Of a stretch of DNA of 64,000 bases, positions 1-64,000 are shown piece after piece (position 1 is the first letter of the stretch; each line of letters opens with the position of its first letter). The notes below the pieces were generated by a model. It did not search any database, was not told the DNA's origin, and saw nothing but the letters and a program-made list of their open reading frames with translations. The translations under genes and the position numbers were made by a program. Location: the NCBI GenBank assembly GCA_024347235.1, contig AP025283.1:806001-870000 (forward strand). The letters run 5' to 3'. This stretch comes from Aliamphritea spongicola. GTDB taxonomy: Bacteria; Pseudomonadota; Gammaproteobacteria; Pseudomonadales; Balneatricaceae.

Positions 1-635
1 TGGATAATGGCCGTGAAATGACCGTTCACTGCCCGAATACCGGTTCAATGAAAAACTGTGCAGACCCCGGCAGCCGTGCCTGGATTCAGGATTCCGGCAA
101 TCTGAAACGTAAATATGTCTATGGCTGGGAGCTGGTGGAAGTTGAAGGCCGTTATCTGGCCTGTATTAACACCGGCCGGGCTAACCATCTGGTGCGTGAG
201 GCAATTGAAAGCGGCGTAGCAGAGCCGCTGCAAGGTTATGGAACCCTGCGTACGGAAGTGAAATACGGTGCGGAAAACAGCCGTATCGATTTACTGCTGC
301 AACAGGAAGGCCGGGCTGACTGTTATGTAGAAGTAAAGAATGTCACTTTATTTGAAGGTGACGGGCTGGGGACATTCCCGGATGCCGTCACGACCCGTGG
401 TGCCAAGCATTTGCGGGAACTGATGGCCATGGTAGCTGAAGGTCACCGGGCCGTGTTGTTTTTCTGTGTGCCCCATACCGGGATTGAACGGGTGATGCCG
501 GCGGATCATATCGACCCTGAATATGGTCAGTTATTGCGTGAAGCAGTCAATGCCGGAGTGGAAGTGATTGCCTACGGAGCCCGCATTACACCGGATGAAG
601 TCACACTGGTGCGGCAGTTACCGGTTATGCTTTAA
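1..635 (+). CDS. sfsA: SfsA family protein (5' end cut by window edge)
   Basis: SfsA was named for sugar fermentation stimulation and belongs to a nucleic-acid-binding, nuclease-like fold family; its physiological role is not firmly set. The reading frame is open from base 3, where the codons read DNGRE before the first internal Met at 18, so the true start lies upstream of the window. Visible family hallmarks are HCPNTGSM near the start, the [10 protein letters not shown] stretch, YVEVKNVTL and [16 protein letters not shown]. The last two carry the acidic and Lys residues typical of the nuclease-like core. About 211 residues are present of a usual 230 to 240. The gene is uninterrupted, unlike many others here. 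Confidence 0.93.
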
Positions 636-714
636 GGAATATTAGACTTGATTAAATTAGTTGTCGCTAATATTGTTGCGTCTTTACATTTTTATGATGG
701 CAAAGGGGCAATAA

Positions 715-1134
715 ATGACCAGTATGGCAGTGCCGGCGCTGGCCGGTGGTTTACTGATAGGGTTGTGTGCGGTGCTGATGATGGCCTGGCTGGGCCGTAT
801 TGCAGGTATCAGCGGGATATTCTGGCAGGCTGTTAGCCGGCCTGCTTTTTCTCCGGTGGCGCATGGCGCCTTTTCTTTGATTGGTTTGTTAACCGGCGCC
901 TGGACAGTACACAGGGTAACCGGGCTGGCATTGCCTGTTTTGCCAGAAACAGATACCTGGCAGATTGTTCTGGCAGGGTTGCTGGTCGGCTTCGGTGCCC
1001 GTTTAGGATCAGGCTGTACCAGTGGGCACGGCGTTTGTGGTATTGGCCGTTTGTCAGTGCGTTCACTGGTGGCTACCTGTGTGTTTGTACTGGCTGCGAT
1101 GCTGACTGTTTTCGTAATGAAGATGGGAGGCTGA
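715..1134 (+). CDS. YeeE/YedE family membrane protein, first half-transporter
   Basis: A 139-residue integral membrane protein of the YeeE/YedE (sulphur transport, DUF395-like) family. Members are linked to uptake of thiosulphate or other sulphur species. It shows about four hydrophobic segments and the conserved GFGARLGSGCTSGHG motif around residues 91 to 105, whose Cys is the key residue in this family. The ATG at 715 follows an AAAGGGG ribosome site. It lies one base before a second YeeE-like gene, the usual arrangement of two half-size proteins working as a pair. Substrate cannot be told from sequence. Confidence 0.85.
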   Translation: MTSMAVPALAGGLLIGLCAVLMMAWLGRIAGISGIFWQAVSRPAFSPVAHGAFSLIGLLTGAWTVHRVTGLALPVLPETDTWQIVLAGLLVGFGARLGSGCTSGHGVCGIGRLSVRSLVATCVFVLAAMLTVFVMKMGG

Positions 1135-1135
1135 C

Positions 1136-1604
1136 ATGAGCAGATTAACGGAATCTTCACTGGCGCTGTTCTGCGGCGGATTGTTTGGTGCAGGGCTTGC
1201 GTTATCCGGTATGACTGACCCGGCAAACATTATCGGCTTTTTAGATGTGACCGGCGCATGGAACCCGCAGCTTGTGTTTGTGCTGGCAGCTGCGGTTGGC
1301 ACTTCTGTCGCGGGTTTTTCTGGTTGGGGAAACGTTCCGGACCGGTATTTGCTCAGCGTTTCCACTGGCCGGAAGCTGCAGGAATTGATGCACGGTTATT
1401 AAGCGGTGCGGTTCTGTTTGGCATCGGCTGGGGTTGTATGGTTACTGTCCGGGGCCCGCGCTGGCGGCACTGGTATACGGGCAACAGGATACGGTGATGT
1501 TTGTTGTATCAATGCTGGCCGGTATAGTGATTTACCAGCTGTTACCCGGCCAGAAAAATGTCCCTGGAGTCAATTCGGAGCAATGCACAGCTGACCGTCG
1601 ATAA
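1136..1604 (+). CDS. YeeE/YedE-like membrane protein, second half-transporter (frameshifted in this sequence)
   Basis: Partner of the preceding YeeE protein, starting one base after its stop. The first frame gives LSGMTDPANIIGFLDVTGAWNPQL, typical of the second half. Reading then continues in a second frame (GIDARLLSGAVLFGIGWG) and a third (LYGYCPGPALAALVYGQQ), so two bases are missing. Adding one T to the T run at 1315-1319 and one G to the run at 1430-1433 restores one protein of about 156 residues. The CPGPAL motif is the family's second conserved Cys site. The 3' end is uncertain: as read it overlaps the convergent Rieske gene by about 35 bases, and another missing A near 1556 would shorten it. 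Confidence 0.75.
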
Positions 1605-1890
1605 CCTCAAAACTGACCGGTTCAAGGGATGTACCATTGCAGGGGCCGGCAATACACAAGCCTGCATCAATGGTAAATAATGCGCCGTGGGTGGCACACT
1701 GAATAAACTGTTTTTCAGGATCCAGGAAAGTATCCGGCATCCACTCAAGCGGCACACCCCGGTGGGGGCAACGGTTTTCATAAACGTATAGCTGATCGTT
1801 TTTACGGACTGCAAAAATGCCTCTGCCGTCAATTTCAAAGCCTTTGCTTTGCTGTTCTGTAATCTCGCTGGCGAGGCAGAGAGGTTGCAT
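1570..1890 (-). CDS. Small Rieske [2Fe-2S] domain protein
   Basis: A 106-residue soluble protein made of a single Rieske domain. It shows CPHRG and, 17 residues later, CATHGALF, giving the Cys-His plus Cys-His set that binds a 2Fe-2S cluster. No catalytic domain, signal peptide or membrane segment follows, so it resembles the NirD/ferredoxin-like small Rieske proteins that carry electrons. I chose the ATG at 1890 because a GGAG site sits about 8 bases upstream; a longer reading from 1947 adds residues with no family likeness. It converges on the YeeE pair. Redox partner unknown. Confidence 0.85.
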   Translation of the reverse strand: MQPLCLASEITEQQSKGFEIDGRGIFAVRKNDQLYVYENRCPHRGVPLEWMPDTFLDPEKQFIQCATHGALFTIDAGLCIAGPCNGTSLEPVSFEVIDGQLCIAPN

Positions 1891-2095
1891 AGGGAATTCT
1901 CCGTTAAAAATTGTGTCTATCTTATCCGTCAGTGATGTGCTGAACAAAAGTTATTATTTGCTCAGAACATATTCAGGCAACAATTTACACAATACCGGGG
2001 TCTGATAAACTCTCGTTTCATTCTTAACCTGCAGCAGTTGTTACCTATTTTTCGGTGCAGGCGCTTTGCTCTTATTCCAGGATTATTAAGTATTT

Positions 2096-4430
2096 ATGGC
2101 CAAAAGCAGCGACGAAGCGTAAGTCGCGTAATTCAAAGTCTAAGGCAGCTAAACCTTCATGGTTACGGCGGCTTTTGGCTGTTCTTTAAGCTGGGGCTGT
2201 TACTCAGCGTATTTGCCGCAATCGGTCTGGTGTATCTGGATATTCAGATTCGGGCCAAATTTGAGGGTAAGCGCTGGGCGTTGCCGGCCAAGGTATATGC
2301 CCGCCCGTTGGAATTGTACCCGGGACAGGTGCTGAGCCGTGAAAGTCTTAAACTGGAGCTGAAGGGCCTGGGGTATAAATTTCAAGCCCGGGCCAGTCAG
2401 CCCGGGACCGTTGAGTGGGCCAGCCGCCGGGCCCGGATTTATTCACGGGGCTTTGACTTTGTAGACGGCCTCGAGCCGAGCCGGCGTTTGCTGGTGGATT
2501 TTTCCGGCGATACTGTCAGCCGGATTCGGGACGATGCCGGGCGTAATATTAACTTGGCACGTCTGGAGCCGATCCAGATTGGCGGTATTTACCCCAAGTC
2601 GAATGAAGACCGGGACCTGCTGCAGATCGAGCAGGCCCCGCCTTATCTGGTAGACGCGCTGGTGGCTATCGAGGACCGGGATTATTACTCCCACTACGGG
2701 GTTTCGCCGAAAGGGATTGCCCGGGCCATGTGGGTAAACCTCAAAGCCGGCCGGATTGTTCAGGGGCAGTACCCTGACTCAGCAGCTAATCAAAAACTTT
2801 TATTTAACCTCGGAACGTTCCTATGTACGTAAGTTACTGGAAATCCCGATGGCATTCTTGCTGGACCGTCATTACAGCAAGGATGAAATCCTTGAAGCGT
2901 ATCTGAACGAAGTCTATCTGGGGCAGAAGGGTAACCGTGCGATTCATGGTTTCGGACTGGCCAGCCAGTATTTCTTTGCTCAGCCCATTCAGGAACTCCG
3001 ACTGCATCAGGTGGCGTTGCTGGCCGCAATGGTCAAGGGACCGTCTTATTATGATCCGCGCCGTAATCCTGCCCGGGCGAAAAAGCGCCGGGATCTGGTA
3101 CTAAAAGTACTGCAGGATCAGGGCACGATTACCGCTAAACAGCGCCATCAGGCACAGCAACAGCCTTTGGGAGTGGTAAAGCAGAAGAGTCTGCATCGCG
3201 GTGCATATCCGGCGTATCTGGATCTGGTGAAACGCCAGTTACGGGAAGAATATCCGGATGAAGTGCTCAGCAGTGACGGGTTGCGGATTTTTACCGCGCT
3301 GGACCCTGTGGTTCAGGCCAATGCTGAGCAGAGTCTGGTATCGAGTGTGAAATCGATAACCAAACGTTACGGCAAAAAGTGGCCAAGTTGCAGGGTGGTA
3401 TGGTGGTCAGTAACCCTTACAGCGGTGAAGTGCTGGCGGTGGTCGGCGGTAAGAATACCCGCTATCAGGGATTTAACCGTGCCATTGATGCGATCCGCCC
3501 AGTGGGCTCACTGATCAAGCCGGCGGTGTATCTGACCGCGCTGGAAAAAGGTTACACCCTTGCGTCGCTTCTGGAAGATGAACCTTTAACCGTTGAATTG
3601 CCGGATGGCCCGTGGTCACCGAAAAACTATGACCGTAAGAGCCATGGTCCGGTGCCGCTGTATTATTCACTGGCTAAATCCTATAACCAGTCCACGGTGC
3701 GTCTGGGGATGGATGTTGGCGTGGATGAGGTGCTGGATACCCTGCGGCGCTTAGGATTTAACCGTGACTTACCGGCCTATCCGTCACTGTTCTTGGGGGC
3801 GACGGCGATGTCACCGATTGAGGTGGCGCAGATCTACCAGACCATTGCCGGTAATGGCTTCCAGTTACCGCTGCGGGCGATCCGTATGGTGGCTGATGCC
3901 GAAAATCAGGAGTTGTCCCGTTATCCGCTGGTGGTGCAGCAAACGGTGAATGCCGGGCCGATGTATCAGTTACAGTTCGCCCTGCAGCAGGTAGGGCATA
4001 TCGGTACTGCCCGTTCGGCGTATGCCAGCCTGCCACAGGGCCTGAATCTGGCGGGCAAGACCGGTACCACTAATGATCAGCGTGACAGTTGGTTTGCTGG
4101 CTTTACCGGTGACCGCCTGGCGGTTGTCTGGCTGGGGGCGGATGATAACAGTACCTTGCCGTTAACCGGCAGCAGCGGTGCGCTGAAAACCTGGATAGAA
4201 CTGATGAAGCGGGAACGGCCGCAGCCACTGATTCTGGATCAGCCTGCTGAAGTGGAATACCTGTGGGTGGACGAACTGACCGGGCTGGGATCGGCAGAAG
4301 AGTGTGGCGGTGTGCAGCTGCCATTCTTGCTGGAGAATGAGCCGCAGGAGTATATTCCATGCGCCGCTGCGTATGCGCCGGGTTATGTGGAAGACGAACC
4401 GCTGGACTGGCTGAAAAATGGTTCCGCTAA
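2096..4430 (+). CDS. mrcB: Bifunctional penicillin-binding protein 1b (frameshifted in this sequence)
   Basis: Class A PBP that polymerises and cross-links peptidoglycan in the periplasm, anchored by one membrane helix (LLLSVFAAIGLVYLD). The order is basic N-terminus, helix, UB2H-like region, GT51 glycosyltransferase (EDRDYYSHYG with the catalytic Glu, then GGSTLTQQL) and transpeptidase with SLIK, SYN and KTGTT as the Ser-x-x-Lys, S-x-N and K-T-G motifs. It is read in pieces. Bases are missing at the A runs near 2101 and 2114, probably at 2188-2192, at G 2763-2766 (two), A 3374-3378 and A 4414-4418. The last repair ends the protein in LKKWFR at 4430, just before a terminator, instead of running on to 4548. 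Repaired length is about 780 residues, normal for PBP1b. The exact N-terminus is the weakest part. Confidence 0.9.
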
Positions 4431-4456
4431 GCCTGCAAGCTTAACTGATTCACTGA

Positions 4457-4492
4457 CCGGGCCGGATGCAATATCCGCCCGGTTTTTTATAG
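4457..4492 (+). terminator. Rho-independent terminator after mrcB
   Basis: A GC-rich hairpin (CCGGGC CGGAT, short loop, ATCCG CCCGG) is followed directly by six T. It supports ending mrcB at 4430. Confidence 0.75.
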
Positions 4493-4515
4493 GTGATTAC
4501 TCAGGTATTTCCCGC

Positions 4516-4847
4516 TCATGGCTTTGGCCAGACAAAAATTCCCCATAAAACACAAAACGTATGGCTGGTGATGGCGTACAGCAGCACCATGCTGATGCCC
4601 GTTGCGCTGTGAGAAAACAGCAGCCAGAGTACGGCACTTCCCCGGCAATTATCAGAATTGCAATCAGGCTGGCATTGATTGCCAGACGCAGGTGATAGAC
4701 CGCCAGTGGCGGGCTGCTTGCTGCATAGCGGCTGCGCATCCAGATGAGTCCTCCCAGCGTGATGCCCGGCAGTAACAGCAGGTTCACCAGATACATTAAA
4801 GCCGCAATGCTGGCCAGTTTTTGTCCGGTTTTATTCGCTGTCTGCAT
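4516..4847 (-). CDS. Small hypothetical membrane protein (one frameshift)
   Basis: I do not recognise a named family. After adding one base to the C run at 4640-4643 (G run on the coding strand) it reads as about 110 residues with three to four hydrophobic segments (ALMYLVNLLLLPGITLGGLIWM, then LIAILIIAG, then two more) and ends in WGIFVWPKP. The ATG at 4847 is preceded by a strong GGAGGA site. It diverges from norC, sharing the intergenic region that holds the norC FNR box, and converges on mrcB. A role linked to nitric oxide reduction is possible from position only. Confidence 0.6.
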
Positions 4848-4919
4848 CGGTTTCCTCCTCCCTCTCATTATATGTCTTAGCCGTTAGTACAGTTTGTAAC
4901 GCATAAGTTTTTTCAACAC

Positions 4920-4933
4920 TTGATAAAGGTCAA
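4920..4933 (+). promoter_or_regulatory. FNR/Dnr-type box before norC
   Basis: The 14-base site reads TTGAT-AAAG-GTCAA, matching the FNR/Dnr consensus TTGAT-N4-ATCAA with the G variant common for Dnr. It lies 107 bases before the norC start. It fits control by the Dnr-like regulator encoded at 24395. Confidence 0.85.
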
Positions 4934-5040
4934 GGTGGCCGAAGGGGTGCAATAGGAGAATGCTGACTCGTAGTGGTTACTGGGGCTAATTCACTGTTTT
5001 CAGTGACTTAGTTAAAGGTGCAAAGGGTGGAGATACCTTT

Positions 5041-5474
5041 ATGAATGAAACGTTTACAAAATCAATGGCGAGGAACATCTTCTTTGGCGGAAGTCTGTTC
5101 TTCTTTTGCTGTTGGTCGGTTTATCTGCGGATACCGTGCAACGGCTGCCCGAAAGGGATAACCGCGAAAACCTGACACCGCAGGTGGCACTGGGCAAGAA
5201 AGTCTGGGAAGACAATAACTGCCTGGGCTGTCATACCCTGCTGGGCGAAGGCGCTTATTTTGCACCAGAGCTGGGCAACGTGTATGTCCGCTACGGTAAC
5301 AGCAAAGAAGCGATCAAGGGCTTTATTACAAGCCGTCCTGTCGATGGTATTCCTGGGCGTCGCAGTATGCCTCAGTTCAACATGTCCGAAGAAGAGCTCG
5401 ACGCAATTGCTGAGTTCCTCAAGTACATGTCTGAGATAGACACCAATGACTGGCCACCTAATGTTCAAGGGTAA
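5041..5474 (+). CDS. norC: Nitric oxide reductase subunit C, cytochrome c (one frameshift)
   Basis: Membrane-anchored monohaem cytochrome c that passes electrons to NorB for 2 NO to N2O. The ATG at 5041 gives MNETFTKSMARNIFFGGS, typical of NorC, then a helix. The frame breaks at the T run 5104-5107. Adding one T joins it to the rest, which carries the haem site CLGCH and GEGAYFAPELGNVYVR. Repaired length is 144 residues, normal. It ends nine bases before norB. An intact NorC is needed for NorCB function, so the break is most likely a base-calling error. Confidence 0.95.
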
Positions 5475-6887
<1,413 letters not shown>

Positions 6888-6926
6888 GCAGAGTAAGAAG
6901 AGCAAGTTAAGTAAGTGTAGTAGTAT

Positions 6927-6948
6927 CCCTCCCCGTTCGCGGGGAGGG
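6927..6948 (+). terminator. Strong hairpin after norB, without a T run
   Basis: A perfect 9-base-pair stem (CCCTCCCCG with CGGGGAGGG) closes a TTCG tetraloop, 40 bases after norB. There is no T run, so it is more likely a processing or mRNA-stabilising element separating norCB from the accessory genes than a full terminator. Confidence 0.55.
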
Positions 6949-6969
6949 CTTGATTGTCGGAGTGAAGTA

Positions 6970-7872
6970 ATGAAGCAGCCAAGCCAACGCTTAAGAACTC
7001 TGACCCGCAGCGCATTCTTTGCGCTGTTTCTCGTTGCACCGGTGCTGGATATCTTTCGCTATGATTTGGTTGCCGGACATTTCGTAATTTTTACCTATCC
7101 GCTGAGTCTGGGGCTGGAATCGATACAGGGTCACGATGCTGCGTTGCAGATTCTTCTGCGGGTGCTGTTACCTGCAGTAATACTGATTGCCCTGGGTATC
7201 TGGATTGCTTACAAATTTGGTCGGCTCTACTGCGGCTGGCTGTGCCCGCACTTCTCTGTCGTTGAACTGATTAATGGCCGGATGCAAAAGCTGTTGGGAC
7301 GGCCAACCATCTGGGAAGCTGGCTCTAAACCTCACAGTGTGTCTTCCTGGCTGAGCCTTGTTGTTGTTGCGGTGCTCATCGCCTTTACCTGGGCGGTTGG
7401 GTTGCTGGGGTATCTGTTGCCGCCGCTGGAGCTTTATAAAGATTTATTAACCGGTGAGCTGGGATTCACCAGTTGGCTGTTTTTAGGCGTGGCCACCACG
7501 CTGTTTACTATTGATTTTCTGTTTGCTCGCCATCTGTTCTGCAAGTTTGGCTGTGCACTGGGTGTGTTTCAGAGCCTGGTCTGGATGATGAACCCCAAAG
7601 CACTGATGGTGAGTTTTGATGCCAGCCGTGCAGCCTTATGTAAAGACTGCGATAAAGCTTGCGATAAAGCCTGTCCGATGCGTTTGCCAGCCCGCAGTAT
7701 TAAGCGGAAGAAGTTTACCTGTACTCAGTGCAGTGAATGTATTCAGGCGTGTAATGTCGTGCAGAAGGATAACCCCGATGGCAGTTTGCTGCACTGGGGT
7801 AACGGCGATCCGCGACGCAGCTCTGATGCAGATAAAATTATTCCCAGTGTCGATATAGGAGCCCGGAAATGA
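6970..7872 (+). CDS. Polytopic membrane 4Fe-4S ferredoxin-type protein (NapH/NosR-C-terminal/CcoG-like)
   Basis: A 300-residue membrane iron-sulphur protein. Four to five hydrophobic segments are interspersed with CGWLCPH and CKFGCALG, followed by a soluble end with two ferredoxin-like cysteine clusters (CKDCDKACDKACPM and CTQCSECIQACN). This layout is that of NapH, CcoG and the C-terminal part of NosR, which move electrons between quinol and periplasmic or cytoplasmic partners. It lies between norB and norE and overlaps norE by ATGA, so it belongs to the nor operon. Its job in NO reduction is not established: assembly or electron supply are both possible. Confidence 0.8.
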   Translation: MKQPSQRLRTLTRSAFFALFLVAPVLDIFRYDLVAGHFVIFTYPLSLGLESIQGHDAALQILLRVLLPAVILIALGIWIAYKFGRLYCGWLCPHFSVVELINGRMQKLLGRPTIWEAGSKPHSVSSWLSLVVVAVLIAFTWAVGLLGYLLPPLELYKDLLTGELGFTSWLFLGVATTLFTIDFLFARHLFCKFGCALGVFQSLVWMMNPKALMVSFDASRAALCKDCDKACDKACPMRLPARSIKRKKFTCTQCSECIQACNVVQKDNPDGSLLHWGNGDPRRSSDADKIIPSVDIGARK

Positions 7873-8440
7873 CCGCGCAGGCAGACATTAATGTCAGACA
7901 GTTGCCCGGGGACTTTGCTGTCTGGTTGTTTATTCTTGCTGAGCTGAGTGTATTTGCTCTGTTCTTTATTCTCTATGCCATAACCCGGCTGCGCTTTCCT
8001 GAAATGTTTGCCGAGGGCAGGCGCAACTGAGTGTGCTGGCTGGTGTGGGTAATACACTGGCGCTGCTGACGAGCAGTTGGTTTGTGGCACGTGCGCAGCT
8101 GAAGGTACACAGAGGTCAGGCCGGTGGAAATGCATTTCTGTTATTGGCCCTGATATCCGCATGTGTGTATCTGTGGATAAAAAGCTCAGAGTATCAGCAT
8201 TCGGCAGCGCTGGGTTTTGATCTGGGCACCAACGATTTTTACTTTTTCTATTATGGCCTGACGGCGTTTCATATGTTTCACGTCATTCTGGGCATGCTGG
8301 TGCTGGTGTGGCTGATGTGGCAAAACCGGCGCGGCAGGTACCGTGACGGGCGAATGAATGAGTTTGAAAGCGGTGCCAGCTACTGGCACATGGTCGATCT
8401 TCTCTGGTTAGTACTTTTTCCTTTGGTATATCTCTTATGA
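7869..8440 (+). CDS. norE: NorE-like cytochrome c oxidase subunit III family protein (one frameshift)
   Basis: NorE belongs to the haem-copper oxidase subunit III family and supports nitric oxide reductase activity. The start ATG at 7869 overlaps the previous stop. The N-terminus reads PGDFAVWLFILAELSVFALFF, typical of this family. One G is missing at 8015-8017; repair joins AEGQAQLSVLAG to the remaining helices. The family motif FYFFYYGLTAFHMFHVILGM contains the usual His residues, and the end reads YWHMVDLLWLVLFPLVYLL. Repaired length is 190 residues with five helices. It overlaps norF by ATGA. Confidence 0.88.
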
Positions 8441-8691
8441 GCGAAGCACGTTTAGCGGACAGTATCTGGATATTATTGATATTGGTCACGGTGGCCATGG
8501 CATATTTCGGCGAGAATGGTGCCATTACCTTCGCAACAGTAGTGCTGATCCTGTCTGCCAGTGCGGTTAAAGCATTCTGTGTTGTGGATTATTTTATGGG
8601 GCTGAGAAAAGCTCCGCGGGTATGGCGTTTTATGTTACTGGCATACGCTCCGGTGATCGGGGTGATTGTGAGTGTGACTTATCTGTTTTGA
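8437..8691 (+). CDS. norF: NorF-like small membrane protein (cytochrome c oxidase subunit IV family)
   Basis: An 84-residue protein with three hydrophobic segments, matching the prokaryotic subunit-IV-like family (NorF, CyoD-like). Its motif KAFCVVDYFMGLRKAPRVWR corresponds to the conserved family loop. NorF works with NorE in supporting NO reduction. It overlaps norE by ATGA and is followed by norQ after 59 bases. Confidence 0.85.
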   Translation: MSEARLADSIWILLILVTVAMAYFGENGAITFATVVLILSASAVKAFCVVDYFMGLRKAPRVWRFMLLAYAPVIGVIVSVTYLF

Positions 8692-8750
8692 GCAACCGCT
8701 CGGATCGCTTCGCGGCGAACAACGGCGTTTGCCGTATGGAGAAATATGTG

Positions 8751-9567
8751 ATGAATAATCTGACAACCATCGATACTTCCGCGGCAGGCTCTGCTGCTTT
8801 TTATCAGCCACAGGGCAATGAAGAAGCGCTGTTTATGCACGCGTATGAGCACCAGTTGCCGGTATTACTGAAAGGGCCGACCGGTTGCGGTAAAACCCGT
8901 TTTATCAGTTATATGGCTGAAAAGCTTGGCCTGCCGCTTCACACGGTAGCTTGTCATGATGACCTCAGTGCCTCGGATCTGGTAGGGCGTCACCTGATTG
9001 GTGATGGTTGTACCGTCTGGAGTGACGGCCCCTGACCCGGGCGGTTCGCGAAGGGGGCATCTGTTATCTGGATGAGGTGGTGGAAGCCCGTAAAGATACC
9101 ACCGTGGTTATTCACCCGCTGACGGATGACCGGCGTATTCTGCCGATCGACCGCACCGGTGAAGTACTGGAAGCGCCGGATAATTTTATGCTGATCGTGT
9201 CTTATAACCCGGGCTATCAGAATGTACTTAAGGGAATGAAACCGAGTACCCGGCAGCGTTTCCTGTCGATGAGTTTTGATTACCTGCCAGCGGCTGAAGA
9301 AACCGCGGTAATTGTTCATGAAACCGGTGTTGATCAGGCAATTGCCACCCGTCTGGTGGCGCTGGCAAACAGCCTTCGGGAACTGAAAGATCAGGATCTG
9401 GAAGAGGGGCCAGTACCCGTCTGATCGTTTATACCGCCACGCTGATCGCGGCAGGTTTTGATCCGTTACAGGCGTGCCGGGCAGGTATGATCGAACCGCT
9501 TACCGACGATGCTCAGACCATTGTTGGTTTAATGGAGTTGGCGCAGGCAGCTTTTGGCGCAGAGTGA
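8751..9567 (+). CDS. norQ: NorQ/NirQ MoxR-type AAA+ ATPase (two frameshifts)
   Basis: Cytoplasmic AAA+ protein of the MoxR/CbbQ group that, with NorD, inserts iron into or activates nitric oxide reductase. Walker A is GPTGCGKT; Walker B is ICYLDEV. The frame is broken twice, at the C run 9029-9032 and the G run 9406-9409. Adding one base at each gives a continuous 272-residue protein ending FGAE, normal for the family. The start at 8751 has a GGAG site nine bases upstream; ATG 8736 in the same frame lacks one. It lies 33 bases before norD. Confidence 0.93.
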
Positions 9568-9600
9568 TATTTAAATCAGACGGTTAGCGAAGAGGCAGTA

Positions 9601-11467
9601 ATGGAAGAGCGAGTCGGTCAGATATGGGATAAGTGGATCACTAAGCTGGCGTATCAGGGGTATCCTGAGGCGGCGGTTCAGCTGGATGATGTGAAAGCAG
9701 CGCTGGGTGTTTTCTACCGCGGACTGGGCGGAGACAGCGGCCTGACGATCAGTGCCACTACCCCGACTCTGCACCGTGCCCGCCGTAACTGGCTGCACCG
9801 GGTTGCTGGTACCGGTAGCAAAGTTGAACTGGCCTGGTATGACGAGCGCTGCCTTTACTTGCCGCAGCGTCTGGATGTTTTTCCGCAGGCAGAGTTGAAC
9901 CGCGAACTGTATTTCTGGCTGGCCGCGCTGGCCGGTACGCCGGCAACGGCTGAAGTGCACCGGGGATGAACTGGCTGGTGGATAACCAGTCACGCTGCCA
10001 GCAAACGCTTTCTTTATACCCAGGGCTGAGATCCCGTTACAGGCGGTTGGTGGATGCCTTTATTCAGCAACGTGATCCTGCTGATCTGAAACACAGTGGC
10101 CAGGCGGCCGTGCTGTCGGCGGTGTATCAGGCGTTACGTGAGCCTGGTTCGGTAACCGAGCTGCCGGCGGATGATTTTGCACCGGACCCTGTCCCCTGTG
10201 GCTGCACCCGAATCCGCCCCGGGCAGAAGGGCTACGCAGCGAAGACAGCGGCAAAGACCGGGATTCTTCCCAGGGGCAGAGTAAGCAGGGTGAGCAGCGT
10301 CGCCGTCAGGCGGAACGGGTGGAAAAGCCCGAGGAAAACGGCACAACACTGGGGGTTCGGCACGAGGCTGATTTGTTCTCCTATGCTGAGTTCTGTCAGA
10401 TGGACCGTGGCAGTGAAGACGAGGATGACCTTGATCAGGCGGAGTCCATTGCCAATGACATTGATAAAATGTCTGTCACCCAGGACAGCACCCCGGTGGC
10501 CAGCCGGATTAAGTTTGACCTGGATCTGCCATCCGCTGAGGAAGATGATATCCCCTGGGTGATGGTATCCGTTATCCGGAATGGGATTATAAGCGGCAGG
10601 TATTGCTGCCGGATTATAGCTGTATCATTCCGATGCAAAGCCGTAATGCTGAGGCCAGTGATTTACCGGCTCATCTACAGACAACCGCCCGGCGTCTGCG
10701 CCGCCAGTTTGAAATGCTGACTAACCGTTCCGTGCGGTTGCGCAGCCAGTATGACGGCGATGAGCTGGATATTGATGCCTATCTGCAACACCGCACTGCT
10801 CTGGCTACCGGTAAGGGCGATGATGGCCGCTTATACAGTCAGAAACGGCGTTTGCAGCGGGATATGTCCTGTCTGTTGCTGGCTGATTTGTCGTTATCCA
10901 CAGATGCCTGGGTAGGCACTCAGAATGCGGAAGATGACTGTCAGGTGATTGATGTGATCCGTGACAGCCTGTATCTGTTTTCGGAAAGCCTGCATGCCAG
11001 TGAAGATCAGTTCGCCATTCACGGTTTTTCTTCCCGCCGGCGGGAGCATGTGCGTTTTAACTGCCTGAAGGATTTCGGTGAAACTTATAATGACACGGTT
11101 CGTGGCCGTATCGCCGATATTTCGCCGGGCTTTTATACCCGGATGGGAGCGGCTATCCGCCATGCCTCTGCGTTGCTGGCGAAACAGCCGGCAGAGAAAA
11201 GCTGCTTCTGATTGTGACCGACGGCAAGCCCAACGACCTTGATCGCTATGAAGGCCGGCACGGCATTGAAGATACCCGTAAGGCGATTCAGGAAGCCCGC
11301 AGCATGGGGCTGGTACCATTCTGTATCACCATTGATGAGCAGGCTAATCAGTATCTTCCGTATCTGTTTGGCCGTCAGGGATATACGTTTATTCACCGGG
11401 CGACCCAGCTACCGAAAAACTTCCGCAACTGTATCTGAAGCTGACCGGCAAGCTGCTGGAACACTGA
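9601..11467 (+). CDS. norD: NorD, VWA-domain activation protein (five frameshifts)
   Basis: NorD is a von Willebrand A-domain protein that partners NorQ to activate NorCB. The C-terminal half shows the VWA metal-site pattern (LLLADLSLSTDAW, a DxSxS site, and later LLLIVTDGKPND). The middle is acidic and variable, as usual. Five breaks are seen, at G 9962-9965, C 10193-10196, C 10552-10555, A 11197-11200 and A 11415-11419, each mended by one base. The repaired coding length is exactly divisible by three (623 residues), and the C-terminus becomes LPKKLPQLYLKLTGKLLEH, as expected. It is the last gene of the nor set. Confidence 0.92.
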
Positions 11468-11486
11468 AGCAACTGCCGGTTGCTGA

Positions 11487-11500
11487 TTGATATGCATCAA
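11487..11500 (+). promoter_or_regulatory. FNR/Dnr box before cysG
   Basis: Perfect palindromic site TTGAT-ATGC-ATCAA between norD and the sirohaem synthase gene. It puts a sirohaem synthase, usually constitutive, under likely anaerobic or NO control. Confidence 0.85.
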
Positions 11501-11642
11501 GGCGCAAATCCCCTGTCTGTTTAGGCTGATGTGCAAATAGTGCTTTTAAAGTGGCTGTGTTTACGAGCATGTGTTTACGAGCGTTCGTTTACAGGCATTT
11601 CTTACGAGCTTTGCATGTCTGATCTTTGCCAGGGGCCGGTCA

Positions 11643-13026
11643 ATGGATTTTCTGCCAATCTTTTATAATCTTCAGCAACAACGCTGCCTGTTGGTCGGCG
11701 GCGGTGATGTCGCGCTGCGTAAAGCCAGTCTTCTGGTCAGTGCAGGCGCCAAACTCTGTGTCGTGGCACCCCAATTGTGTCGGATCTGGACGCTCTGATT
11801 CAGGAGCATGACGGTGAGTACTATCCGACCGACTACACTGCCGCCCATCTGGAAGGGGTCGTACTGGTTATCTCGGCCATTGAAGATCAGGCTGTGGATG
11901 AGCAGGTTTCTGCGGATGCCAAACAGCAGGGCCTGCCGGTGAATGTTGTGGATAAGCCTTCCCTGAGTAACTTTATTATTCCTGCGGTTATCGACCGTTC
12001 ACCCATTGTGATGGCGGTATCCAGTGGCGGGCAGTCCCCGGTTCTGGCCCGCTTGCTACGGGGAAACTGGAGTCGATGATTCCTGCCAGCTACGGGCGTT
12101 TGGGGCAGTTGGCCGGCCGTTTCCGCGAGCAGGTGAAAGCCCGTTTTGAAACCCTGAATCAGCGCCGGGTATTCTGGGAATCCGTGCTGCAGGGGCCGGT
12201 GGCTGAAATGATATTTGCCGGCAAGGACCGTAAAGCCGAGCAATTGCTGGAACAGGCGCTGGAAGAAGGCAGTACCGGCCATTCAGACGGTGAAGTCTAT
12301 CTGGTGGGTGGCGGCCCGGGTGACCCTGATCTGTTGACGTTCAAAGCCCTGCGGCTGATGCAGCAGGCGGATGTGGTTGTGTATGACCGTCTGGTGTCCC
12401 GCCGGGTGCTGGATCTGTGCCGCCGGGATGCTGACCGGGTGTTTGTGGGGAAAGCCTGCAATCAGCACGTTATCTCCCAGGAGGAAATTAATGCCTTACT
12501 GGTGAGGCTGGCGAAAGAAGGCAAACGGGTACTGAGGCTTAAAGGTGGTGATCCGTTTATTTTTGGCCGGGGTGGCGAAGAAATCGGTGAGCTGATGGCG
12601 GAAGATATTCCCTTTCAGGTGGTGCCAGGTATTACTTCGGCGTCCGGGTGTGCCGCCTATGCCGGCATTCCGCTGACTCATCAGAATTATGCCCAGTCCG
12701 TCCGTTTCGTGACCGGGCATATGAAAGATGGCCAATGCGACTTACCGTGGCCAGAGCTGGTGCAGGAACATCAGACGCTGGTGATCTATATGGGGCTGCT
12801 GAGTCTGACGCAGATCTGTGAACAACTGATGCGCCACGGTATGTCCCCGCGTATGCCGATTGCACTGGTGGAAAACGGTACCTTACCTGAGCAGCGTATT
12901 CTTACCGGCACGCTTGCGGATATTGCTGATCAGGCAGCGGTGACAGACTTCCAGCCGCCGGCATTGATTATCATTGGCAAAGTGGTTGCTCTGCGTGACC
13001 GGCTGGACTGGTACAGCCAGAGTTGA
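11643..13026 (+). CDS. cysG: Trifunctional sirohaem synthase CysG (two frameshifts)
   Basis: Makes sirohaem from uroporphyrinogen III. The N-terminal precorrin-2 dehydrogenase/ferrochelatase domain has the nucleotide-binding motif [13 protein letters not shown]; the C-terminal SUMT methyltransferase domain has [26 protein letters not shown] and [13 protein letters not shown]. Frames change near 11769-11773 and at A 12064-12066; one base at each restores a 461-residue protein, the usual CysG length. It lies between the nor genes and nirE behind an FNR box. Sirohaem is the precursor that NirDL, NirG and NirH decarboxylate on the way to haem d1, so this CysG probably supplies nitrite reductase cofactor. 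Confidence 0.95.
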
Positions 13027-13143
13027 TCCACGCCTTTCCTGTTATTTTTCTGTTGTTTTATTTTCGCCTTCCGGCTTGTTACATATTGTTTTATAAGCAG
13101 TTTTTCGACATGCCGGAAGCGCTTTCAGCTAATTTCTAATCTT

Positions 13144-13157
13144 TTGATTTTTATCAA
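13144..13157 (+). promoter_or_regulatory. FNR/Dnr box before nirE
   Basis: Perfect site TTGAT-TTTT-ATCAA, 67 bases before nirE. A TACACT element about 23 bases downstream is placed right for the -10 of a class II FNR promoter. It would drive the whole nirE-to-nirN operon. Confidence 0.87.
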
Positions 13158-13223
13158 TGTGGCTGGCAGACCTGCTGCGTACACTGGATTTGTCTTTCCA
13201 ATCACAGTCAGAAGGAATGTGAT

Positions 13224-14069
13224 ATGAGCTTGCCTGAAACTGATAATTCTCCGTCTGCTAAGGGGAATAAAGCACGCAACTTTAAGAGCAATGCCTGTGT
13301 ATATCTGGTGGGTGCCGGTCCCGGCGATCCTGATTTGCTGACTGTGAAAGCACAGCGTCTGATTCGCGAAGCTGATGCGGTGGTATATGACCGTCTGGTC
13401 TCTGAAGAAATTATCGCTCAGATTCCGGCGGGCGTGGCCCGGATCTACGTGGGTAAGGCCACAGGCCGCCATTCCCTGCCGCAGGATGAAATTAATCAGC
13501 TGCTGGTCAAGCTGGCAAAAGGGTATCGCCATATTGTGCGTCTGAAAGGTGGTGACCCGTTCATTTTTGGCCGCGGCAGTGAAGAAGCGGCGGTGCTGAC
13601 ACAGAACAATGTGCGTTTTGAAATTGTGCCTGGCATTACCTCAGCGATGGCCTGCGCGGCGTATGCCGGCATTCCGTTAACTCACCGTGGGGTTGCTGAC
13701 GGCGTCCATATCGTTACCGGCCACCGTCAGAATGATCAGGGCCTTGAACTGGATCTTGGCGCATTCAGCGACAGCCGTTGCACCCTGGCGGTGTACATGG
13801 GGCTGGCGAATCTGACGCCAATTGTGAATGCGGTTCTGGCAGCCGGCCGTTCTGCATCCACACCGGTAGCCGTTATCGAAAAGGGTACTACGCCGCAGCA
13901 ACGCAGGCTTGTGACTGATCTTGCACATCTGGTTGCCGATACTGCCGATGCGGGCATTAAGCCGCCGGCCATGGTCGTGATCGGGGATGTGGTTAATCTG
14001 GCTGCAACACTGGACTGGTTTGAGCCGGCCAGTGAACCGATAGAACAGCAGTCCATGAGTCAGATGTAA
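13224..14069 (+). CDS. nirE: Uroporphyrinogen-III C-methyltransferase NirE
   Basis: SAM-dependent methyltransferase making precorrin-2, the first committed step toward sirohaem and haem d1. Motifs seen are [18 protein letters not shown] near residue 28, [42 protein letters not shown] and a C-terminal VVIGDVV. It has 281 residues, one domain and no frameshift. It heads the d1 operon right after an FNR box. It duplicates the methyltransferase half of the neighbouring CysG, a common arrangement in denitrifiers. Confidence 0.95.
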   Translation: MSLPETDNSPSAKGNKARNFKSNACVYLVGAGPGDPDLLTVKAQRLIREADAVVYDRLVSEEIIAQIPAGVARIYVGKATGRHSLPQDEINQLLVKLAKGYRHIVRLKGGDPFIFGRGSEEAAVLTQNNVRFEIVPGITSAMACAAYAGIPLTHRGVADGVHIVTGHRQNDQGLELDLGAFSDSRCTLAVYMGLANLTPIVNAVLAAGRSASTPVAVIEKGTTPQQRRLVTDLAHLVADTADAGIKPPAMVVIGDVVNLAATLDWFEPASEPIEQQSMSQM

Positions 14070-14101
14070 TTTACCCGCTGTAAAAGGGAGATGTGAAGAA
14101 T

Positions 14102-14446
14102 ATGAAGTATTTAGCTGTTCTGACTATCTGCTTTTCAACTCTGAGCCTGGCGCAGGCCGGTTCGCTCGCTGACAGTGATCAGTCTGCCGTACTTTCCTCA
14201 GAGCGGCAGGCAGAACTGTCCCACTTACTCAGACATGACTGTGGTTCCTGCCACGGTATGACCCTTAAAGGAGGGCTGGGGCCGGCATTAACCCCGGATG
14301 TCCTGAGTAACAAACCTGAAGAATATCTTTTTCATGTCATCAGCTATGGCCTTCAGGGAACGCCGATGCCTCCCTGGCAGGGCATTCTCAGTGATGATGA
14401 TATCCGCTGGCTGGTAGACGCACTTAAGGAAGGTGTTGATTCATGA
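14102..14446 (+). CDS. nirC: Periplasmic monohaem cytochrome c, NirC (c55X) type
   Basis: A 114-residue exported cytochrome: signal peptide ending AQAG, haem site CGSCH, and a distal Met in TPMPPW. This is the NirC/cytochrome c55X type, which in other denitrifiers gives electrons to cd1 nitrite reductase or to NirF/NirN during d1 maturation. I chose ATG 14102, about 11 bases after GGGAG; a GTG at 14093 is in frame but too close to that site. It overlaps nirF by ATGA. Confidence 0.9.
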   Translation: MKYLAVLTICFSTLSLAQAGSLADSDQSAVLSSERQAELSHLLRHDCGSCHGMTLKGGLGPALTPDVLSNKPEEYLFHVISYGLQGTPMPPWQGILSDDDIRWLVDALKEGVDS

Positions 14447-15637
14447 ATATTAAGAACTGGCGCCGGCATGCACTCAGCTGCTGTGTGGTACCGCTGTTAA
14501 TCAGTATTGCTTCTGTCAGCCAGGCTGCCGCTGTCCGCGGCACCGGGGATCTGGGCGTAATTATTGAACGTGCCACCGGCAGTGTGCAGGTGGTTGAACA
14601 TACCGGTGGCTCTCAGCTTTATCATGTTGAAGGGCTGGGAGATTTATCCCATGCCTCCATTGTTTTTCCGTGATGAGCGCTTCGCCTATGTATTCGGCCG
14701 GGATGGCGGCTTAACCAAGGTGGATATCCTCAGCGGTGAGATTGATAAGCGGGTGATACAGGGCGGTAACAGCATTGGTGGCGCGATCTCTGAAGACGGC
14801 ACACTGGTAGCGGTTTCAAACTATGAACCCGGCGGTGTGAAAATTTTCAATGCCCAGACTCTGGAACTGGTGGCTGATATACCCGCGGTTGGCGCCAACG
14901 GTATGCAGTCCAAAGTGGTCGGGCTGGTGGATGCGCCGGATAACCGCTTTGTCTTCAGCCTCTATGAATCCGATGAAATCTGGATTGCCGATGTGTCTGA
15001 CCCGGCAGCACCTCAAATCACCAAGTTTACTGATATTGGCCGTGGGCCCTACGACGCACTGATCACGCCGGACGGTCGCCATTACATCGCCGGTCTGTTT
15101 GGTGAAGATGGTATGGCGCTGGTGGATCTGTGGTATCCGGAAAAAGGCGTCCGGAGAATTCTGGATAACTATGGCCGCGGTGAAGAGAAACTGCCGGTGT
15201 ATAAGATGCCGCATCTTGAAGGCTGGGCGATTGCCGGGGACTTTGCCTTTGTTCCGGCTGTAGGACATAACCAGGTGATCGTTGTTGACCGCAAAAGCTG
15301 GCAGCAGGTCGGCAAGATTCCGGTACACGGTCAGCCTATTTTTGTTATGGCACGGCCAGGCGGACGGCACATGTGGGTGAATTTTGCTTACCCCAATAAC
15401 GATACCCTGCAGGTGATTGATACCGAAAGTCAGGAAATCATCAAGACGCTGAAGCCGGGTAAAGCCGTATTACATATGGAGTTTACGCCGAAGGGCGACA
15501 AAGTCTGGGCGTCTGTCCGGGATGATGATCAGGTGCAGATTTACGACACCAAAAGTTTTGAAAAACTTGATCAGCTGCCGGTTGAAAAACCGTCCGGCAT
15601 CTTCTTTACCAACCGTGCACACACCATAGGGTTATGA
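14443..15637 (+). CDS. nirF: NirF, haem d1 biosynthesis protein (one frameshift)
   Basis: Periplasmic beta-propeller protein resembling the d1 domain of NirS; in the d1 pathway it acts as dihydro-haem-d1 dehydrogenase or carrier. A signal sequence ends SVSQAAA. The first frame stops after LSHASIVFP, and the second carries RDERFAYVFGRDGGLTKVD onward. Two missing bases at the TTTTTCC stretch 14663-14669 (giving VFSRDERF) restore a 398-residue protein. The motif GPYDALITPDGRHYIAGLFGEDG and the His in KPGKAVLHMEF are typical. It lies between nirC and nirDL. Confidence 0.93.
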
Positions 15638-15639
15638 TC

Positions 15640-16646
15640 ATGAGTAGCCTGGAACAACGATTACTGAATAACTATCAGCGTAACTTCCCACTGGTGCCTG
15701 AGCCTTATGAGCAGTTAGCCAGTGAGCTGGGCTCGGACAGCCAGACCGTCCGGGATTTGCTGGCGGAATTACTGATGCGGGGCAAGGTTAGCCGGGTCGG
15801 TCCGGTGTTTAAACCCCGTATGCTTGGCAGCAGCACGCTGGCGGCCATGAGTGTACCTCAGGAGATGCTGACCGAGGTGGCTACTCTGGTGAATGGTTAC
15901 CCGGAAGTGAACCATAACTATGAGCGTGAGCACCGGCTGAATCTGTGGTTTGTTGCTGTGGCGGCTGATCAGGAAAAGCTGGAACAGGTGCTCAGCGATA
16001 TTGAATCCCGCAGTGGCTATGAAGTGATGAGTCTGCCTCTGCTGAAGGAGTACCACATTGACCTGGGCTTCCGGATGGATGCCGGCGACAAACAAAGGTT
16101 ACCAGCAGTGCGGAACAGAATAATACCGACTGCAGCTTTGATCCGGCTCTGCACGGTTCACTGATCGCGGCAATACAGACCGGCCTGCCACTGACAGAGC
16201 GGCCTTACCTGACGGTGGGTGAACAGCTTGGGCTGTCAGAAGAAACAGTGATTGAAACACTTTCACAAATGCAGTCTGCGGGCATCATTCGCCGTCTTGG
16301 TGTCATTGTCCGCCATCATGAACTGGGCTACCGGGCCAATGCCATGCTGGTGTGGGACGTACCGGATGATCAGGTGGATACGCTGGGGCAGCAACTGAGT
16401 GCAGAGCAGAAGGTAACCCTTTGCTATCAGCGTCCGAGAATCAAGCCCCGCTGGCCGTACAACCTGTTCAGCATGATTCACGGTAAAAGCCGTGATGAAG
16501 TAATGGCTTACGTAGATGATTTGGTGGATAAGCTGGCACTGAAAGATACCCCTTACGAAGTGCTGTTTTCATTGCAGCGGTTTAAACAGTGCGGCGCGAA
16601 ATACATCGTTCAGGAAAATGCACATCAACAGGCGGTATTGCGATGA
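15640..16646 (+). CDS. nirD: NirDL fusion, sirohaem decarboxylase subunit (one frameshift)
   Basis: AsnC/Lrp-like proteins NirD, NirL, NirG and NirH together decarboxylate sirohaem to didecarboxysirohaem. Here the NirD part (SLEQRLLNNYQRNFPL, GPVFKPRMLG, NHNYEREHRLNLWFV) and the NirL part (TGLPLTERPYLTVGEQLGL, IIRRLGVIVRHHELGYRANAMLVW) appear as two frames. One extra A at 16094-16096 joins them into one 335-residue protein, with no stop or start between. I therefore call a NirDL fusion, as known in several denitrifiers. The His in NHNYEREH is among the conserved catalytic-region residues. It overlaps nirG by ATGA. Confidence 0.9.
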
Positions 16647-17121
16647 ACGATCTGAATACAGTCGCTCCGGCTGATGCGCTGGATGCTCTGGACAAGCGCA
16701 TTATCAATACGCTGCAACGCAGTTTTCCGGTGTGTGATCATCCCTTTGCGGTGGTGGCTGAAGAACTCGGTACAACAGAAAGTGAGCTGATCAGCCGGTT
16801 ACAGCGGTTGCGTGAAGGTAAAATCCTGAGCCGTTTTGGCCCCTCTATAACGCTGACCGTTTTGACGGTGCGGTCAGTCTGTGTGCCATTGCGGTGCCTC
16901 AGGAACGCTTCGATGAAGTGGCTGAACAGGTTAATGCCTTTCCTCAGGTGGCACACAATTATGAACGGGATCATGAACTGAATATGTGGTTTGTGGCCGC
17001 GACAGAGAGCTGGCAGGAGCTGGAAGACACGCTGGCTGCCATTGAAGCTAAAACCGGTCTGACCGTCCGGAATATGCCGAAATTACACGAGTTTTATGTG
17101 GGGCTGTATTTTGAAATCTGA
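16643..17121 (+). CDS. nirG: NirG, sirohaem decarboxylase subunit (one frameshift)
   Basis: Lrp-like subunit of the sirohaem decarboxylase. The helix-turn-helix-like N-terminus (IINTLQRSFPVCDHPFAVVAEELG) leads to SRFGP, where the frame breaks at the C run 16840-16843. One added C gives GPLYNADRFDGAVSLCAIAVPQERF and then AHNYERDHELNMWFV and LPKLHEFYVGL-like endings. Repaired length is 159 residues. NirG versus NirD is assigned by order and by similarity to the NirD half. It overlaps the start region of nirH. Confidence 0.88.
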
Positions 17122-17599
17122 CGCAGAATTACAGGTGCTGGACCGGGACATTATTCTCAAAACCCAGGCCGGATTGCCCCTGATCGCCGAGCCGTATCAG
17201 CAGATCGCTGCTGAACTGGATATTGATGTCGAACTGCTGATGCAGCGAATCAGAATTATGCAGGAAGATGGCCGGATCAGACGCATCGGTGCTGTGCCGA
17301 ATCATTACCGGCTGGGGTATACGGGCAACGGCATGTCTGTCTGGGATGTACCTGATGAAAAGGTACATGAGCTGGGCGAAATGATCGGTGCGCTGGACTA
17401 CGTCAGCCACTGTTACCACCGCCCGCGTTTTTGCCTGACTGGCCGTATAACCTGTTTGCTATGGTGCATGGCCGCAGCCGCGAAGAAGTCATTGAAAAGC
17501 ACAAAAATAGCGGATTTACTGGGAGAGCACTGCCGTAGCAGAGATGTTCTTTTCAGTAGCCGAATCTTAAAGAAAACCGGAATCCGCATTGGAGGCTGA
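17096..17599 (+). CDS. nirH: NirH, sirohaem decarboxylase subunit (two frameshifts)
   Basis: Lrp-like subunit similar to the NirL half of NirDL: TQAGLPLIAEPYQQIAAELDI, GRIRRIGAVPNHYRLGYTGNGMSVWDVPDE, then HCYHRPRF. The frame breaks at the T run 17428-17432 (one base) and the A run 17503-17507 (two bases). Repair gives FLPDWPYNLFAMVHGRSREEVIEKHKK and ends SRILKKTGIRIGG. The start is unsure: ATG 17096 lies inside nirG without a clear ribosome site, while TTG 17111 follows GTGGGGC. Length is about 163 to 168 residues. Confidence 0.87.
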   Translation: MWGCILKSDAELQVLDRDIILKTQAGLPLIAEPYQQIAAELDIDVELLMQRIRIMQEDGRIRRIGAVPNHYRLGYTGNGMSVWDVPDEKVHELGEMIGALDYVSHCYHRPRFCLTGRITCLLWCMAAAAKKSLKSTKIADLLGEHCRSRDVLFSSRILKKTGIRIGG

Positions 17600-17602
17600 A
17601 CC

Positions 17603-18814
17603 ATGTTTCGTATCTCTCAGTATATGCAGGAGCTTGTCAATCCAACACCTATAGGTCCTAAGCGTAACCCTCCGGGACCGGTGGTTATCTGGAATCTGGT
17701 GCGTCGCTGCAACCTTGCCTGTAAGCACTGTTATTCAATTTCTGCCGATGTTGATTTCCCCGGTGAGCTTTCCACCGCTCAGGTGGTTGATGTCATGAAG
17801 GACCTGCGCAGCTTTAAAGTGCCGGTGCTGATTCTGTCAGGCGGTGAACCGTTGTTACGGCCGGATATTCTGGATATCTCCCATCAGGCAAAAGCCATGG
17901 GTTTCTATGTGGCGCTGTCCACCAACGGCACGCTGATAGACGAATCTAATATCGAAGCACTGGCTGCGGTGGGATATGACTACCTGGGGATAAGTATTGA
18001 CGGTATACGGGAAACCCACGATGAGTTTCGCCAGAAACAGGGGGCGTTTGACGCCTCTTTCAAAGGGCTGCAGCTGTGCCGTGAAGCAGGTATTAAAGTG
18101 GGGATGCGTTTCTCCATCACCCAGGATAACTCCCATGAGCTGCCTTACCTGCTGGATGTAATGGACGAGGAAAAGGTCGATAAGTTTTACCTTTCCCATC
18201 TCAATTACGGTGGCCGGGGTAACCGTCACCGGGGACATGATGCGGTTCATCAGATTACCCGTGAAGCGCTGGACCTGCTGTTTGAACGTTGCTGGGAAGA
18301 TGTTCAGGCCGGCCGTCACCGGGAATTTGTAACCGGCAATAACGATGCTGACGGCGTGTACTTCCTGCACTGGGTGCAGCGGCATTTCCCGGACCGTTAC
18401 GAGCATATGCGGGCGAAACTGTCTCAGTGGGGCGGTAACTCATCCGGTGTGAATGTGGCGAATATTGATAACCTCGGCAATGTGCATCCCGATACCTTCT
18501 GGTGGAACTATAACCTGGGGAATGTGCTGGAACGGCCTTTCTCAGAAATCTGGCAGGATACCAGCGATCCGCTGATGGCCGGTTTCAAAGCCGAAGAACG
18601 CTGCCTGGGCGGACGCTGCGGTGTGTGTACCTATAAGGATGTCTGTGGCGGAAATACCCGTGTCCGGGCGTTCCAGACAACCGGTGATCCATGGTGGGAA
18701 GATCCTGCCTGCTATCTGGATGATCAGGAGCTGGGCATTAATCTGGCGGACTATGAAGCAGAAAAACCTATCAAAATGGATCTGAATGTGCGGAGGATTC
18801 GCTTTGCCAGCTAG
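17603..18814 (+). CDS. nirJ: NirJ radical SAM haem d1 biosynthesis protein
   Basis: Radical SAM enzyme that acts on didecarboxysirohaem, removing the two propionate side chains ahead of oxo-group formation in haem d1. The 4Fe-4S motif CNLACKHC has its cysteines at residues 36, 40 and 43. SGGEPLL follows, and the C-terminal SPASM-like cluster reads CLGGRCGVCTYKDVCGGN with a further Cys in PACYL. The 403 residues are normal, and the gene is intact although it contains a G5 and an A5 run. It starts four bases after nirH; nirN begins within its last codons. Confidence 0.96.
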   Translation: MFRISQYMQELVNPTPIGPKRNPPGPVVIWNLVRRCNLACKHCYSISADVDFPGELSTAQVVDVMKDLRSFKVPVLILSGGEPLLRPDILDISHQAKAMGFYVALSTNGTLIDESNIEALAAVGYDYLGISIDGIRETHDEFRQKQGAFDASFKGLQLCREAGIKVGMRFSITQDNSHELPYLLDVMDEEKVDKFYLSHLNYGGRGNRHRGHDAVHQITREALDLLFERCWEDVQAGRHREFVTGNNDADGVYFLHWVQRHFPDRYEHMRAKLSQWGGNSSGVNVANIDNLGNVHPDTFWWNYNLGNVLERPFSEIWQDTSDPLMAGFKAEERCLGGRCGVCTYKDVCGGNTRVRAFQTTGDPWWEDPACYLDDQELGINLADYEAEKPIKMDLNVRRIRFAS

Positions 18815-20299
18815 ACATCTTTCTGTATTGCTGCCGTTATTACTCAGCGGAGCGGTTGCTGCCGCTGAGCCTGATCCGGCACAGCTGTTCCAGCAACATT
18901 GTGCTGCCTGTCACGGTGCCGACCGGCTTGGTTTGATTGGCCCGGCACTGTTACCGGAAAATTTAAAGCGGGTAAGAAAAAGGCCGCGCTGAGCTCGGTG
19001 ACCAATGGTTTACCCGCCACGCAAATGCCGGCGTTCGGCAATGTACTGAGTGAAGCGGAAATTGCCAGTCTGGCGGATTATATCTACACCCCGCTGGCGG
19101 AAGTGCCACAGTGGACCGAACAGGCGATTAAAGACAGTCATGTGATCTACAAACCGGATCTGGTAACCGGGGATGCTACCACTGCCAAACCTGTGTATGA
19201 CGCGGATCCGCTGAACGTATTTCTGGTGGTGGAAGCGGGAGATCACCATGTTTCGGTACTGGATGGCGATACCTTCGAGCCTATTCACCGCTTTAAATCA
19301 CGCTATGCACTGCATGGCGGGCCGAAATATACCTCAGATGGCCGCTTTGTCTATTTTGCTTCCCGGGATGGCTGGGTAACCAAATATGACATGTATAACC
19401 TGGAAGTGGTCGCCGAAGTGCGTGCGGGTATTAATGCCCGCAATGTAGCCGTATCCGGGGATGATCGTTATGTACTGGTGGGTAATTACCTGCCGCATAC
19501 GCTGGTGGTACTGGATGCTACTGATCTGAGCTTTGTAAAGACCATTCCGGTGACGGATGAACAGGGCGAAAGCTCCCGGGTCAGTGCGGTGTATGCCGCT
19601 GCTCCCCGGCAGAGTTTTATCGCCGCCCTGAAAGACTTCCGCGAAGTCTGGGAAATCAGTTATGCGCCGGAAACACCGTTACAGGTGGCCCGCATTAAAA
19701 TGGATGATTATCTGGACGATTTTTCTTCGATCAGGAATATAACCACATCATGGGGGCTGCCCGAAACGCGAAGAATGGTCAGGTGATTGATCTTAACAGC
19801 CAGCAAAAAGCAGCGGATCTGGATCTGACCGGTATGCCCCATCTGGGCTCCGGTATTACCTGGCCGTATGGGGGACCACCGTACTGGCCACGCCAAATCT
19901 TAAGGAGCACACGGTTACCTTTATCGATACGCAAAACTGGAAAACCATCAAGAAGATCGACACCAAAGGGCCGGGCTTCTTCATGCGCAGCCATGAAAAT
20001 TCCCGTTATGCCTGGGTGGATGTTTTTGTTGGACCCGATAAAGACGTGATGCACGTGATCGATAAGGCAACACTGGAAATTGTTAAAACCCTGAAGCCTG
20101 AGCCGGGTAAAACGTCCGGGCATATCGAGTTCACCAAAGACGGCCGTTATGCATTGCTCAGTATCTGGGAGATGGATGGTGCGATTATTGTCTACGATGC
20201 TGAAACGCTGGAGGAAGTGAAACGCTTACCGATGAAAAACCCGTCGGTAAATACAATGTTCACAATAAAATAACCCGTTCCGCGGGCACCAGTCATTAG
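18804..20299 (+). CDS. nirN: NirN, c- and d1-type cytochrome in haem d1 maturation (four frameshifts)
   Basis: NirS-like periplasmic protein with a cytochrome c domain (CAACHG) and a d1-type propeller. NirN converts dihydro-d1 to d1 and hands it to NirS. Breaks lie at A 18977-18981, T 19720-19724, G 19870-19874 and G 20246-20247. One base at each gives exactly 499 residues, the usual NirN size, and changes the end to KYNVHNKITRSAGTSH, which is the family tail. I favour the TTG at 18804 as start: GGAGGA lies six bases upstream and a signal peptide (LLPLLLSGAVAAAE) follows. ATG 18786 is in frame but longer. It overlaps nirJ by 11 bases. Confidence 0.93.
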
Positions 20300-20308
20300 A
20301 AAAATTTG

Positions 20309-20364
20309 CGGATAAACTCAGTGCATTTACTGTAACTCAATGGTGAGTGCACTGCTTTTATCCG
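20309..20364 (+). terminator. Long imperfect inverted repeat after nirN
   Basis: The arms at 20309-20325 and 20348-20364 pair over 15 of 17 positions (CGGATAAA, two mismatches, CAGTGCA) around a 22-base loop. No clean T run follows, so it may end or protect the nirE-nirN transcript rather than act as a simple terminator. Confidence 0.5.
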
Positions 20365-20599
20365 TATTTATCACTTTAAAACAATGTGTTTAATTACACA
20401 GAGTTTCCCTGCCAGATTTCAGGCTGGCGTCTTTGTTGTCCTCATAACTTGTTGATATGTATTGGTAATGTCTTTTGTTGGTAATTGTTTCAGAACCGAA
20501 GCAGTATTTTGAAATAATAAAAACTAATAGCAGAGTTTTTATTAAATAAAAAGACAGGGTTCCATTTAAATAGCAAAAAAATGATAAAAGTTTTTAAAC

Positions 20600-20613
20600 T
20601 TGACCATTGTCAG
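20600..20613 (+). promoter_or_regulatory. Probable FNR/Dnr box before nirS
   Basis: TTGAC-CATT-GTCAG differs from the Dnr-type palindrome TTGAC-N4-GTCAA by one base. It sits 94 bases before nirS with a plausible -10 (TAATAG) at the class II distance. Confidence 0.65.
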
Positions 20614-20700
20614 TTTTTGTTGCCGGTTTGATTAATAGTGCATCCAGTAGAAGTTATTTAGCCAAACGAAAAACGTAAATAACCGCTGGAGAGCTGTTCG

Positions 20701-22329
20701 ATGAAAACACTCAAGTATGGATTATCCACCATTGGCCTGGCTATCGGTATGGCATCAGGAGCGCTGAGCATGTCTGCTGTCGCTGCTGAGCCTACCTTAT
20801 CTGAAGCAGATTTTGCTAAAGCACAGTTGCAGTACTTCCAGCGTTGCGCTGGTTGTCACGGTGTTTTACGTAAAGGTGCTACCGGTAAGAACCTTGAGCC
20901 AAAAGAAACGCTGAAGAAAGGTCAGGAGCGTCTGGAGAAGATTATTGCCTACGGTACAGAAGGCGGTATGAACAACTTCGATGACATTTTCTCTGAAGAA
21001 GAGATTGCCAACCTGGCGACTTTCATTCAGATGGAACCACCGGTGCCACCTGAAATGTCTCTGGAGCAAATGCGTTCTCACACCAAAGAGTACGTTGCGC
21101 CAAAAGATTACCCGACCAAGCCGCTGCACGGCCGTAACTGGAAGAACTTCTTCGTGGTTATCGAGCGTGATGCCGGTAAAGCCGCAATCATTGATGGCGA
21201 CACTAAAGAAGTTATTACCCACATCAATACCGGTTACGCAGTACACGTAATCAAGGGTACTGAGCATCACAAGATTGATCACGCAGAAGACATTGGCCGT
21301 TTCTGGTACACCATTGGCCGTGATGGCAAGGTGAACAAGATCGACCTGTGGCAGACTCCTGACAAGATGCTGGTTGCTGAAACCAAGATGGCTTATGACG
21401 CACGTGACATTGCCGTTTCCGGTGATGGCAAATACGTTGTTGCCGGTGGTTACTGGCCTGCGCACTTTGTAATCATGGATGCGGTGACACTGAACCCGCT
21501 GAAGGTTATTACAACCCGTGGTTACAACACAAAAGGTGAGTTTGTTAACGAAGCGCGTGTAGCGGCTGTTTACACCTCTCCGAACAAGTCTGAGTTTACC
21601 GTTGCTGTTAAAGAAACCGGCCAGATGCTGCAGGTTGATTACAGCGACTTGGATAACTTAACCATTACTTCCATTGCCTCTTCTGAGTTCCTGCATGACG
21701 GTTTCTACGATCCTACCGGTCGTTACTTCCAGATTGCGGCTAACGCTTCAAACAAGATGGTAATCGTTGATACTGAAACCGGTAAGCTGGAAGCGCAGAT
21801 TGATGTTGATTCACTGCCACACCCTGGCCCTGGTGCTAACTGGAACGACAAAGAGTGTGGCCCTGTTGGCGGCACAACTCACTTAGGTACTGGTCTGGTA
21901 TCTGTTTGGGGTAATGATCCTGCCGGTAAACCTGATCAGGCATGGAAACTGTGCTACGAAGTGGAGACTGATGGTGCCGGTGCATTCATCCGTACCCATC
22001 CGACATCACAGTATGTTTGGGCTGACCAGATTAAACACCCTGAGCCAGAAATTCAGCAGTCAGTACAGGTATTTGATAAAGATACCCGTGAGATTGTTAA
22101 GACTATCCGTGTAACTGAAGAGCCGGGTAAAGCGGCACTGCACATGGAATTCAACGAAGATGGTTCTGAAGTATGGGTATCTGTCTGGAACCGTACAGAC
22201 AGCAAGAACCCTACCGGTGAAATCGTGGTTTACGATGCGAAGACTCTTGAAGAGAAGTCCCGCATTAAAGGCCTGACAACTCCTACCGGTAAGTTCAACG
22301 TTTACAACCGTATGAACCATAAAACCTAG
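20701..22329 (+). CDS. nirS: Cytochrome cd1 nitrite reductase
   Basis: Periplasmic homodimeric enzyme reducing nitrite to NO. Signal peptide residues 1 to about 29 end AVAAE. The cytochrome c domain has CAGCH at residues 49 to 53; the eight-bladed d1 propeller follows. Typical NirS stretches include GRFWYTIGRDGKVNKIDLW, HFVIMDAVTLNPLKVITTRG, HPGPGANWND and GGTTHLGTG, which carry the haem d1 pocket histidines, and TPTGKFNVYN near the end. The 542 residues are in one intact frame. It likely has its own Dnr promoter and is followed by the NirT fusion, its probable electron donor. Confidence 0.98.
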   Translation: MKTLKYGLSTIGLAIGMASGALSMSAVAAEPTLSEADFAKAQLQYFQRCAGCHGVLRKGATGKNLEPKETLKKGQERLEKIIAYGTEGGMNNFDDIFSEEEIANLATFIQMEPPVPPEMSLEQMRSHTKEYVAPKDYPTKPLHGRNWKNFFVVIERDAGKAAIIDGDTKEVITHINTGYAVHVIKGTEHHKIDHAEDIGRFWYTIGRDGKVNKIDLWQTPDKMLVAETKMAYDARDIAVSGDGKYVVAGGYWPAHFVIMDAVTLNPLKVITTRGYNTKGEFVNEARVAAVYTSPNKSEFTVAVKETGQMLQVDYSDLDNLTITSIASSEFLHDGFYDPTGRYFQIAANASNKMVIVDTETGKLEAQIDVDSLPHPGPGANWNDKECGPVGGTTHLGTGLVSVWGNDPAGKPDQAWKLCYEVETDGAGAFIRTHPTSQYVWADQIKHPEPEIQQSVQVFDKDTREIVKTIRVTEEPGKAALHMEFNEDGSEVWVSVWNRTDSKNPTGEIVVYDAKTLEEKSRIKGLTTPTGKFNVYNRMNHKT

Positions 22330-22403
22330 TCACTCCCTGTAAACCCTGAATGCGGGCATGGCGCAAGCCATGTCCGCTCACCTCGCTTTGGTTAGAGTTG
22401 ATT

Positions 22404-24180
22404 ATGGATATAAATACATCAAGCAAATCTGGTTTCTGGTCCCGCCGCCGTGTGCTGGGCGTAACCGCTGCCGGTGCATTGGTATTTTTGTTGTTGGTAT
22501 TATTTTCTGGGGCGGTTTTAACACTGCTATGGAAGCAACCAATAGCACTGAGTTCTGCATTGGCTGTCATGAGATGGAAAATAATGTATATCAGGAATAC
22601 AAGCCAACCATCCATTATTCAAACCGTACCGGTGTAAGAGCCGGCTGTCCTGACTGTCACGTACCCCGTCCGTGGATTCACAAGGTGGTACGTAAAATTA
22701 AAGCCTCCAGAGAATTGTTCTACTGGGCGACAGGCAAAATTGATACTCCTGAAAAATTTGAAGAACACCGTCTGGATCTTGCGAAAAGTGTCTGGTCGGC
22801 AATGAAAACTACCGATTCCAGAGAGTGCCGTAACTGTCACAACTTTGAATCGATGAATCCGGAATTCCAGAAACCCCGTGCCCGTAAGCAGCACATGAAT
22901 TCCTTTGAAACAGGCCAGACCTGTATCGACTGCCACAAAGGCATTGCGCACCATAACGTCAGAGATCAGTTAACTGACGAAGAGCTGGAAGCCATTGAAG
23001 CACCGGATCCGAAATACGTCCGTGAAATTCCAAAAGAATATCTGGAAGGTCTGGCACGTGTTGAGGCGAAGGAAGCGGCCATGGCAGCGGAAGCGAAAGC
23101 AAAAATGAAGCGGCCATTGAGCGTGCTGTTGCTGCGCTGAAAGCTGAAAATGAACGTCTGGTTGCTGATGCGAAAAACAATGTTGCCTCTGTCGGTGCTG
23201 TACCGGCGGCAGCCAGCAATATCAATGTCGACTGGGGCAAGGCCAGTACGTCTGATATTACTGTGTTCTATCCGGGTACTGCGTCAATGGAGTGGATCCT
23301 GGGCCGTAAACACGGTGGTAAACGTGCCTTCACCAAAGGTGATCGCTGTGTTGAATGTCACGGTGAAGAAACAGAAACCATTGGTCAGCTGATTGTCAGC
23401 GGTGAGAGTGAAAAAGAGCTGGAGCCGAATCTGATTCCGGGTAAGCGGGGCAGCATTCCGGTAACAATCAATGCCACTCACGATGATGAATACCTGTACC
23501 TGCGCTTTAACTGGGCAGACGGAGATCACGCACCGGTGCCGTTCGTTGAAGGCGGTAAGATGGATCCTGAAAACCCAATGAAGCTGGCCTTCATGGTGGC
23601 TACAGATGAAGTTGAGTACGCTGACCGTGCCGGTTGCTGGGGCACCTGCCACGCGGACGCTGATGAGATGCCTTTTGCACCTGAAAATCAGGCGCTGAAA
23701 GACTCCGAACTGGCAGCCCGTCTGGATCTGAGTGCCGGTGTAACCAAGTATCTGACTGAGTCCCGTACTAAGATTGAGCTTAAAGGACGTCGCGGCAAAG
23801 CGCTTGGCGGCTGGGATAAGCTGAAGTCTGAAGGGGATCTCACCGCGGCGATGGCAGCCAACCAGTATATGGATCTGGTGCGCTACAAGTCCGGTGCAGA
23901 TGAAGTGGAAGACGGTCAGATTATGGCTGAACGGACCATGCACGGTGGTCAGGGTGCGGAAGTAGAAGCGTCTCTGAAAGCCGGTACCTGGTCAGTGGTT
24001 GTGAAGCGTAAGCTGAAATCTGATCAGCCGGGAGATGTCAGCATTGAACCGGGCAAACTGTATAACTTCGGTTTTGCCATTCACGATGACTTCACCAACG
24101 GGCGTTATCACCATGTATCCCTGGGCTACAAGTTAGCACTGGATGATGATCAGGCTGAGATAAACGCTGTTAAACAATAA
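22404..24180 (+). CDS. nirT: NapC/NirT tetrahaem cytochrome fused to a haem-binding C-terminal domain (two frameshifts)
   Basis: Membrane-anchored multihaem cytochrome likely carrying electrons from quinol to NirS. After one helix, residues 52 to 178 have four CxxCH sites (CIGCH, CPDCH, CRNCH, CIDCH) as in NirT/NapC. The usual NirT ends near residue 200, but here the frame goes on through a charged Ala/Glu/Lys linker into a second domain with CVECH near 316 and a CxxxCH (CWGTCH) near 412. Its later part (PVTINATHDDEYLYLRFNW, FGFAIHDD) resembles the ethylbenzene-dehydrogenase-gamma-like haem-binding fold. Repairs are one T at 22485-22489 and one A at 23101-23105, giving 592 residues. The second repair lies in the linker and makes the fusion. 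Confidence 0.88.
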
Positions 24181-24197
24181 CACGCTGCAGTGTTACA

Positions 24198-24224
24198 AAG
24201 GCTCTTCATAAGAAGGGCCTTTTT
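24198..24224 (+). terminator. Terminator after the NirT fusion gene
   Basis: A nine-pair stem (AAGGCTCTT with AAGGGCCTT, one G-T pair) is followed by TTTTT, 18 bases after the stop codon. Confidence 0.8.
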
Positions 24225-24304
24225 ATGCCCGGGCAACTGAATATGTCGGTGTGGTCGACGAAAGTTCACTTTTGCCCGGTTTTTGATGATCAACTGAACA
24301 GGCT

Positions 24305-24318
24305 TTGACATGTGTCTA
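24305..24318 (+). promoter_or_regulatory. Weak FNR/Dnr-like box before dnr
   Basis: TTGAC-ATGT-GTCTA matches the left half well and the right half in three of five bases. It could give autoregulation of dnr, but it is weaker than the other sites. Confidence 0.4.
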
Positions 24319-24394
24319 AATAAGCAACGCTTCCTGCCTGCTATTATGAGGAGACTTTCGTTTAATAAATAATCAGTCCGAGAGCCCGTTTATC

Positions 24395-25075
24395 ATGATT
24401 GAAGAAATTGCTGCAGAGGTGAGACAGCATCTGTTACTTTCATCGATGTCCGATCAGGCATTTGCTGAACTCATCAGCCATTGCCGGATTGTGCACCTGG
24501 GGCACAACGAGAGTCTGTTTCATCAGGGAAGCGAAGCGCATAGTTTTTATATTGTCCTTAGCGGCAGGGTAAAGTTATTCCGGGTTTCCCCAGATGGTCA
24601 GACGAAGGTCATTGAAGTTGTCAGCCCTGGTCAGGCATTTGCCGAAGCGCTGATGTTCCTTGACCAGCACAAGTATCCGTTGAACGCCGAAGGGATGGAG
24701 CCGGGAGATGTTCTGCTGATCCCACGCCAGTATTACATGAAGCTGCTGATGGCTGAACCGGAGTGTGCGGTGCGTTTACTGGGCAGTATGGCGTTGAAAT
24801 TACACCGCCGTATCAATGAGATAGAAACCCTGACACTGCAGAATACCCGTCACCGTCTGGGGCATTATCTGTCCAATCTGGCACCGGATCAGACCGCCCA
24901 GACTTGCTGTTTCGATTTGCCGATGGCTAAGCAACTGATTGCTTCGCAACTGGGGATGCAGCCGGAAACCTTTTCCCGGCTGATCAAGGAAATGAAGAGT
25001 GCTGGCATTATTTCTGTGCACGGCGCTGAAATCAGTGTACATGACTTATCACGCCTGAGAGCTTTTGGGCACTAG
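24395..25075 (+). CDS. dnr: Crp/Fnr family transcription regulator, Dnr type
   Basis: A 226-residue regulator with an N-terminal cyclic-nucleotide-binding-like sensor domain (ESLFHQGSEAHSFYIVLSGRVKLF), a dimer helix and a C-terminal winged helix. The recognition helix region reads QLGMQPETFSRLIKEM, with the Glu-x-x-Ser-Arg pattern that reads TTGAT-type half sites. The N-terminal Cys cluster of FNR is absent, so oxygen sensing by 4Fe-4S is unlikely. This is the pattern of Dnr/NnrR proteins, which sense NO through haem. It lies next to nirS and is the obvious candidate to bind the boxes before norC, cysG, nirE and nirS. Confidence 0.88.
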   Translation: MIEEIAAEVRQHLLLSSMSDQAFAELISHCRIVHLGHNESLFHQGSEAHSFYIVLSGRVKLFRVSPDGQTKVIEVVSPGQAFAEALMFLDQHKYPLNAEGMEPGDVLLIPRQYYMKLLMAEPECAVRLLGSMALKLHRRINEIETLTLQNTRHRLGHYLSNLAPDQTAQTCCFDLPMAKQLIASQLGMQPETFSRLIKEMKSAGIISVHGAEISVHDLSRLRAFGH

Positions 25076-25159
25076 CTGTATGAACTGCGGCCGGTATAAT
25101 GGTCACATATACAGGGCTTTTTAGCCCGGCTCAGTTTTTGCAGCAGATAAGGACTTATC

Positions 25160-25794
25160 ATGTCACTGATTCGACTCTCCGCTCTGGCATTCAGCGTATT
25201 GCTGACCGGTTGCGCCACTTCAAATTTTGTTCCGGTTGTTGAAGAGCGTGGTCAGAGCTCGGTGGGTGAAACCCGCCCGGCGGCGGATTCCCGTCAGGGG
25301 TTATTGTGACACCGGTTGATCCGAGTCAGCCGATTGGTACTGTCACGCCGGTGGAAAACGGTGGGCAGATTCAGTCACGTTCACTGGACAGCCAGCCACT
25401 CAAACCTGATGTGCTGCCTACCCAGACCAATAAGCCGATTAAGACCTCTGCATCGCTGACGCCTGCACCGCCGCGCAATCCTGCGGTGATTGCTCTGCTG
25501 AATACGGCCGCACAGCAACAGCAGCAGGGATCTTTGAGCTCTGCTCAGTCCAGCCTTGAACGGGCCCAGCGTATTGCACCGCGGGATCCACAGGTGTATT
25601 ACCAGCTGGCGGATGTTCGCTGGCGTCAGGGACAGTTCCTGCAGGCGGAGCAGTTAGCGCTGAAAGGTGTTGCTGTTGCCGGTGGGCAGCCAAAAGTGGA
25701 GCGTCGCTTATGGTTACTGATTGCGGATATCCGCCGGGAAGGTGGTGACAGCAGCGGGGCTAAGCAGGCCCGGGAAAGAGCAGGGCAACTTTAA
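25160..25794 (+). CDS. Outer-membrane-type lipoprotein with TPR-like end (one frameshift)
   Basis: The first 50 codons carry a lipoprotein signal (SVLLTGC, Cys at residue 18). One missing G at 25297-25300 separates this from the second frame. The repaired 211-residue protein has a Pro/Thr-rich linker and a C-terminal pair of tetratricopeptide-like helices (AAQQQQQGSLSSAQSSLERAQRIAPRDPQVYYQLADVRW). TPR units normally bind proteins, so it may be an assembly or cell-envelope factor. I do not recognise a named gene. AAGGA precedes ATG 25160. Confidence 0.78.
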
Positions 25795-25810
25795 CCGGGC
25801 ATGACTTACA

Positions 25811-25834
25811 AAAAAGGCGCATATAGCGCCTTTT
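25811..25834 (+). terminator. Bidirectional terminator between the lipoprotein and MBL genes
   Basis: A symmetric hairpin AAAAGGCGC-ATATA-GCGCCTTTT has A and T runs on both sides and sits between convergent genes. Confidence 0.85.
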
Positions 25835-25852
25835 CTGTTTTTGAAAGAGCAT

Positions 25853-26785
25853 TCAGTGGCTTGCTGGCTGAATCACGTCCAGATCGTCCGCAAATATGAT
25901 GTTGCCATCATAGTGCTTACGAATTTCTGCTTCTGTTTGTGTTTCCTTACCCAGGCTGCGGTTCATACGGTGAGACAGTACCAGCTTTCCTGGATTCGTT
26001 TCTGCGGCAATTACGCCGATGTCACTGGGCTGCATATGTAGCCGGGCAGCAACGCCGCCAGCGCCCTGAGGAATGGCATTATGGGCAACAATAATGTCGC
26101 TGTTTTTTGCCAGTGTGCCGAAGGTTTTGTACTGATTGCTCATATCACCGGTGAAACTGATGCTGCAGCCGGCAATGTTCACTCGCCATGCAGTCGCGGC
26201 AATTGGGCCGTGGTTAACAGGAATTGCCTGCAGGCTGATGTCATCATTGAGTGAGTGGTTGCTCACTTCGTGAGGTGTTAGCGGTACATCGGTTGCCTGA
26301 ATTTTATAGGCACTGCGCTGATCAGGTTCAACAAAGTTCTGCAGGTATGAATAGCTGCCTTCAGGCCCGAAGTTCTTACGGATAAAGGCGGTAGTGGATG
26401 GCATTACCCGGTTTCCGGCCGGACCGAATACCTGCAGATCAGAGCGCCGCGGGGTAAAGAAAGATGCCTTGATGAAGGCTGGCAGATCCGCGCTGTGGTC
26501 GACATGCAGGTGGGTGAACAGAATGGCATCCAGATCCTGGATTTTTGCGCCGCTCTTCTCGAAGTTAATACTGCTGCCGGCACCGGCATCGACCATGATA
26601 CGGGCGCGGTTATCCAGGCTGATCAGGTAACTGCTGGAGGCGCGGTTATCGGTAAATTCAGGACCACCGGAACCTAGCACTTGTAAGCTGACGCGATCGG
26701 CGGCGCACTGATGACTGGCTTGCACAAGGCTGGCTGTTGTCAGAAGGGTTGAAGCAATAAACAGATGTTGTACTGAGGTAAACAT
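25853..26785 (-). CDS. Secreted MBL-fold metallohydrolase
   Basis: Metallo-beta-lactamase-fold enzyme related to RNase Z/arylsulfatase-like exported hydrolases. ATG 26785 starts a signal peptide (FIASTLLTTASLVQASH). The metal motif is HLHVDH (HxHxDH) about residue 93; further ligands are a His in PVNHG, the Asp in SFTGDMS and a His in LSHRM. The 310 residues are normal for the group. It could also be read from 26815, but 26785 has an AAGAGGG site. Substrate unknown; the periplasmic location argues against tRNA processing. Confidence 0.85.
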   Translation of the reverse strand: MFTSVQHLFIASTLLTTASLVQASHQCAADRVSLQVLGSGGPEFTDNRASSSYLISLDNRARIMVDAGAGSSINFEKSGAKIQDLDAILFTHLHVDHSADLPAFIKASFFTPRRSDLQVFGPAGNRVMPSTTAFIRKNFGPEGSYSYLQNFVEPDQRSAYKIQATDVPLTPHEVSNHSLNDDISLQAIPVNHGPIAATAWRVNIAGCSISFTGDMSNQYKTFGTLAKNSDIIVAHNAIPQGAGGVAARLHMQPSDIGVIAAETNPGKLVLSHRMNRSLGKETQTEAEIRKHYDGNIIFADDLDVIQPASH

Positions 26786-26833
26786 GATTGGCCCTCTTCC
26801 GTGAAAAAGGGCCAAGATGCCGCAAGCAGGTGC

Positions 26834-27542
26834 TTATTGCAAGCGGTCCAGCAAGGCCGGAATTTCGTTAATGTTATTCAACACGTGATCGGCATGTTCA
26901 CCGAGCAGTTGGGCTGAGCTGGTGCCGGTAAGAACACCGATAGCCATGCCTGCTTCGGCGTTGCGGGCCATTTCAATATCGTGCAGGTTATCGCCAACCA
27001 CAATCACTTCTTCAGCTTTCAGTCCGGTTTCTGCACAGAAGCCTTTGACCATACCTGCTCCGGGTTTAATGCCGTGGCCTGTATCGTAGCCGCAGATGAA
27101 GTCCAGTTTATCCAGTACGTTAAACCGGCCCAGTGAACAGTGAATGCCCTGTTCGCTGTCGCTGGTGGCGATGCCCAGTTTCAGGCCTCTGGCACGGAAC
27201 TGGTCAAACAGCTCACCCAGATCGGTGACCGGTACGCTGTGTTCGGTGCTGCCTTGCTGGAAAATAGTGTTCAGTTCATCGACCAGTGCATCATCCAGCG
27301 GACGCTTAATGAACGGTGCCCAGTGTTCTGCGATTTCACGGTTACTGGCGGCGGCCAGTACAGAGCCACCCAGGATAATATCCTGTTCAGCATCGTAGCC
27401 GGTGGCGGCCAGCATTTCCGCAGCCGTCTGCTCATCGCCTCCGGCCATTTTTAGATGCTTCATGAATCAGTGGTAACCATGAAGCCATGAAGTCGATGAG
27501 TGTGCCGTCTTTATCGAAAAGTAAGCCTTTGTACTGGGTCAT
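26834..27542 (-). CDS. HAD-superfamily phosphatase, phosphoglycolate-phosphatase-like (one frameshift)
   Basis: Haloacid-dehalogenase-type hydrolase. Motif I is FDKDGT at the N-terminus (the usual second Asp-x-Asp pattern), motif II lies in GIATSDS, and motif IV is VVGDNLHDIEMARNA. The first 30 codons (MTQYKGLLFDKDGT) are in one frame and the rest in another. Two missing bases in the A run at 27448-27452 (T on the plus strand) give one 236-residue protein. It acts on a small phosphate ester; Gph-like phosphoglycolate clean-up is the nearest guess. Confidence 0.83.
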
Positions 27543-27613
27543 AATTATTTTCTTATAGAACTGAGTGTGAATTTCGGATCACTGCGACGGCTTGGTATCG
27601 GGCGTGGCAGTGG

Positions 27614-29307
27614 CTATTTTTCCTGAACGTTGCTTTGTTCCGGTTCGGGCGTCTGCTGACGGCGTAACCGGCTGGCACGTAATTCTCCGGCCCGGTCAAG
27701 GATCGGATAAGCAACGGATGCCAGGTGTGAATTAATACGTTTGATGTCGCGGAGAATATCCAGGAACAGTGCACTGTCTGTTGCCGGAGAGTTCACCTGT
27801 TCGCGTAACCGGCGCTGGTGCGCGTTAATGGCTTTGTTTTCCATTTCGCGAATGGCGGTTTTCTGTTCCAGCAGTTCACGGGCATTGCCAACCCGGCCAT
27901 TCATTAAGACGGTAAACGCCAGCTTCATATTGTTCTGGGTGGCTTTATGCAGTTCTTCAATGGCTCGCATATCGGCGGTGGCGAACTGGATATTCTGGCT
28001 CAGACTGCGGGAGATCAGGTCTGCCAGACTGCTTTCGACAATGTCACCCAGATGTTCAAGGTTGGTGGTGAATGACATGTACTGATTACAGCGGCGGCGG
28101 TTCTTCTTACCCAGATCCCGCCGGCTCAGTTCAGTCAGGTAAAGTTTTATCTTTCGTGATATTCATCCACCAGATCATCTGACTGAGTGATTTTCTTCAG
28201 GGCACTGCTGTCCCGCTGCTGCAGGGCTTCAATGCTTTTGTTGACCATGTTGTCCAGCAGGTCACCCATGCGCAGCACTTCCCGCATGGCGTTGGATAAG
28301 GCGATGGCAGGATTATCCAGGGCGGAACGGTCCAGATAACGGGGTTTAATGCTGTTGGCGTCTTCTTCCCGTTCCGGCAGGATGCGGGTGACCAGTTTAG
28401 CTGCCGGGTTAACCAGTGGCAGGAACAGGATCGCCAGGCCAACGTTAAACAGCATATGGAAGTTAACCAACTGGCGGGCCGGAGATTCTCCCAGTTCCGG
28501 TAGCCAGGCTGTAACAATGTTCAGCATCGGCAGCATCAGCAGTACGCCAACGGTACGGAATATCAGGTTGCCCAGTGGTGGCCGGCGAATGGCGGGTTCT
28601 GCACGCATGGTGGACAGAATGGCGGGCAGTGCGCCGCCCAGGTTTGCACCGAGTATCAGAACGAAGCCAACGTGTAACGGCAGGGAGCCGGATGCCCCCA
28701 GTGCCACAACCAGCAGAACCGTTGCCAGACTGGAGTGTGCCAGAAAGCTGATCAGTGCGCCGATCAGGACTGCCAGTACAGGTTCGTCTGCCAGTGATGA
28801 CAGCAGGAACTGAATGGTGGAAGAGTCCCGCATCGGGGCTGAGGCTGTAACGATCAGTTGGAGTGCCAGTAGCATCAGGCCAAGCCCAAGAATGATCTGG
28901 CCGAGATGTTTTTGCCGCTCGCTGCGGGCATTAAAATACAGGCATACACCGGCAAAGATGAGTACCGGTTTAAGCAGGCTGAGATCCATCGACAGGGCTT
29001 GCGCGACCAGGGTGGTACCAATGTCTGCGCCCAGCAGTAATGCCAGTGCTGGTGCTGCTGACAGCCCCTGACCGGCAAAAGAGCTTGCCAGTAATGCGGT
29101 TGCTGTACTGCTCTGCAGCATACAGGTAACAGCGATGCCCACACCAAACGCTTTAAAACGGTTGCTCATGCTGCGGCCGAGGTGCCGTCGCAGCTTGCCA
29201 CCGTAGGCGCTGATGATGCTGGTCTTCACCATGGTCAGCCCCCAGAGAAGCAGGGCTACGCCACCGAGAAGGTTGATCAGAACTGTTGTGCCGACCGCTG
29301 AATGCAT
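27614..29307 (-). CDS. Na+/phosphate cotransporter family protein with PhoU-like tail (one frameshift)
   Basis: NptA/YjbB-type transporter. Two inverted repeats each carry the QSSTATALL and HSSLATVLL motifs that form the substrate site, with about nine membrane helices in residues 1 to 330. The C-terminal 200 residues are helical and PhoU-like (DLLDNMVNKSIEALQQRD, LEHLGDIVE). One missing base at 28152-28154 splits the tail; adding it gives DEYHEKIKLYLTELSRRDLG and 564 residues in total, normal for the family. It may move phosphate across the inner membrane. Confidence 0.9.
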
Positions 29308-29375
29308 TATGCCTGTACCATGTTAAGTCGAGTGTCTCCTGCCGGCTTACCGGTAGTCAGATAAATAAGGACGGG

Positions 29376-29400
29376 CCCGGTCTCTCTGGGAGAGACCGGG
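29376..29400 (-). terminator. Hairpin after the ABC transporter operon
   Basis: A perfect ten-pair stem (CCCGGTCTCT with AGAGACCGGG) and a five-base loop sit just beyond the stop of the ATPase gene. On the minus strand only a weak T-rich stretch follows, so it could be a terminator or an mRNA 3'-end stabiliser. Confidence 0.55.
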
Positions 29401-29433
29401 TCAGTAAGTCTGATGATTCCCAATGAGGGAAGA

Positions 29434-31064
29434 TCAGTTTCCTGCCGATTCCATCCGGCGTGTGCTGAGGACTTTTTCCAGCCAGCCCAGCTCCATTTCC
29501 GGTACGGAAGAGAGCAGCAGGTCGGTGTAGTCATCAAAGGTGGTGACAGCACGCTGTCTTTGTCGCCGAATCGCATCAGCTTGCCCTGATACATCACGGC
29601 GATGGCGTCAGAGATTGCCCGGACAGTGGCGATATCGTGCGTGATGAACAGATAAGCAATATTGTGCTTCTTCTGTAAGCGTAGCAGCAGACGGAGGATG
29701 TCATCGGCAACCAGAGGGTCCAGTGCCGAGGTTACTTCGTCACAGATGATCATTTTTGGCTTGGCTGCCAGTGCCCGGGCAATACATACCCGCTGCTTCT
29801 GACCACCGGAAAGTTCGGCCGGATAACGGTCGATGTATTCTTCCCTAACTCAATCTGTTCAAGCAGTTCAATGGTCTGCTTACGCTGTTCAGCACCGTTG
29901 ACACCGAAATAGAATCCCAGAGGGCGGCCGATAATCTGACCGATGGTGTGGCGCGGATTCATTGCCACGTCTGCCATCTGATAGATCATCTGCAGTTCAC
30001 GCAGTTGATCTGTTGTGCGGGCCTTAAGTGCGGCAGGCAGAGTCTCACCGGCAAACTCAATGCTGCCGGACATAGGTGGCAGCAGGCCGGTAATCACCCG
30101 TGCCAGCGTCGACTTGCCTGAGCCTGACTCACCTACAATCGACAGGGTCTGGCCCGGTTTCAGGAACATGGTGACGTCGTGCAGAATCTTATTCTTGCCG
30201 TCGTACGCCGCATCAATCTGATTGATTTTCAGAATCGGTTCCTGGTCACAGGGTGGTGCCTGATCTTTTTCAATACCGCGGACGCTTACCAGGTCGCGGG
30301 TATAGGTTTCCTGCGGATTATTGATGATCTGATCAGCGCTGCCGTATTCAACGGTTTTACCGTGCCGCAGTACCATGATGTCATCAGAAATCTGCGCAAC
30401 AACCGCCAGGTCATGGGTGATGTACAGGGCTGCTGTACCGGTATCGGCAATCGCGTGTTTGATGGTCGCCAGTACGTCAATCTGGGTGGTTACATCCAGC
30501 GCCGTGGTTGGCTCGTCAAATACGATCAGGTCCGGTTTTGAACACAGCGCCATAACGGTCATGGCACGCTGCAGCTGGCCGCCGGATACCTGGTGAGGAT
30601 AACGCTCACCGAAGCTGTCCGGGTTAGGCAGGCCTAACTTATGGTAGAGCGTGTTAGCGTAGCTTTCTGCTTCGCTGCGGCTCATCAGATTGTGTTCCAT
30701 CGCCGATTCGATGATCTGATCACCGAGACGGTGAGCCGGGTTGAATGCCGCTGCAGCAGACTGGGCAACATAGGCCACCCGGGCACCGCGTACCTGACGG
30801 ATCTGGCTGTGATTATGGGCCAGAATATTCTCGCCGTTCAGCCAGACTTCGCCACCGGAAATGTGGCAGCCACCACGGCCATAGGCCATGCTGGACAGGC
30901 CGATGGTAGATTTACCGGCGCCGGATTCACCGATCAGACCCAGCACCTTACCTTTTCAAGGGTGAAGGAAACACCTTCAACAATGGTAAAGGTCTTGGCA
31001 GGTTTTCCCGGAACATGGCTGGTTACCGAGATTTGCAGGTTTTTACGTCGAGTAAGGTGCTCAT
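29434..31064 (-). CDS. Duplicated ABC ATPase of a dipeptide/oligopeptide transporter (four frameshifts)
   Basis: Two complete ATP-binding domains in one chain, equal to DppD plus DppF (YejF/GsiA layout). Domain one has Walker A GESGAGKST, signature VSGGQLQRA and Walker B LIVFDEPT; domain two has GESGSGKST, then after repair LSGGQKQRV and MIICDEVTSALD. Missing bases at 31040-31044, 30953-30956, 29843-29845 and 29536-29538 break it; each is one base. The repaired length is 544 residues with start MSTLLDVKNLQISV and end STRRMESAGN. It overlaps the upstream permease gene by ATGA. It powers the transporter encoded by the next three genes. Confidence 0.92.
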
Positions 31065-31957
31065 TCCCGGCCTCCTTTCAGACTGCTGGTACGGCTGAGA
31101 ATTGAATCCACAACAAGGTTAATACTGATGGTCAGCGTTGCAATGGCCGCAGCCGGAATCAGTGCGGCAGGAATACCGAAGACGATACCGTCTTTGTTTT
31201 CCTTAACCATGCTGCCCCAGTCAGCTTCAGGTGGCTGAACGCCTAATCCCAGGAAGCTCAGGGTACTCAGGAACAGTACCGCAAAGGCAAAGCGCAGACC
31301 GAATTCAGCAAACAGCGGTGAAAGGGCGTTCGGCAGAATCTCGCGGAAGATAATCCACAGAGTACCTTCGCCACGCAGACGGGCGGCTTCCACGTAATCC
31401 ATTACCACGATATCCACTGCAACCGCACGGGAGAGACGGAATACACGGGTTGAATCCAGTACACCCATGATGAGGATCAGGAACAGCATGTTTGCAGGCA
31501 GTACGGACAGTACCACTAAGGCAAAAATCAGTGTCGGGATCGACATCATCAGGTCATTCAGACGGCTCAGTACCTGATCGGTATGACCACCGGTAACCGC
31601 TGCCAGGAAGCCCAGAAAGGTTCCCATAAAGAAGGACAGTAGGGTGGCTGCGCCGGCAATGAAGAAAGTGTTGCGGGCACCGTAAATCAGACGGGACAGA
31701 ATGTCCCGGCCGAGCTGGTCGGTACCCAGCAGGAATTCACCGGACATTGGCAACCAGACGTCGCCGACGATTTCTTCCTGCGTATAAGGGGCTACCCATG
31801 GCGCAAAAATGGCTGCCAGTGCGAATACCATCAGGCTCAGTAAGCCGATCCGGGCACCCCACGACAGGTGGCTGAGAAATTTCTTCAGCGCGTTTGGCTT
31901 GTGTGGTGCAGCCTGAGCTGCGCCAGCGCCGGATAAGTCAGAAGCAGTTGAGTTCAT
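31061..31957 (-). CDS. Dipeptide-type ABC transporter permease (DppC-like)
   Basis: Inner-membrane permease with six helices and the EAA loop YVEAARLRGEGTLWIIFREILPNALSP that docks on the ATPase. The N-terminal GTDQLGRDILSRLIYGAR is the typical DppC/OppC stretch. I place the start at ATG 31957 (MNSTASDLSG), since the upstream 24 codons do not look like protein. It has 298 residues in an intact frame and sits 19 bases after the DppB-like gene. Confidence 0.93.
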   Translation of the reverse strand: MNSTASDLSGAGAAQAAPHKPNALKKFLSHLSWGARIGLLSLMVFALAAIFAPWVAPYTQEEIVGDVWLPMSGEFLLGTDQLGRDILSRLIYGARNTFFIAGAATLLSFFMGTFLGFLAAVTGGHTDQVLSRLNDLMMSIPTLIFALVVLSVLPANMLFLILIMGVLDSTRVFRLSRAVAVDIVVMDYVEAARLRGEGTLWIIFREILPNALSPLFAEFGLRFAFAVLFLSTLSFLGLGVQPPEADWGSMVKENKDGIVFGIPAALIPAAAIATLTISINLVVDSILSRTSSLKGGRE

Positions 31958-31976
31958 TATTTTTCTTCCTGGCCTC

Positions 31977-32943
31977 TTATTTCGGGTGACGCAGACGCGG
32001 GTTTGCAATGATCGACATAATGTCGGCAAACATATTCAGCAGGATGTAGATCGCTGCGAAAATCAGACCAGCAGCCTGTACCACAGGTACATCTCGCTTG
32101 GTTACGTGGTCAACCAGCAGTTGTCCCATACCCGGATAAACGAAGATGATTTCAACCACCACAACACCAACAACCAGATACGCCAGGTTCAGTACCACAA
32201 CGGTGATGATTGGCGATATGGCATTCGGAAATGCATGGCGGAAAATAATCTTGAACGGGCTGAGGCCTTTCAGTTCGGCAGTTTCAATGTATGCACTGGA
32301 CATTACATTGAGAATGGCTGCACGGGTCATCCGCATCATGTGAGCCAGTACAACCAGAGTCAGGGTTGCGCAGGGCAGTGCGATAGCGGTCAGTTTTCAC
32401 CCCACGACATACCGTCGTAGATGATCGAGCTGGACGGTAACCAGCCCAGGTTAACTGCAAATACCAGAATCAGCAGGTAACCGATAAAGAATTCAGGCAG
32501 TGAAATAGCGGTGATCGTCGTAACAGAGATCAGCTTATCAACCATACCGTTGCGGAAGTGAACCGCAATCATACCAAGAATGACGGCCAGCGGGACGGCA
32601 ATAATTGCTGTGCACATCGCCAGAAACAGTGTGTTGCCAAGACGTCCGCCGATCATTTCGCCGATGTCGCGACCACTGCTAAGGGAGTTACCCAGGTCAC
32701 CTTGTAAAATACCACCCAGCCAGGACAGATAACGTTCCAGTGCCGGTTTATCAAGACCCATATCTGCCCGCAGATTAGCAAGAGCTTCAGGGGTGGCGCT
32801 CTGGCCAAGAATACTCTGCGCAACATCGCCCGGCAGCATTTCAGTGCCGGCAAAGATCAGTGCGGAGATCGCCAGTAGAGCCCGAGGCCAAGCGCAATGC
32901 GCTTGGCCACAAGGGCGGTCAGTGAGTTAGACGCAAGAACCAT
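31977..32943 (-). CDS. Dipeptide-type ABC transporter permease (DppB-like, two frameshifts)
   Basis: Partner permease. The N-terminus MVLASNSLTALVAKRIALGLGL is in one frame, the middle (MLPGDVAQSILGQSATPEALANLRADMGLD) in another and the end (YIETAELKGLSPFKIIFRHAFPNAISPI, the EAA loop) in a third. Missing bases near 32875 and at the T run 32394-32397 explain this; repair gives 322 residues. The GDLGNSLSSGRDIGEMI stretch is typical of DppB. It starts three bases after the stop of the binding protein. Confidence 0.9.
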
Positions 32944-32946
32944 GGT

Positions 32947-34536
32947 TTATGCCAACCAGCAGCGGATCAGTGCGTAACCGTTAGACATTTCTGCAGAAGG
33001 ATCTTTGACGAAACCGCCAACCTTCTTGGAAACGCCGTCGATGAAGTCGTTGAAGAACGGAATCATCGCACCACCGTCGTCACGTACCATGCGGCCCATG
33101 TCGCTGTAGATCTGTTTACGGGTGTCACGGTTAACTTCTACACGGGCCTGAGACAACAGTTTGTCGAACTCAGGACGGCGCCAGTTGGTGTCGTTCCAGT
33201 CAGCGTCAGACTTGTAGGCAACGGAGTACATCTCGTCCTGGGTGTTACGGCCACTCCAGTAAGACAGGCAGAATGGCTGCGCATTCCAGACGTTCGACCA
33301 GTAGCCGTCAGCCGGTTCACGCTTAACTTCAACCTTGATGCCCGCTTTAGCAGCTTGCTGGCTGAACAGGATTGCCGCATCAACTGCGCCGGAGAAGGCT
33401 GCGTCAGAGGTACGCAGAACAACCGGGCCAGTGTGGCCGGACTTCTTGTAGTGGTACGCTGCTTTATCCAGATCCTGAGTACGCTGTTCGATAGACTCGT
33501 CAAACAGGTCGTAGGCTTTGTTGATTGGGAAGTCGTTACCGACAGTACCGTAGCCCTGCAGGATACGGGATACCATGTCTTCACGGTTGATGGCGTATTT
33601 CAGTGCCAGACGCAGATCCAGGTTGTCGAAAGGTGCGGTATCAGCGTGCATCAGGAATGGGTAGTGCCCCTTACCCTGAGTGTTTTCAATGGTGATGTTT
33701 GGCAGACGGGTCATCAGCTTGGCCGTTTTCGCCGCAACCTGGTTCGCCATGTGAATGCTGCCGGATTGCAGGGCAGACATACGGGCAGTCTGGTCATTCA
33801 TTACACGGATTTCGACGGTATCAGCGTGGCCGACTTCGTCATTCCAGTAATCTTTGAACTTCTCGCCAACGTGACGGATGCCCGGCTCGTTAACAGTTAC
33901 AACGTAAGGACCGGTACCGATACCGGCATTCGGGTCGTCGAAACCGCCGCCTGGCTGGATGGTCAGGTGGTAATCAGACATCAGGTATGGCAGGTCAGCG
34001 TTACCTTCTTTCAGTTCCAGAACAACCTGGTACTTGCCGTTGGCTTTGATGTCTACGATGTCACGCATGATACCCAGCGCGCCGGACTTGGTGTCTTCAC
34101 CGGAGTGACGCTGCAGGGTTTTAACCACATCGTCGGAGTCCATTTCTTTACCGTTGTGGAACAACACACCTTTACGCAGGTTGAAGGTCCAGGTTTTGGC
34201 ACCGTTTGATGGTTCCCAGGACGTCGCCAGGTAAGGAACAGGCTCACCGGTAGGGGTAATGTCTACCAGGGTTTCACCCCAGGTACGCAGGAAGCTGTAT
34301 GGCACTTTTGAAGCGTTCAGTGCCGGGTCAAGTACGTCAGTTGAACTGCCGCCCTTCAGGCCGGCAATCAGATGGCCGCCTTTCTTCGGTGTTTCTGCTG
34401 CCAGAACACCCTGGCTCAGCAGTGTGGAAGCGAATGGGGCAGCAACACCTACGGCTGCTGCATGGCGCATGAATTCGCGGCGGCTCAGACGGCCTTTCGC
34501 CGCTTCAATTGCCAACTTATTTAAATCGTGTGACAT
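32947..34536 (-). CDS. Periplasmic solute-binding protein, family 5, with Tat-type signal
   Basis: First gene of the transporter operon, 529 residues, of the DppA/OppA/NikA family 5. A twin-arginine signal (LSRREFMRHAAAVG, then a hydrophobic stretch to VLAAE) suggests export in folded form by Tat, which is uncommon but not rare in this family. Core motifs include TGEPVPYLATSWEPSNGAKTWTFNLRKGVLFHNG and DDVVKTL. The ligand is unknown: a peptide, or a small cationic or amino compound. The gene is intact despite its length. Confidence 0.92.
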   Translation of the reverse strand: MSHDLNKLAIEAAKGRLSRREFMRHAAAVGVAAPFASTLLSQGVLAAETPKKGGHLIAGLKGGSSTDVLDPALNASKVPYSFLRTWGETLVDITPTGEPVPYLATSWEPSNGAKTWTFNLRKGVLFHNGKEMDSDDVVKTLQRHSGEDTKSGALGIMRDIVDIKANGKYQVVLELKEGNADLPYLMSDYHLTIQPGGGFDDPNAGIGTGPYVVTVNEPGIRHVGEKFKDYWNDEVGHADTVEIRVMNDQTARMSALQSGSIHMANQVAAKTAKLMTRLPNITIENTQGKGHYPFLMHADTAPFDNLDLRLALKYAINREDMVSRILQGYGTVGNDFPINKAYDLFDESIEQRTQDLDKAAYHYKKSGHTGPVVLRTSDAAFSGAVDAAILFSQQAAKAGIKVEVKREPADGYWSNVWNAQPFCLSYWSGRNTQDEMYSVAYKSDADWNDTNWRRPEFDKLLSQARVEVNRDTRKQIYSDMGRMVRDDGGAMIPFFNDFIDGVSKKVGGFVKDPSAEMSNGYALIRCWLA

Positions 34537-35126
34537 GTCTACCTCTTTTTATTCAGTTAAGTAGCCGGTGGTCACCGGTATGCATAATCAGGTCCGCCCC
34601 TGCCTTTTCCTGTTCCGTCTGGCCGGATGTTGCTGGCGTTCACGGAGCGGTTGGACGGTTGCTGAACCTGTTTAGCTAAAGTAATTATTCTTATCCTGAA
34701 CAGCGACGTACTTGCTGTCATTTCAGGTGACCTCAATAGTGGCAAATTAACGATAGCCTAAAAGCGAGAATTTCGGAACAAAAGCTTTAGTTTTACTAAA
34801 GAAAGCTGTCATTTTAATGTAATGTTACAGTGTTAAGTGAAAGCGTTTTTGGCTTAAAATTCTTTACTATCAGTATGTTAGTATTGTTAATGAAATATTA
34901 CAAAAATATGGAAATTTGATTTCTGTCAAATTTTAAAAAATAATTTTCCAGAAAATCTAATAAAATTGTTGTGCTTTCATTGTCGCGGAGAGACGCCTGA
35001 GTTACATTCTAGGCAATTAAGGGTTTGTCTGTTTCCGTTACTTATGCGGTTTTTGCGTCCGGATACCTTCCGGTGATGTAGACAGGTTCCTCGTTATACA
35101 GATTGATTGTCGGGAGATTATTTCGC
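34537..35126. other. AT-rich divergent intergenic region between the transporter and LysR genes
   Basis: About 590 bases with no convincing gene. It becomes strongly AT-rich from about 34680. A perfect inverted repeat CTTTAGT-TTT-ACTAAAG at 34785-34801 has the T-N11-A form that LysR-type regulators often bind. Promoters for both divergent units must lie here, but I cannot name exact boxes. Confidence 0.5.
34785..34801. promoter_or_regulatory. Perfect inverted repeat, possible LysR operator
   Basis: Seven-base arms CTTTAGT and ACTAAAG are separated by TTT in the divergent region next to a LysR-type gene. Function is inferred from position only. Confidence 0.4.
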
Positions 35127-36057
35127 ATGCAGCGACCGAAAAACCTATGCCACCTCTGAATGCTTTGCGTGCCTTTGAGGCAGCTGCGCGGTTACAGAGT
35201 CTGACAAAGGCTTCTGAGGAGCTGTTTGTAACCCAGGGAGCGGTTAGCCAGCAGGTGAAGTTACTGGAGGAGTATCTTGGTGCGCCTCTGTTTACCCGTA
35301 AGTCACGTAAGTTGCAGCTGACGGATCTGGGACGTTCTTATTTGCCGGTACTGACGCAGGCGTTCAGTAATATGCGGGCCAGTACCCAGGAATTGTTTGA
35401 TACTTCTCATCAGCCTGTTTTGCAGATTAAGTCAGGTACAACCTTTGCACAGCGCTGGCTGGTTGAGCGACTGCCGAAATTTATGGCGAAGTATCCGGAA
35501 TACCGGGTGCGGCTGAAGACGTCGGTCTGGCCGAACGGTGAGAGTGTTGATGGCGTGGATTTGGAAATCTGTCATGGCTACGGTGATTTCTCCGGTTCAC
35601 TGGTACAGCGGATCATTAAAGAACAGTGGCAGGTGGTGGCCAGTCCGGAGTTTATGGAAAAGTATCCGGGAGCCATCAGTTGGAGCAACTGATCGAAATG
35701 CCGCTCATCAGTATCATGGGATATCGCGAAGGGTGGCACAGCTGGTTCGGTGAACAGGGCTTGGTAGAGCTGCAGCCGATGACCAGTTTTGAAAGCGATA
35801 ACACCACGATGGCAATTGATATGGCTGAAGCCGGCGTTGGGGCGTTGCTGGGGCTGAGTGGCCATTTATATGAACCGTTACAAAGTGGCCGGCTGATTAA
35901 GGCCCATGAATACGAGATGGAAGCGGAGTGCGGCCATTATCTGGTGCTGCCTAACCGGCCGATGACCGCTAAGGTAGATAACTTCTGCCGCTGGATGCTG
36001 GAAGAGTTAGAGCAGCATCCCTGCAAAGATAATCTGGACTGGAACCTGAGTCTGTAA
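35127..36057 (+). CDS. LysR-type regulator, GcvA-like (two frameshifts)
   Basis: The N-terminal winged helix is MPPLNALRAFEAAARLQSLTKASEELFVTQGAVSQQVKLLEEYLG, closest in style to GcvA and related regulators; the C-terminal effector domain follows. One G is missing at 35668-35670; repair gives MEKYPGSHQLEQLIEMPL and continues to WNLSL. The usual start at ATG 35147 has no ribosome site. ATG 35127 has GGGAG ten bases upstream and, after adding one A at 35139-35143, gives MQRPKKPMPPLNAL; I prefer it. Total is about 310 residues. It diverges from the peptide-transporter operon and may control it. Confidence 0.88.
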
Positions 36058-36074
36058 ATTGCTGAAGCTTACAT

Positions 36075-36102
36075 AAAAATCCCGGCCTGAGCCGGGATTT
36101 TT
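36075..36102. terminator. Bidirectional terminator between LysR and phosphodiesterase genes
   Basis: The hairpin AAAAATCCCGGC-CTGA-GCCGGGATTTTT lies between convergent genes and has A and T runs on both flanks. Confidence 0.9.
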
Positions 36103-36128
36103 GTATCTGTTAAAGGGCAGACCGCCGC

Positions 36129-37368
36129 TTAAACAGCTTTAAGGATTGGCTCAACGGTCCAGTCAGTTTCCACACCCATAATCTCGGCCATAGTCGGCGC
36201 GACCTGAACAGCTGTGGCGAAGTCCACTTCCATTTGCGGTACGTTCGGGCCGGAAAAATGCAGAAGCGGTTATCTTCCGGGGTCCCCGGGCGCATACCGT
36301 GATTGGATTTGTACTTGGATGCCCCGCGAATGGTGCCTGTGCCCATCACGTCGGCTTCAAAGCTGACATATTCCCCGGCCGGGCAGGTGAACGCAATCAG
36401 CGTGTCGTGCAGGTCTGCAGGAATAAAGTCTTTCGGCATGATTTCCATGCCCTGTGCCAGGAGCTGCTCTGTGACGGTTGCGGCTTCTTCATCTGAACGT
36501 GGGGCAACGAGAAGCACACTGCCTTCGCTGGACCAGCGGCAACCTTCCGGAAGTAACAGGTCGCAGCGTACAGCGTCCGGCATGGCGGTGTGGCCGTGGT
36601 CGCTCATAATGGCGAAGTTGTATTTATCCAGCGTGCCGTTACTGCGCAGCTGGGTCATCAGTGCGCCTACCTGAGCATCAGCGGTACGCAAGGAAAGTTC
36701 TGTCTGCGGATGTTCAGTGCCGTACTGGTGCAGGTAATAGTCAGTGATACCGACTTCCAGCATGATCAGGTCCGGTGCGTCAGCGCCTGCCAGAGTTGCG
36801 GCTACCTGCATCAGTTGGTAATCCGCCAGCATGCCCAGACTCAGGGTCTGTTCACGGTCAGCAATAGGGTCAACCATGTCATCAATGTTCAGGCCCAGTT
36901 GTGACAGGCGATTGTCCGGATCGAGATCTTTACCGGTGAGGCGCCACTGTTCATTGGCCGGATGTGGCTCGTTATCACGGCCACGGCTCATGACATCATT
37001 CACCCACCATGGCTTGATGAACAGGTTGCAGTCTTCAGGGCGGACCATGCCGTAACCCACGTTAACAACGTCACCCCTGCCTTACGGGCGAAGCCTGCCA
37101 GCGTTTCACCGCGAACATCGTATGGATTCGACCAGCGGAAAACGTCACCGTCCCAGATTTTGTTGCCATACACGCCGTGCTCTGCCGGCGGACGACCTAT
37201 GATCATTGAGGTCCGGCCCGGGAAGGATGTCCCGCAGATTTCAGGCGTCAGTTCCTTTACCTGGCAGCCCTGTCTGGCCAGCGCATCCAGATGAGGGAGC
37301 TGGTCACGCATCTGTTCAAATTTACCGGCACTGATGCCATCGATCATGATGAGAATGAGTTTGTTCAT
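36129..37368 (-). CDS. Alkaline-phosphatase-superfamily phosphodiesterase/nucleotide pyrophosphatase (two frameshifts)
   Basis: Metal-dependent phosphohydrolase of the type I phosphodiesterase group. MNKLILIMIDGIS holds the first metal Asp, and CGTSFPGRTSMIIGRPPAEHGVYGN holds the nucleophile Thr/Ser region. Further metal ligands lie in GITDYYLHQYG and SDHGHTAM. Frames change near 37063 and at 36254-36258. One base at each gives TLLNVGYGMVRPED and a C-terminus FSGPNVPQMEVDFATAVQVAPTMAEIMGV, with the stop at 36129. Repaired length is 413 residues. Cytoplasmic; substrate unknown. Confidence 0.85.
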
Positions 37369-37633
37369 AATTGTGCTTCTGGGTTCTCAAGGGTTGCACT
37401 TGTCTTATTTTCGCTAAGCATCCAGCAAAACGGTTTGGGAATAAAGTCAGAAAAGTGAATCTTTGTCATTAGAGATAATAATGTTTCCGGTTGCGCAGTA
37501 TGGGCAGTTTAGCCGTAAAAGTATTCAGTTTTGTTTCAGACTGCATATTTAGCATGGTCAGCAGTAAAAAATGTGCTGCATGAAAGTCTCCTATTTTTGA
37601 TCTGGGATGCAGTTGCAGTGCAGAGGAGTCTTT

Positions 37634-38475
37634 ATGCAGGTGAATCAAACAGCTTCAGTTGGCCTTGGGTTACGGCAGGCCCATTATCAGGCTGTTATTG
37701 ACCGGGCACCCTCGGTTGGATGGTTTGAGGTTCACAGTGAAAACTATTTCAACCCCGGTGGGCCAAACCATTATTTTCTGCAGTGTGTCCGTGACCGCTA
37801 TCCGCTGTCTCTGCACGGTGTGGGATTGTCGGTGGGGTCTACTGATCCGTTAGATATGACGTATCTGGCATCCCTGAAACAGTTGATTGAGCGCTATGAA
37901 CCGTTTTTGGTATCCGATCATATTTCCTGGAGCCGGCATAACGGCGAATATTTTCCTGACCTTTATCCGTTGCCTTTCACGCAAGCGGTGATAGAACATC
38001 TGGTTTCCCGTATTCAGCAGGTACAGGAATATCTGGGCCGTGCGCTGATACTGGAAAATGTTTCCAGTTATGTCACGTTTACGGATTCAGAAATGACTGA
38101 GTGGGATTTCCTCAATGAAGTAACCGCGAGAAGTGGTTGTCAGTTGTTGCTGGATGTAAATAACGTTGCGGTGAACAGTTGTAATCACGGCTTTGCGGCG
38201 GAAGATTTTATTGCCGGTATCCGTTCCGGCAGTGTGGCAGAAATTCATCTCTCCGGCGCGACCCATAAAATGATCAATCAGCAGCCTTTTATTATTGACA
38301 GTCATGATGCGGAAGTGGCGGATGGCGTGTGGGCACTGTATCGCCAGGCAACAGAGCGTTTCGGTGTGCTTCAAGCCTTATTGAATGGGACAGTCAGATG
38401 CCTGATCTTCAGGTGCTTTTGGATCAGGCAGCGATCGCTTCGCAGATACAGGGAGGTTGTGTTCATGCTGGCTGA
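37634..38475 (+). CDS. bufB: MNIO (DUF692) family iron enzyme, BufB-like (one frameshift)
   Basis: DUF692 proteins are multinuclear non-haem iron oxidases that modify cysteines of ribosomally made peptides. Family features are GLGLRQAHYQAV, WFEVHSENYF, LHGVGLSVGS, SDHISWSRHNGEYFPDLYPLPFT, LENVSSYV, LLLDVNNVAVNSCNHGF and EIHLSGATH, which together supply the His, Asp and Glu metal ligands. One base is missing near 38380. Adding it gives LQALIEWDSQMPDLQVLLDQAAIASQ and a stop at 38475. As read, the break runs straight into the next gene and imitates a 540-residue fusion. GAGGAG precedes ATG 37634. Repaired length is 280 residues, normal for the family. Confidence 0.9.
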
Positions 38476-39229
38476 ATTACAAAACGGTTTTATTGCAACC
38501 CTCAAGCAGCGGCAGTTAACTGACTTTGCTCCGTCGCTGGAGTCCTCAGAAGTGTCCGCTGCAGACCGGATGAATATCTATGCTAATCATCTGGGCCTTA
38601 CCCTGAGAGAGTTGCTGACGGCAGCTTATCCGTTACTGGCTGAGCAATTGGGTGAGGATGAGTTTACCCGGGTGTGTGTCAGTTATTGCCGGCAGCGCCC
38701 TATGGCGAAGCCGGAGGCGTGGACGTTTGGTGAAGGTTTTGCCGAAGTGATGGTGCAGGATGAGGCCCTGAGTGAACAGCAGCCTTTGATTGATCTGGCG
38801 AGGATCGAGCGGGCTGCTCAGGAGTGCTTCTATGCGGCTGATCAGACGCCTCTGGCAGCAGATGCTTTGGCGGGCCTGGATGCAGAGGCATTGTGCAGGG
38901 TGCGGTTTTATTTGCTGCCCGGTGTGCAGCTGCTGGCGGTGGATGCTCAGGCGCTGGGCTACTGGCAGTTGGCGCACAATTCAGGATTAACTGAACAGCA
39001 CGTCATACCGGGCCAGCGCGCGGAATTACTGGTTCAGCGTTTGCCCAGTGGTGAAATTGGCGTGACCGGGCTTGATCCTGCTGTCTTCCTGTTTATCCAG
39101 CTGCTGGCGGCAGGTAATGATTTTATGAGTACTTATGAAGAAGTGTTACAGCACTTCGCCGATTTCTCCGTGCAGGAGGCTTATCAGTACTGCATCACTG
39201 CAGATGTATTTTCTAATAAGTCCGGCTGA
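38465..39229 (+). CDS. bufC: DUF2063 family partner protein, BufC-like
   Basis: Usual partner of DUF692 enzymes, thought to recognise and present the precursor peptide. The N-terminal DNA-binding-like DUF2063 domain reads MLAELQNGFIATLKQ with RMNIYANHLGLTLRELLTAAYPLLAEQLGEDEF; a second domain runs to residue 254. The start codon lies inside the last codons of bufB, 11 bases before its repaired stop, which shows tight translational coupling. The frame is intact. Confidence 0.88.
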   Translation: MLAELQNGFIATLKQRQLTDFAPSLESSEVSAADRMNIYANHLGLTLRELLTAAYPLLAEQLGEDEFTRVCVSYCRQRPMAKPEAWTFGEGFAEVMVQDEALSEQQPLIDLARIERAAQECFYAADQTPLAADALAGLDAEALCRVRFYLLPGVQLLAVDAQALGYWQLAHNSGLTEQHVIPGQRAELLVQRLPSGEIGVTGLDPAVFLFIQLLAAGNDFMSTYEEVLQHFADFSVQEAYQYCITADVFSNKSG

Positions 39230-39271
39230 AATGATTAATTGCGGACTGAATATTCAACAGGAGTCAGGAAA

Positions 39272-39592
39272 ATGAAAGATAAAAATAAACTTGCCTTGGC
39301 ATTACTCTCTGCCGTTGCTTTGCAGGGCTGTGCCACAGTAGAAGCTCAATCTGGCAGCCAGAGCGCGGCCGCCCAGCCAGCCCCGTCGGCCAGCACAGAG
39401 ACCCCGAAGGCCGTGAGCAGCAGCGGTAAAACCAAATATGAAAAATGTTACGGCATTGCTAAAGCGGGTGAAAACGGTTGTCGCTCAAATGGTCTGAGCT
39501 GTTCCGGTCATTCGACCAGTGATCGTCAGGCGAATGCCTGGATTCTGGTGCCTAAGGGGTTATGCAACAAGATTGCCGGTGGCCGTACATAA
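39272..39592 (+). CDS. bufA: Bufferin-like (DUF2282-type) precursor peptide with lipobox
   Basis: A 106-residue exported protein with a mature end of bufferin style: EKCYGIAKAGENGC, SCSGHST and ILVPKGLCNKIAGG, with cysteines at 59, 70, 77 and 98. In characterised bufferins such cysteines are modified by the MNIO enzyme and the product binds copper. The N-terminus reads LLSAVALQGCATVEA with a Cys at residue 20, a lipoprotein-like cleavage site (Gln at -2 is unusual), followed by a Ser/Ala/Pro-rich linker. AGGAG precedes ATG 39272. It lies downstream of bufBC, not upstream as is usual. Confidence 0.85.
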   Translation: MKDKNKLALALLSAVALQGCATVEAQSGSQSAAAQPAPSASTETPKAVSSSGKTKYEKCYGIAKAGENGCRSNGLSCSGHSTSDRQANAWILVPKGLCNKIAGGRT

Positions 39593-39606
39593 GGATTGAG
39601 CAATCA

Positions 39607-39632
39607 AAAAGGGGATCGTTGATCCCCTTTTA
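39607..39632 (+). terminator. Terminator after the bufferin cluster
   Basis: The hairpin AAAAGGGGATC-GTT-GATCCCCTTTT begins 14 bases after the precursor gene. It can also serve the convergent membrane protein gene. Confidence 0.9.
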
Positions 39633-39642
39633 ATGAATGTAA

Positions 39643-40228
39643 TCAGCAGCGCCGGTTGCCCATAAACAGCATTGGAATGCCAGCTGCCAGACATATGCTG
39701 AACAGTGCCGGGTCCTGCCAGTGTGTCAGCAGTGCCCCTGACTGAAAGTGGTTAAACCTGCGGCGATCAGTACACTTCCTGCTATCAGTAGTAGCTTGTT
39801 GTGGGGTTGCTGTTGCCTGACTGCTGCGTATAGCAGTGCAGCGGAAGCAGTCAGAGCGATCAGTTGCGCGTACTGTGCACCGTACTGCATTTGCCGGAGC
39901 AGTTCGAAGAAGGCAAACAGGCCGATCAGCCAGCGTCCCCAGGCAGGTTTTGTCCAGGTTTTCCTAAGCTCAGCGCAACCGCGGCGGTGGCAATCAAAGG
40001 AATGCCCGCAAAGTACGCCAGGTTTTCCAGCATCTGCCGCAGCGTGAAAAGGTCTTCACTTTGCGTGCCGATTAACAGCTGGGCGGCGGCAGACAGGGCA
40101 ATAAACAGACTGCTGAGAGCCAGTACCTGCTGATTAATCCCCGTTTCCTGATCAGCGGTCTGGCGATGTTGCCAGACCGCTGAGTAGCCGCCGCTGAGGG
40201 TCAGAAGTAACAGTGTTACTGAGGTCAT
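39643..40228 (-). CDS. Hypothetical six-helix membrane protein (two frameshifts)
   Basis: No family recognised. After adding one base near 39958 and one G at the C run near 39736, it reads as about 195 residues with six hydrophobic segments, starting MTSVTLLLLTLSGGYSAVWQHRQ and ending LAAGIPMLFMGNRRC. It starts two bases after the hemL stop, so it is translated from the hemL transcript. Nothing in the sequence ties it to haem synthesis or to the bufferin genes, which converge on it. Confidence 0.6.
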
Positions 40229-40230
40229 TG

Positions 40231-41511
40231 TTACAGCTTGGCAAATACGCGGCCAGCCGCTTCGATTGTTGCTTCAATATCGGCTTCGCTGTGCGCTGCA
40301 GACAGGAAACCAGCTTCGAATGCAGACGGCGCCAGATAGATACCTTCTTCCAGCATGCCATGGAAGAAACGGTTGAACTTATCGGTGTCGCACTTCATCA
40401 CATCAGCAAAGCAAGTGACGCTCTCCTGGTCAGTAAAGAACAGACCAAACATACCACCTACGTAGTTAGTGGTGAATGGCACGTTGTGGCGTAATGCCAT
40501 GCTTTCCAGACCTTCGGCCAGCAATTCTGTTTTGGCGCTCAGGCGCTCGTGGAACCCTTCTTCCTCAAGGGCATTAAGCATGGTCAGGCCGGCGGCCATA
40601 GCAATAGGGTTACCTGACAGCGTACCTGCCTGGTATACAGGGCCCAGCGGTGCAATGTGTTCCATGATTTCACGCTTACCGCCGAATGCGCCGACTGGCA
40701 GACCACCGCCGATTACCTTGCCCATAGTGGTCAGGTCAGGGATAACGCCGTAGTACCCCTGAGCACCGGTCAGGGAAACCCGGAAACCGGTCATTACTTC
40801 GTCCAGAATCAGAACCGTGCCGTATTCATCACAGATGTCGCGAAGCCCCTGCAGGAAACCTTCAACCGGCGGGATACAGTTCATGTTACCGGCAACCGGT
40901 TCAACGATGATACAGGCGATCTGGTCACCGGCTGCTGCGAACGCTTCACGTACGTTATCAAGGTCGTTGTAAGTCAGGGTGATGGTGTGTTCAGCCAGTG
41001 CTGCCGGAACACCCGGAGAGTTAGGTTCACCCAGAGTCAGAGCGCCAGAGCCGGCTTTAACCAACAGGGAATCAGAGTGGCCGTGGTAGCAGCCTTCGAA
41101 TTTAACGATTTTATCCCGGCCAGTGTAACCACGTGCCAGACGGATCGCACTCATGGTCGCTTCTGTACCGGAGTTCACCATGCGGACCAGGTCCATGCCC
41201 GGCATCATCTCGCAGACTTTATCGGCCATATCAATTTCGATTGCAGTCGGTGCACCGAAGCCCAGACCGCTGTCGATCATGCTACGTACGGCATTCAGAA
41301 CGTCCGGATTGGCGTGGCCGAGAATCATTGGGCCCCAGGAGCCTACGTAGTCGATATATTGTTTGTCGTCTTCATCAAACAGGTAAGCACCTTCACCACG
41401 TTTGAAGAAGATTGGCGTGCCACCGACACCTTTAAATGCGCGTACCGGAGAGTTTACACCGCCCGGGATGTGGTTCTGGGCAGCCTGAAACAGGGATTCT
41501 GAACGTGACAT
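40231..41511 (-). CDS. hemL: Glutamate-1-semialdehyde 2,1-aminomutase
   Basis: PLP enzyme of the C5 pathway making 5-aminolevulinate for haem, sirohaem and haem d1. Typical stretches are [60 protein letters not shown] and [18 protein letters not shown] with the PLP-binding Lys in MGKV. It has 426 residues and an intact frame. I use ATG 41511 (MSRSESLF); the 26 codons upstream of it do not resemble the family. Confidence 0.97.
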
Positions 41512-41636
41512 ATCGGTTTCTCTATGCAGATGCCTTTTAAGATAAGGCCTGTTAAATATGAAATTTTCCTTGCGCTGTGAATTCATCACGGCGCGGATTC
41601 TGTTTGTTTGCGACGGTAAAGCGGAACAGGGCTGTT

Positions 41637-42278
41637 TTAGCGAAACAGCTGCTGAAAGCTTTCTGCCCGGGCGGTGATGTTTTCTGCGCTGAATAAGCTG
41701 TTTACCACAGCCAGCATGTCCGCTCCGGCGTCGATGATCTGATGTGCATTATCCACAGTAATACCGCCTATCGCTACTACCGGAACAGGGAGGTTTTGCT
41801 TTGCGTCATGAAGCAGGTGCATTGGCGCTGGTTTCGCATCCGGTTTTGTCTGTGATGCAAAGAAGGCGCCGAAGGCGACGTAGTCTGCATCGCAGGCACA
41901 GGCCTGTTTGGCCAGCTCCAGGCTGTCGTGGCAGGTAATGCCGATAATAGCATCGGGGCCCAGTTCTTCACGGGCGCTTTGGTGATTGCCGTCTCCCTGC
42001 CCAAGGTGTACGCCGTCTGCAGAAATGGCTTTTGCCAGTTCGATATCGTCGTTGATCAGTAACAGGCTGTTGTAGCGGTGGCACAGCTTCAGAAGCGCAG
42101 AAGCCTGCTGGTGTCGTCGTTCAGTGTCAGTTGACTTATCCCGGTACTGGATAATGCTGCAGCCACCCTGTAATGCCGCTTCAACCTGAGAGAGCATGCT
42201 TTCCAGATCGGGCATCAGTTTGCTGTCGGTGATGCCGTAAAGTCCGTGCAGACGGGGATCTTGGGAGCGGGTATTCAT
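41637..42278 (-). CDS. thiE: Thiamine-phosphate synthase
   Basis: Couples the thiazole and HMP pyrophosphate to thiamine phosphate. TIM-barrel motifs seen are [78 protein letters not shown] and [26 protein letters not shown]. It has 213 residues and an intact frame. It lies upstream of hemL in the same direction, an order seen in other gammaproteobacteria. Confidence 0.96.
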
Positions 42279-42343
42279 TGCTTGTCCTGTTAATGAGTGA
42301 TTCTTGGCCGGAGCGGGGGTAAATCATACTTCAGTTCAGCGTT

Positions 42344-42373
42344 GATGTTCAGCCGTCGAAACGGCTAAACATC
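42344..42373. repeat. Thirteen-pair hairpin between clc and thiE
   Basis: The arms GATGTTCAGCCGT and ACGGCTAAACATC pair around a four-base loop (CGAA, or TTCG on the other strand), with one wobble position. No T run follows on either side. It may mark an mRNA end or a regulatory structure. Confidence 0.5.
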
Positions 42374-42407
42374 ATTATAAGGGCTGAGGTTATAGTTAGA
42401 AGATGGC

Positions 42408-44130
42408 TCAGTTGTGTAACTTCTGAGTATAAAGATGCTCGATCTGGTCACGGGTGATGATGCCGGCGATTTGCTGATTCAGGTGGCAGACATAGAGCGC
42501 ATCCAGTTGATCGTGATTCATTTTATCCAGAGCGTCCTTCAGGCTTGCTTTGATACTCAGTGGTGCGACGTCCCGTCGAAGTGCAGGTATCTCCATCAGA
42601 TCTATATCATGCTCTGCGTCTTCCGGGTGCTCGCTGATAAAGGTTTCCAGGTCGGCGGGCAGGAGAATGCTGTCCGGTTCTTTATTGCTGAGCAGCAGCC
42701 ATTGTGACTCTTGCTGTAAAGCATGTTTGGCTGCTGTCAGGTTGCAATTGAATGATAGCTGGACGGTGCTTTGCAGCATGCTGGCGACACCAATTCGGGA
42801 GAGTGCCTGGCTGAGGGGCTCATGCCGGTAATCCAGTCCCTGGTTTTGCAGTGTAGCGAGAAATATAGACGGCAGTTTGAACACATAACGGACAGTGGTG
42901 CTGGCCACAACAATGGCCAGCATACCGGGAAATATAATGTTGGGGTTGGCCGTCAGTTCCAGTAACGCAATCAGAGCTGCTAACGGGGCGTTCAGTACGG
43001 CTCCCATCATAGCACCCATGCCGAGCATCGCGTACAGACCTACCTCCGAATGTTCCGGCCCGGCCATGCCGGCGGTAAGCAGTGCAAAGGCAGCACCGGT
43101 CAGTGCGCCGATATAAAAAGTCGGACCGATCAGACCGCCGGGGATTCCCAGCCCCAACACAACCGGAGTCAGTAAGCACTTAGCAACCAGCATGCCTATC
43201 AGGAGAGATAAGGTGAAGTTGCCCTGCAGTGACTCGCTGATGGTGTCATAGCCGATCCCCATGACTTGTGGATAGAACAGCGCCGCAATGCCTGTGAGCA
43301 GGCCGGCTAGCAGTAAGCGGTAAGTCATTGGCCACTTTGCACTTTTCTGGCTGTATAACATCAGGCGCATAAAGCCTGCGGCTATCAGTGCGATGACAAA
43401 GCCCAGCAAAATCACCAGCGGGATTTCATTCAGCGACTGAATTTGCAGAGCCGGTATATCAAAGTCGGCATCGTGCCCATATACCGACTGTACCAGCAGG
43501 GCAGCGGTTACTGATGCCACCAGTACCGGAGTGAAACCGATGACGGTGTATTCCAGCAGAATCACTTCCATCGCAAATATAACCCCTGCCAAAGGGGTGT
43601 TAAATGCGGCGGAAATCGCGGCGGCAACGCCACAGCCTACCAGTAAACGCAGAGAATTATTCGGCAGGTGCAGTACCTGCCCCAGCAGACTGCTGCAGGC
43701 GGCACCTAAATGCGCCGCAGGTCCTTCCCGGCCCTGGAATGTCCGCTGAGAATAGCGACCGCGGCTGAAACAAACTGTAGCCACATATTCTTCGCTGGAA
43801 GGTGCCCCTGATGATAGGTCAGACGTTCCATAACATGCACGATGCCGACTTTTCGGGTAGCCGGCGCCAGTCTGTAAAAAATAGCCGCGAGCACAATTGA
43901 ACCGATAATGGGCAGTGCGAAGTGCATCCAGCGGGGCAGGTCTTCAAAATTTTCAGTGTCTCCACCCGGCAGCCATTCTGATAATGGCAGTTCAATGACC
44001 AGGCGAAACGCCAGAATCAGTAAGCCGGTTACCAGCCCGGAGAAGATCCCCAAAAGGACAAGTTGAGGGAGGGCTTCAGCATGAGCCAGACGGTGACGAA
44101 AATGTTCGAAGGAAAAATGTTTTTCAGCAT
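42408..44130 (-). CDS. ClC-type chloride channel/transporter with CBS-like tail (two frameshifts)
   Basis: ClC family protein moving chloride (often in exchange for protons) across the inner membrane. Selectivity motifs are [29 protein letters not shown] and [17 protein letters not shown] (GxFxP-like). The C-terminal 130 residues, ending [36 protein letters not shown], form a CBS-like regulatory region. Missing bases near 43740 and at about 44110-44115 split it in three; repair gives about 574 residues. The start is uncertain: ATG 44130 (MLKNIFSFEHF) fits family length, ATG 44166 is an alternative. Neither has a strong ribosome site. Confidence 0.87.
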
Positions 44131-44207
44131 TCTGCGATAGTAAAGGTCAGCGAGGATTTGTATCATGTAACACTGTATCAAACCGTGACGTGTATTGTGA
44201 GGCTAAA

Positions 44208-45237
44208 GTGGTAAAAGTAGGTATTGTCGGCGGCACCGGTTACACCGGTGTAGAGTTGCTCAGGTTATTGGCGAACCATTCTCAGGCGAAGGTTGAGGTA
44301 ATTACTTCCCGATCTGAAGAAGGTGTACGCATTGACGATATGTACCCGAACCTGCGTGGGCACTATGACCTGCGATTCACTGTGCCTGATGTGTCCACTT
44401 TGAGTCAGTGTGATGTGGTATTTTTGCCACCCCACACGGTGTAGCGATGAAAATGGCGCCGGAGCTGGTGGCAAACGGCGTTAAAGTTATCGACCTGGGG
44501 GCAGACTTCCGGATTAAAGATCTGGAGTTGTGGTCTCAGTGGTACGGTATGGAACATACGTCTCCTGATGCAGCGGCGATGGCAGTCTATGGCCTGCCTG
44601 AAATAAACCGTGAAGCGATTAAGTCTGCACAGCTGATTGCCTGTCCGGGATGCTACCCAACGGCTGCTCAGCTGGGCTTCCTGCCGTTGATTGAGAATAA
44701 TCTGATTGATCACCGCCGTCTGATTGCTGACTGTAAATCCGGTGTCAGCGGTGCTGGCCGTGGTGCAAATGTTGGCGCCCTGTTGTGTGAAACCAGTGAA
44801 AGCATGAAGGCTTATGGGGTTTCCGGACACCGTCACCTGCCGGAAATTAAGCAGGGGCTGAGCGAAGCAGCTGGCCGCCCTGTCGGTCTGACTTTTGTGC
44901 CTCATCTGACACCAATGATCCGCGGCATTCATGCAACCCTCTACGGAGCACTGAAAGATCCTGTTGATGGCTTGCAGGAACTGTTTGAAGAGCGTTATGC
45001 CAATGAGCCGTTTGTGGATGTGATGCCTGCCGGAAGCCACCCGGAAACACGCAGTGTGAAAGGTGCCAATATCTGCCGGATCAGTGTTTTCCGTCCGCAA
45101 AACGATGACACTGTGGTGGTTCTGTCTGCAATTGATAACCTGGTAAAGGTGCGGCAGGTCAGGCCATTCAGAATATGAACATCATGTGCGGTATTGCAGA
45201 AGACGAAGGTCTGCGTGCTGTCGGAATGATGCCATAA
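44208..45237 (+). CDS. argC: N-acetyl-gamma-glutamyl-phosphate reductase (two frameshifts)
   Basis: Third step of arginine synthesis: reduces N-acetylglutamyl phosphate with NADPH. Motifs are [27 protein letters not shown] with the catalytic Cys, and [10 protein letters not shown]. One C is missing at 44430-44433 (repaired: [17 protein letters not shown]) and one G near 45147 (repaired: [16 protein letters not shown]). The repaired gene has 343 residues and ends VGMMP. I use GTG 44208, with GAGG six bases upstream. It diverges from clc. Confidence 0.95.
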
Positions 45238-45371
45238 TAAAAGACAGGATTATGCCAGCAGTGACGGGGTCGGGGAAAATACTTGACCTCTTTACTGGGT
45301 TAAGCGGATAATGCCGTCCAGATTAACAGGGTCTTGAGCCAGACCTGTGAAAGAATGTAAGTGGGGTAGCT

Positions 45372-45722
45372 ATGTCAGAATCAACGTATCAGGAACCAAC
45401 AATGGCTTTCACTGATTCGGCTGCAGCTAAGGTGAAGAGCCTTATTCAGGAAGAGCAGAACGACGACCTGAAACTGCGTGTATATATTACCGGTGGCGGT
45501 TGTGCCGGATTCTCCTATGGTTTTACCTTTGATGATGCAATGGCTGAAGACGACACCGCGATTGAAAACGATGGCGTGACCATGGTTGTAGATCCGATGA
45601 GTTTCCAGTATCTGGCGGGCGCTGAAGTGGATTATAAGGAAGGCCTGGCTGGTTCGCAGTTTGTGATTAACAATCCAAATGCAACAACCACCTGTGGCTG
45701 CGGGTCATCTTTCTCTATCTGA
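45372..45722 (+). CDS. erpA: A-type iron-sulphur carrier ErpA
   Basis: A 116-residue A-type carrier that delivers Fe-S clusters to essential enzymes such as IspG. The three conserved cysteines are in [11 protein letters not shown] and TTCGCGSSF near the C-terminus. The frame is intact. It follows argC by about 135 bases. Confidence 0.96.
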
Positions 45723-45736
45723 TCCGCAATTTACTT

Positions 45737-45763
45737 AAAAACCGCGACTTGTTCGCGGTTTTT
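45737..45763. terminator. Bidirectional terminator between erpA and anmK
   Basis: The hairpin AAAAACCGCGA-CTTGT-TCGCGGTTTTT lies between convergent genes. Confidence 0.92.
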
Positions 45764-45784
45764 ATGCCTGAATGAAGGTGCAGG

Positions 45785-46891
45785 TTAAGCGGGATAAATG
45801 GCACCCAGTGTTCGAAAGCCGGATGCACCGGTAACAGTAGGCATATTTCCTGGCAGGTTATCCAGCGTTTGTTTCGCAAGCCAGGCAAAGGCGACTGCTT
45901 CAACCCAGTCGGGATGTAAATCCAGTGCCGCAGTTGTTGCTACGGTGTAGCCCGGCAGAAGTGTCTGAATTCGCTGCTGCAGGTATTTGTTGTGGCTGCC
46001 GCCACCGCACAGGTAGACTTCTGCCGAATCCAGTTGATGCGACTTGATGGCCATCGCAATGCTGGTGGCTGTAAGCTCTGCCAGCGTTGTCTGCACATCA
46101 GTATTGTTAGGTGCCTGGTCGAGCAAGACCAGCATGCGCTGGATCCAGATCAGGTTAAACTGCTCGCGTCCGGTGCTTTTCGGGGCCGGTTCATGGAAAA
46201 ACGGCAGTGACAGCATTTGTTCCAGTAGCTGGGGTATCACGCTTCCCTGTGCTGCCCAGTCACCGTCTTTGTCATGACTCAGCTGCTGATGTTCATTAAT
46301 CCAGCTGTCCATTAATACGTTGCCGGGGCCGGTATCGTAACCCAGTACCTCTGCATCTGCGTTGGCAGGTAAGACTGTCAGGTTAGCCATGCCGCCGATA
46401 TTCACAATAACCCGGTTGGTCTCAGTGCTGCGGAACAGGGCGTTATGAAAGGCCGGTACCAGTGGCGCACCCTGTCCGCCAGCGGCCATATCCCGGCGGC
46501 GAAAATCAGCAACGGTCATGATGCCGGTGTGTTCAGCGATGGTGTTGGGGTCACCGCTTTGCAGAGTGAAGTTATGCTCAGGGCGATGGCGGATAGTCTG
46601 GCCATGGCTGCCAATGGCTTGGATATCAGCACTGCTCAGGCTGCATTTGGCGAGCAGATTATTGCTGGCATCGGCAAAGGCTTTACCGAGTTCTAAATCA
46701 AGCATGCCAAGCCGGTCAATTTCATTATCGCCCGGAGCCAGTAATCCGCGAATGCGTTGATTAAGGGATTCAGGGAGTGCTTCACTATGGGTTTCGATCA
46801 GTTGGAAGTGCGGTTCAAAACGCACAGCAACTGCATCAATTCCATCCAGGCTGGTGCCGGACATTAAACCAATATAAACGGATGCCGGCAT
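45785..46891 (-). CDS. anmK: Anhydro-N-acetylmuramic acid kinase
   Basis: Peptidoglycan recycling kinase turning anhydro-MurNAc into MurNAc-6-phosphate. The ASKHA-fold motifs are YIGLMSGTSLDGIDAV, SHGQTIRHRP, VNIGGMANLTVL, GYDTGPGNVLMD and LCGGGSHN. It has 368 residues and an intact frame. Of two adjacent ATGs (46894, 46891) I use 46891, which is better spaced from AGGG. Confidence 0.96.
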   Translation of the reverse strand: MPASVYIGLMSGTSLDGIDAVAVRFEPHFQLIETHSEALPESLNQRIRGLLAPGDNEIDRLGMLDLELGKAFADASNNLLAKCSLSSADIQAIGSHGQTIRHRPEHNFTLQSGDPNTIAEHTGIMTVADFRRRDMAAGGQGAPLVPAFHNALFRSTETNRVIVNIGGMANLTVLPANADAEVLGYDTGPGNVLMDSWINEHQQLSHDKDGDWAAQGSVIPQLLEQMLSLPFFHEPAPKSTGREQFNLIWIQRMLVLLDQAPNNTDVQTTLAELTATSIAMAIKSHQLDSAEVYLCGGGSHNKYLQQRIQTLLPGYTVATTAALDLHPDWVEAVAFAWLAKQTLDNLPGNMPTVTGASGFRTLGAIYPA

Positions 46892-46920
46892 CATTAATCC
46901 CTGAAAATGTGAGTCTGTGT

Positions 46921-48347
46921 TCAGTTGGCGGTCGAAGCCAACTGGGTAGCTTTGTAGGTTTCCAGCTTGGCAATCACATCTGCTGAAACCTCATCGAACA
47001 GTTTACGCTCAGATTTAGGTACAGGATTGGCCTGTGGCAGCTTCACTGTCTGAGAGTTTTTGTGTACGCCATTAACGCGGAATTCATAGTGCAGGTGCGG
47101 ACCGGAAGACAGACCGGTAGAACCTACATAGCCAATAATTTGTCCCTGCTTAACACGGCTGCCTACTTTTTGTCCTTTTTGAATTTGGACATGTGAGCGT
47201 ACAGCGTGGTGATGTTGCCACCGTGCTGGACAATGATGGTATTACCGTAACCGCCTTTTTACCGCGCCAGATAATTTTGCCATCGCCGGATGTCTTGATC
47301 GGAGTACCGGTCCGCGCCGCGTAATCAGTCCCTCGGTGAGGGCGGGTGGTTTTAAGTACCGGATGCTTTCGTTTCAGGTTAAACCGGGAACTGATACGGG
47401 CAAAGTCGATTGGCGTACGCAAAAGGCTTTACGCATGCTTTTGCCGTCAGGTGTGTAATAGCTGCTTTTGCCCTTGCTGTCGGTAAAGCGCAAAGCGGTA
47501 AAGGTGTCGCCACGGTTAGTGAACTGAGCGGAAAGAATATTACCTTCACCGATCATCTTACCGTCGAGAAACTTTTCTTCATAAACAATACTGAATGAAT
47601 CACCTTTACGGATATCCAGAGCAAAATCGATATCCCAGCCGAAAATGGCGGCCAGTTCCATGATCATCCGGTTGGACAGGCCAGCCTGCTGGGCATCAAG
47701 GAACAGTGAATTGTTAATTGTGCCGGTCACGAAGCGCTGCAGGGTTTCAGGCTTACGTGTTACTTCTTCCAGTACATAGCCGTCTTCAGTTTTCGTGATA
47801 ACGGCTGTGTCCAGCTGGCTTTTGATATGGCGTAACTGAACCAGCTGATCATCTTTAATCAGGAAGCTCAGAGTCTGACCTGGATAAATGCGTGAAAGTG
47901 CTTTGCTTTCTTTGACTGCATTGGTAACACGGTAAACATCAGTCGCTGTCAGGCCTGCTTTAATAAAGATGCCGGAAAGGCTGTCGCCATTGCTGACTTT
48001 AAAATCCTGCCATTCATCTTCAAGGGGACTGCTTCAACAACCATGCGTTCTGGCTGAGGGGCTTCTGTTTCTTTCTTATCTGAACCGGCAGCAGGGGCTT
48101 TGCTGCGGTTTCGGCGAGGGCCAGTTGTAATTCGGTCTGGGCAGTCGTTACCGCGATATCGTTCTCTTCGAGAATATCGGTAACAGTGCTGGCGGTATCT
48201 TCATTGATAGTAACCGGCAAAGTCTGCGTTTGTTGAGCATTGCTTTCAGGTAAAAAATAAGAGTGGTGCCGATTACCAATGTACAAATGGCAACAGCAGC
48301 CAGATGTGTCGTCGGAAAAACTTAGCAATGTGCCGAACTGTACCCAA
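46921..48347 (-). CDS. M23 family peptidoglycan DD-endopeptidase, MepM-like (several frameshifts)
   Basis: Membrane-anchored lysostaphin-like peptidase that opens crosslinks for cell wall growth. The pieces in order are an N-terminal anchor ([11 protein letters not shown]), a LysM-like middle ([23 protein letters not shown], then [14 protein letters not shown]), and an M23 domain with [14 protein letters not shown] (HxxxD) and [14 protein letters not shown] (HxH) for zinc. The frame changes at least four times, so the protein is read only in fragments. The family length (about 470) fits the repaired span. The likely start is TTG 48347, giving [14 protein letters not shown], with AGGA close upstream. 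The stop lies 29 bases before anmK. Confidence 0.87.
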
Positions 48348-48565
48348 AGTCCTGTGCTCCCTTATATAACGCAGTCTGCCGGTAGTATATCCAATGAAAT
48401 GCCCGTTGGCTAAACCTGGGATTCCATATTGGTGAAAAAGTTCTTTATTTCACCGTTTTATCGTGTTTTTGGCGAATAAATAGCCGGATTTAAGTTGTCT
48501 GCAACAAAAGCTGAGGTAAAATAGCCGCCCTAAATTTTATCTAATGCAACCGGAAGAAAGCGGCA

Positions 48566-49873
<1,308 letters not shown>

Positions 49874-49904
49874 TCTGAACAAAACCATCAGTAAGTAATA
49901 TGAG

Positions 49905-49930
49905 AAAACGCAGCCGAAGGCTGCGTTTTT
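49905..49930 (+). terminator. Terminator after tyrS
   Basis: The hairpin AAAACGCAGCC-GAA-GGCTGCGTTTT with a T run lies 32 bases after the stop codon. Confidence 0.92.
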
Positions 49931-50016
49931 ATGTCTGTTATATAGCTGTATAAAGTAGCGTCGCAAGTGTGGTTGTTGCAGCGCAAAAACTAATTTCAGC
50001 TTTCTTTAAAAGCCTG

Positions 50017-50044
50017 TTGACTCTTCGGTCAGCGTGCCTATAAT
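50017..50044 (+). promoter_or_regulatory. rRNA operon promoter P1
   Basis: TTGACT, a 16-base spacer, then the perfect TATAAT, followed by a GC-rich discriminator (ACGCCCCCAC). This is the pattern of a stringently controlled rRNA promoter. Confidence 0.85.
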
Positions 50045-50229
50045 ACGCCCCCACATTGAGACGCAGGGCCGCGGCAACGCAGCAAAATGCACTTGATGAG
50101 AGTCAGAATAACCCGCTGAAAAACAACTTGTTTTGATGTGTGAGCTAACTGATTCGACCGGAACGAAAGGTGACTTTTCCGGTTTTGATAACTTCTTCGG
50201 AATTAATCAAAATCTTCTGAAAATAACCG

Positions 50230-50257
50230 TTGACTTCCACCGGGTGTTGAGTAGAAT
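50230..50257 (+). promoter_or_regulatory. rRNA operon promoter P2
   Basis: TTGACT, a 16-base spacer and TAGAAT, about 230 bases before 16S, downstream of P1. Confidence 0.75.
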
Positions 50258-50321
50258 ACGCACCTCGCTTGAGACGACAGCAACGACGGTTACGCCGGTT
50301 GCCGAAACGGTTTTAAGCATC

Positions 50322-50336
50322 GCTCTTTAACAATTT
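50322..50336 (+). promoter_or_regulatory. boxA antitermination element in the rRNA leader
   Basis: GCTCTTTAACAATTTG matches the NusB/NusE boxA. A second copy lies in the 16S-23S spacer at 52277-52288. Confidence 0.85.
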
Positions 50337-50489
50337 GATCAGATAATTCGTGTGGGCGCTTGTTGAGATGAAGCACAAAAGCTTTATCAAAGATAAGCAA
50401 CCTAAGTGAATTCATTTAGATGTTTTTATGCAAAGTTGTTTAATGCTTTGAGCTAGATTTAAGACACCACATTCCGGTGTCGAAAAATT

Positions 50490-52024
<1,535 letters not shown>

Positions 52025-52087
52025 AACGATAGCGGATTCTCAGCAAGCGTTCACACGAATTATCTGATCAGTTGTAGAGTAAGTACT

Positions 52088-52163
52088 GGGGCTATAGCTC
52101 AGCTGGGAGAGCGCCTGCTTTGCACGCAGGAGGTCTGCGGTTCGATCCCGCATAGCTCCACCA
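52088..52163 (+). tRNA. tRNA-Ala (TGC)
   Basis: A 76-base tRNA with a seven-pair acceptor stem (GGGGCTA with TAGCTCC), anticodon TGC in CTTTGCA, T-arm GGTTCGATCCC and an encoded CCA. It is the only tRNA in the 16S-23S spacer. Confidence 0.97.
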
Positions 52164-52432
52164 TTCTTCATCCTGAAGAACGGTCAGTACTTAAATGCTT
52201 TGTTCCTGAGAACACAAAAGCTAATGAATAGGTTGTTGATAACCTGTTAATTACCTTTTGTCTTTTTAGACAAAACGCTCTTTAACAATTTAAATCCTGT
52301 AACGAGAATTAAGTAAGACAAATGTACAAGCGCTAATCCGGCGTAAATGTATCGTTACTTCAGCGTTAACTGTTTAACAGTTGGCTATGAAGTTTAATCA
52401 GTTACTTTGAATCAGACCCTTTTGGGTTATAT

Positions 52433-55312
<2,880 letters not shown>

Positions 55313-55473
55313 ATAACGCCAAAAGCGTTTGGTTGTGCACATAAGAGGCGCAACACGGATCAAGAACTGAAGATACATAGAGCTTGCTGAAAAGCGAGAC
55401 GGATTAGAGTTTGTACAGTGTTACCTAAGACTCAGCCTGAATAAGGCATACAGGATTTAGATTGTTACCTTTT

Positions 55474-55592
55474 TGCTTGGCGACCATAGCGAGATGGAAC
55501 CACCCGATCCCTTACCGAACTCGGAAGTGAAACGTCTTAGCGCCGATGGTAGTGTGGGGCTTCCCCATGTGAGAGTAGGTCATCGCCAAGCA
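55474..55592 (+). rRNA. rrf: 5S ribosomal RNA
   Basis: 119 bases whose ends pair (TGCTTGGCGA with TCGCCAAGCA). It has the usual ACCGAACTCGGAAGTGAAAC and GCCGATGGTAGTGTGGGG segments. It follows 23S by about 160 bases. Confidence 0.96.
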
Positions 55593-55604
55593 CCTAATTA
55601 AGAA

Positions 55605-55632
55605 AGCCCTGCTACGTTGTAGCAGGGTTTTT
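55605..55632 (+). terminator. rRNA operon terminator
   Basis: A nine-pair hairpin (CCCTGCTAC with GTAGCAGGG) is followed by TTTTT, 15 bases after 5S. Confidence 0.92.
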
Positions 55633-55664
55633 CGTCTGCAGGAAATGGTGATGCGAGAAATCTA

Positions 55665-55795
55665 TCGCTAGAAGGCATGAGCAGAGACTCCCCGCTTGCT
55701 GTGAGGATATCTATCGCCAAGTACTTGATAAAGCGCCTCTTTAAGAAAAGGCTGTTACGTTACAGTGGCTTGTAATATCTGTAGGAAAGGACGTT
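55665..55795 (+). pseudogene. Decayed copy of 5S 3' end plus terminator
   Basis: After the real terminator the sequence repeats, in degraded form, the end of the 5S gene (CTCCCC, GTGAGGA, then TATCGCCAAGTACTT for CATCGCCAAGCACCT). A disrupted copy of the terminator (TTAAGAAAAGGCTGTTACGTTACAGTGGCTT) and of the bases after it (CTGTAGGAAA for CTGCAGGAAA) follow. This looks like a remnant of a lost second 5S unit. Confidence 0.6.
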
Positions 55796-55828
55796 TGCTT
55801 GGTTAAGGCTTACTGTGAGGAGATGACA

Positions 55829-56101
55829 TCAGTCCCGGTAAATGGTTTTAATCAGATGGTAGCCAAATTTTGTTTTAACCGGTCCGTGTACTTTTAGTAA
55901 GGGTTTTTAAACACCACGTCATCAAATGCTTTTACCATTTTACCTTTTCTGAATTCGCCCAGATCACCACCGCGCTTTGCTGAAGGGCAGATAGAGTGTT
56001 TTTGCCAGTTTGGCAAAGTCTTCACCTTTCTCGAGTTGTTTGAGGATTTTTTCTGCTTCAGGTTTGGTTTTAACCAGGATATGTATAGCGGCAGCTTTCA
56101 T
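55829..56101 (-). CDS. ppiC: PpiC-type peptidyl-prolyl isomerase (parvulin), two frameshifts
   Basis: Small cytoplasmic single-domain parvulin helping protein folding. From ATG 56101 it reads [34 protein letters not shown]. Two missing A in the run near 56005-56009 lead to [34 protein letters not shown], and one missing base near 55890 leads to [19 protein letters not shown]. All parvulin marks (the two His, the Cys and the Phe/Met core) are present. Repaired length is 91 residues, exact for the family. The unbroken pieces are too short to be noticed by a simple length cut-off. Confidence 0.88.
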
Positions 56102-56170
56102 GTGTTTGTTTTATGGCTTTGTGACAGTGAACAGTTACTATAAGCGGAATATCCTGTGCAGGTAAAGTTT

Positions 56171-56698
56171 ATGAATGCTTCAGAGTTGGTTGTGGATAAC
56201 GAGATCGTGCTGGCATCTCTGCAGGAGAGTGATGCGGAAGTCCTATGGCAGCTTATCCGGGAGAACCGCCAGTATCTGGATAGGTATTTAGCCTGGGTAG
56301 CTGATGTTAACGACGTGTCGTCGACGGCGATGTTTATTCGCCAGCGTGTGGCAGTTCCGGGGCTGTTATCTGCCTGGTATAAAGTTTATGTTTCTGGGCA
56401 GTTGTGCGGAATTTTTGGCGCGAAATCGATTGTTGATGGCAGAGCTGAGCTGGGTTGCTTCATTGCTGAGAATAGTCAGGGTAAAGGTATTATAAACCGT
56501 TGCCTTATATATTTTTCAGATGTTCTGATCAGAGATTTCGGCGTTCAGGAAGTCGAGTGGCGTTGCCTGCCGGAAAATATTTCCAGTATCCGTGTTGCTG
56601 AGCGCTTTGGGGCGACTCTTCACGCAACAGAGATGTGTGAGGTTGCTGGCAGCAGCAAAGTGCAGGCATTAAGTGTTTATCGCAAAGCACTTGTGTAG
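56171..56698 (+). CDS. GNAT acetyltransferase, RimJ/RimL-like
   Basis: A 175-residue GNAT-fold N-acetyltransferase of the ribosomal-protein Ser/Ala acetylating type. It shows IREN-RQYLDRYLAWV near residue 30, then the acetyl-CoA loop region AELGCFIAENSQGKGIINRCL (QGKG for Q/R-x-x-G-x-G/A) and the C-terminal NISSIRVAERFGA. I use ATG 56171; GTG 56156 is in frame but less likely. Target unknown. Confidence 0.83.
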   Translation: MNASELVVDNEIVLASLQESDAEVLWQLIRENRQYLDRYLAWVADVNDVSSTAMFIRQRVAVPGLLSAWYKVYVSGQLCGIFGAKSIVDGRAELGCFIAENSQGKGIINRCLIYFSDVLIRDFGVQEVEWRCLPENISSIRVAERFGATLHATEMCEVAGSSKVQALSVYRKALV

Positions 56699-56700
56699 GC

Positions 56701-57488
56701 TTACTTCCGTGCGTCCAGATAACCGTAATAACCGGGCATGCGGGTACGGTATATTCTGTCCCGGTTTGCGGCGACCAGATCCCAAATAGACTCGGTTATC
56801 TGAGGGTTTTTCTCAGCAAACTGGTGGCTGAAAATTAAGTAATAATGTTTTTCTGCCAGAGGTAGCCGTGCTTTTTCAAATTTACTGGTTTGCTGTTTCT
56901 GGAGGTATGCATCAGCGATTGCTTCCTGGTCGACCACGCCTTCAACCCGTTTAGCTGCCAGCATTGAAAAGAGTTGAGAGGTACTTCGCCCTTCGACCAC
57001 TTCTATGCTTTTTTCTTAATGTCCGCAACGATAGAATAATTGAGTTTTGCCGCGAGACTGCCATTGAGTTGCTCGAAGTCAGAGCCATTCCAGTTAAGTT
57101 TGCTGCTTACAGGACGGTAGAGTACGTATGAAAGGGTGTCCATACGTCTCTCGGTATCAACCTTGCCATCCTTCATGGGAAATACACCAAATTCCCGTCG
57201 TGCTTCTTTGTAAGAAAATATAAATGCTGCGTCCAGATCGCCTCTTTTCAGGCTCTGTAACACACGTTGCCCGGGCATGCGCTGATAGTCGATGTTCAGT
57301 TGGAGTTCCTCGGAGACATAATTTATCAGGTCAACAGATATACCTGGAGGCGATGCAAGTGCTTCACCTTTACCAAGGAAATAGGGAAAGGAATCTACAT
57401 TGTTAAAGCCGATTCGCAGGTTTTCCTGTGCCGGGGCAAGTATTGGGCACAGTAAGCAGATCAGAAAGATGACTGACTGTTTAAGCAT
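56701..57488 (-). CDS. Periplasmic solute-binding protein, family 3-like (one frameshift)
   Basis: An exported binding protein with signal VIFLICLLCPILAPAQ, then LRIGFNNVDSFPYFLGKG and PPGISVDLINYVSEELQLNIDYQRMPGQRVLQSLKRGDLDAAFIFSYKEARREFG, typical of family 3 (amino-acid-like ligands). One A is missing in the run near 57010-57015; repair gives DIKKKSIEVVEGRSTSQLFSML and a 262-residue protein. No permease or ATPase lies next to it, so it may be an orphan sensor or binding protein. Confidence 0.8.
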
Positions 57489-57719
57489 TACTACCTCTTT
57501 ATGTTGAGAGGACTTACTTAAACTCTATCCCTGAGGTGTGAGATTTTTATTACGTTATAATTGTGACGCCAGAAGTATCCTATAACAGTTTTTAAATAAG
57601 CCTAATTGTTGATATCTCCTTTTGACTCTGTAGCCACTTCAGGCTTTAAAATTGCCCGGATTAATCTCTGGCCGGTGACATTTCAGCCGGACATCCGTGT
57701 ACTTTTAACGGGAAATATA

Positions 57720-58151
57720 ATGTCTCAAAATTCTGTTGAAATGCCGGGGTGGTGGTTTTTACTGCTGGCCTGGTTTATCGCGCTGATTGCATCACTCAGT
57801 GCTGTTTTTATTGGTGAAGTGATGGGGCAAATGCCATGTACGCTTTGCTGGTATCAGCGTATTGCGATGTTTCCTTTGGTGCTGATTCTGGGGCTGGGCA
57901 GTTTCAGATCTGACTTTAATGCTGTGATGTATGCATTGCCTTTGGTGGCTGTGGGTGCTGTATTTGCGTTTTATCATTCTCTGACTTATGCCGGTGTTAT
58001 TACCGGAGAGATTGTGCCCTGCGGGTCGGGCACGTCTTGCAGTGGCAGCTCTATGACAATATTCGGCTGGCTGCCGTTACCTTATCTAGCGTTGATCAGC
58101 TTTGTGGTCATTGCCTGCTTACTTTGTTTGGTTATCAGGAAGAATAAATAA
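57720..58151 (+). CDS. Disulphide bond formation protein DsbB/BdbC-like
   Basis: A 143-residue membrane protein with four helices, the quinone-linked oxidase that re-oxidises DsbA. The first Cys pair is in MGQMPCTLCWYQRIAM (CxxC plus the quinone-contacting Arg); the second is in EIVPCGSGTSCSGSS. ATG 57720 follows GGGA. It shares TAATG with the next gene, so the two are translated together. Confidence 0.92.
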   Translation: MSQNSVEMPGWWFLLLAWFIALIASLSAVFIGEVMGQMPCTLCWYQRIAMFPLVLILGLGSFRSDFNAVMYALPLVAVGAVFAFYHSLTYAGVITGEIVPCGSGTSCSGSSMTIFGWLPLPYLALISFVVIACLLCLVIRKNK

Positions 58152-58787
58152 TGAGCCGTTCCAAGATCGTCATCCTTGTTTCAGTATTGGCCTTATTGGT
58201 TTTTGTGGTTGCAGGTTATGTGTGGCAGCAAAATCAAATTAATTCAGCACAATCTGTTGCAGACACTGCATCGTTGGAGCGGCCTTACTCGCCTTCTTTC
58301 GGGCCTGCTAATGCCAAAGTAACGATTGTTGAATTCTTTGATCCGGCCTGTGAGGCTTGTCGTGCCTTTTATCCCTTCGTGAAGAGAATTATGGCTGAAT
58401 ATCCACAGGATGTGCGCCTTGTACTTCGGTATACCACATTTCACGAAGGCTCCGATGAGGTTGTCCGTATTTTAGAGGCGGCGCGTAAGCAGGATCTGTT
58501 TAAGCCGGTGCTTGAGGAGATTCTCAAGCGTCAGCCTGAGTGGGCTATACACGGCAGTCCTGATATCAGTAAGGCCTGGGCTGCAGCGGAGTTTGCTGGC
58601 CTGGATATTGCTCAGGCAGAAAAAGATGCGAATGCAATTACTGTGACGTCCTTGCTGAAGCAGGAAGCGGCGGATGTAAGAACGATGAAAGTTGAAAAAC
58701 GCCAACATTTTTGTGAATGGTAAAGCCTTGCCTAGCTTTGGTGCGCAGCAGCTCTATGATTTAGTCACTGCCGAAGTAAACCGGTAA
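58151..58787 (+). CDS. Membrane-anchored DsbA-like thioredoxin-fold oxidase (two frameshifts)
   Basis: Periplasmic thiol oxidase partner of the DsbB above. The N-terminal helix (IVILVSVLALLVFVVAGYV) is an anchor or signal. The active site is FDPACEACRAFYPFV (CEAC). The end breaks at the A run 58695-58699 and the T run 58708-58712; one base at each restores EKTPTFFVNGKALPSFG with the cis-Pro before Thr. The repaired 212-residue protein ends at 58787. It probably oxidises a subset of envelope proteins. Confidence 0.9.
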
Positions 58788-59134
58788 GTATTCGCGGCGC
58801 TGCCGGAATACACCGCCGGCAGTGCCTGTCATTATTGCGCCTGTGCCGAAAGAAAATGGTTATTTTATAGCTAGTTTTGGTATCATAGCGGCCTCTGATC
58901 GGGACGGCAGCCAGCCGTCATATCCAGAGCATGTTCTTCAGTACCGGATACCGGCTGCGAATGAATTTTAAATGCTGCTCCGGCCTTTATATGCCTGCCT
59001 TCCCCGTCGCCAATCAGAACCTTTATTACTCTTTTGAATACCGCCTGTGTTCCGTGAACATGGGCCGTAGCGTGTTTTCAGACAGTAATATGTAAACTTA
59101 CAGCTTAAGCCAAATACAACGCAGGTATTTATTG
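58788..59134. other. Long leader region before purE
   Basis: About 350 bases with no gene I can support. It holds a perfect six-pair hairpin (GACGGC-AGCCA-GCCGTC, 58903-58919). No PurR operator of the standard ACGCAAACGTTTGCGT form is visible. Confidence 0.45.
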
Positions 59135-59617
59135 ATGAGCAATGTGACAGTAAGCATCATTATGGGATCACAGTCCGACTGGCCGACCATGGAGCTGGCT
59201 ACTATACCCCTGAAAGAACTGGGGGTGGAATTTGAAACTCAGGTGGTTTCTGCTCACCGTACACCGGATCGTCTGCATCAGTTTGCCAGCGAAGCACATA
59301 CCCGTGGTATCCAGGTGATTATTGCCGGTGCAGGCGGTGCTGCTCATCTTGCGGGTATGGCTGCCGCAATGACGCACCTGCCGGTTATTGCTGTGCCGGT
59401 GGCAAGTAAATACATGAAAGGTATGGACAGCCTGATGTCTATGGTTCAGATGCCTAAAGGTGTTGCTGTTGCCTGTCAGGCGATTGGTGAAGCCGGCGGC
59501 TATAATGCTGGTCTGATGGCTGCTCAGATGCTTGCTCTGCAGGATGAAGCTCTGAGTGCACGTCTGCAGGCGTGGCGTAAGAATCAGACTGACAGTGTGC
59601 CACTGGAGGTATGTTAA
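59135..59617 (+). CDS. purE: N5-carboxyaminoimidazole ribonucleotide mutase
   Basis: Purine pathway enzyme moving the carboxyl group of N5-CAIR to make CAIR. Motifs are [20 protein letters not shown] and [13 protein letters not shown], with the catalytic His in SAHR. It has 160 residues, intact. ATG 59135 is used; the TTG just before it is also in frame. It overlaps purK by TAATG. Confidence 0.97.
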
Positions 59618-60717
59618 TGCATATTGCAATTGTAGGCTGTGGACAGCTGGCGCGGATGATGGCGCTGGCAGGCTGGCCAATGGGTTACCGCTTTACGTTT
59701 CTGGCCGGTGCTGGTGAGAATACAACCTGTGTTAAAGGACTGGGCGACATCGTTGACCTGACCGATGATATGACAGGCAATTCACTGTTTACTGCGCTGG
59801 GTGGACCGGATGTGGTGACCGTTGAGCGTGAGCATGTTGATACAGCATTGCTGAAGACACTGGTACCGCACTGTGCAGTCTATCCTCAGCCAGAAGCAAT
59901 AGAAGTGTGTCAGCACCGTGGCCGTGAGAAAACCTTCCTGAATAATCTGGGGATTCCGACTGCGAATTTCCGCGTGGCGAACAGCGATGAAGAGCTGCAG
60001 GCTGCGATTGATGAAATGGGTACTCCGGTACTGATTAAGTCATGTGAAGAAGGCTACGATGGCCGGGGGCAGTGGCTGATCGAAAATCCACAGCAACTGA
60101 CTGACTTGCTGAACAGCGATACGGTTTTACCTGAAGTTGTTGTTGAAGGCTTTGTTAAGTTTGAGCGGGAAGTATCTCTGGTCGCAGCACGTTCACCAAA
60201 CGGTGATATCAACTGCTACCCGTTGGCAGAAAACCACCACAGTGGCGGTATTCTGCTGAGCTCTGTTGCTCCGGCTCCTGCGCTGACTGATGAAATGACC
60301 GCGCAGGCCAAAGAGATCGCTGATGCAATCTTCAACAAGCTTAATTATGTAGGTGTGCTGGCGATTGAATTATTTGTCAGCGATGGCAAGCTCATTGTGA
60401 ATGAGCTGGCGCCCCGTGTGCATAACAGCGGCCACTGGACTCAGATTGCAGGCATTTGTACACAGTTTGAAAATCATATGCGTGCGATTACTTCTGTTGG
60501 CCTGGGTACCACTGAGCCGACAGGTCATTCTGCCATGGTTAACCTGCTGGGTTGTGACCCAACCCCGGAAATGGTGGATATGAGTAATGTACAGCTGCAT
60601 AAGTACAATAAATCCCTGCGTCCGAACCGTAAGGTTGGCCATCTGAATCTGCGCCATAACAGCCTTGAAGAGCTGCAGCAGCAGGTTGAGAAGTTTAAGC
60701 AGGAACTCTACGGCTAA
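59617..60717 (+). CDS. purK: N5-carboxyaminoimidazole ribonucleotide synthase
   Basis: ATP-grasp enzyme joining bicarbonate to AIR, the step before PurE. Motifs are IAIVGCGQLARMMALAGW, TVEREHVDT, LIKSCEEGYDGRGQW (ATP-grasp), VVVEGFVKFEREVSLVAAR and NELAPRVHNSGHWT. It has 366 residues and is intact. I chose ATG 59617 since GGAGG at 59605-59609 fits it; ATG 59611 is too close to that site. Confidence 0.97.
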   Translation: MHIAIVGCGQLARMMALAGWPMGYRFTFLAGAGENTTCVKGLGDIVDLTDDMTGNSLFTALGGPDVVTVEREHVDTALLKTLVPHCAVYPQPEAIEVCQHRGREKTFLNNLGIPTANFRVANSDEELQAAIDEMGTPVLIKSCEEGYDGRGQWLIENPQQLTDLLNSDTVLPEVVVEGFVKFEREVSLVAARSPNGDINCYPLAENHHSGGILLSSVAPAPALTDEMTAQAKEIADAIFNKLNYVGVLAIELFVSDGKLIVNELAPRVHNSGHWTQIAGICTQFENHMRAITSVGLGTTEPTGHSAMVNLLGCDPTPEMVDMSNVQLHKYNKSLRPNRKVGHLNLRHNSLEELQQQVEKFKQELYG

Positions 60718-60744
60718 AAGCTATTCTGCTTTTCTATATAGAAG

Positions 60745-60779
60745 AGCCCGGTTGCTGATATCAGTGACCGGGCTTTTTA
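60745..60779 (+). terminator. Terminator after purEK
   Basis: The stem AGCCCGGT with ACCGGGCT encloses a self-complementary CTGATATCAG and is followed by TTTTT. Confidence 0.88.
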
Positions 60780-60943
60780 TTGCGCGGAATATCAGAAAAA
60801 TAGCAGGAAGGCTAAAAATTGGTGGTGATGCTGTTGCTGTGAATATATTGCAGGCAGCGAAAGTGTTGGTGAATTTTGAGTTATACCAGCTTCAGGGAGG
60901 GAGAAGTGAAGCTGGCGGTAAGATTGGCTTTGGTTCTGAGCGT

Positions 60944-61039
60944 TTATTCAGAATCAGTCGATTCGGTTTTATTGCCCTCGGTTTCTTTTTCAGTTGGTTT
61001 TTCGTCATTTTGTCCGTCACAGGAGCCACAGCAACCCAT
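60944..61039 (-). CDS. Tiny CCGSC-motif protein
   Basis: A 31-residue protein beginning MGCCGSCDG, then a very acidic and polar tail (EKPTEKETEGNKTESTDSE). AGAGG lies seven bases before the ATG. Small proteins with a CCGSC start occur in gammaproteobacteria; the vicinal cysteines could bind metal or undergo oxidation, but no function is shown. It is flanked by non-coding sequence, so it may have its own transcript. Confidence 0.55.
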   Translation of the reverse strand: MGCCGSCDGQNDEKPTEKETEGNKTESTDSE

Positions 61040-61238
61040 AATGTACCTCTGTTTTGTTAAGCAAATTTAGTGGTTAGAAATGTATCCTGCTGCTAGCTAA
61101 GAGTATTTGATATCCATCAATTCGCAGTTCAGTCATTTGGCAGAGTGATAAGCAGTATTCTGTTGTCGTGTTGGATGACAGTCTGAGAGATCTATAAATC
61201 TGTTAAGAGGTTTGATATCTAAGAGAGTAAGAGACGTT

Positions 61239-61507
61239 GACGGTGGTCCTCGGGGCTTAAACTCAGGTGCTTTGTGCCAACTTTTTATAAAGAATAAAGA
61301 GTGAGTCGGATGCTTTAAATCTAAGAATGAAAAAGTGATGGTGGGCCTTCCGGGACTCGGATTCAGGACCTGTGAGATCTATAAAGAGCGAGTCGGATGC
61401 TCTAAAAGAATGCGTATAAGATGGTGGGCCTTCCGGGGCTCGAGCCCAAGACCTGTGAGATCTATAAAGAGTGAGTCGGATGCTCAAAATCTAAGAGAGA
61501 AATAAAT
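61239..61507 (-). repeat. Three decayed tandem copies of tRNA-derived sequence
   Basis: Units start at 61239, 61337 and 61420, followed by the true tRNA at 61508, so the spacing is 98, 83 and 88 bases. On the plus strand each begins GATGGTGGGCCTTCCGGG (GACGGTGGTCCTCGGGG in the oldest), the reverse of the tRNA 3' acceptor and T-arm. It continues through ACTCRGG-like T-arm remains and ends GAGTCGGATGCT(C), the anticodon-stem part. The 5' half of the tRNA is missing and an AT-rich insert, often TGAGATCTATAAAGAG, replaces the anticodon region. In the direction of tRNA transcription these copies lie just after the tRNA. Confidence 0.85.
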
Positions 61508-61509
61508 GA

Positions 61510-61586
61510 TGGTGGGCCTTCCGGGACTCGAACCCAGGACCTGCCGATTATGAGTCGGATGCTCTAACCAACTGAGCTAAAGGCCC
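61510..61586 (-). tRNA. tRNA with CAT anticodon, probably tRNA-Ile2
   Basis: A 77-base tRNA, acceptor stem GGGCCTT with AAGGCCC, anticodon CAT in CTCATAA, T-arm GGTTCGAGTCC and an encoded CCA. CAT could mean elongator Met or Ile2 (lysidine-modified). C4-G69 and C5-G68 in the acceptor stem match the TilS identity pattern of Ile2 and differ from elongator tRNA-Met, so I favour Ile2. It lies between rpoD and the tRNA-derived repeats. Confidence 0.88.
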
Positions 61587-61649
61587 CCACAGGAGGGTGC
61601 CCATAATACCACAAGGTAAAATGGGCACAAGAGTTTGATTTAACTAGTT

Positions 61650-63480
61650 TTAATGATCGTCCAGGAAGCCACGCAGGTGGTCTGAACGGCTTGGGTGACG
61701 TAGCTTACGAAGGGCTTTTGCTTCGATCTGACGGATACGCTCACGGGTTACATCAAACTGCTTACCAACCTCTTCAAGGGTGTGGTCAGTGTTCATATTG
61801 ATACCGAAACGCATACGCAACACTTTGGCTTCACGGGCTGTCAGGCCGGCCAGAACTTCCTTGGTTGCTTCGCGCAGACCTTCGCCAGTCGCAGAATCAA
61901 CAGGGGAATCAATGGTTACGTCTTCAATGAAATCACCCAGGCTTGAATCTTCATCGTCGCCGATTGGGGTTTCCATTGAAATAGGTTCTTTGCGATTTTC
62001 AGAACCTTGCGGATCTTATCTTCAGGCATATCCATACGTTCAGCCAGTTCTTCAGGGGTAGGTTCACGACCCATTTCCTGCAGCATCTGACGTGAGATAC
62101 GGTTCAGCTTGTTGATGGTTTCGATCATGTGTACCGGGATACGGATGGTACGTGCCTGGTCAGCAATCGAACGGGTGATTGCCTGACGGATCCACCAGGT
62201 TGCGTATGTGGAGAATTTGTAACCGCGACGGTATTCAAACTTATCCACTGCTTTCATCAGGCCGATGTTACCTTCCTGAATCAGATCCAGGAACTGTAAG
62301 CCACGGTTGGTGTATTTCTTAGCGATTGAGATTACCAGACGCAGGTTGGCTTCAACCATTTCCTTTTTCGCGCGACGGGCACGTGCTTCACCGATAGACA
62401 TGCGACGGTTAACGTCTTTCATCTCATTCAGTGTCAGCTGGATGTCACCTTCAATCTGGATCAGTTTTTCTGTGCGCGCTTGAGTTCGATCTCATGGCGT
62501 TTCAGTGCAGGCGCATAGGCTGCATCTGAATTGATCAGGTTCTGAAGCCATTCAGTGTTGGTTTCATTGCCTGGGAATTCTTTAATAAACTGACGGCGCG
62601 GCATTTTTGCACGCTGGGTGCAAATCTGCATGATGGTACGCTCCTGACGGCGAATGCGGTCAATAGCGTCACGTACGTTATCAACCAGCATGTCGTAATA
62701 ACGCGGGGCCAGTTTAATCGGTGAAAACGCATCGGTCAGTTCGTTAAAAGCTTTCGCGGCAGCTTTGCTGTCACGGCCCTGACTTTCGGTTGCTTTCAGA
62801 TACGTGATGTAAGTGCTGCGTACCAGATCGAAGCGGCGTTTTGCTTCTTCCGGATCCGGTCCGCGCTCTTTCTCTTCGTCATCATCGTCTTCTTCTGATT
62901 CGTCATCATCTTCAGAATCGGTTTCAGCAACAGTCGAAGGTGCGGCAGTTGGGATTTCATTACCTTCATCCGGATCAATATACCCACTGAAGATATCGCT
63001 CAGGCGGCCTTCTTCTTCCAGGGTGGCATCGTAAGCACCCAGAATAGCTTCTACAGAGCCTGGGAACGCAGCCAGACCAGCCATGACTTCACGCAGGCCT
63101 TCTTCGATGCGTTTTGCGATTTCAATCTCGCCCTGGCGGGTCAGCAGTTCTACAGTACCCATTTCACGCATGTACATGCGGACCGGGTCAGTTGTACGGC
63201 CGGCATCTGATTCAACGGCAGCCAGTGCGGCAACGGCTTCATCGTCTGCTTCTTCTGCAGAATCGCCTTCGGTCATCAGCAGAGTTTCTGCATCAGGCGC
63301 TTCTTCGGTTACAGAAATGCCCATGTCGTTGATCATGCGAATGATGTCTTCGACTTGATCCGGATCGGCAATATCTTCTGGCAGGTGGTCATTGACTTCA
63401 GCGTAGGTAAGGTAGCCTTGTTCCTTACCGCGTGCGATCAGTTCCTTGAGGCGTGACTGCTGCTGGGAGGTGTCTGACAT
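61650..63480 (-). CDS. rpoD: RNA polymerase housekeeping sigma factor sigma-70 (two frameshifts)
   Basis: Primary sigma factor. Region 1.1 reads [29 protein letters not shown]; region 1.2 is [30 protein letters not shown]; an acidic non-conserved insert ([17 protein letters not shown]) follows. Region 2 is [57 protein letters not shown], and region 4 is [29 protein letters not shown]. Missing bases at 62465-62469 and 61989-61991 give three pieces; repair gives 610 residues, right for the family. RpoD is essential, so the breaks cannot be real. Confidence 0.98.
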
Positions 63481-63693
63481 AAGTGCCCTTCATGATGATG
63501 ACAGAGTGAAAAATTAGCCCGACATTATAGCGACAGACCGTTGTGATTACTACCGATATACTCGGTTGGATCGTATCAAAGTGGTTAAAAAGTTTACGAT
63601 TTTTGCTGTTTAATTCAGGTGTCAGAAATACTTTCTTAAAGTCTCTGATTAAGCATAGTAAATAGATGGGGTAATGCCCAATACTTCAAGGGC

Positions 63694-64000
63694 TTAGCGT
63701 CCGGATCTGCTCGAGTGTTGCTGCATTAAAAGCTGATTCAGACGTTGATTATCTTCGGCTGAGCGCTGTTTTAATGATTTCAGTTCATCGATTTGCTGAT
63801 CGATGCTGCGTTCTTGCAGACGTTGCAGAGAGTCACTGAGAACATTCTGGGCGCTGTCAGTATTCTGAATCGGCTCTAAATGGGAAATTTCGTTGAGTGT
63901 ATGCAAGTAGCCAGCGAGCTCAGAATCTGATTCCCAGTCAACAAACAACATTCCCAATGTTGCGTCAGGTGTCAGGCGAAGATATTCCACTAACCGATAC
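63694..64000 (-). CDS. dnaG: DNA primase DnaG, C-terminal end (cut by window edge)
   Basis: The frame is open to the window end (YRLVEYLRLTPDATLGMLFVDWE) and stops at 63694. The helical tail LQERSIDQQIDELKSLKQRSAEDNQRLNQLL matches the DnaB-binding C-terminal domain of DnaG. Its place just before rpoD agrees with the rpsU-dnaG-rpoD macromolecular synthesis operon. The rpoD start lies 213 bases further on, where rpoD promoters would sit. Confidence 0.85.
   Translation of the reverse strand, partial: YRLVEYLRLTPDATLGMLFVDWESDSELAGYLHTLNEISHLEPIQNTDSAQNVLSDSLQRLQERSIDQQIDELKSLKQRSAEDNQRLNQLLMQQHSSRSGR

What the first reader, a model, noticed from the sequence alone, without database searches (positions are those of the whole stretch)
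61239..61586. tRNA followed by an array of decaying copies of itself
Three units of about 83 to 98 bases downstream of the CAT tRNA keep its 3' acceptor/T-arm and anticodon-stem parts but lose its 5' half. Degradation grows with distance from the gene. This recalls the tyrT repeats of E. coli, where pieces of the tRNA 3' end repeat after the gene and yield a small RNA. The array may give a processed RNA, tRNA-like fragments, or simply record slipped duplication. An attachment-site role seems less likely as no integrase is present.
Basis: partly seen in the sequence, partly recalled or inferred. Interest (0 to 1): 0.68.

Follow-up and report, generated by a model that had tools for sequence, protein, structure and literature searches.

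The report
tRNA-tail repeats carrying a boxA-like insert
Behind a tRNA gene in a marine bacterium lies a short run of truncated copies of that tRNA whose anticodon loop is interrupted by a conserved boxA-like sequence; related bacteria carry the same kind of run behind several tRNA genes, so it is a real and possibly regulatory feature, not plain decay.

Summary
The array is real and longer than reported: behind the tRNA-CAT gene at 61510-61586(-), read here as tRNA-Ile2, lie three units and a fourth vestige (61187-61198). They are not simply decaying copies: units 1 and 2 keep tRNA nt ~20-35 and ~44-77 around an identical 16-nt insert that replaces the anticodon loop. Twelve of 17 Amphritea genomes show arrays at this tRNA. 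In the window's own genome units of the same design follow two tRNA-fMet genes, and differently interrupted ones follow tRNA-Leu, -Asp and -Gln; others occur in scattered genera of the order. Units match their own host's tRNA 3' end (64 of 67 uniquely best), so array and tRNA evolve together. The insert starts with CTCTTTA, close to boxA, the NusB/S10 antitermination signal. The closest known thing is the E. coli tyrT/tyrV repeat array. A Nus-factor role is the best but unproven mechanism: there are no expression data, several units match boxA poorly, and in some arrays a terminator precedes the first unit.

The parts
61510..61586 (-). tRNA gene with CAT anticodon; acceptor GGGCCTT/AAGGCCC gives C4-G69 and C5-G68, so read as tRNA-Ile2 (lysidine type)
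   Evidence: ARAGORN, Rfam; two other tRNA-Met(CAT) genes of a different sequence, taken as elongator, and three tRNA-fMet genes lie elsewhere. The TilS identity rule is recalled.
61422..61485 (-). unit 1: tRNA nt ~20-36, insert, tRNA nt ~44-77 (CCACCA)
61456..61471 (-). unit 1 insert CTCTTTATAGATCTCA in place of the anticodon loop; begins with boxA-like CTCTTTA
   Evidence: boxA consensus from PMC5725501
61339..61405 (-). unit 2: tRNA nt ~20-35, insert, tRNA nt ~44-77
61373..61389 (-). unit 2 insert GCTCTTTATAGATCTCA; GCTCTTTA (61382-61389) equals the rRNA boxA core, and TCGCTCTTTA (61382-61391) equals the 10-mer of the rRNA leader
61242..61316 (-). unit 3, more diverged: 5' part and CTCTTTA (61295-61316), decayed T-arm/acceptor 61242-61269
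61187..61198 (-). vestige of a fourth unit (TTTATAGATCTC)
   Evidence: family D5
50322..50329 (+). boxA core of the rRNA operon leader (GCTCTTTAACAATTT), used as comparison
52277..52284 (+). boxA core of the 16S-23S spacer, used as comparison
61650..63480 (-). rpoD directly upstream of the tRNA, split into three ORFs in this assembly

Best explanation
This is a tRNA-trailer repeat of the tyrT kind. Tandem duplication of a segment that starts inside the tRNA gene and runs past its 3' end made 5'-truncated copies behind an intact gene. The copies share their last ~34 nt with the gene, and unequal exchange or conversion within that shared stretch keeps them in step with their own tRNA. In place of the anticodon loop each copy carries an insert that starts with a boxA-like sequence (R-CUCUUUA). 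The most likely working, inferred and not shown, is at the RNA level: RNA polymerase leaving the tRNA gene transcribes the units, NusB and S10 (NusE) bind the boxA-like inserts, and the Nus-modified polymerase is delayed or made resistant to Rho in the trailer, so that ending of the transcript or processing of the tRNA 3' end is tuned. Shown: layout, recurrence, co-evolution with the tRNA, motif resemblance. Inferred: transcription, binding, effect, and the exchange mechanism.
For: Same-strand, downstream-only placement within 800 nt, in the stretches fetched: copies behind 8 of 77 tRNA genes in the window's genome, 3 of 64 in Amphritea G015 and 1 of 36 in G171, none antisense; the one upstream hit is the unit lying between two tRNA-Gln genes. 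Arrays at this tRNA in 12 of 17 Amphritea genomes. Co-evolution: of 67 units in 24 Ile2-type arrays (one array gave none at the threshold) 64 uniquely best match their own tRNA's last 36 nt among 15 distinct ends, 2 tie, 1 does not; permuted labels give mean 7.4, maximum 33 in 2000. Insert not ascertained by the search: the motif-blind pattern gave 13 hits in 12 of 390 order genomes; 8 look like units, and 6 of these 8 have CTCT exactly 2 nt after GACTC. In the same genome most tRNA-fMet units carry CTCTTTATAAC and tRNA-Leu(CAA) units GCTTTTCATAAC. Over 29 representatives the match to boxA GYTCTTTAANA averages 7.8 of 11, against 4.3 for shuffles; consensus read in PMC5725501 section 13. Unit 2 shares TCGCTCTTTA with the rRNA leader in the window. 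The Ile2 trailer has no intrinsic-terminator-like site on its strand, which leaves room for a Rho-type end.
Against: Position 9 of the boxA consensus is T in 16 of 29 representatives and A in 3; G171, G208 and G550 match only 5 of 11, four more only 6. Most of the 29 were found with patterns holding part of the motif, and the 8-mer GCTCTTTA alone is not rare in the window (3 found, 1.7 expected). Behind tRNA-fMet and tRNA-Leu in this genome a terminator-like site lies between the tRNA and the first unit, likewise, by eye, in G171, so units there may not be on the tRNA transcript. Asp and Gln inserts do not resemble boxA, and one Asp unit has an intact anticodon arm. boxA normally precedes the RNA it serves (recalled). 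PMC4807359 itself argues that at rRNA the main role of Nus factors is not antitermination (passages). Inside arrays the insert block is not significantly more constant than the T-arm block (lower in 14 of 22 arrays, p=0.27). No conserved fold of the insert (mean z -0.28 over 37 units). The tyrT repeats show no boxA-like 8-mer within one mismatch. No expression data.
Confidence: 0.35

Rival explanations
1. Neutral minisatellite: tandem duplication and slippage at a tRNA 3' end, with exchange between copies; insert and spacer have no function and the motif is inherited or a mutational quirk.
For: Tandem layout, variable copy number (1 to at least 9), decayed last units; T-arm blocks of units differ 3-23% from the tRNA; no significant extra constraint on the insert within arrays; units found in only 8 of 390 order genomes by the pattern.
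Against: The same insert start recurs behind different tRNAs and in different families of the order, also in motif-blind hits; a neutral insert should not stay recognisable across families while the sequence beside it does not.
Confidence: 0.3
2. Integration-related relic or decoy: units are copies of the tRNA attachment site whose crossover loop (anticodon loop here, T loop in tyrT) is broken, either scars of integrative elements or sites that bind integrase without recombining.
For: This tRNA is an integration site in relatives: G042 and G043 have a second tRNA 3' half starting at the anticodon loop (G042 with an integrase-family ORF near that copy), G005 an integrase gene beside the tRNA, G355 an integrase and a tRNA 3' half with intact CTCATAATCGG upstream of its array. 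That such integrases cross over in tRNA loops is recalled.
Against: Of 19 array-bearing genomes only G355 has a listed integrase match near its Ile2 array; the list was cut off. 0 matches in viral contigs. The attR-like copies of G042, G043 and G355 keep CTCATAA while window units do not.
Confidence: 0.15
3. Terminator or pausing module: units supply Rho loading sequence (C/T-rich, G-poor spacer and insert) or, with an upstream hairpin, an intrinsic stop, insulating a strong tRNA gene from its neighbour.
For: Window trailer lacks an intrinsic terminator on its strand and has more C than G in the first 80 nt (21 vs 15); fMet units contain terminator-like hairpins with T runs (by eye); hairpins just 5' of the motif in some lineages (5 of 29 with p<0.05, Fisher p 4.5e-4). 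A Rho-dependent stop in the tyrT repeats is recalled.
Against: Arrays occur with and without intrinsic terminators; 16 of 35 terminal tRNAs in this genome have a terminator-like site, array or not; the four Amphritea Ile2 representatives have no hairpin stronger than -1.5 kcal/mol there.
Confidence: 0.15

Closest known systems
Escherichia coli tyrT/tyrV repeats (rttR / rtT RNA, tpr)
   Same: Tandem repeats behind a tRNA on the same strand, each with the tRNA 3' end and CCA, and each looking like a truncated tRNA copy interrupted in a loop.
   Different: tRNA-Tyr, 178-nt spacing, interruption in the T loop by about 67 nt, no boxA-like 8-mer within one mismatch; E. coli units overlap an annotated small RNA, untested here.
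boxA of rRNA operons and lambda nut sites (NusB/NusE)
   Same: CTCTTTA core; up to 11 of 11 (A. balenae) and 10 of 11 (fMet units of three lineages) match to GYTCTTTAANA.
   Different: Lies downstream of the RNA gene, repeated, in a broken tRNA copy; position 9 usually T; several lineages match poorly.
tRNA attachment-site remnants (attR) of integrative elements
   Same: A second copy of the tRNA 3' half downstream of the gene.
   Different: Units are tandem, mostly 77-98 nt apart in Ile2 arrays, without an adjoining integrase in the listed matches bar G355, and the crossover loop is broken.
tRNA-derived repeats (SINE-like)
   Same: Repeats derived from a tRNA.
   Different: Local to the parent gene; the tRNAscan-SE 2.0 paper states such elements have not been found in bacteria or archaea (PMC8450103, passages read).

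Membership tests
tyrT/rtT-type tRNA 3' repeats | tandem units behind a tRNA, same strand, each with the tRNA 3' end | tested here: met
tyrT/rtT-type tRNA 3' repeats | truncated tRNA copy interrupted in a loop | tested here: met
   anticodon loop here; T loop in E. coli, where the support is weaker (11, 15 and 24 of 500 shuffles reach the score)
tyrT/rtT-type tRNA 3' repeats | stable small RNA released from the repeat | not testable with these tools
   no expression data; Rfam matches nothing in the array but the tRNA
boxA (NusB/NusE site) | match to GYTCTTTAANA | tested here: inconclusive
   mean 7.8 of 11 over 29 representatives; exact in A. balenae; position 9 differs in most
boxA (NusB/NusE site) | NusB-S10 binding and effect on Rho | not testable with these tools
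   needs biochemistry
boxA (NusB/NusE site) | lies 5' of the RNA it serves | tested here: not met
   units lie 3' of the tRNA; what else they might serve is unknown
integrative-element attachment site | integrase gene at the array | tested here: not met
   nearest listed PF00589 match in G000 lies over 200 kb from the window's array; near an Ile2 array in 1 of 19 genomes (list cut off)
integrative-element attachment site | intact crossover core in the downstream copy | tested here: not met
   CTCATAA replaced in window units 1-3; kept in the downstream copies of G042, G043 and G355

The most novel reading that the evidence does not exclude
tRNA genes of marine Pseudomonadales carry tandem boxA-charged trailers: the anticodon loop of truncated tRNA copies has been converted into a Nus-factor landing site, so that transcription of initiator and Ile2 tRNA genes loads or titrates NusB-S10 and couples tRNA output to rRNA antitermination, while unequal exchange with the tRNA keeps the trailers alive.
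Probability: 0.15. Interest if true: 0.85.

Novelty: new variant of a known kind. Interest (0 to 1): 0.58.

Why it matters
It suggests that the odd tyrT repeats of E. coli are not a one-off: truncated, loop-interrupted tRNA copies behind their parent gene recur in scattered genera of one gammaproteobacterial order (and, behind tRNA-fMet, in two genera outside it) and behind several tRNAs of one genome, against the printed view that tRNA-derived repeats are absent from bacteria. If the insert works as boxA, the Nus complex would reach tRNA genes, and the old question of what the tyrT repeats are for could be tested by comparison. Even if neutral, it is a clear case of a minisatellite that co-evolves with an essential gene.

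Tried and rejected
Antisense promoter from T loop (-35) and TATAAA (-10) of the insert: considered because the reverse strand reads TATAAAGAG; no promoter-like site in 60700-61750; dropped.

Conserved RNA fold of the insert: no support (mean z -0.28 over 37 units, 11 below -1). A hairpin directly upstream of the motif exists only in some lineages.

Phage origin: motif with T-arm absent from viral contigs. Motif as a genome-wide site: the non-tRNA matches of GACTC-N-CTCTYTA in Amphritea that I viewed (seven loci) had no tRNA copy beside them and look like chance hits; the same scan revealed the fMet arrays.

CAT-specificity: first thought, then dropped when Asp, Leu and Gln units appeared in the same genome.

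Extra constraint on the insert inside arrays: direction as expected (median 0.042 vs 0.069 T-arm vs 0.088 spacer) but p=0.27; the 22 arrays include one spoilt by an N run (G208) and one with doubtful unit chaining (G009 fMet). The first version mixed the tRNA into unit chains and was set aside; one search had register errors (46 of 50 units own-best) and was replaced.

Ile2-type units outside the order: 0 of 369 class genomes (five of them of the order, the window's own included) with the pattern, which also misses the window's own units, so sensitivity is limited. fMet-type pattern: 3 of 369 genomes including the window's own; the other two belong to one family, f110.

Literature: ten searches ran; none of their listings shows a report of such arrays. 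Read: passages of PMC8450103, passages and section 13 of PMC5725501, passages of PMC4807359. The eLife paper on boxA and CRISPR arrays is not held; it is recalled and not used as evidence.

Full report
What is there. The window's tRNA-CAT gene (61510-61586, minus) follows rpoD. Its acceptor stem GGGCCTT/AAGGCCC puts C-G pairs at 4-69 and 5-68, as expected for tRNA-Ile2 (recalled rule); two other tRNA-Met(CAT) genes, taken as elongator, and three tRNA-fMet genes are elsewhere. Downstream on the minus strand come unit 1 (61422-61485), unit 2 (61339-61405), unit 3 (61242-61316) and a vestige (61187-61198). Units 1 and 2 consist of tRNA nt ~20-35/36, the 16-nt insert CTCTTTATAGATCTCA, and tRNA nt ~44-77. 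Each of six parts of units 1-3 aligns to the tRNA with a score that 0 of 1000 shuffles reach. So the reported array is confirmed, but the middle is an insert and not decay.

Relatives. The window's genome belongs with Amphritea: contigs of four named Amphritea species and one unnamed strain match the unit pattern, and four of these contigs have exactly the lengths of contigs of same-genus handles G006, G007, G010 and G014. Arrays stand behind this tRNA in 12 of 17 genomes of the genus. Of the five others, G005 has an integrase gene beside the tRNA and no array in the 700 nt viewed; G003, G004, G013 and G016 were not viewed, as one search listed no match of the tRNA region there that I could follow (all are split into many contigs). 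Outside the genus, G034 and G078 of another genus in the family have arrays. A strict pattern matched 9 of 116 family genomes and missed the window itself. A motif-blind pattern gave 13 hits in 12 of 390 order genomes; by inspection 8 are units: 6 beside an intact CAT tRNA, 1 beside a tRNA 3' half, 1 without visible tRNA; 5 are chance or other tRNA pieces. A motif-bearing pattern gave 24 contigs in the named collection; I viewed 20 of the 24, of which 18 look like units and 2 (Streptomyces, Marinimicrobia) like chance. They include Marinobacterium, Microbulbifer, Aestuariicella, Thalassolituus, Motiliproteus and an Osedax symbiont. No match in viral contigs.

Other tRNAs. In the window's own genome, 3'-half copies (25 of 34 nt or better, within 800 nt) lie downstream of 8 of 77 tRNA genes in the fetched stretches: Ile2, two of three fMet genes (four copies each at that threshold, five units each by eye), Asp(GTC), two Leu(CAA) genes and two Gln(TTG) genes that share one intervening unit. 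None is antisense; the one upstream hit is that same Gln unit. In G015 it is 3 of 64 (Ile2 and two fMet), in G171 1 of 36 (Ile2). fMet units include a terminator-like hairpin with T run, and the first unit lies behind the tRNA's own. In G171 the units are nearly whole tRNAs with an interrupted anticodon loop and a terminator-like hairpin between copies.

Co-evolution. T-arm and acceptor of the units differ between species together with the tRNA. In 24 Ile2-type arrays, 67 units were found at the threshold used; 64 are uniquely closest to their own tRNA's last 36 nt, 2 tie and 1 is closer to another; with permuted labels the mean is 7.4 and the largest value in 2000 permutations 33. One of the 24 arrays (G008) gave no unit at this threshold. 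A counter-example outside this test is L092, where a unit and the preceding copy differ in the T stem. Unequal crossing-over inside the shared 3' half would give this pattern and would leave the unit-specific insert untouched; that is inference.

The insert. Of the 8 motif-blind units, 6 have CTCT exactly two bases after GACTC. fMet units in this genome read (A/G)CTCTTTATAAC, bar one with CTCTTTAATAAC, and Leu units GCTTTTCATAAC. The consensus CTCTTTA recalls boxA, for which GYTCTTTAANA is given for gammaproteobacteria (PMC5725501, section 13). In the window the 8-mer GCTCTTTA occurs three times: rRNA leader boxA, 16S-23S spacer boxA, and unit 2; chance would give 1.7, so the count is not the argument. 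What counts is the position in the units and the recurrence. Over 29 hand-picked representatives the match averages 7.8 of 11 against 4.3 for shuffles; A. balenae (G007) is exact; G171, G208 and G550 have 5 of 11 and four others 6. Most of the 29 were found with patterns that contain part of the motif, so only the motif-blind hits are free of that bias. A hairpin ends just before the motif in some lineages, as recalled for rRNA leaders (5 of 29 with p<0.05; Fisher p 4.5e-4), but not in the four Amphritea Ile2 representatives.

How it may work. The best guess is an RNA-level trailer whose boxA-like inserts recruit NusB-S10. PMC4807359 (passages) recounts that boxA inhibits Rho-dependent termination of reporters and that high-level nutL transcription titrates Nus factors; the same paper argues that at rRNA antitermination is not the main role. 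The window's Ile2 trailer lacks an intrinsic terminator on its strand, which leaves room for a Rho-type end. The weak points are the terminator-like sites ahead of units in other arrays, the poor boxA match in some lineages, the Asp and Gln inserts, and the absence of expression data. I therefore give 0.35.

Known relatives. The E. coli tyrT/tyrV locus, read from MG1655, has three repeats behind tyrV and one between the genes. Each has the tRNA 3' end (last 19 nt, at most 3 mismatches); those behind tyrV also have, about 67 nt upstream of it, a piece resembling the T arm up to the T loop; 11, 15 and 24 of 500 shuffles reach that score, so this part is suggestive. No boxA-like 8-mer within one mismatch is present there. 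The layout is the same kind; the loop and the insert differ. Attachment-site relic: among the listed integrase matches of 19 array-bearing genomes only G355 has one near its Ile2 array, and the listing was cut off; where elements sit at this tRNA (G042, G043, G355), the downstream copy keeps the intact loop.

Novelty. The listings of ten searches of the held library show no description of such arrays, and the tRNAscan-SE 2.0 paper says tRNA-derived repetitive elements have not been found in bacteria or archaea. Most subscription papers, which would include the classical tyrT work, are not held. I rate it a new variant of a known kind.

Noticed in passing
window 61650-63480 (-): rpoD is split into three ORFs (sigma70 regions 1.1-ner, 2-3, 3-4). 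As rpoD is essential, this points to frameshift errors in the assembly, whose completeness is listed as 78.5%.
   Followed up: partly
window 60944-61039 (-): A 31-aa ORF (MGCCGSCDGQNDEKPTEKETEG...) lies behind the array; a near-identical ORF is visible behind the array of G012. No Pfam or NCBIfam match.
   Followed up: partly
L043 (G005) 495-3950: An integrase gene (396 aa, PF00589) sits beside tRNA-Ile2, and 3.3 kb away lies an inverted copy of the tRNA 5' half with its upstream region, breaking at the anticodon loop.
   Followed up: partly
L182 and L183 (G000 C1 3915282 and 3954568): The tRNA-Leu(CAA) gene with its unit is duplicated ~39 kb apart, identical for 141 nt upstream and 732 nt from the tRNA start.
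   Followed up: partly
L036 (G034) array: Near two units lies an inverted copy of the tRNA anticodon arm (CTGCCGATTATGAGTCGG in the first), complementary to the tRNA itself.
   Followed up: no
L047 (G006) array: The array is interrupted by, and followed by, a REP-like GTAGCGAGCGAC...GTCGCGATTGAA sequence (name from memory).
   Followed up: no
L088 (Osedax symbiont) 7009-7405: Three tandem tRNA-fMet genes with a degenerate 3' piece after one of them and a boxA-like unit after the last.
   Followed up: no
L194, L195 (G550, G785; family f110): fMet units outside the order form a GC-rich hairpin closely followed by GCTTTC or GCTTTTG, which looks half-way to an intrinsic terminator.
   Followed up: partly
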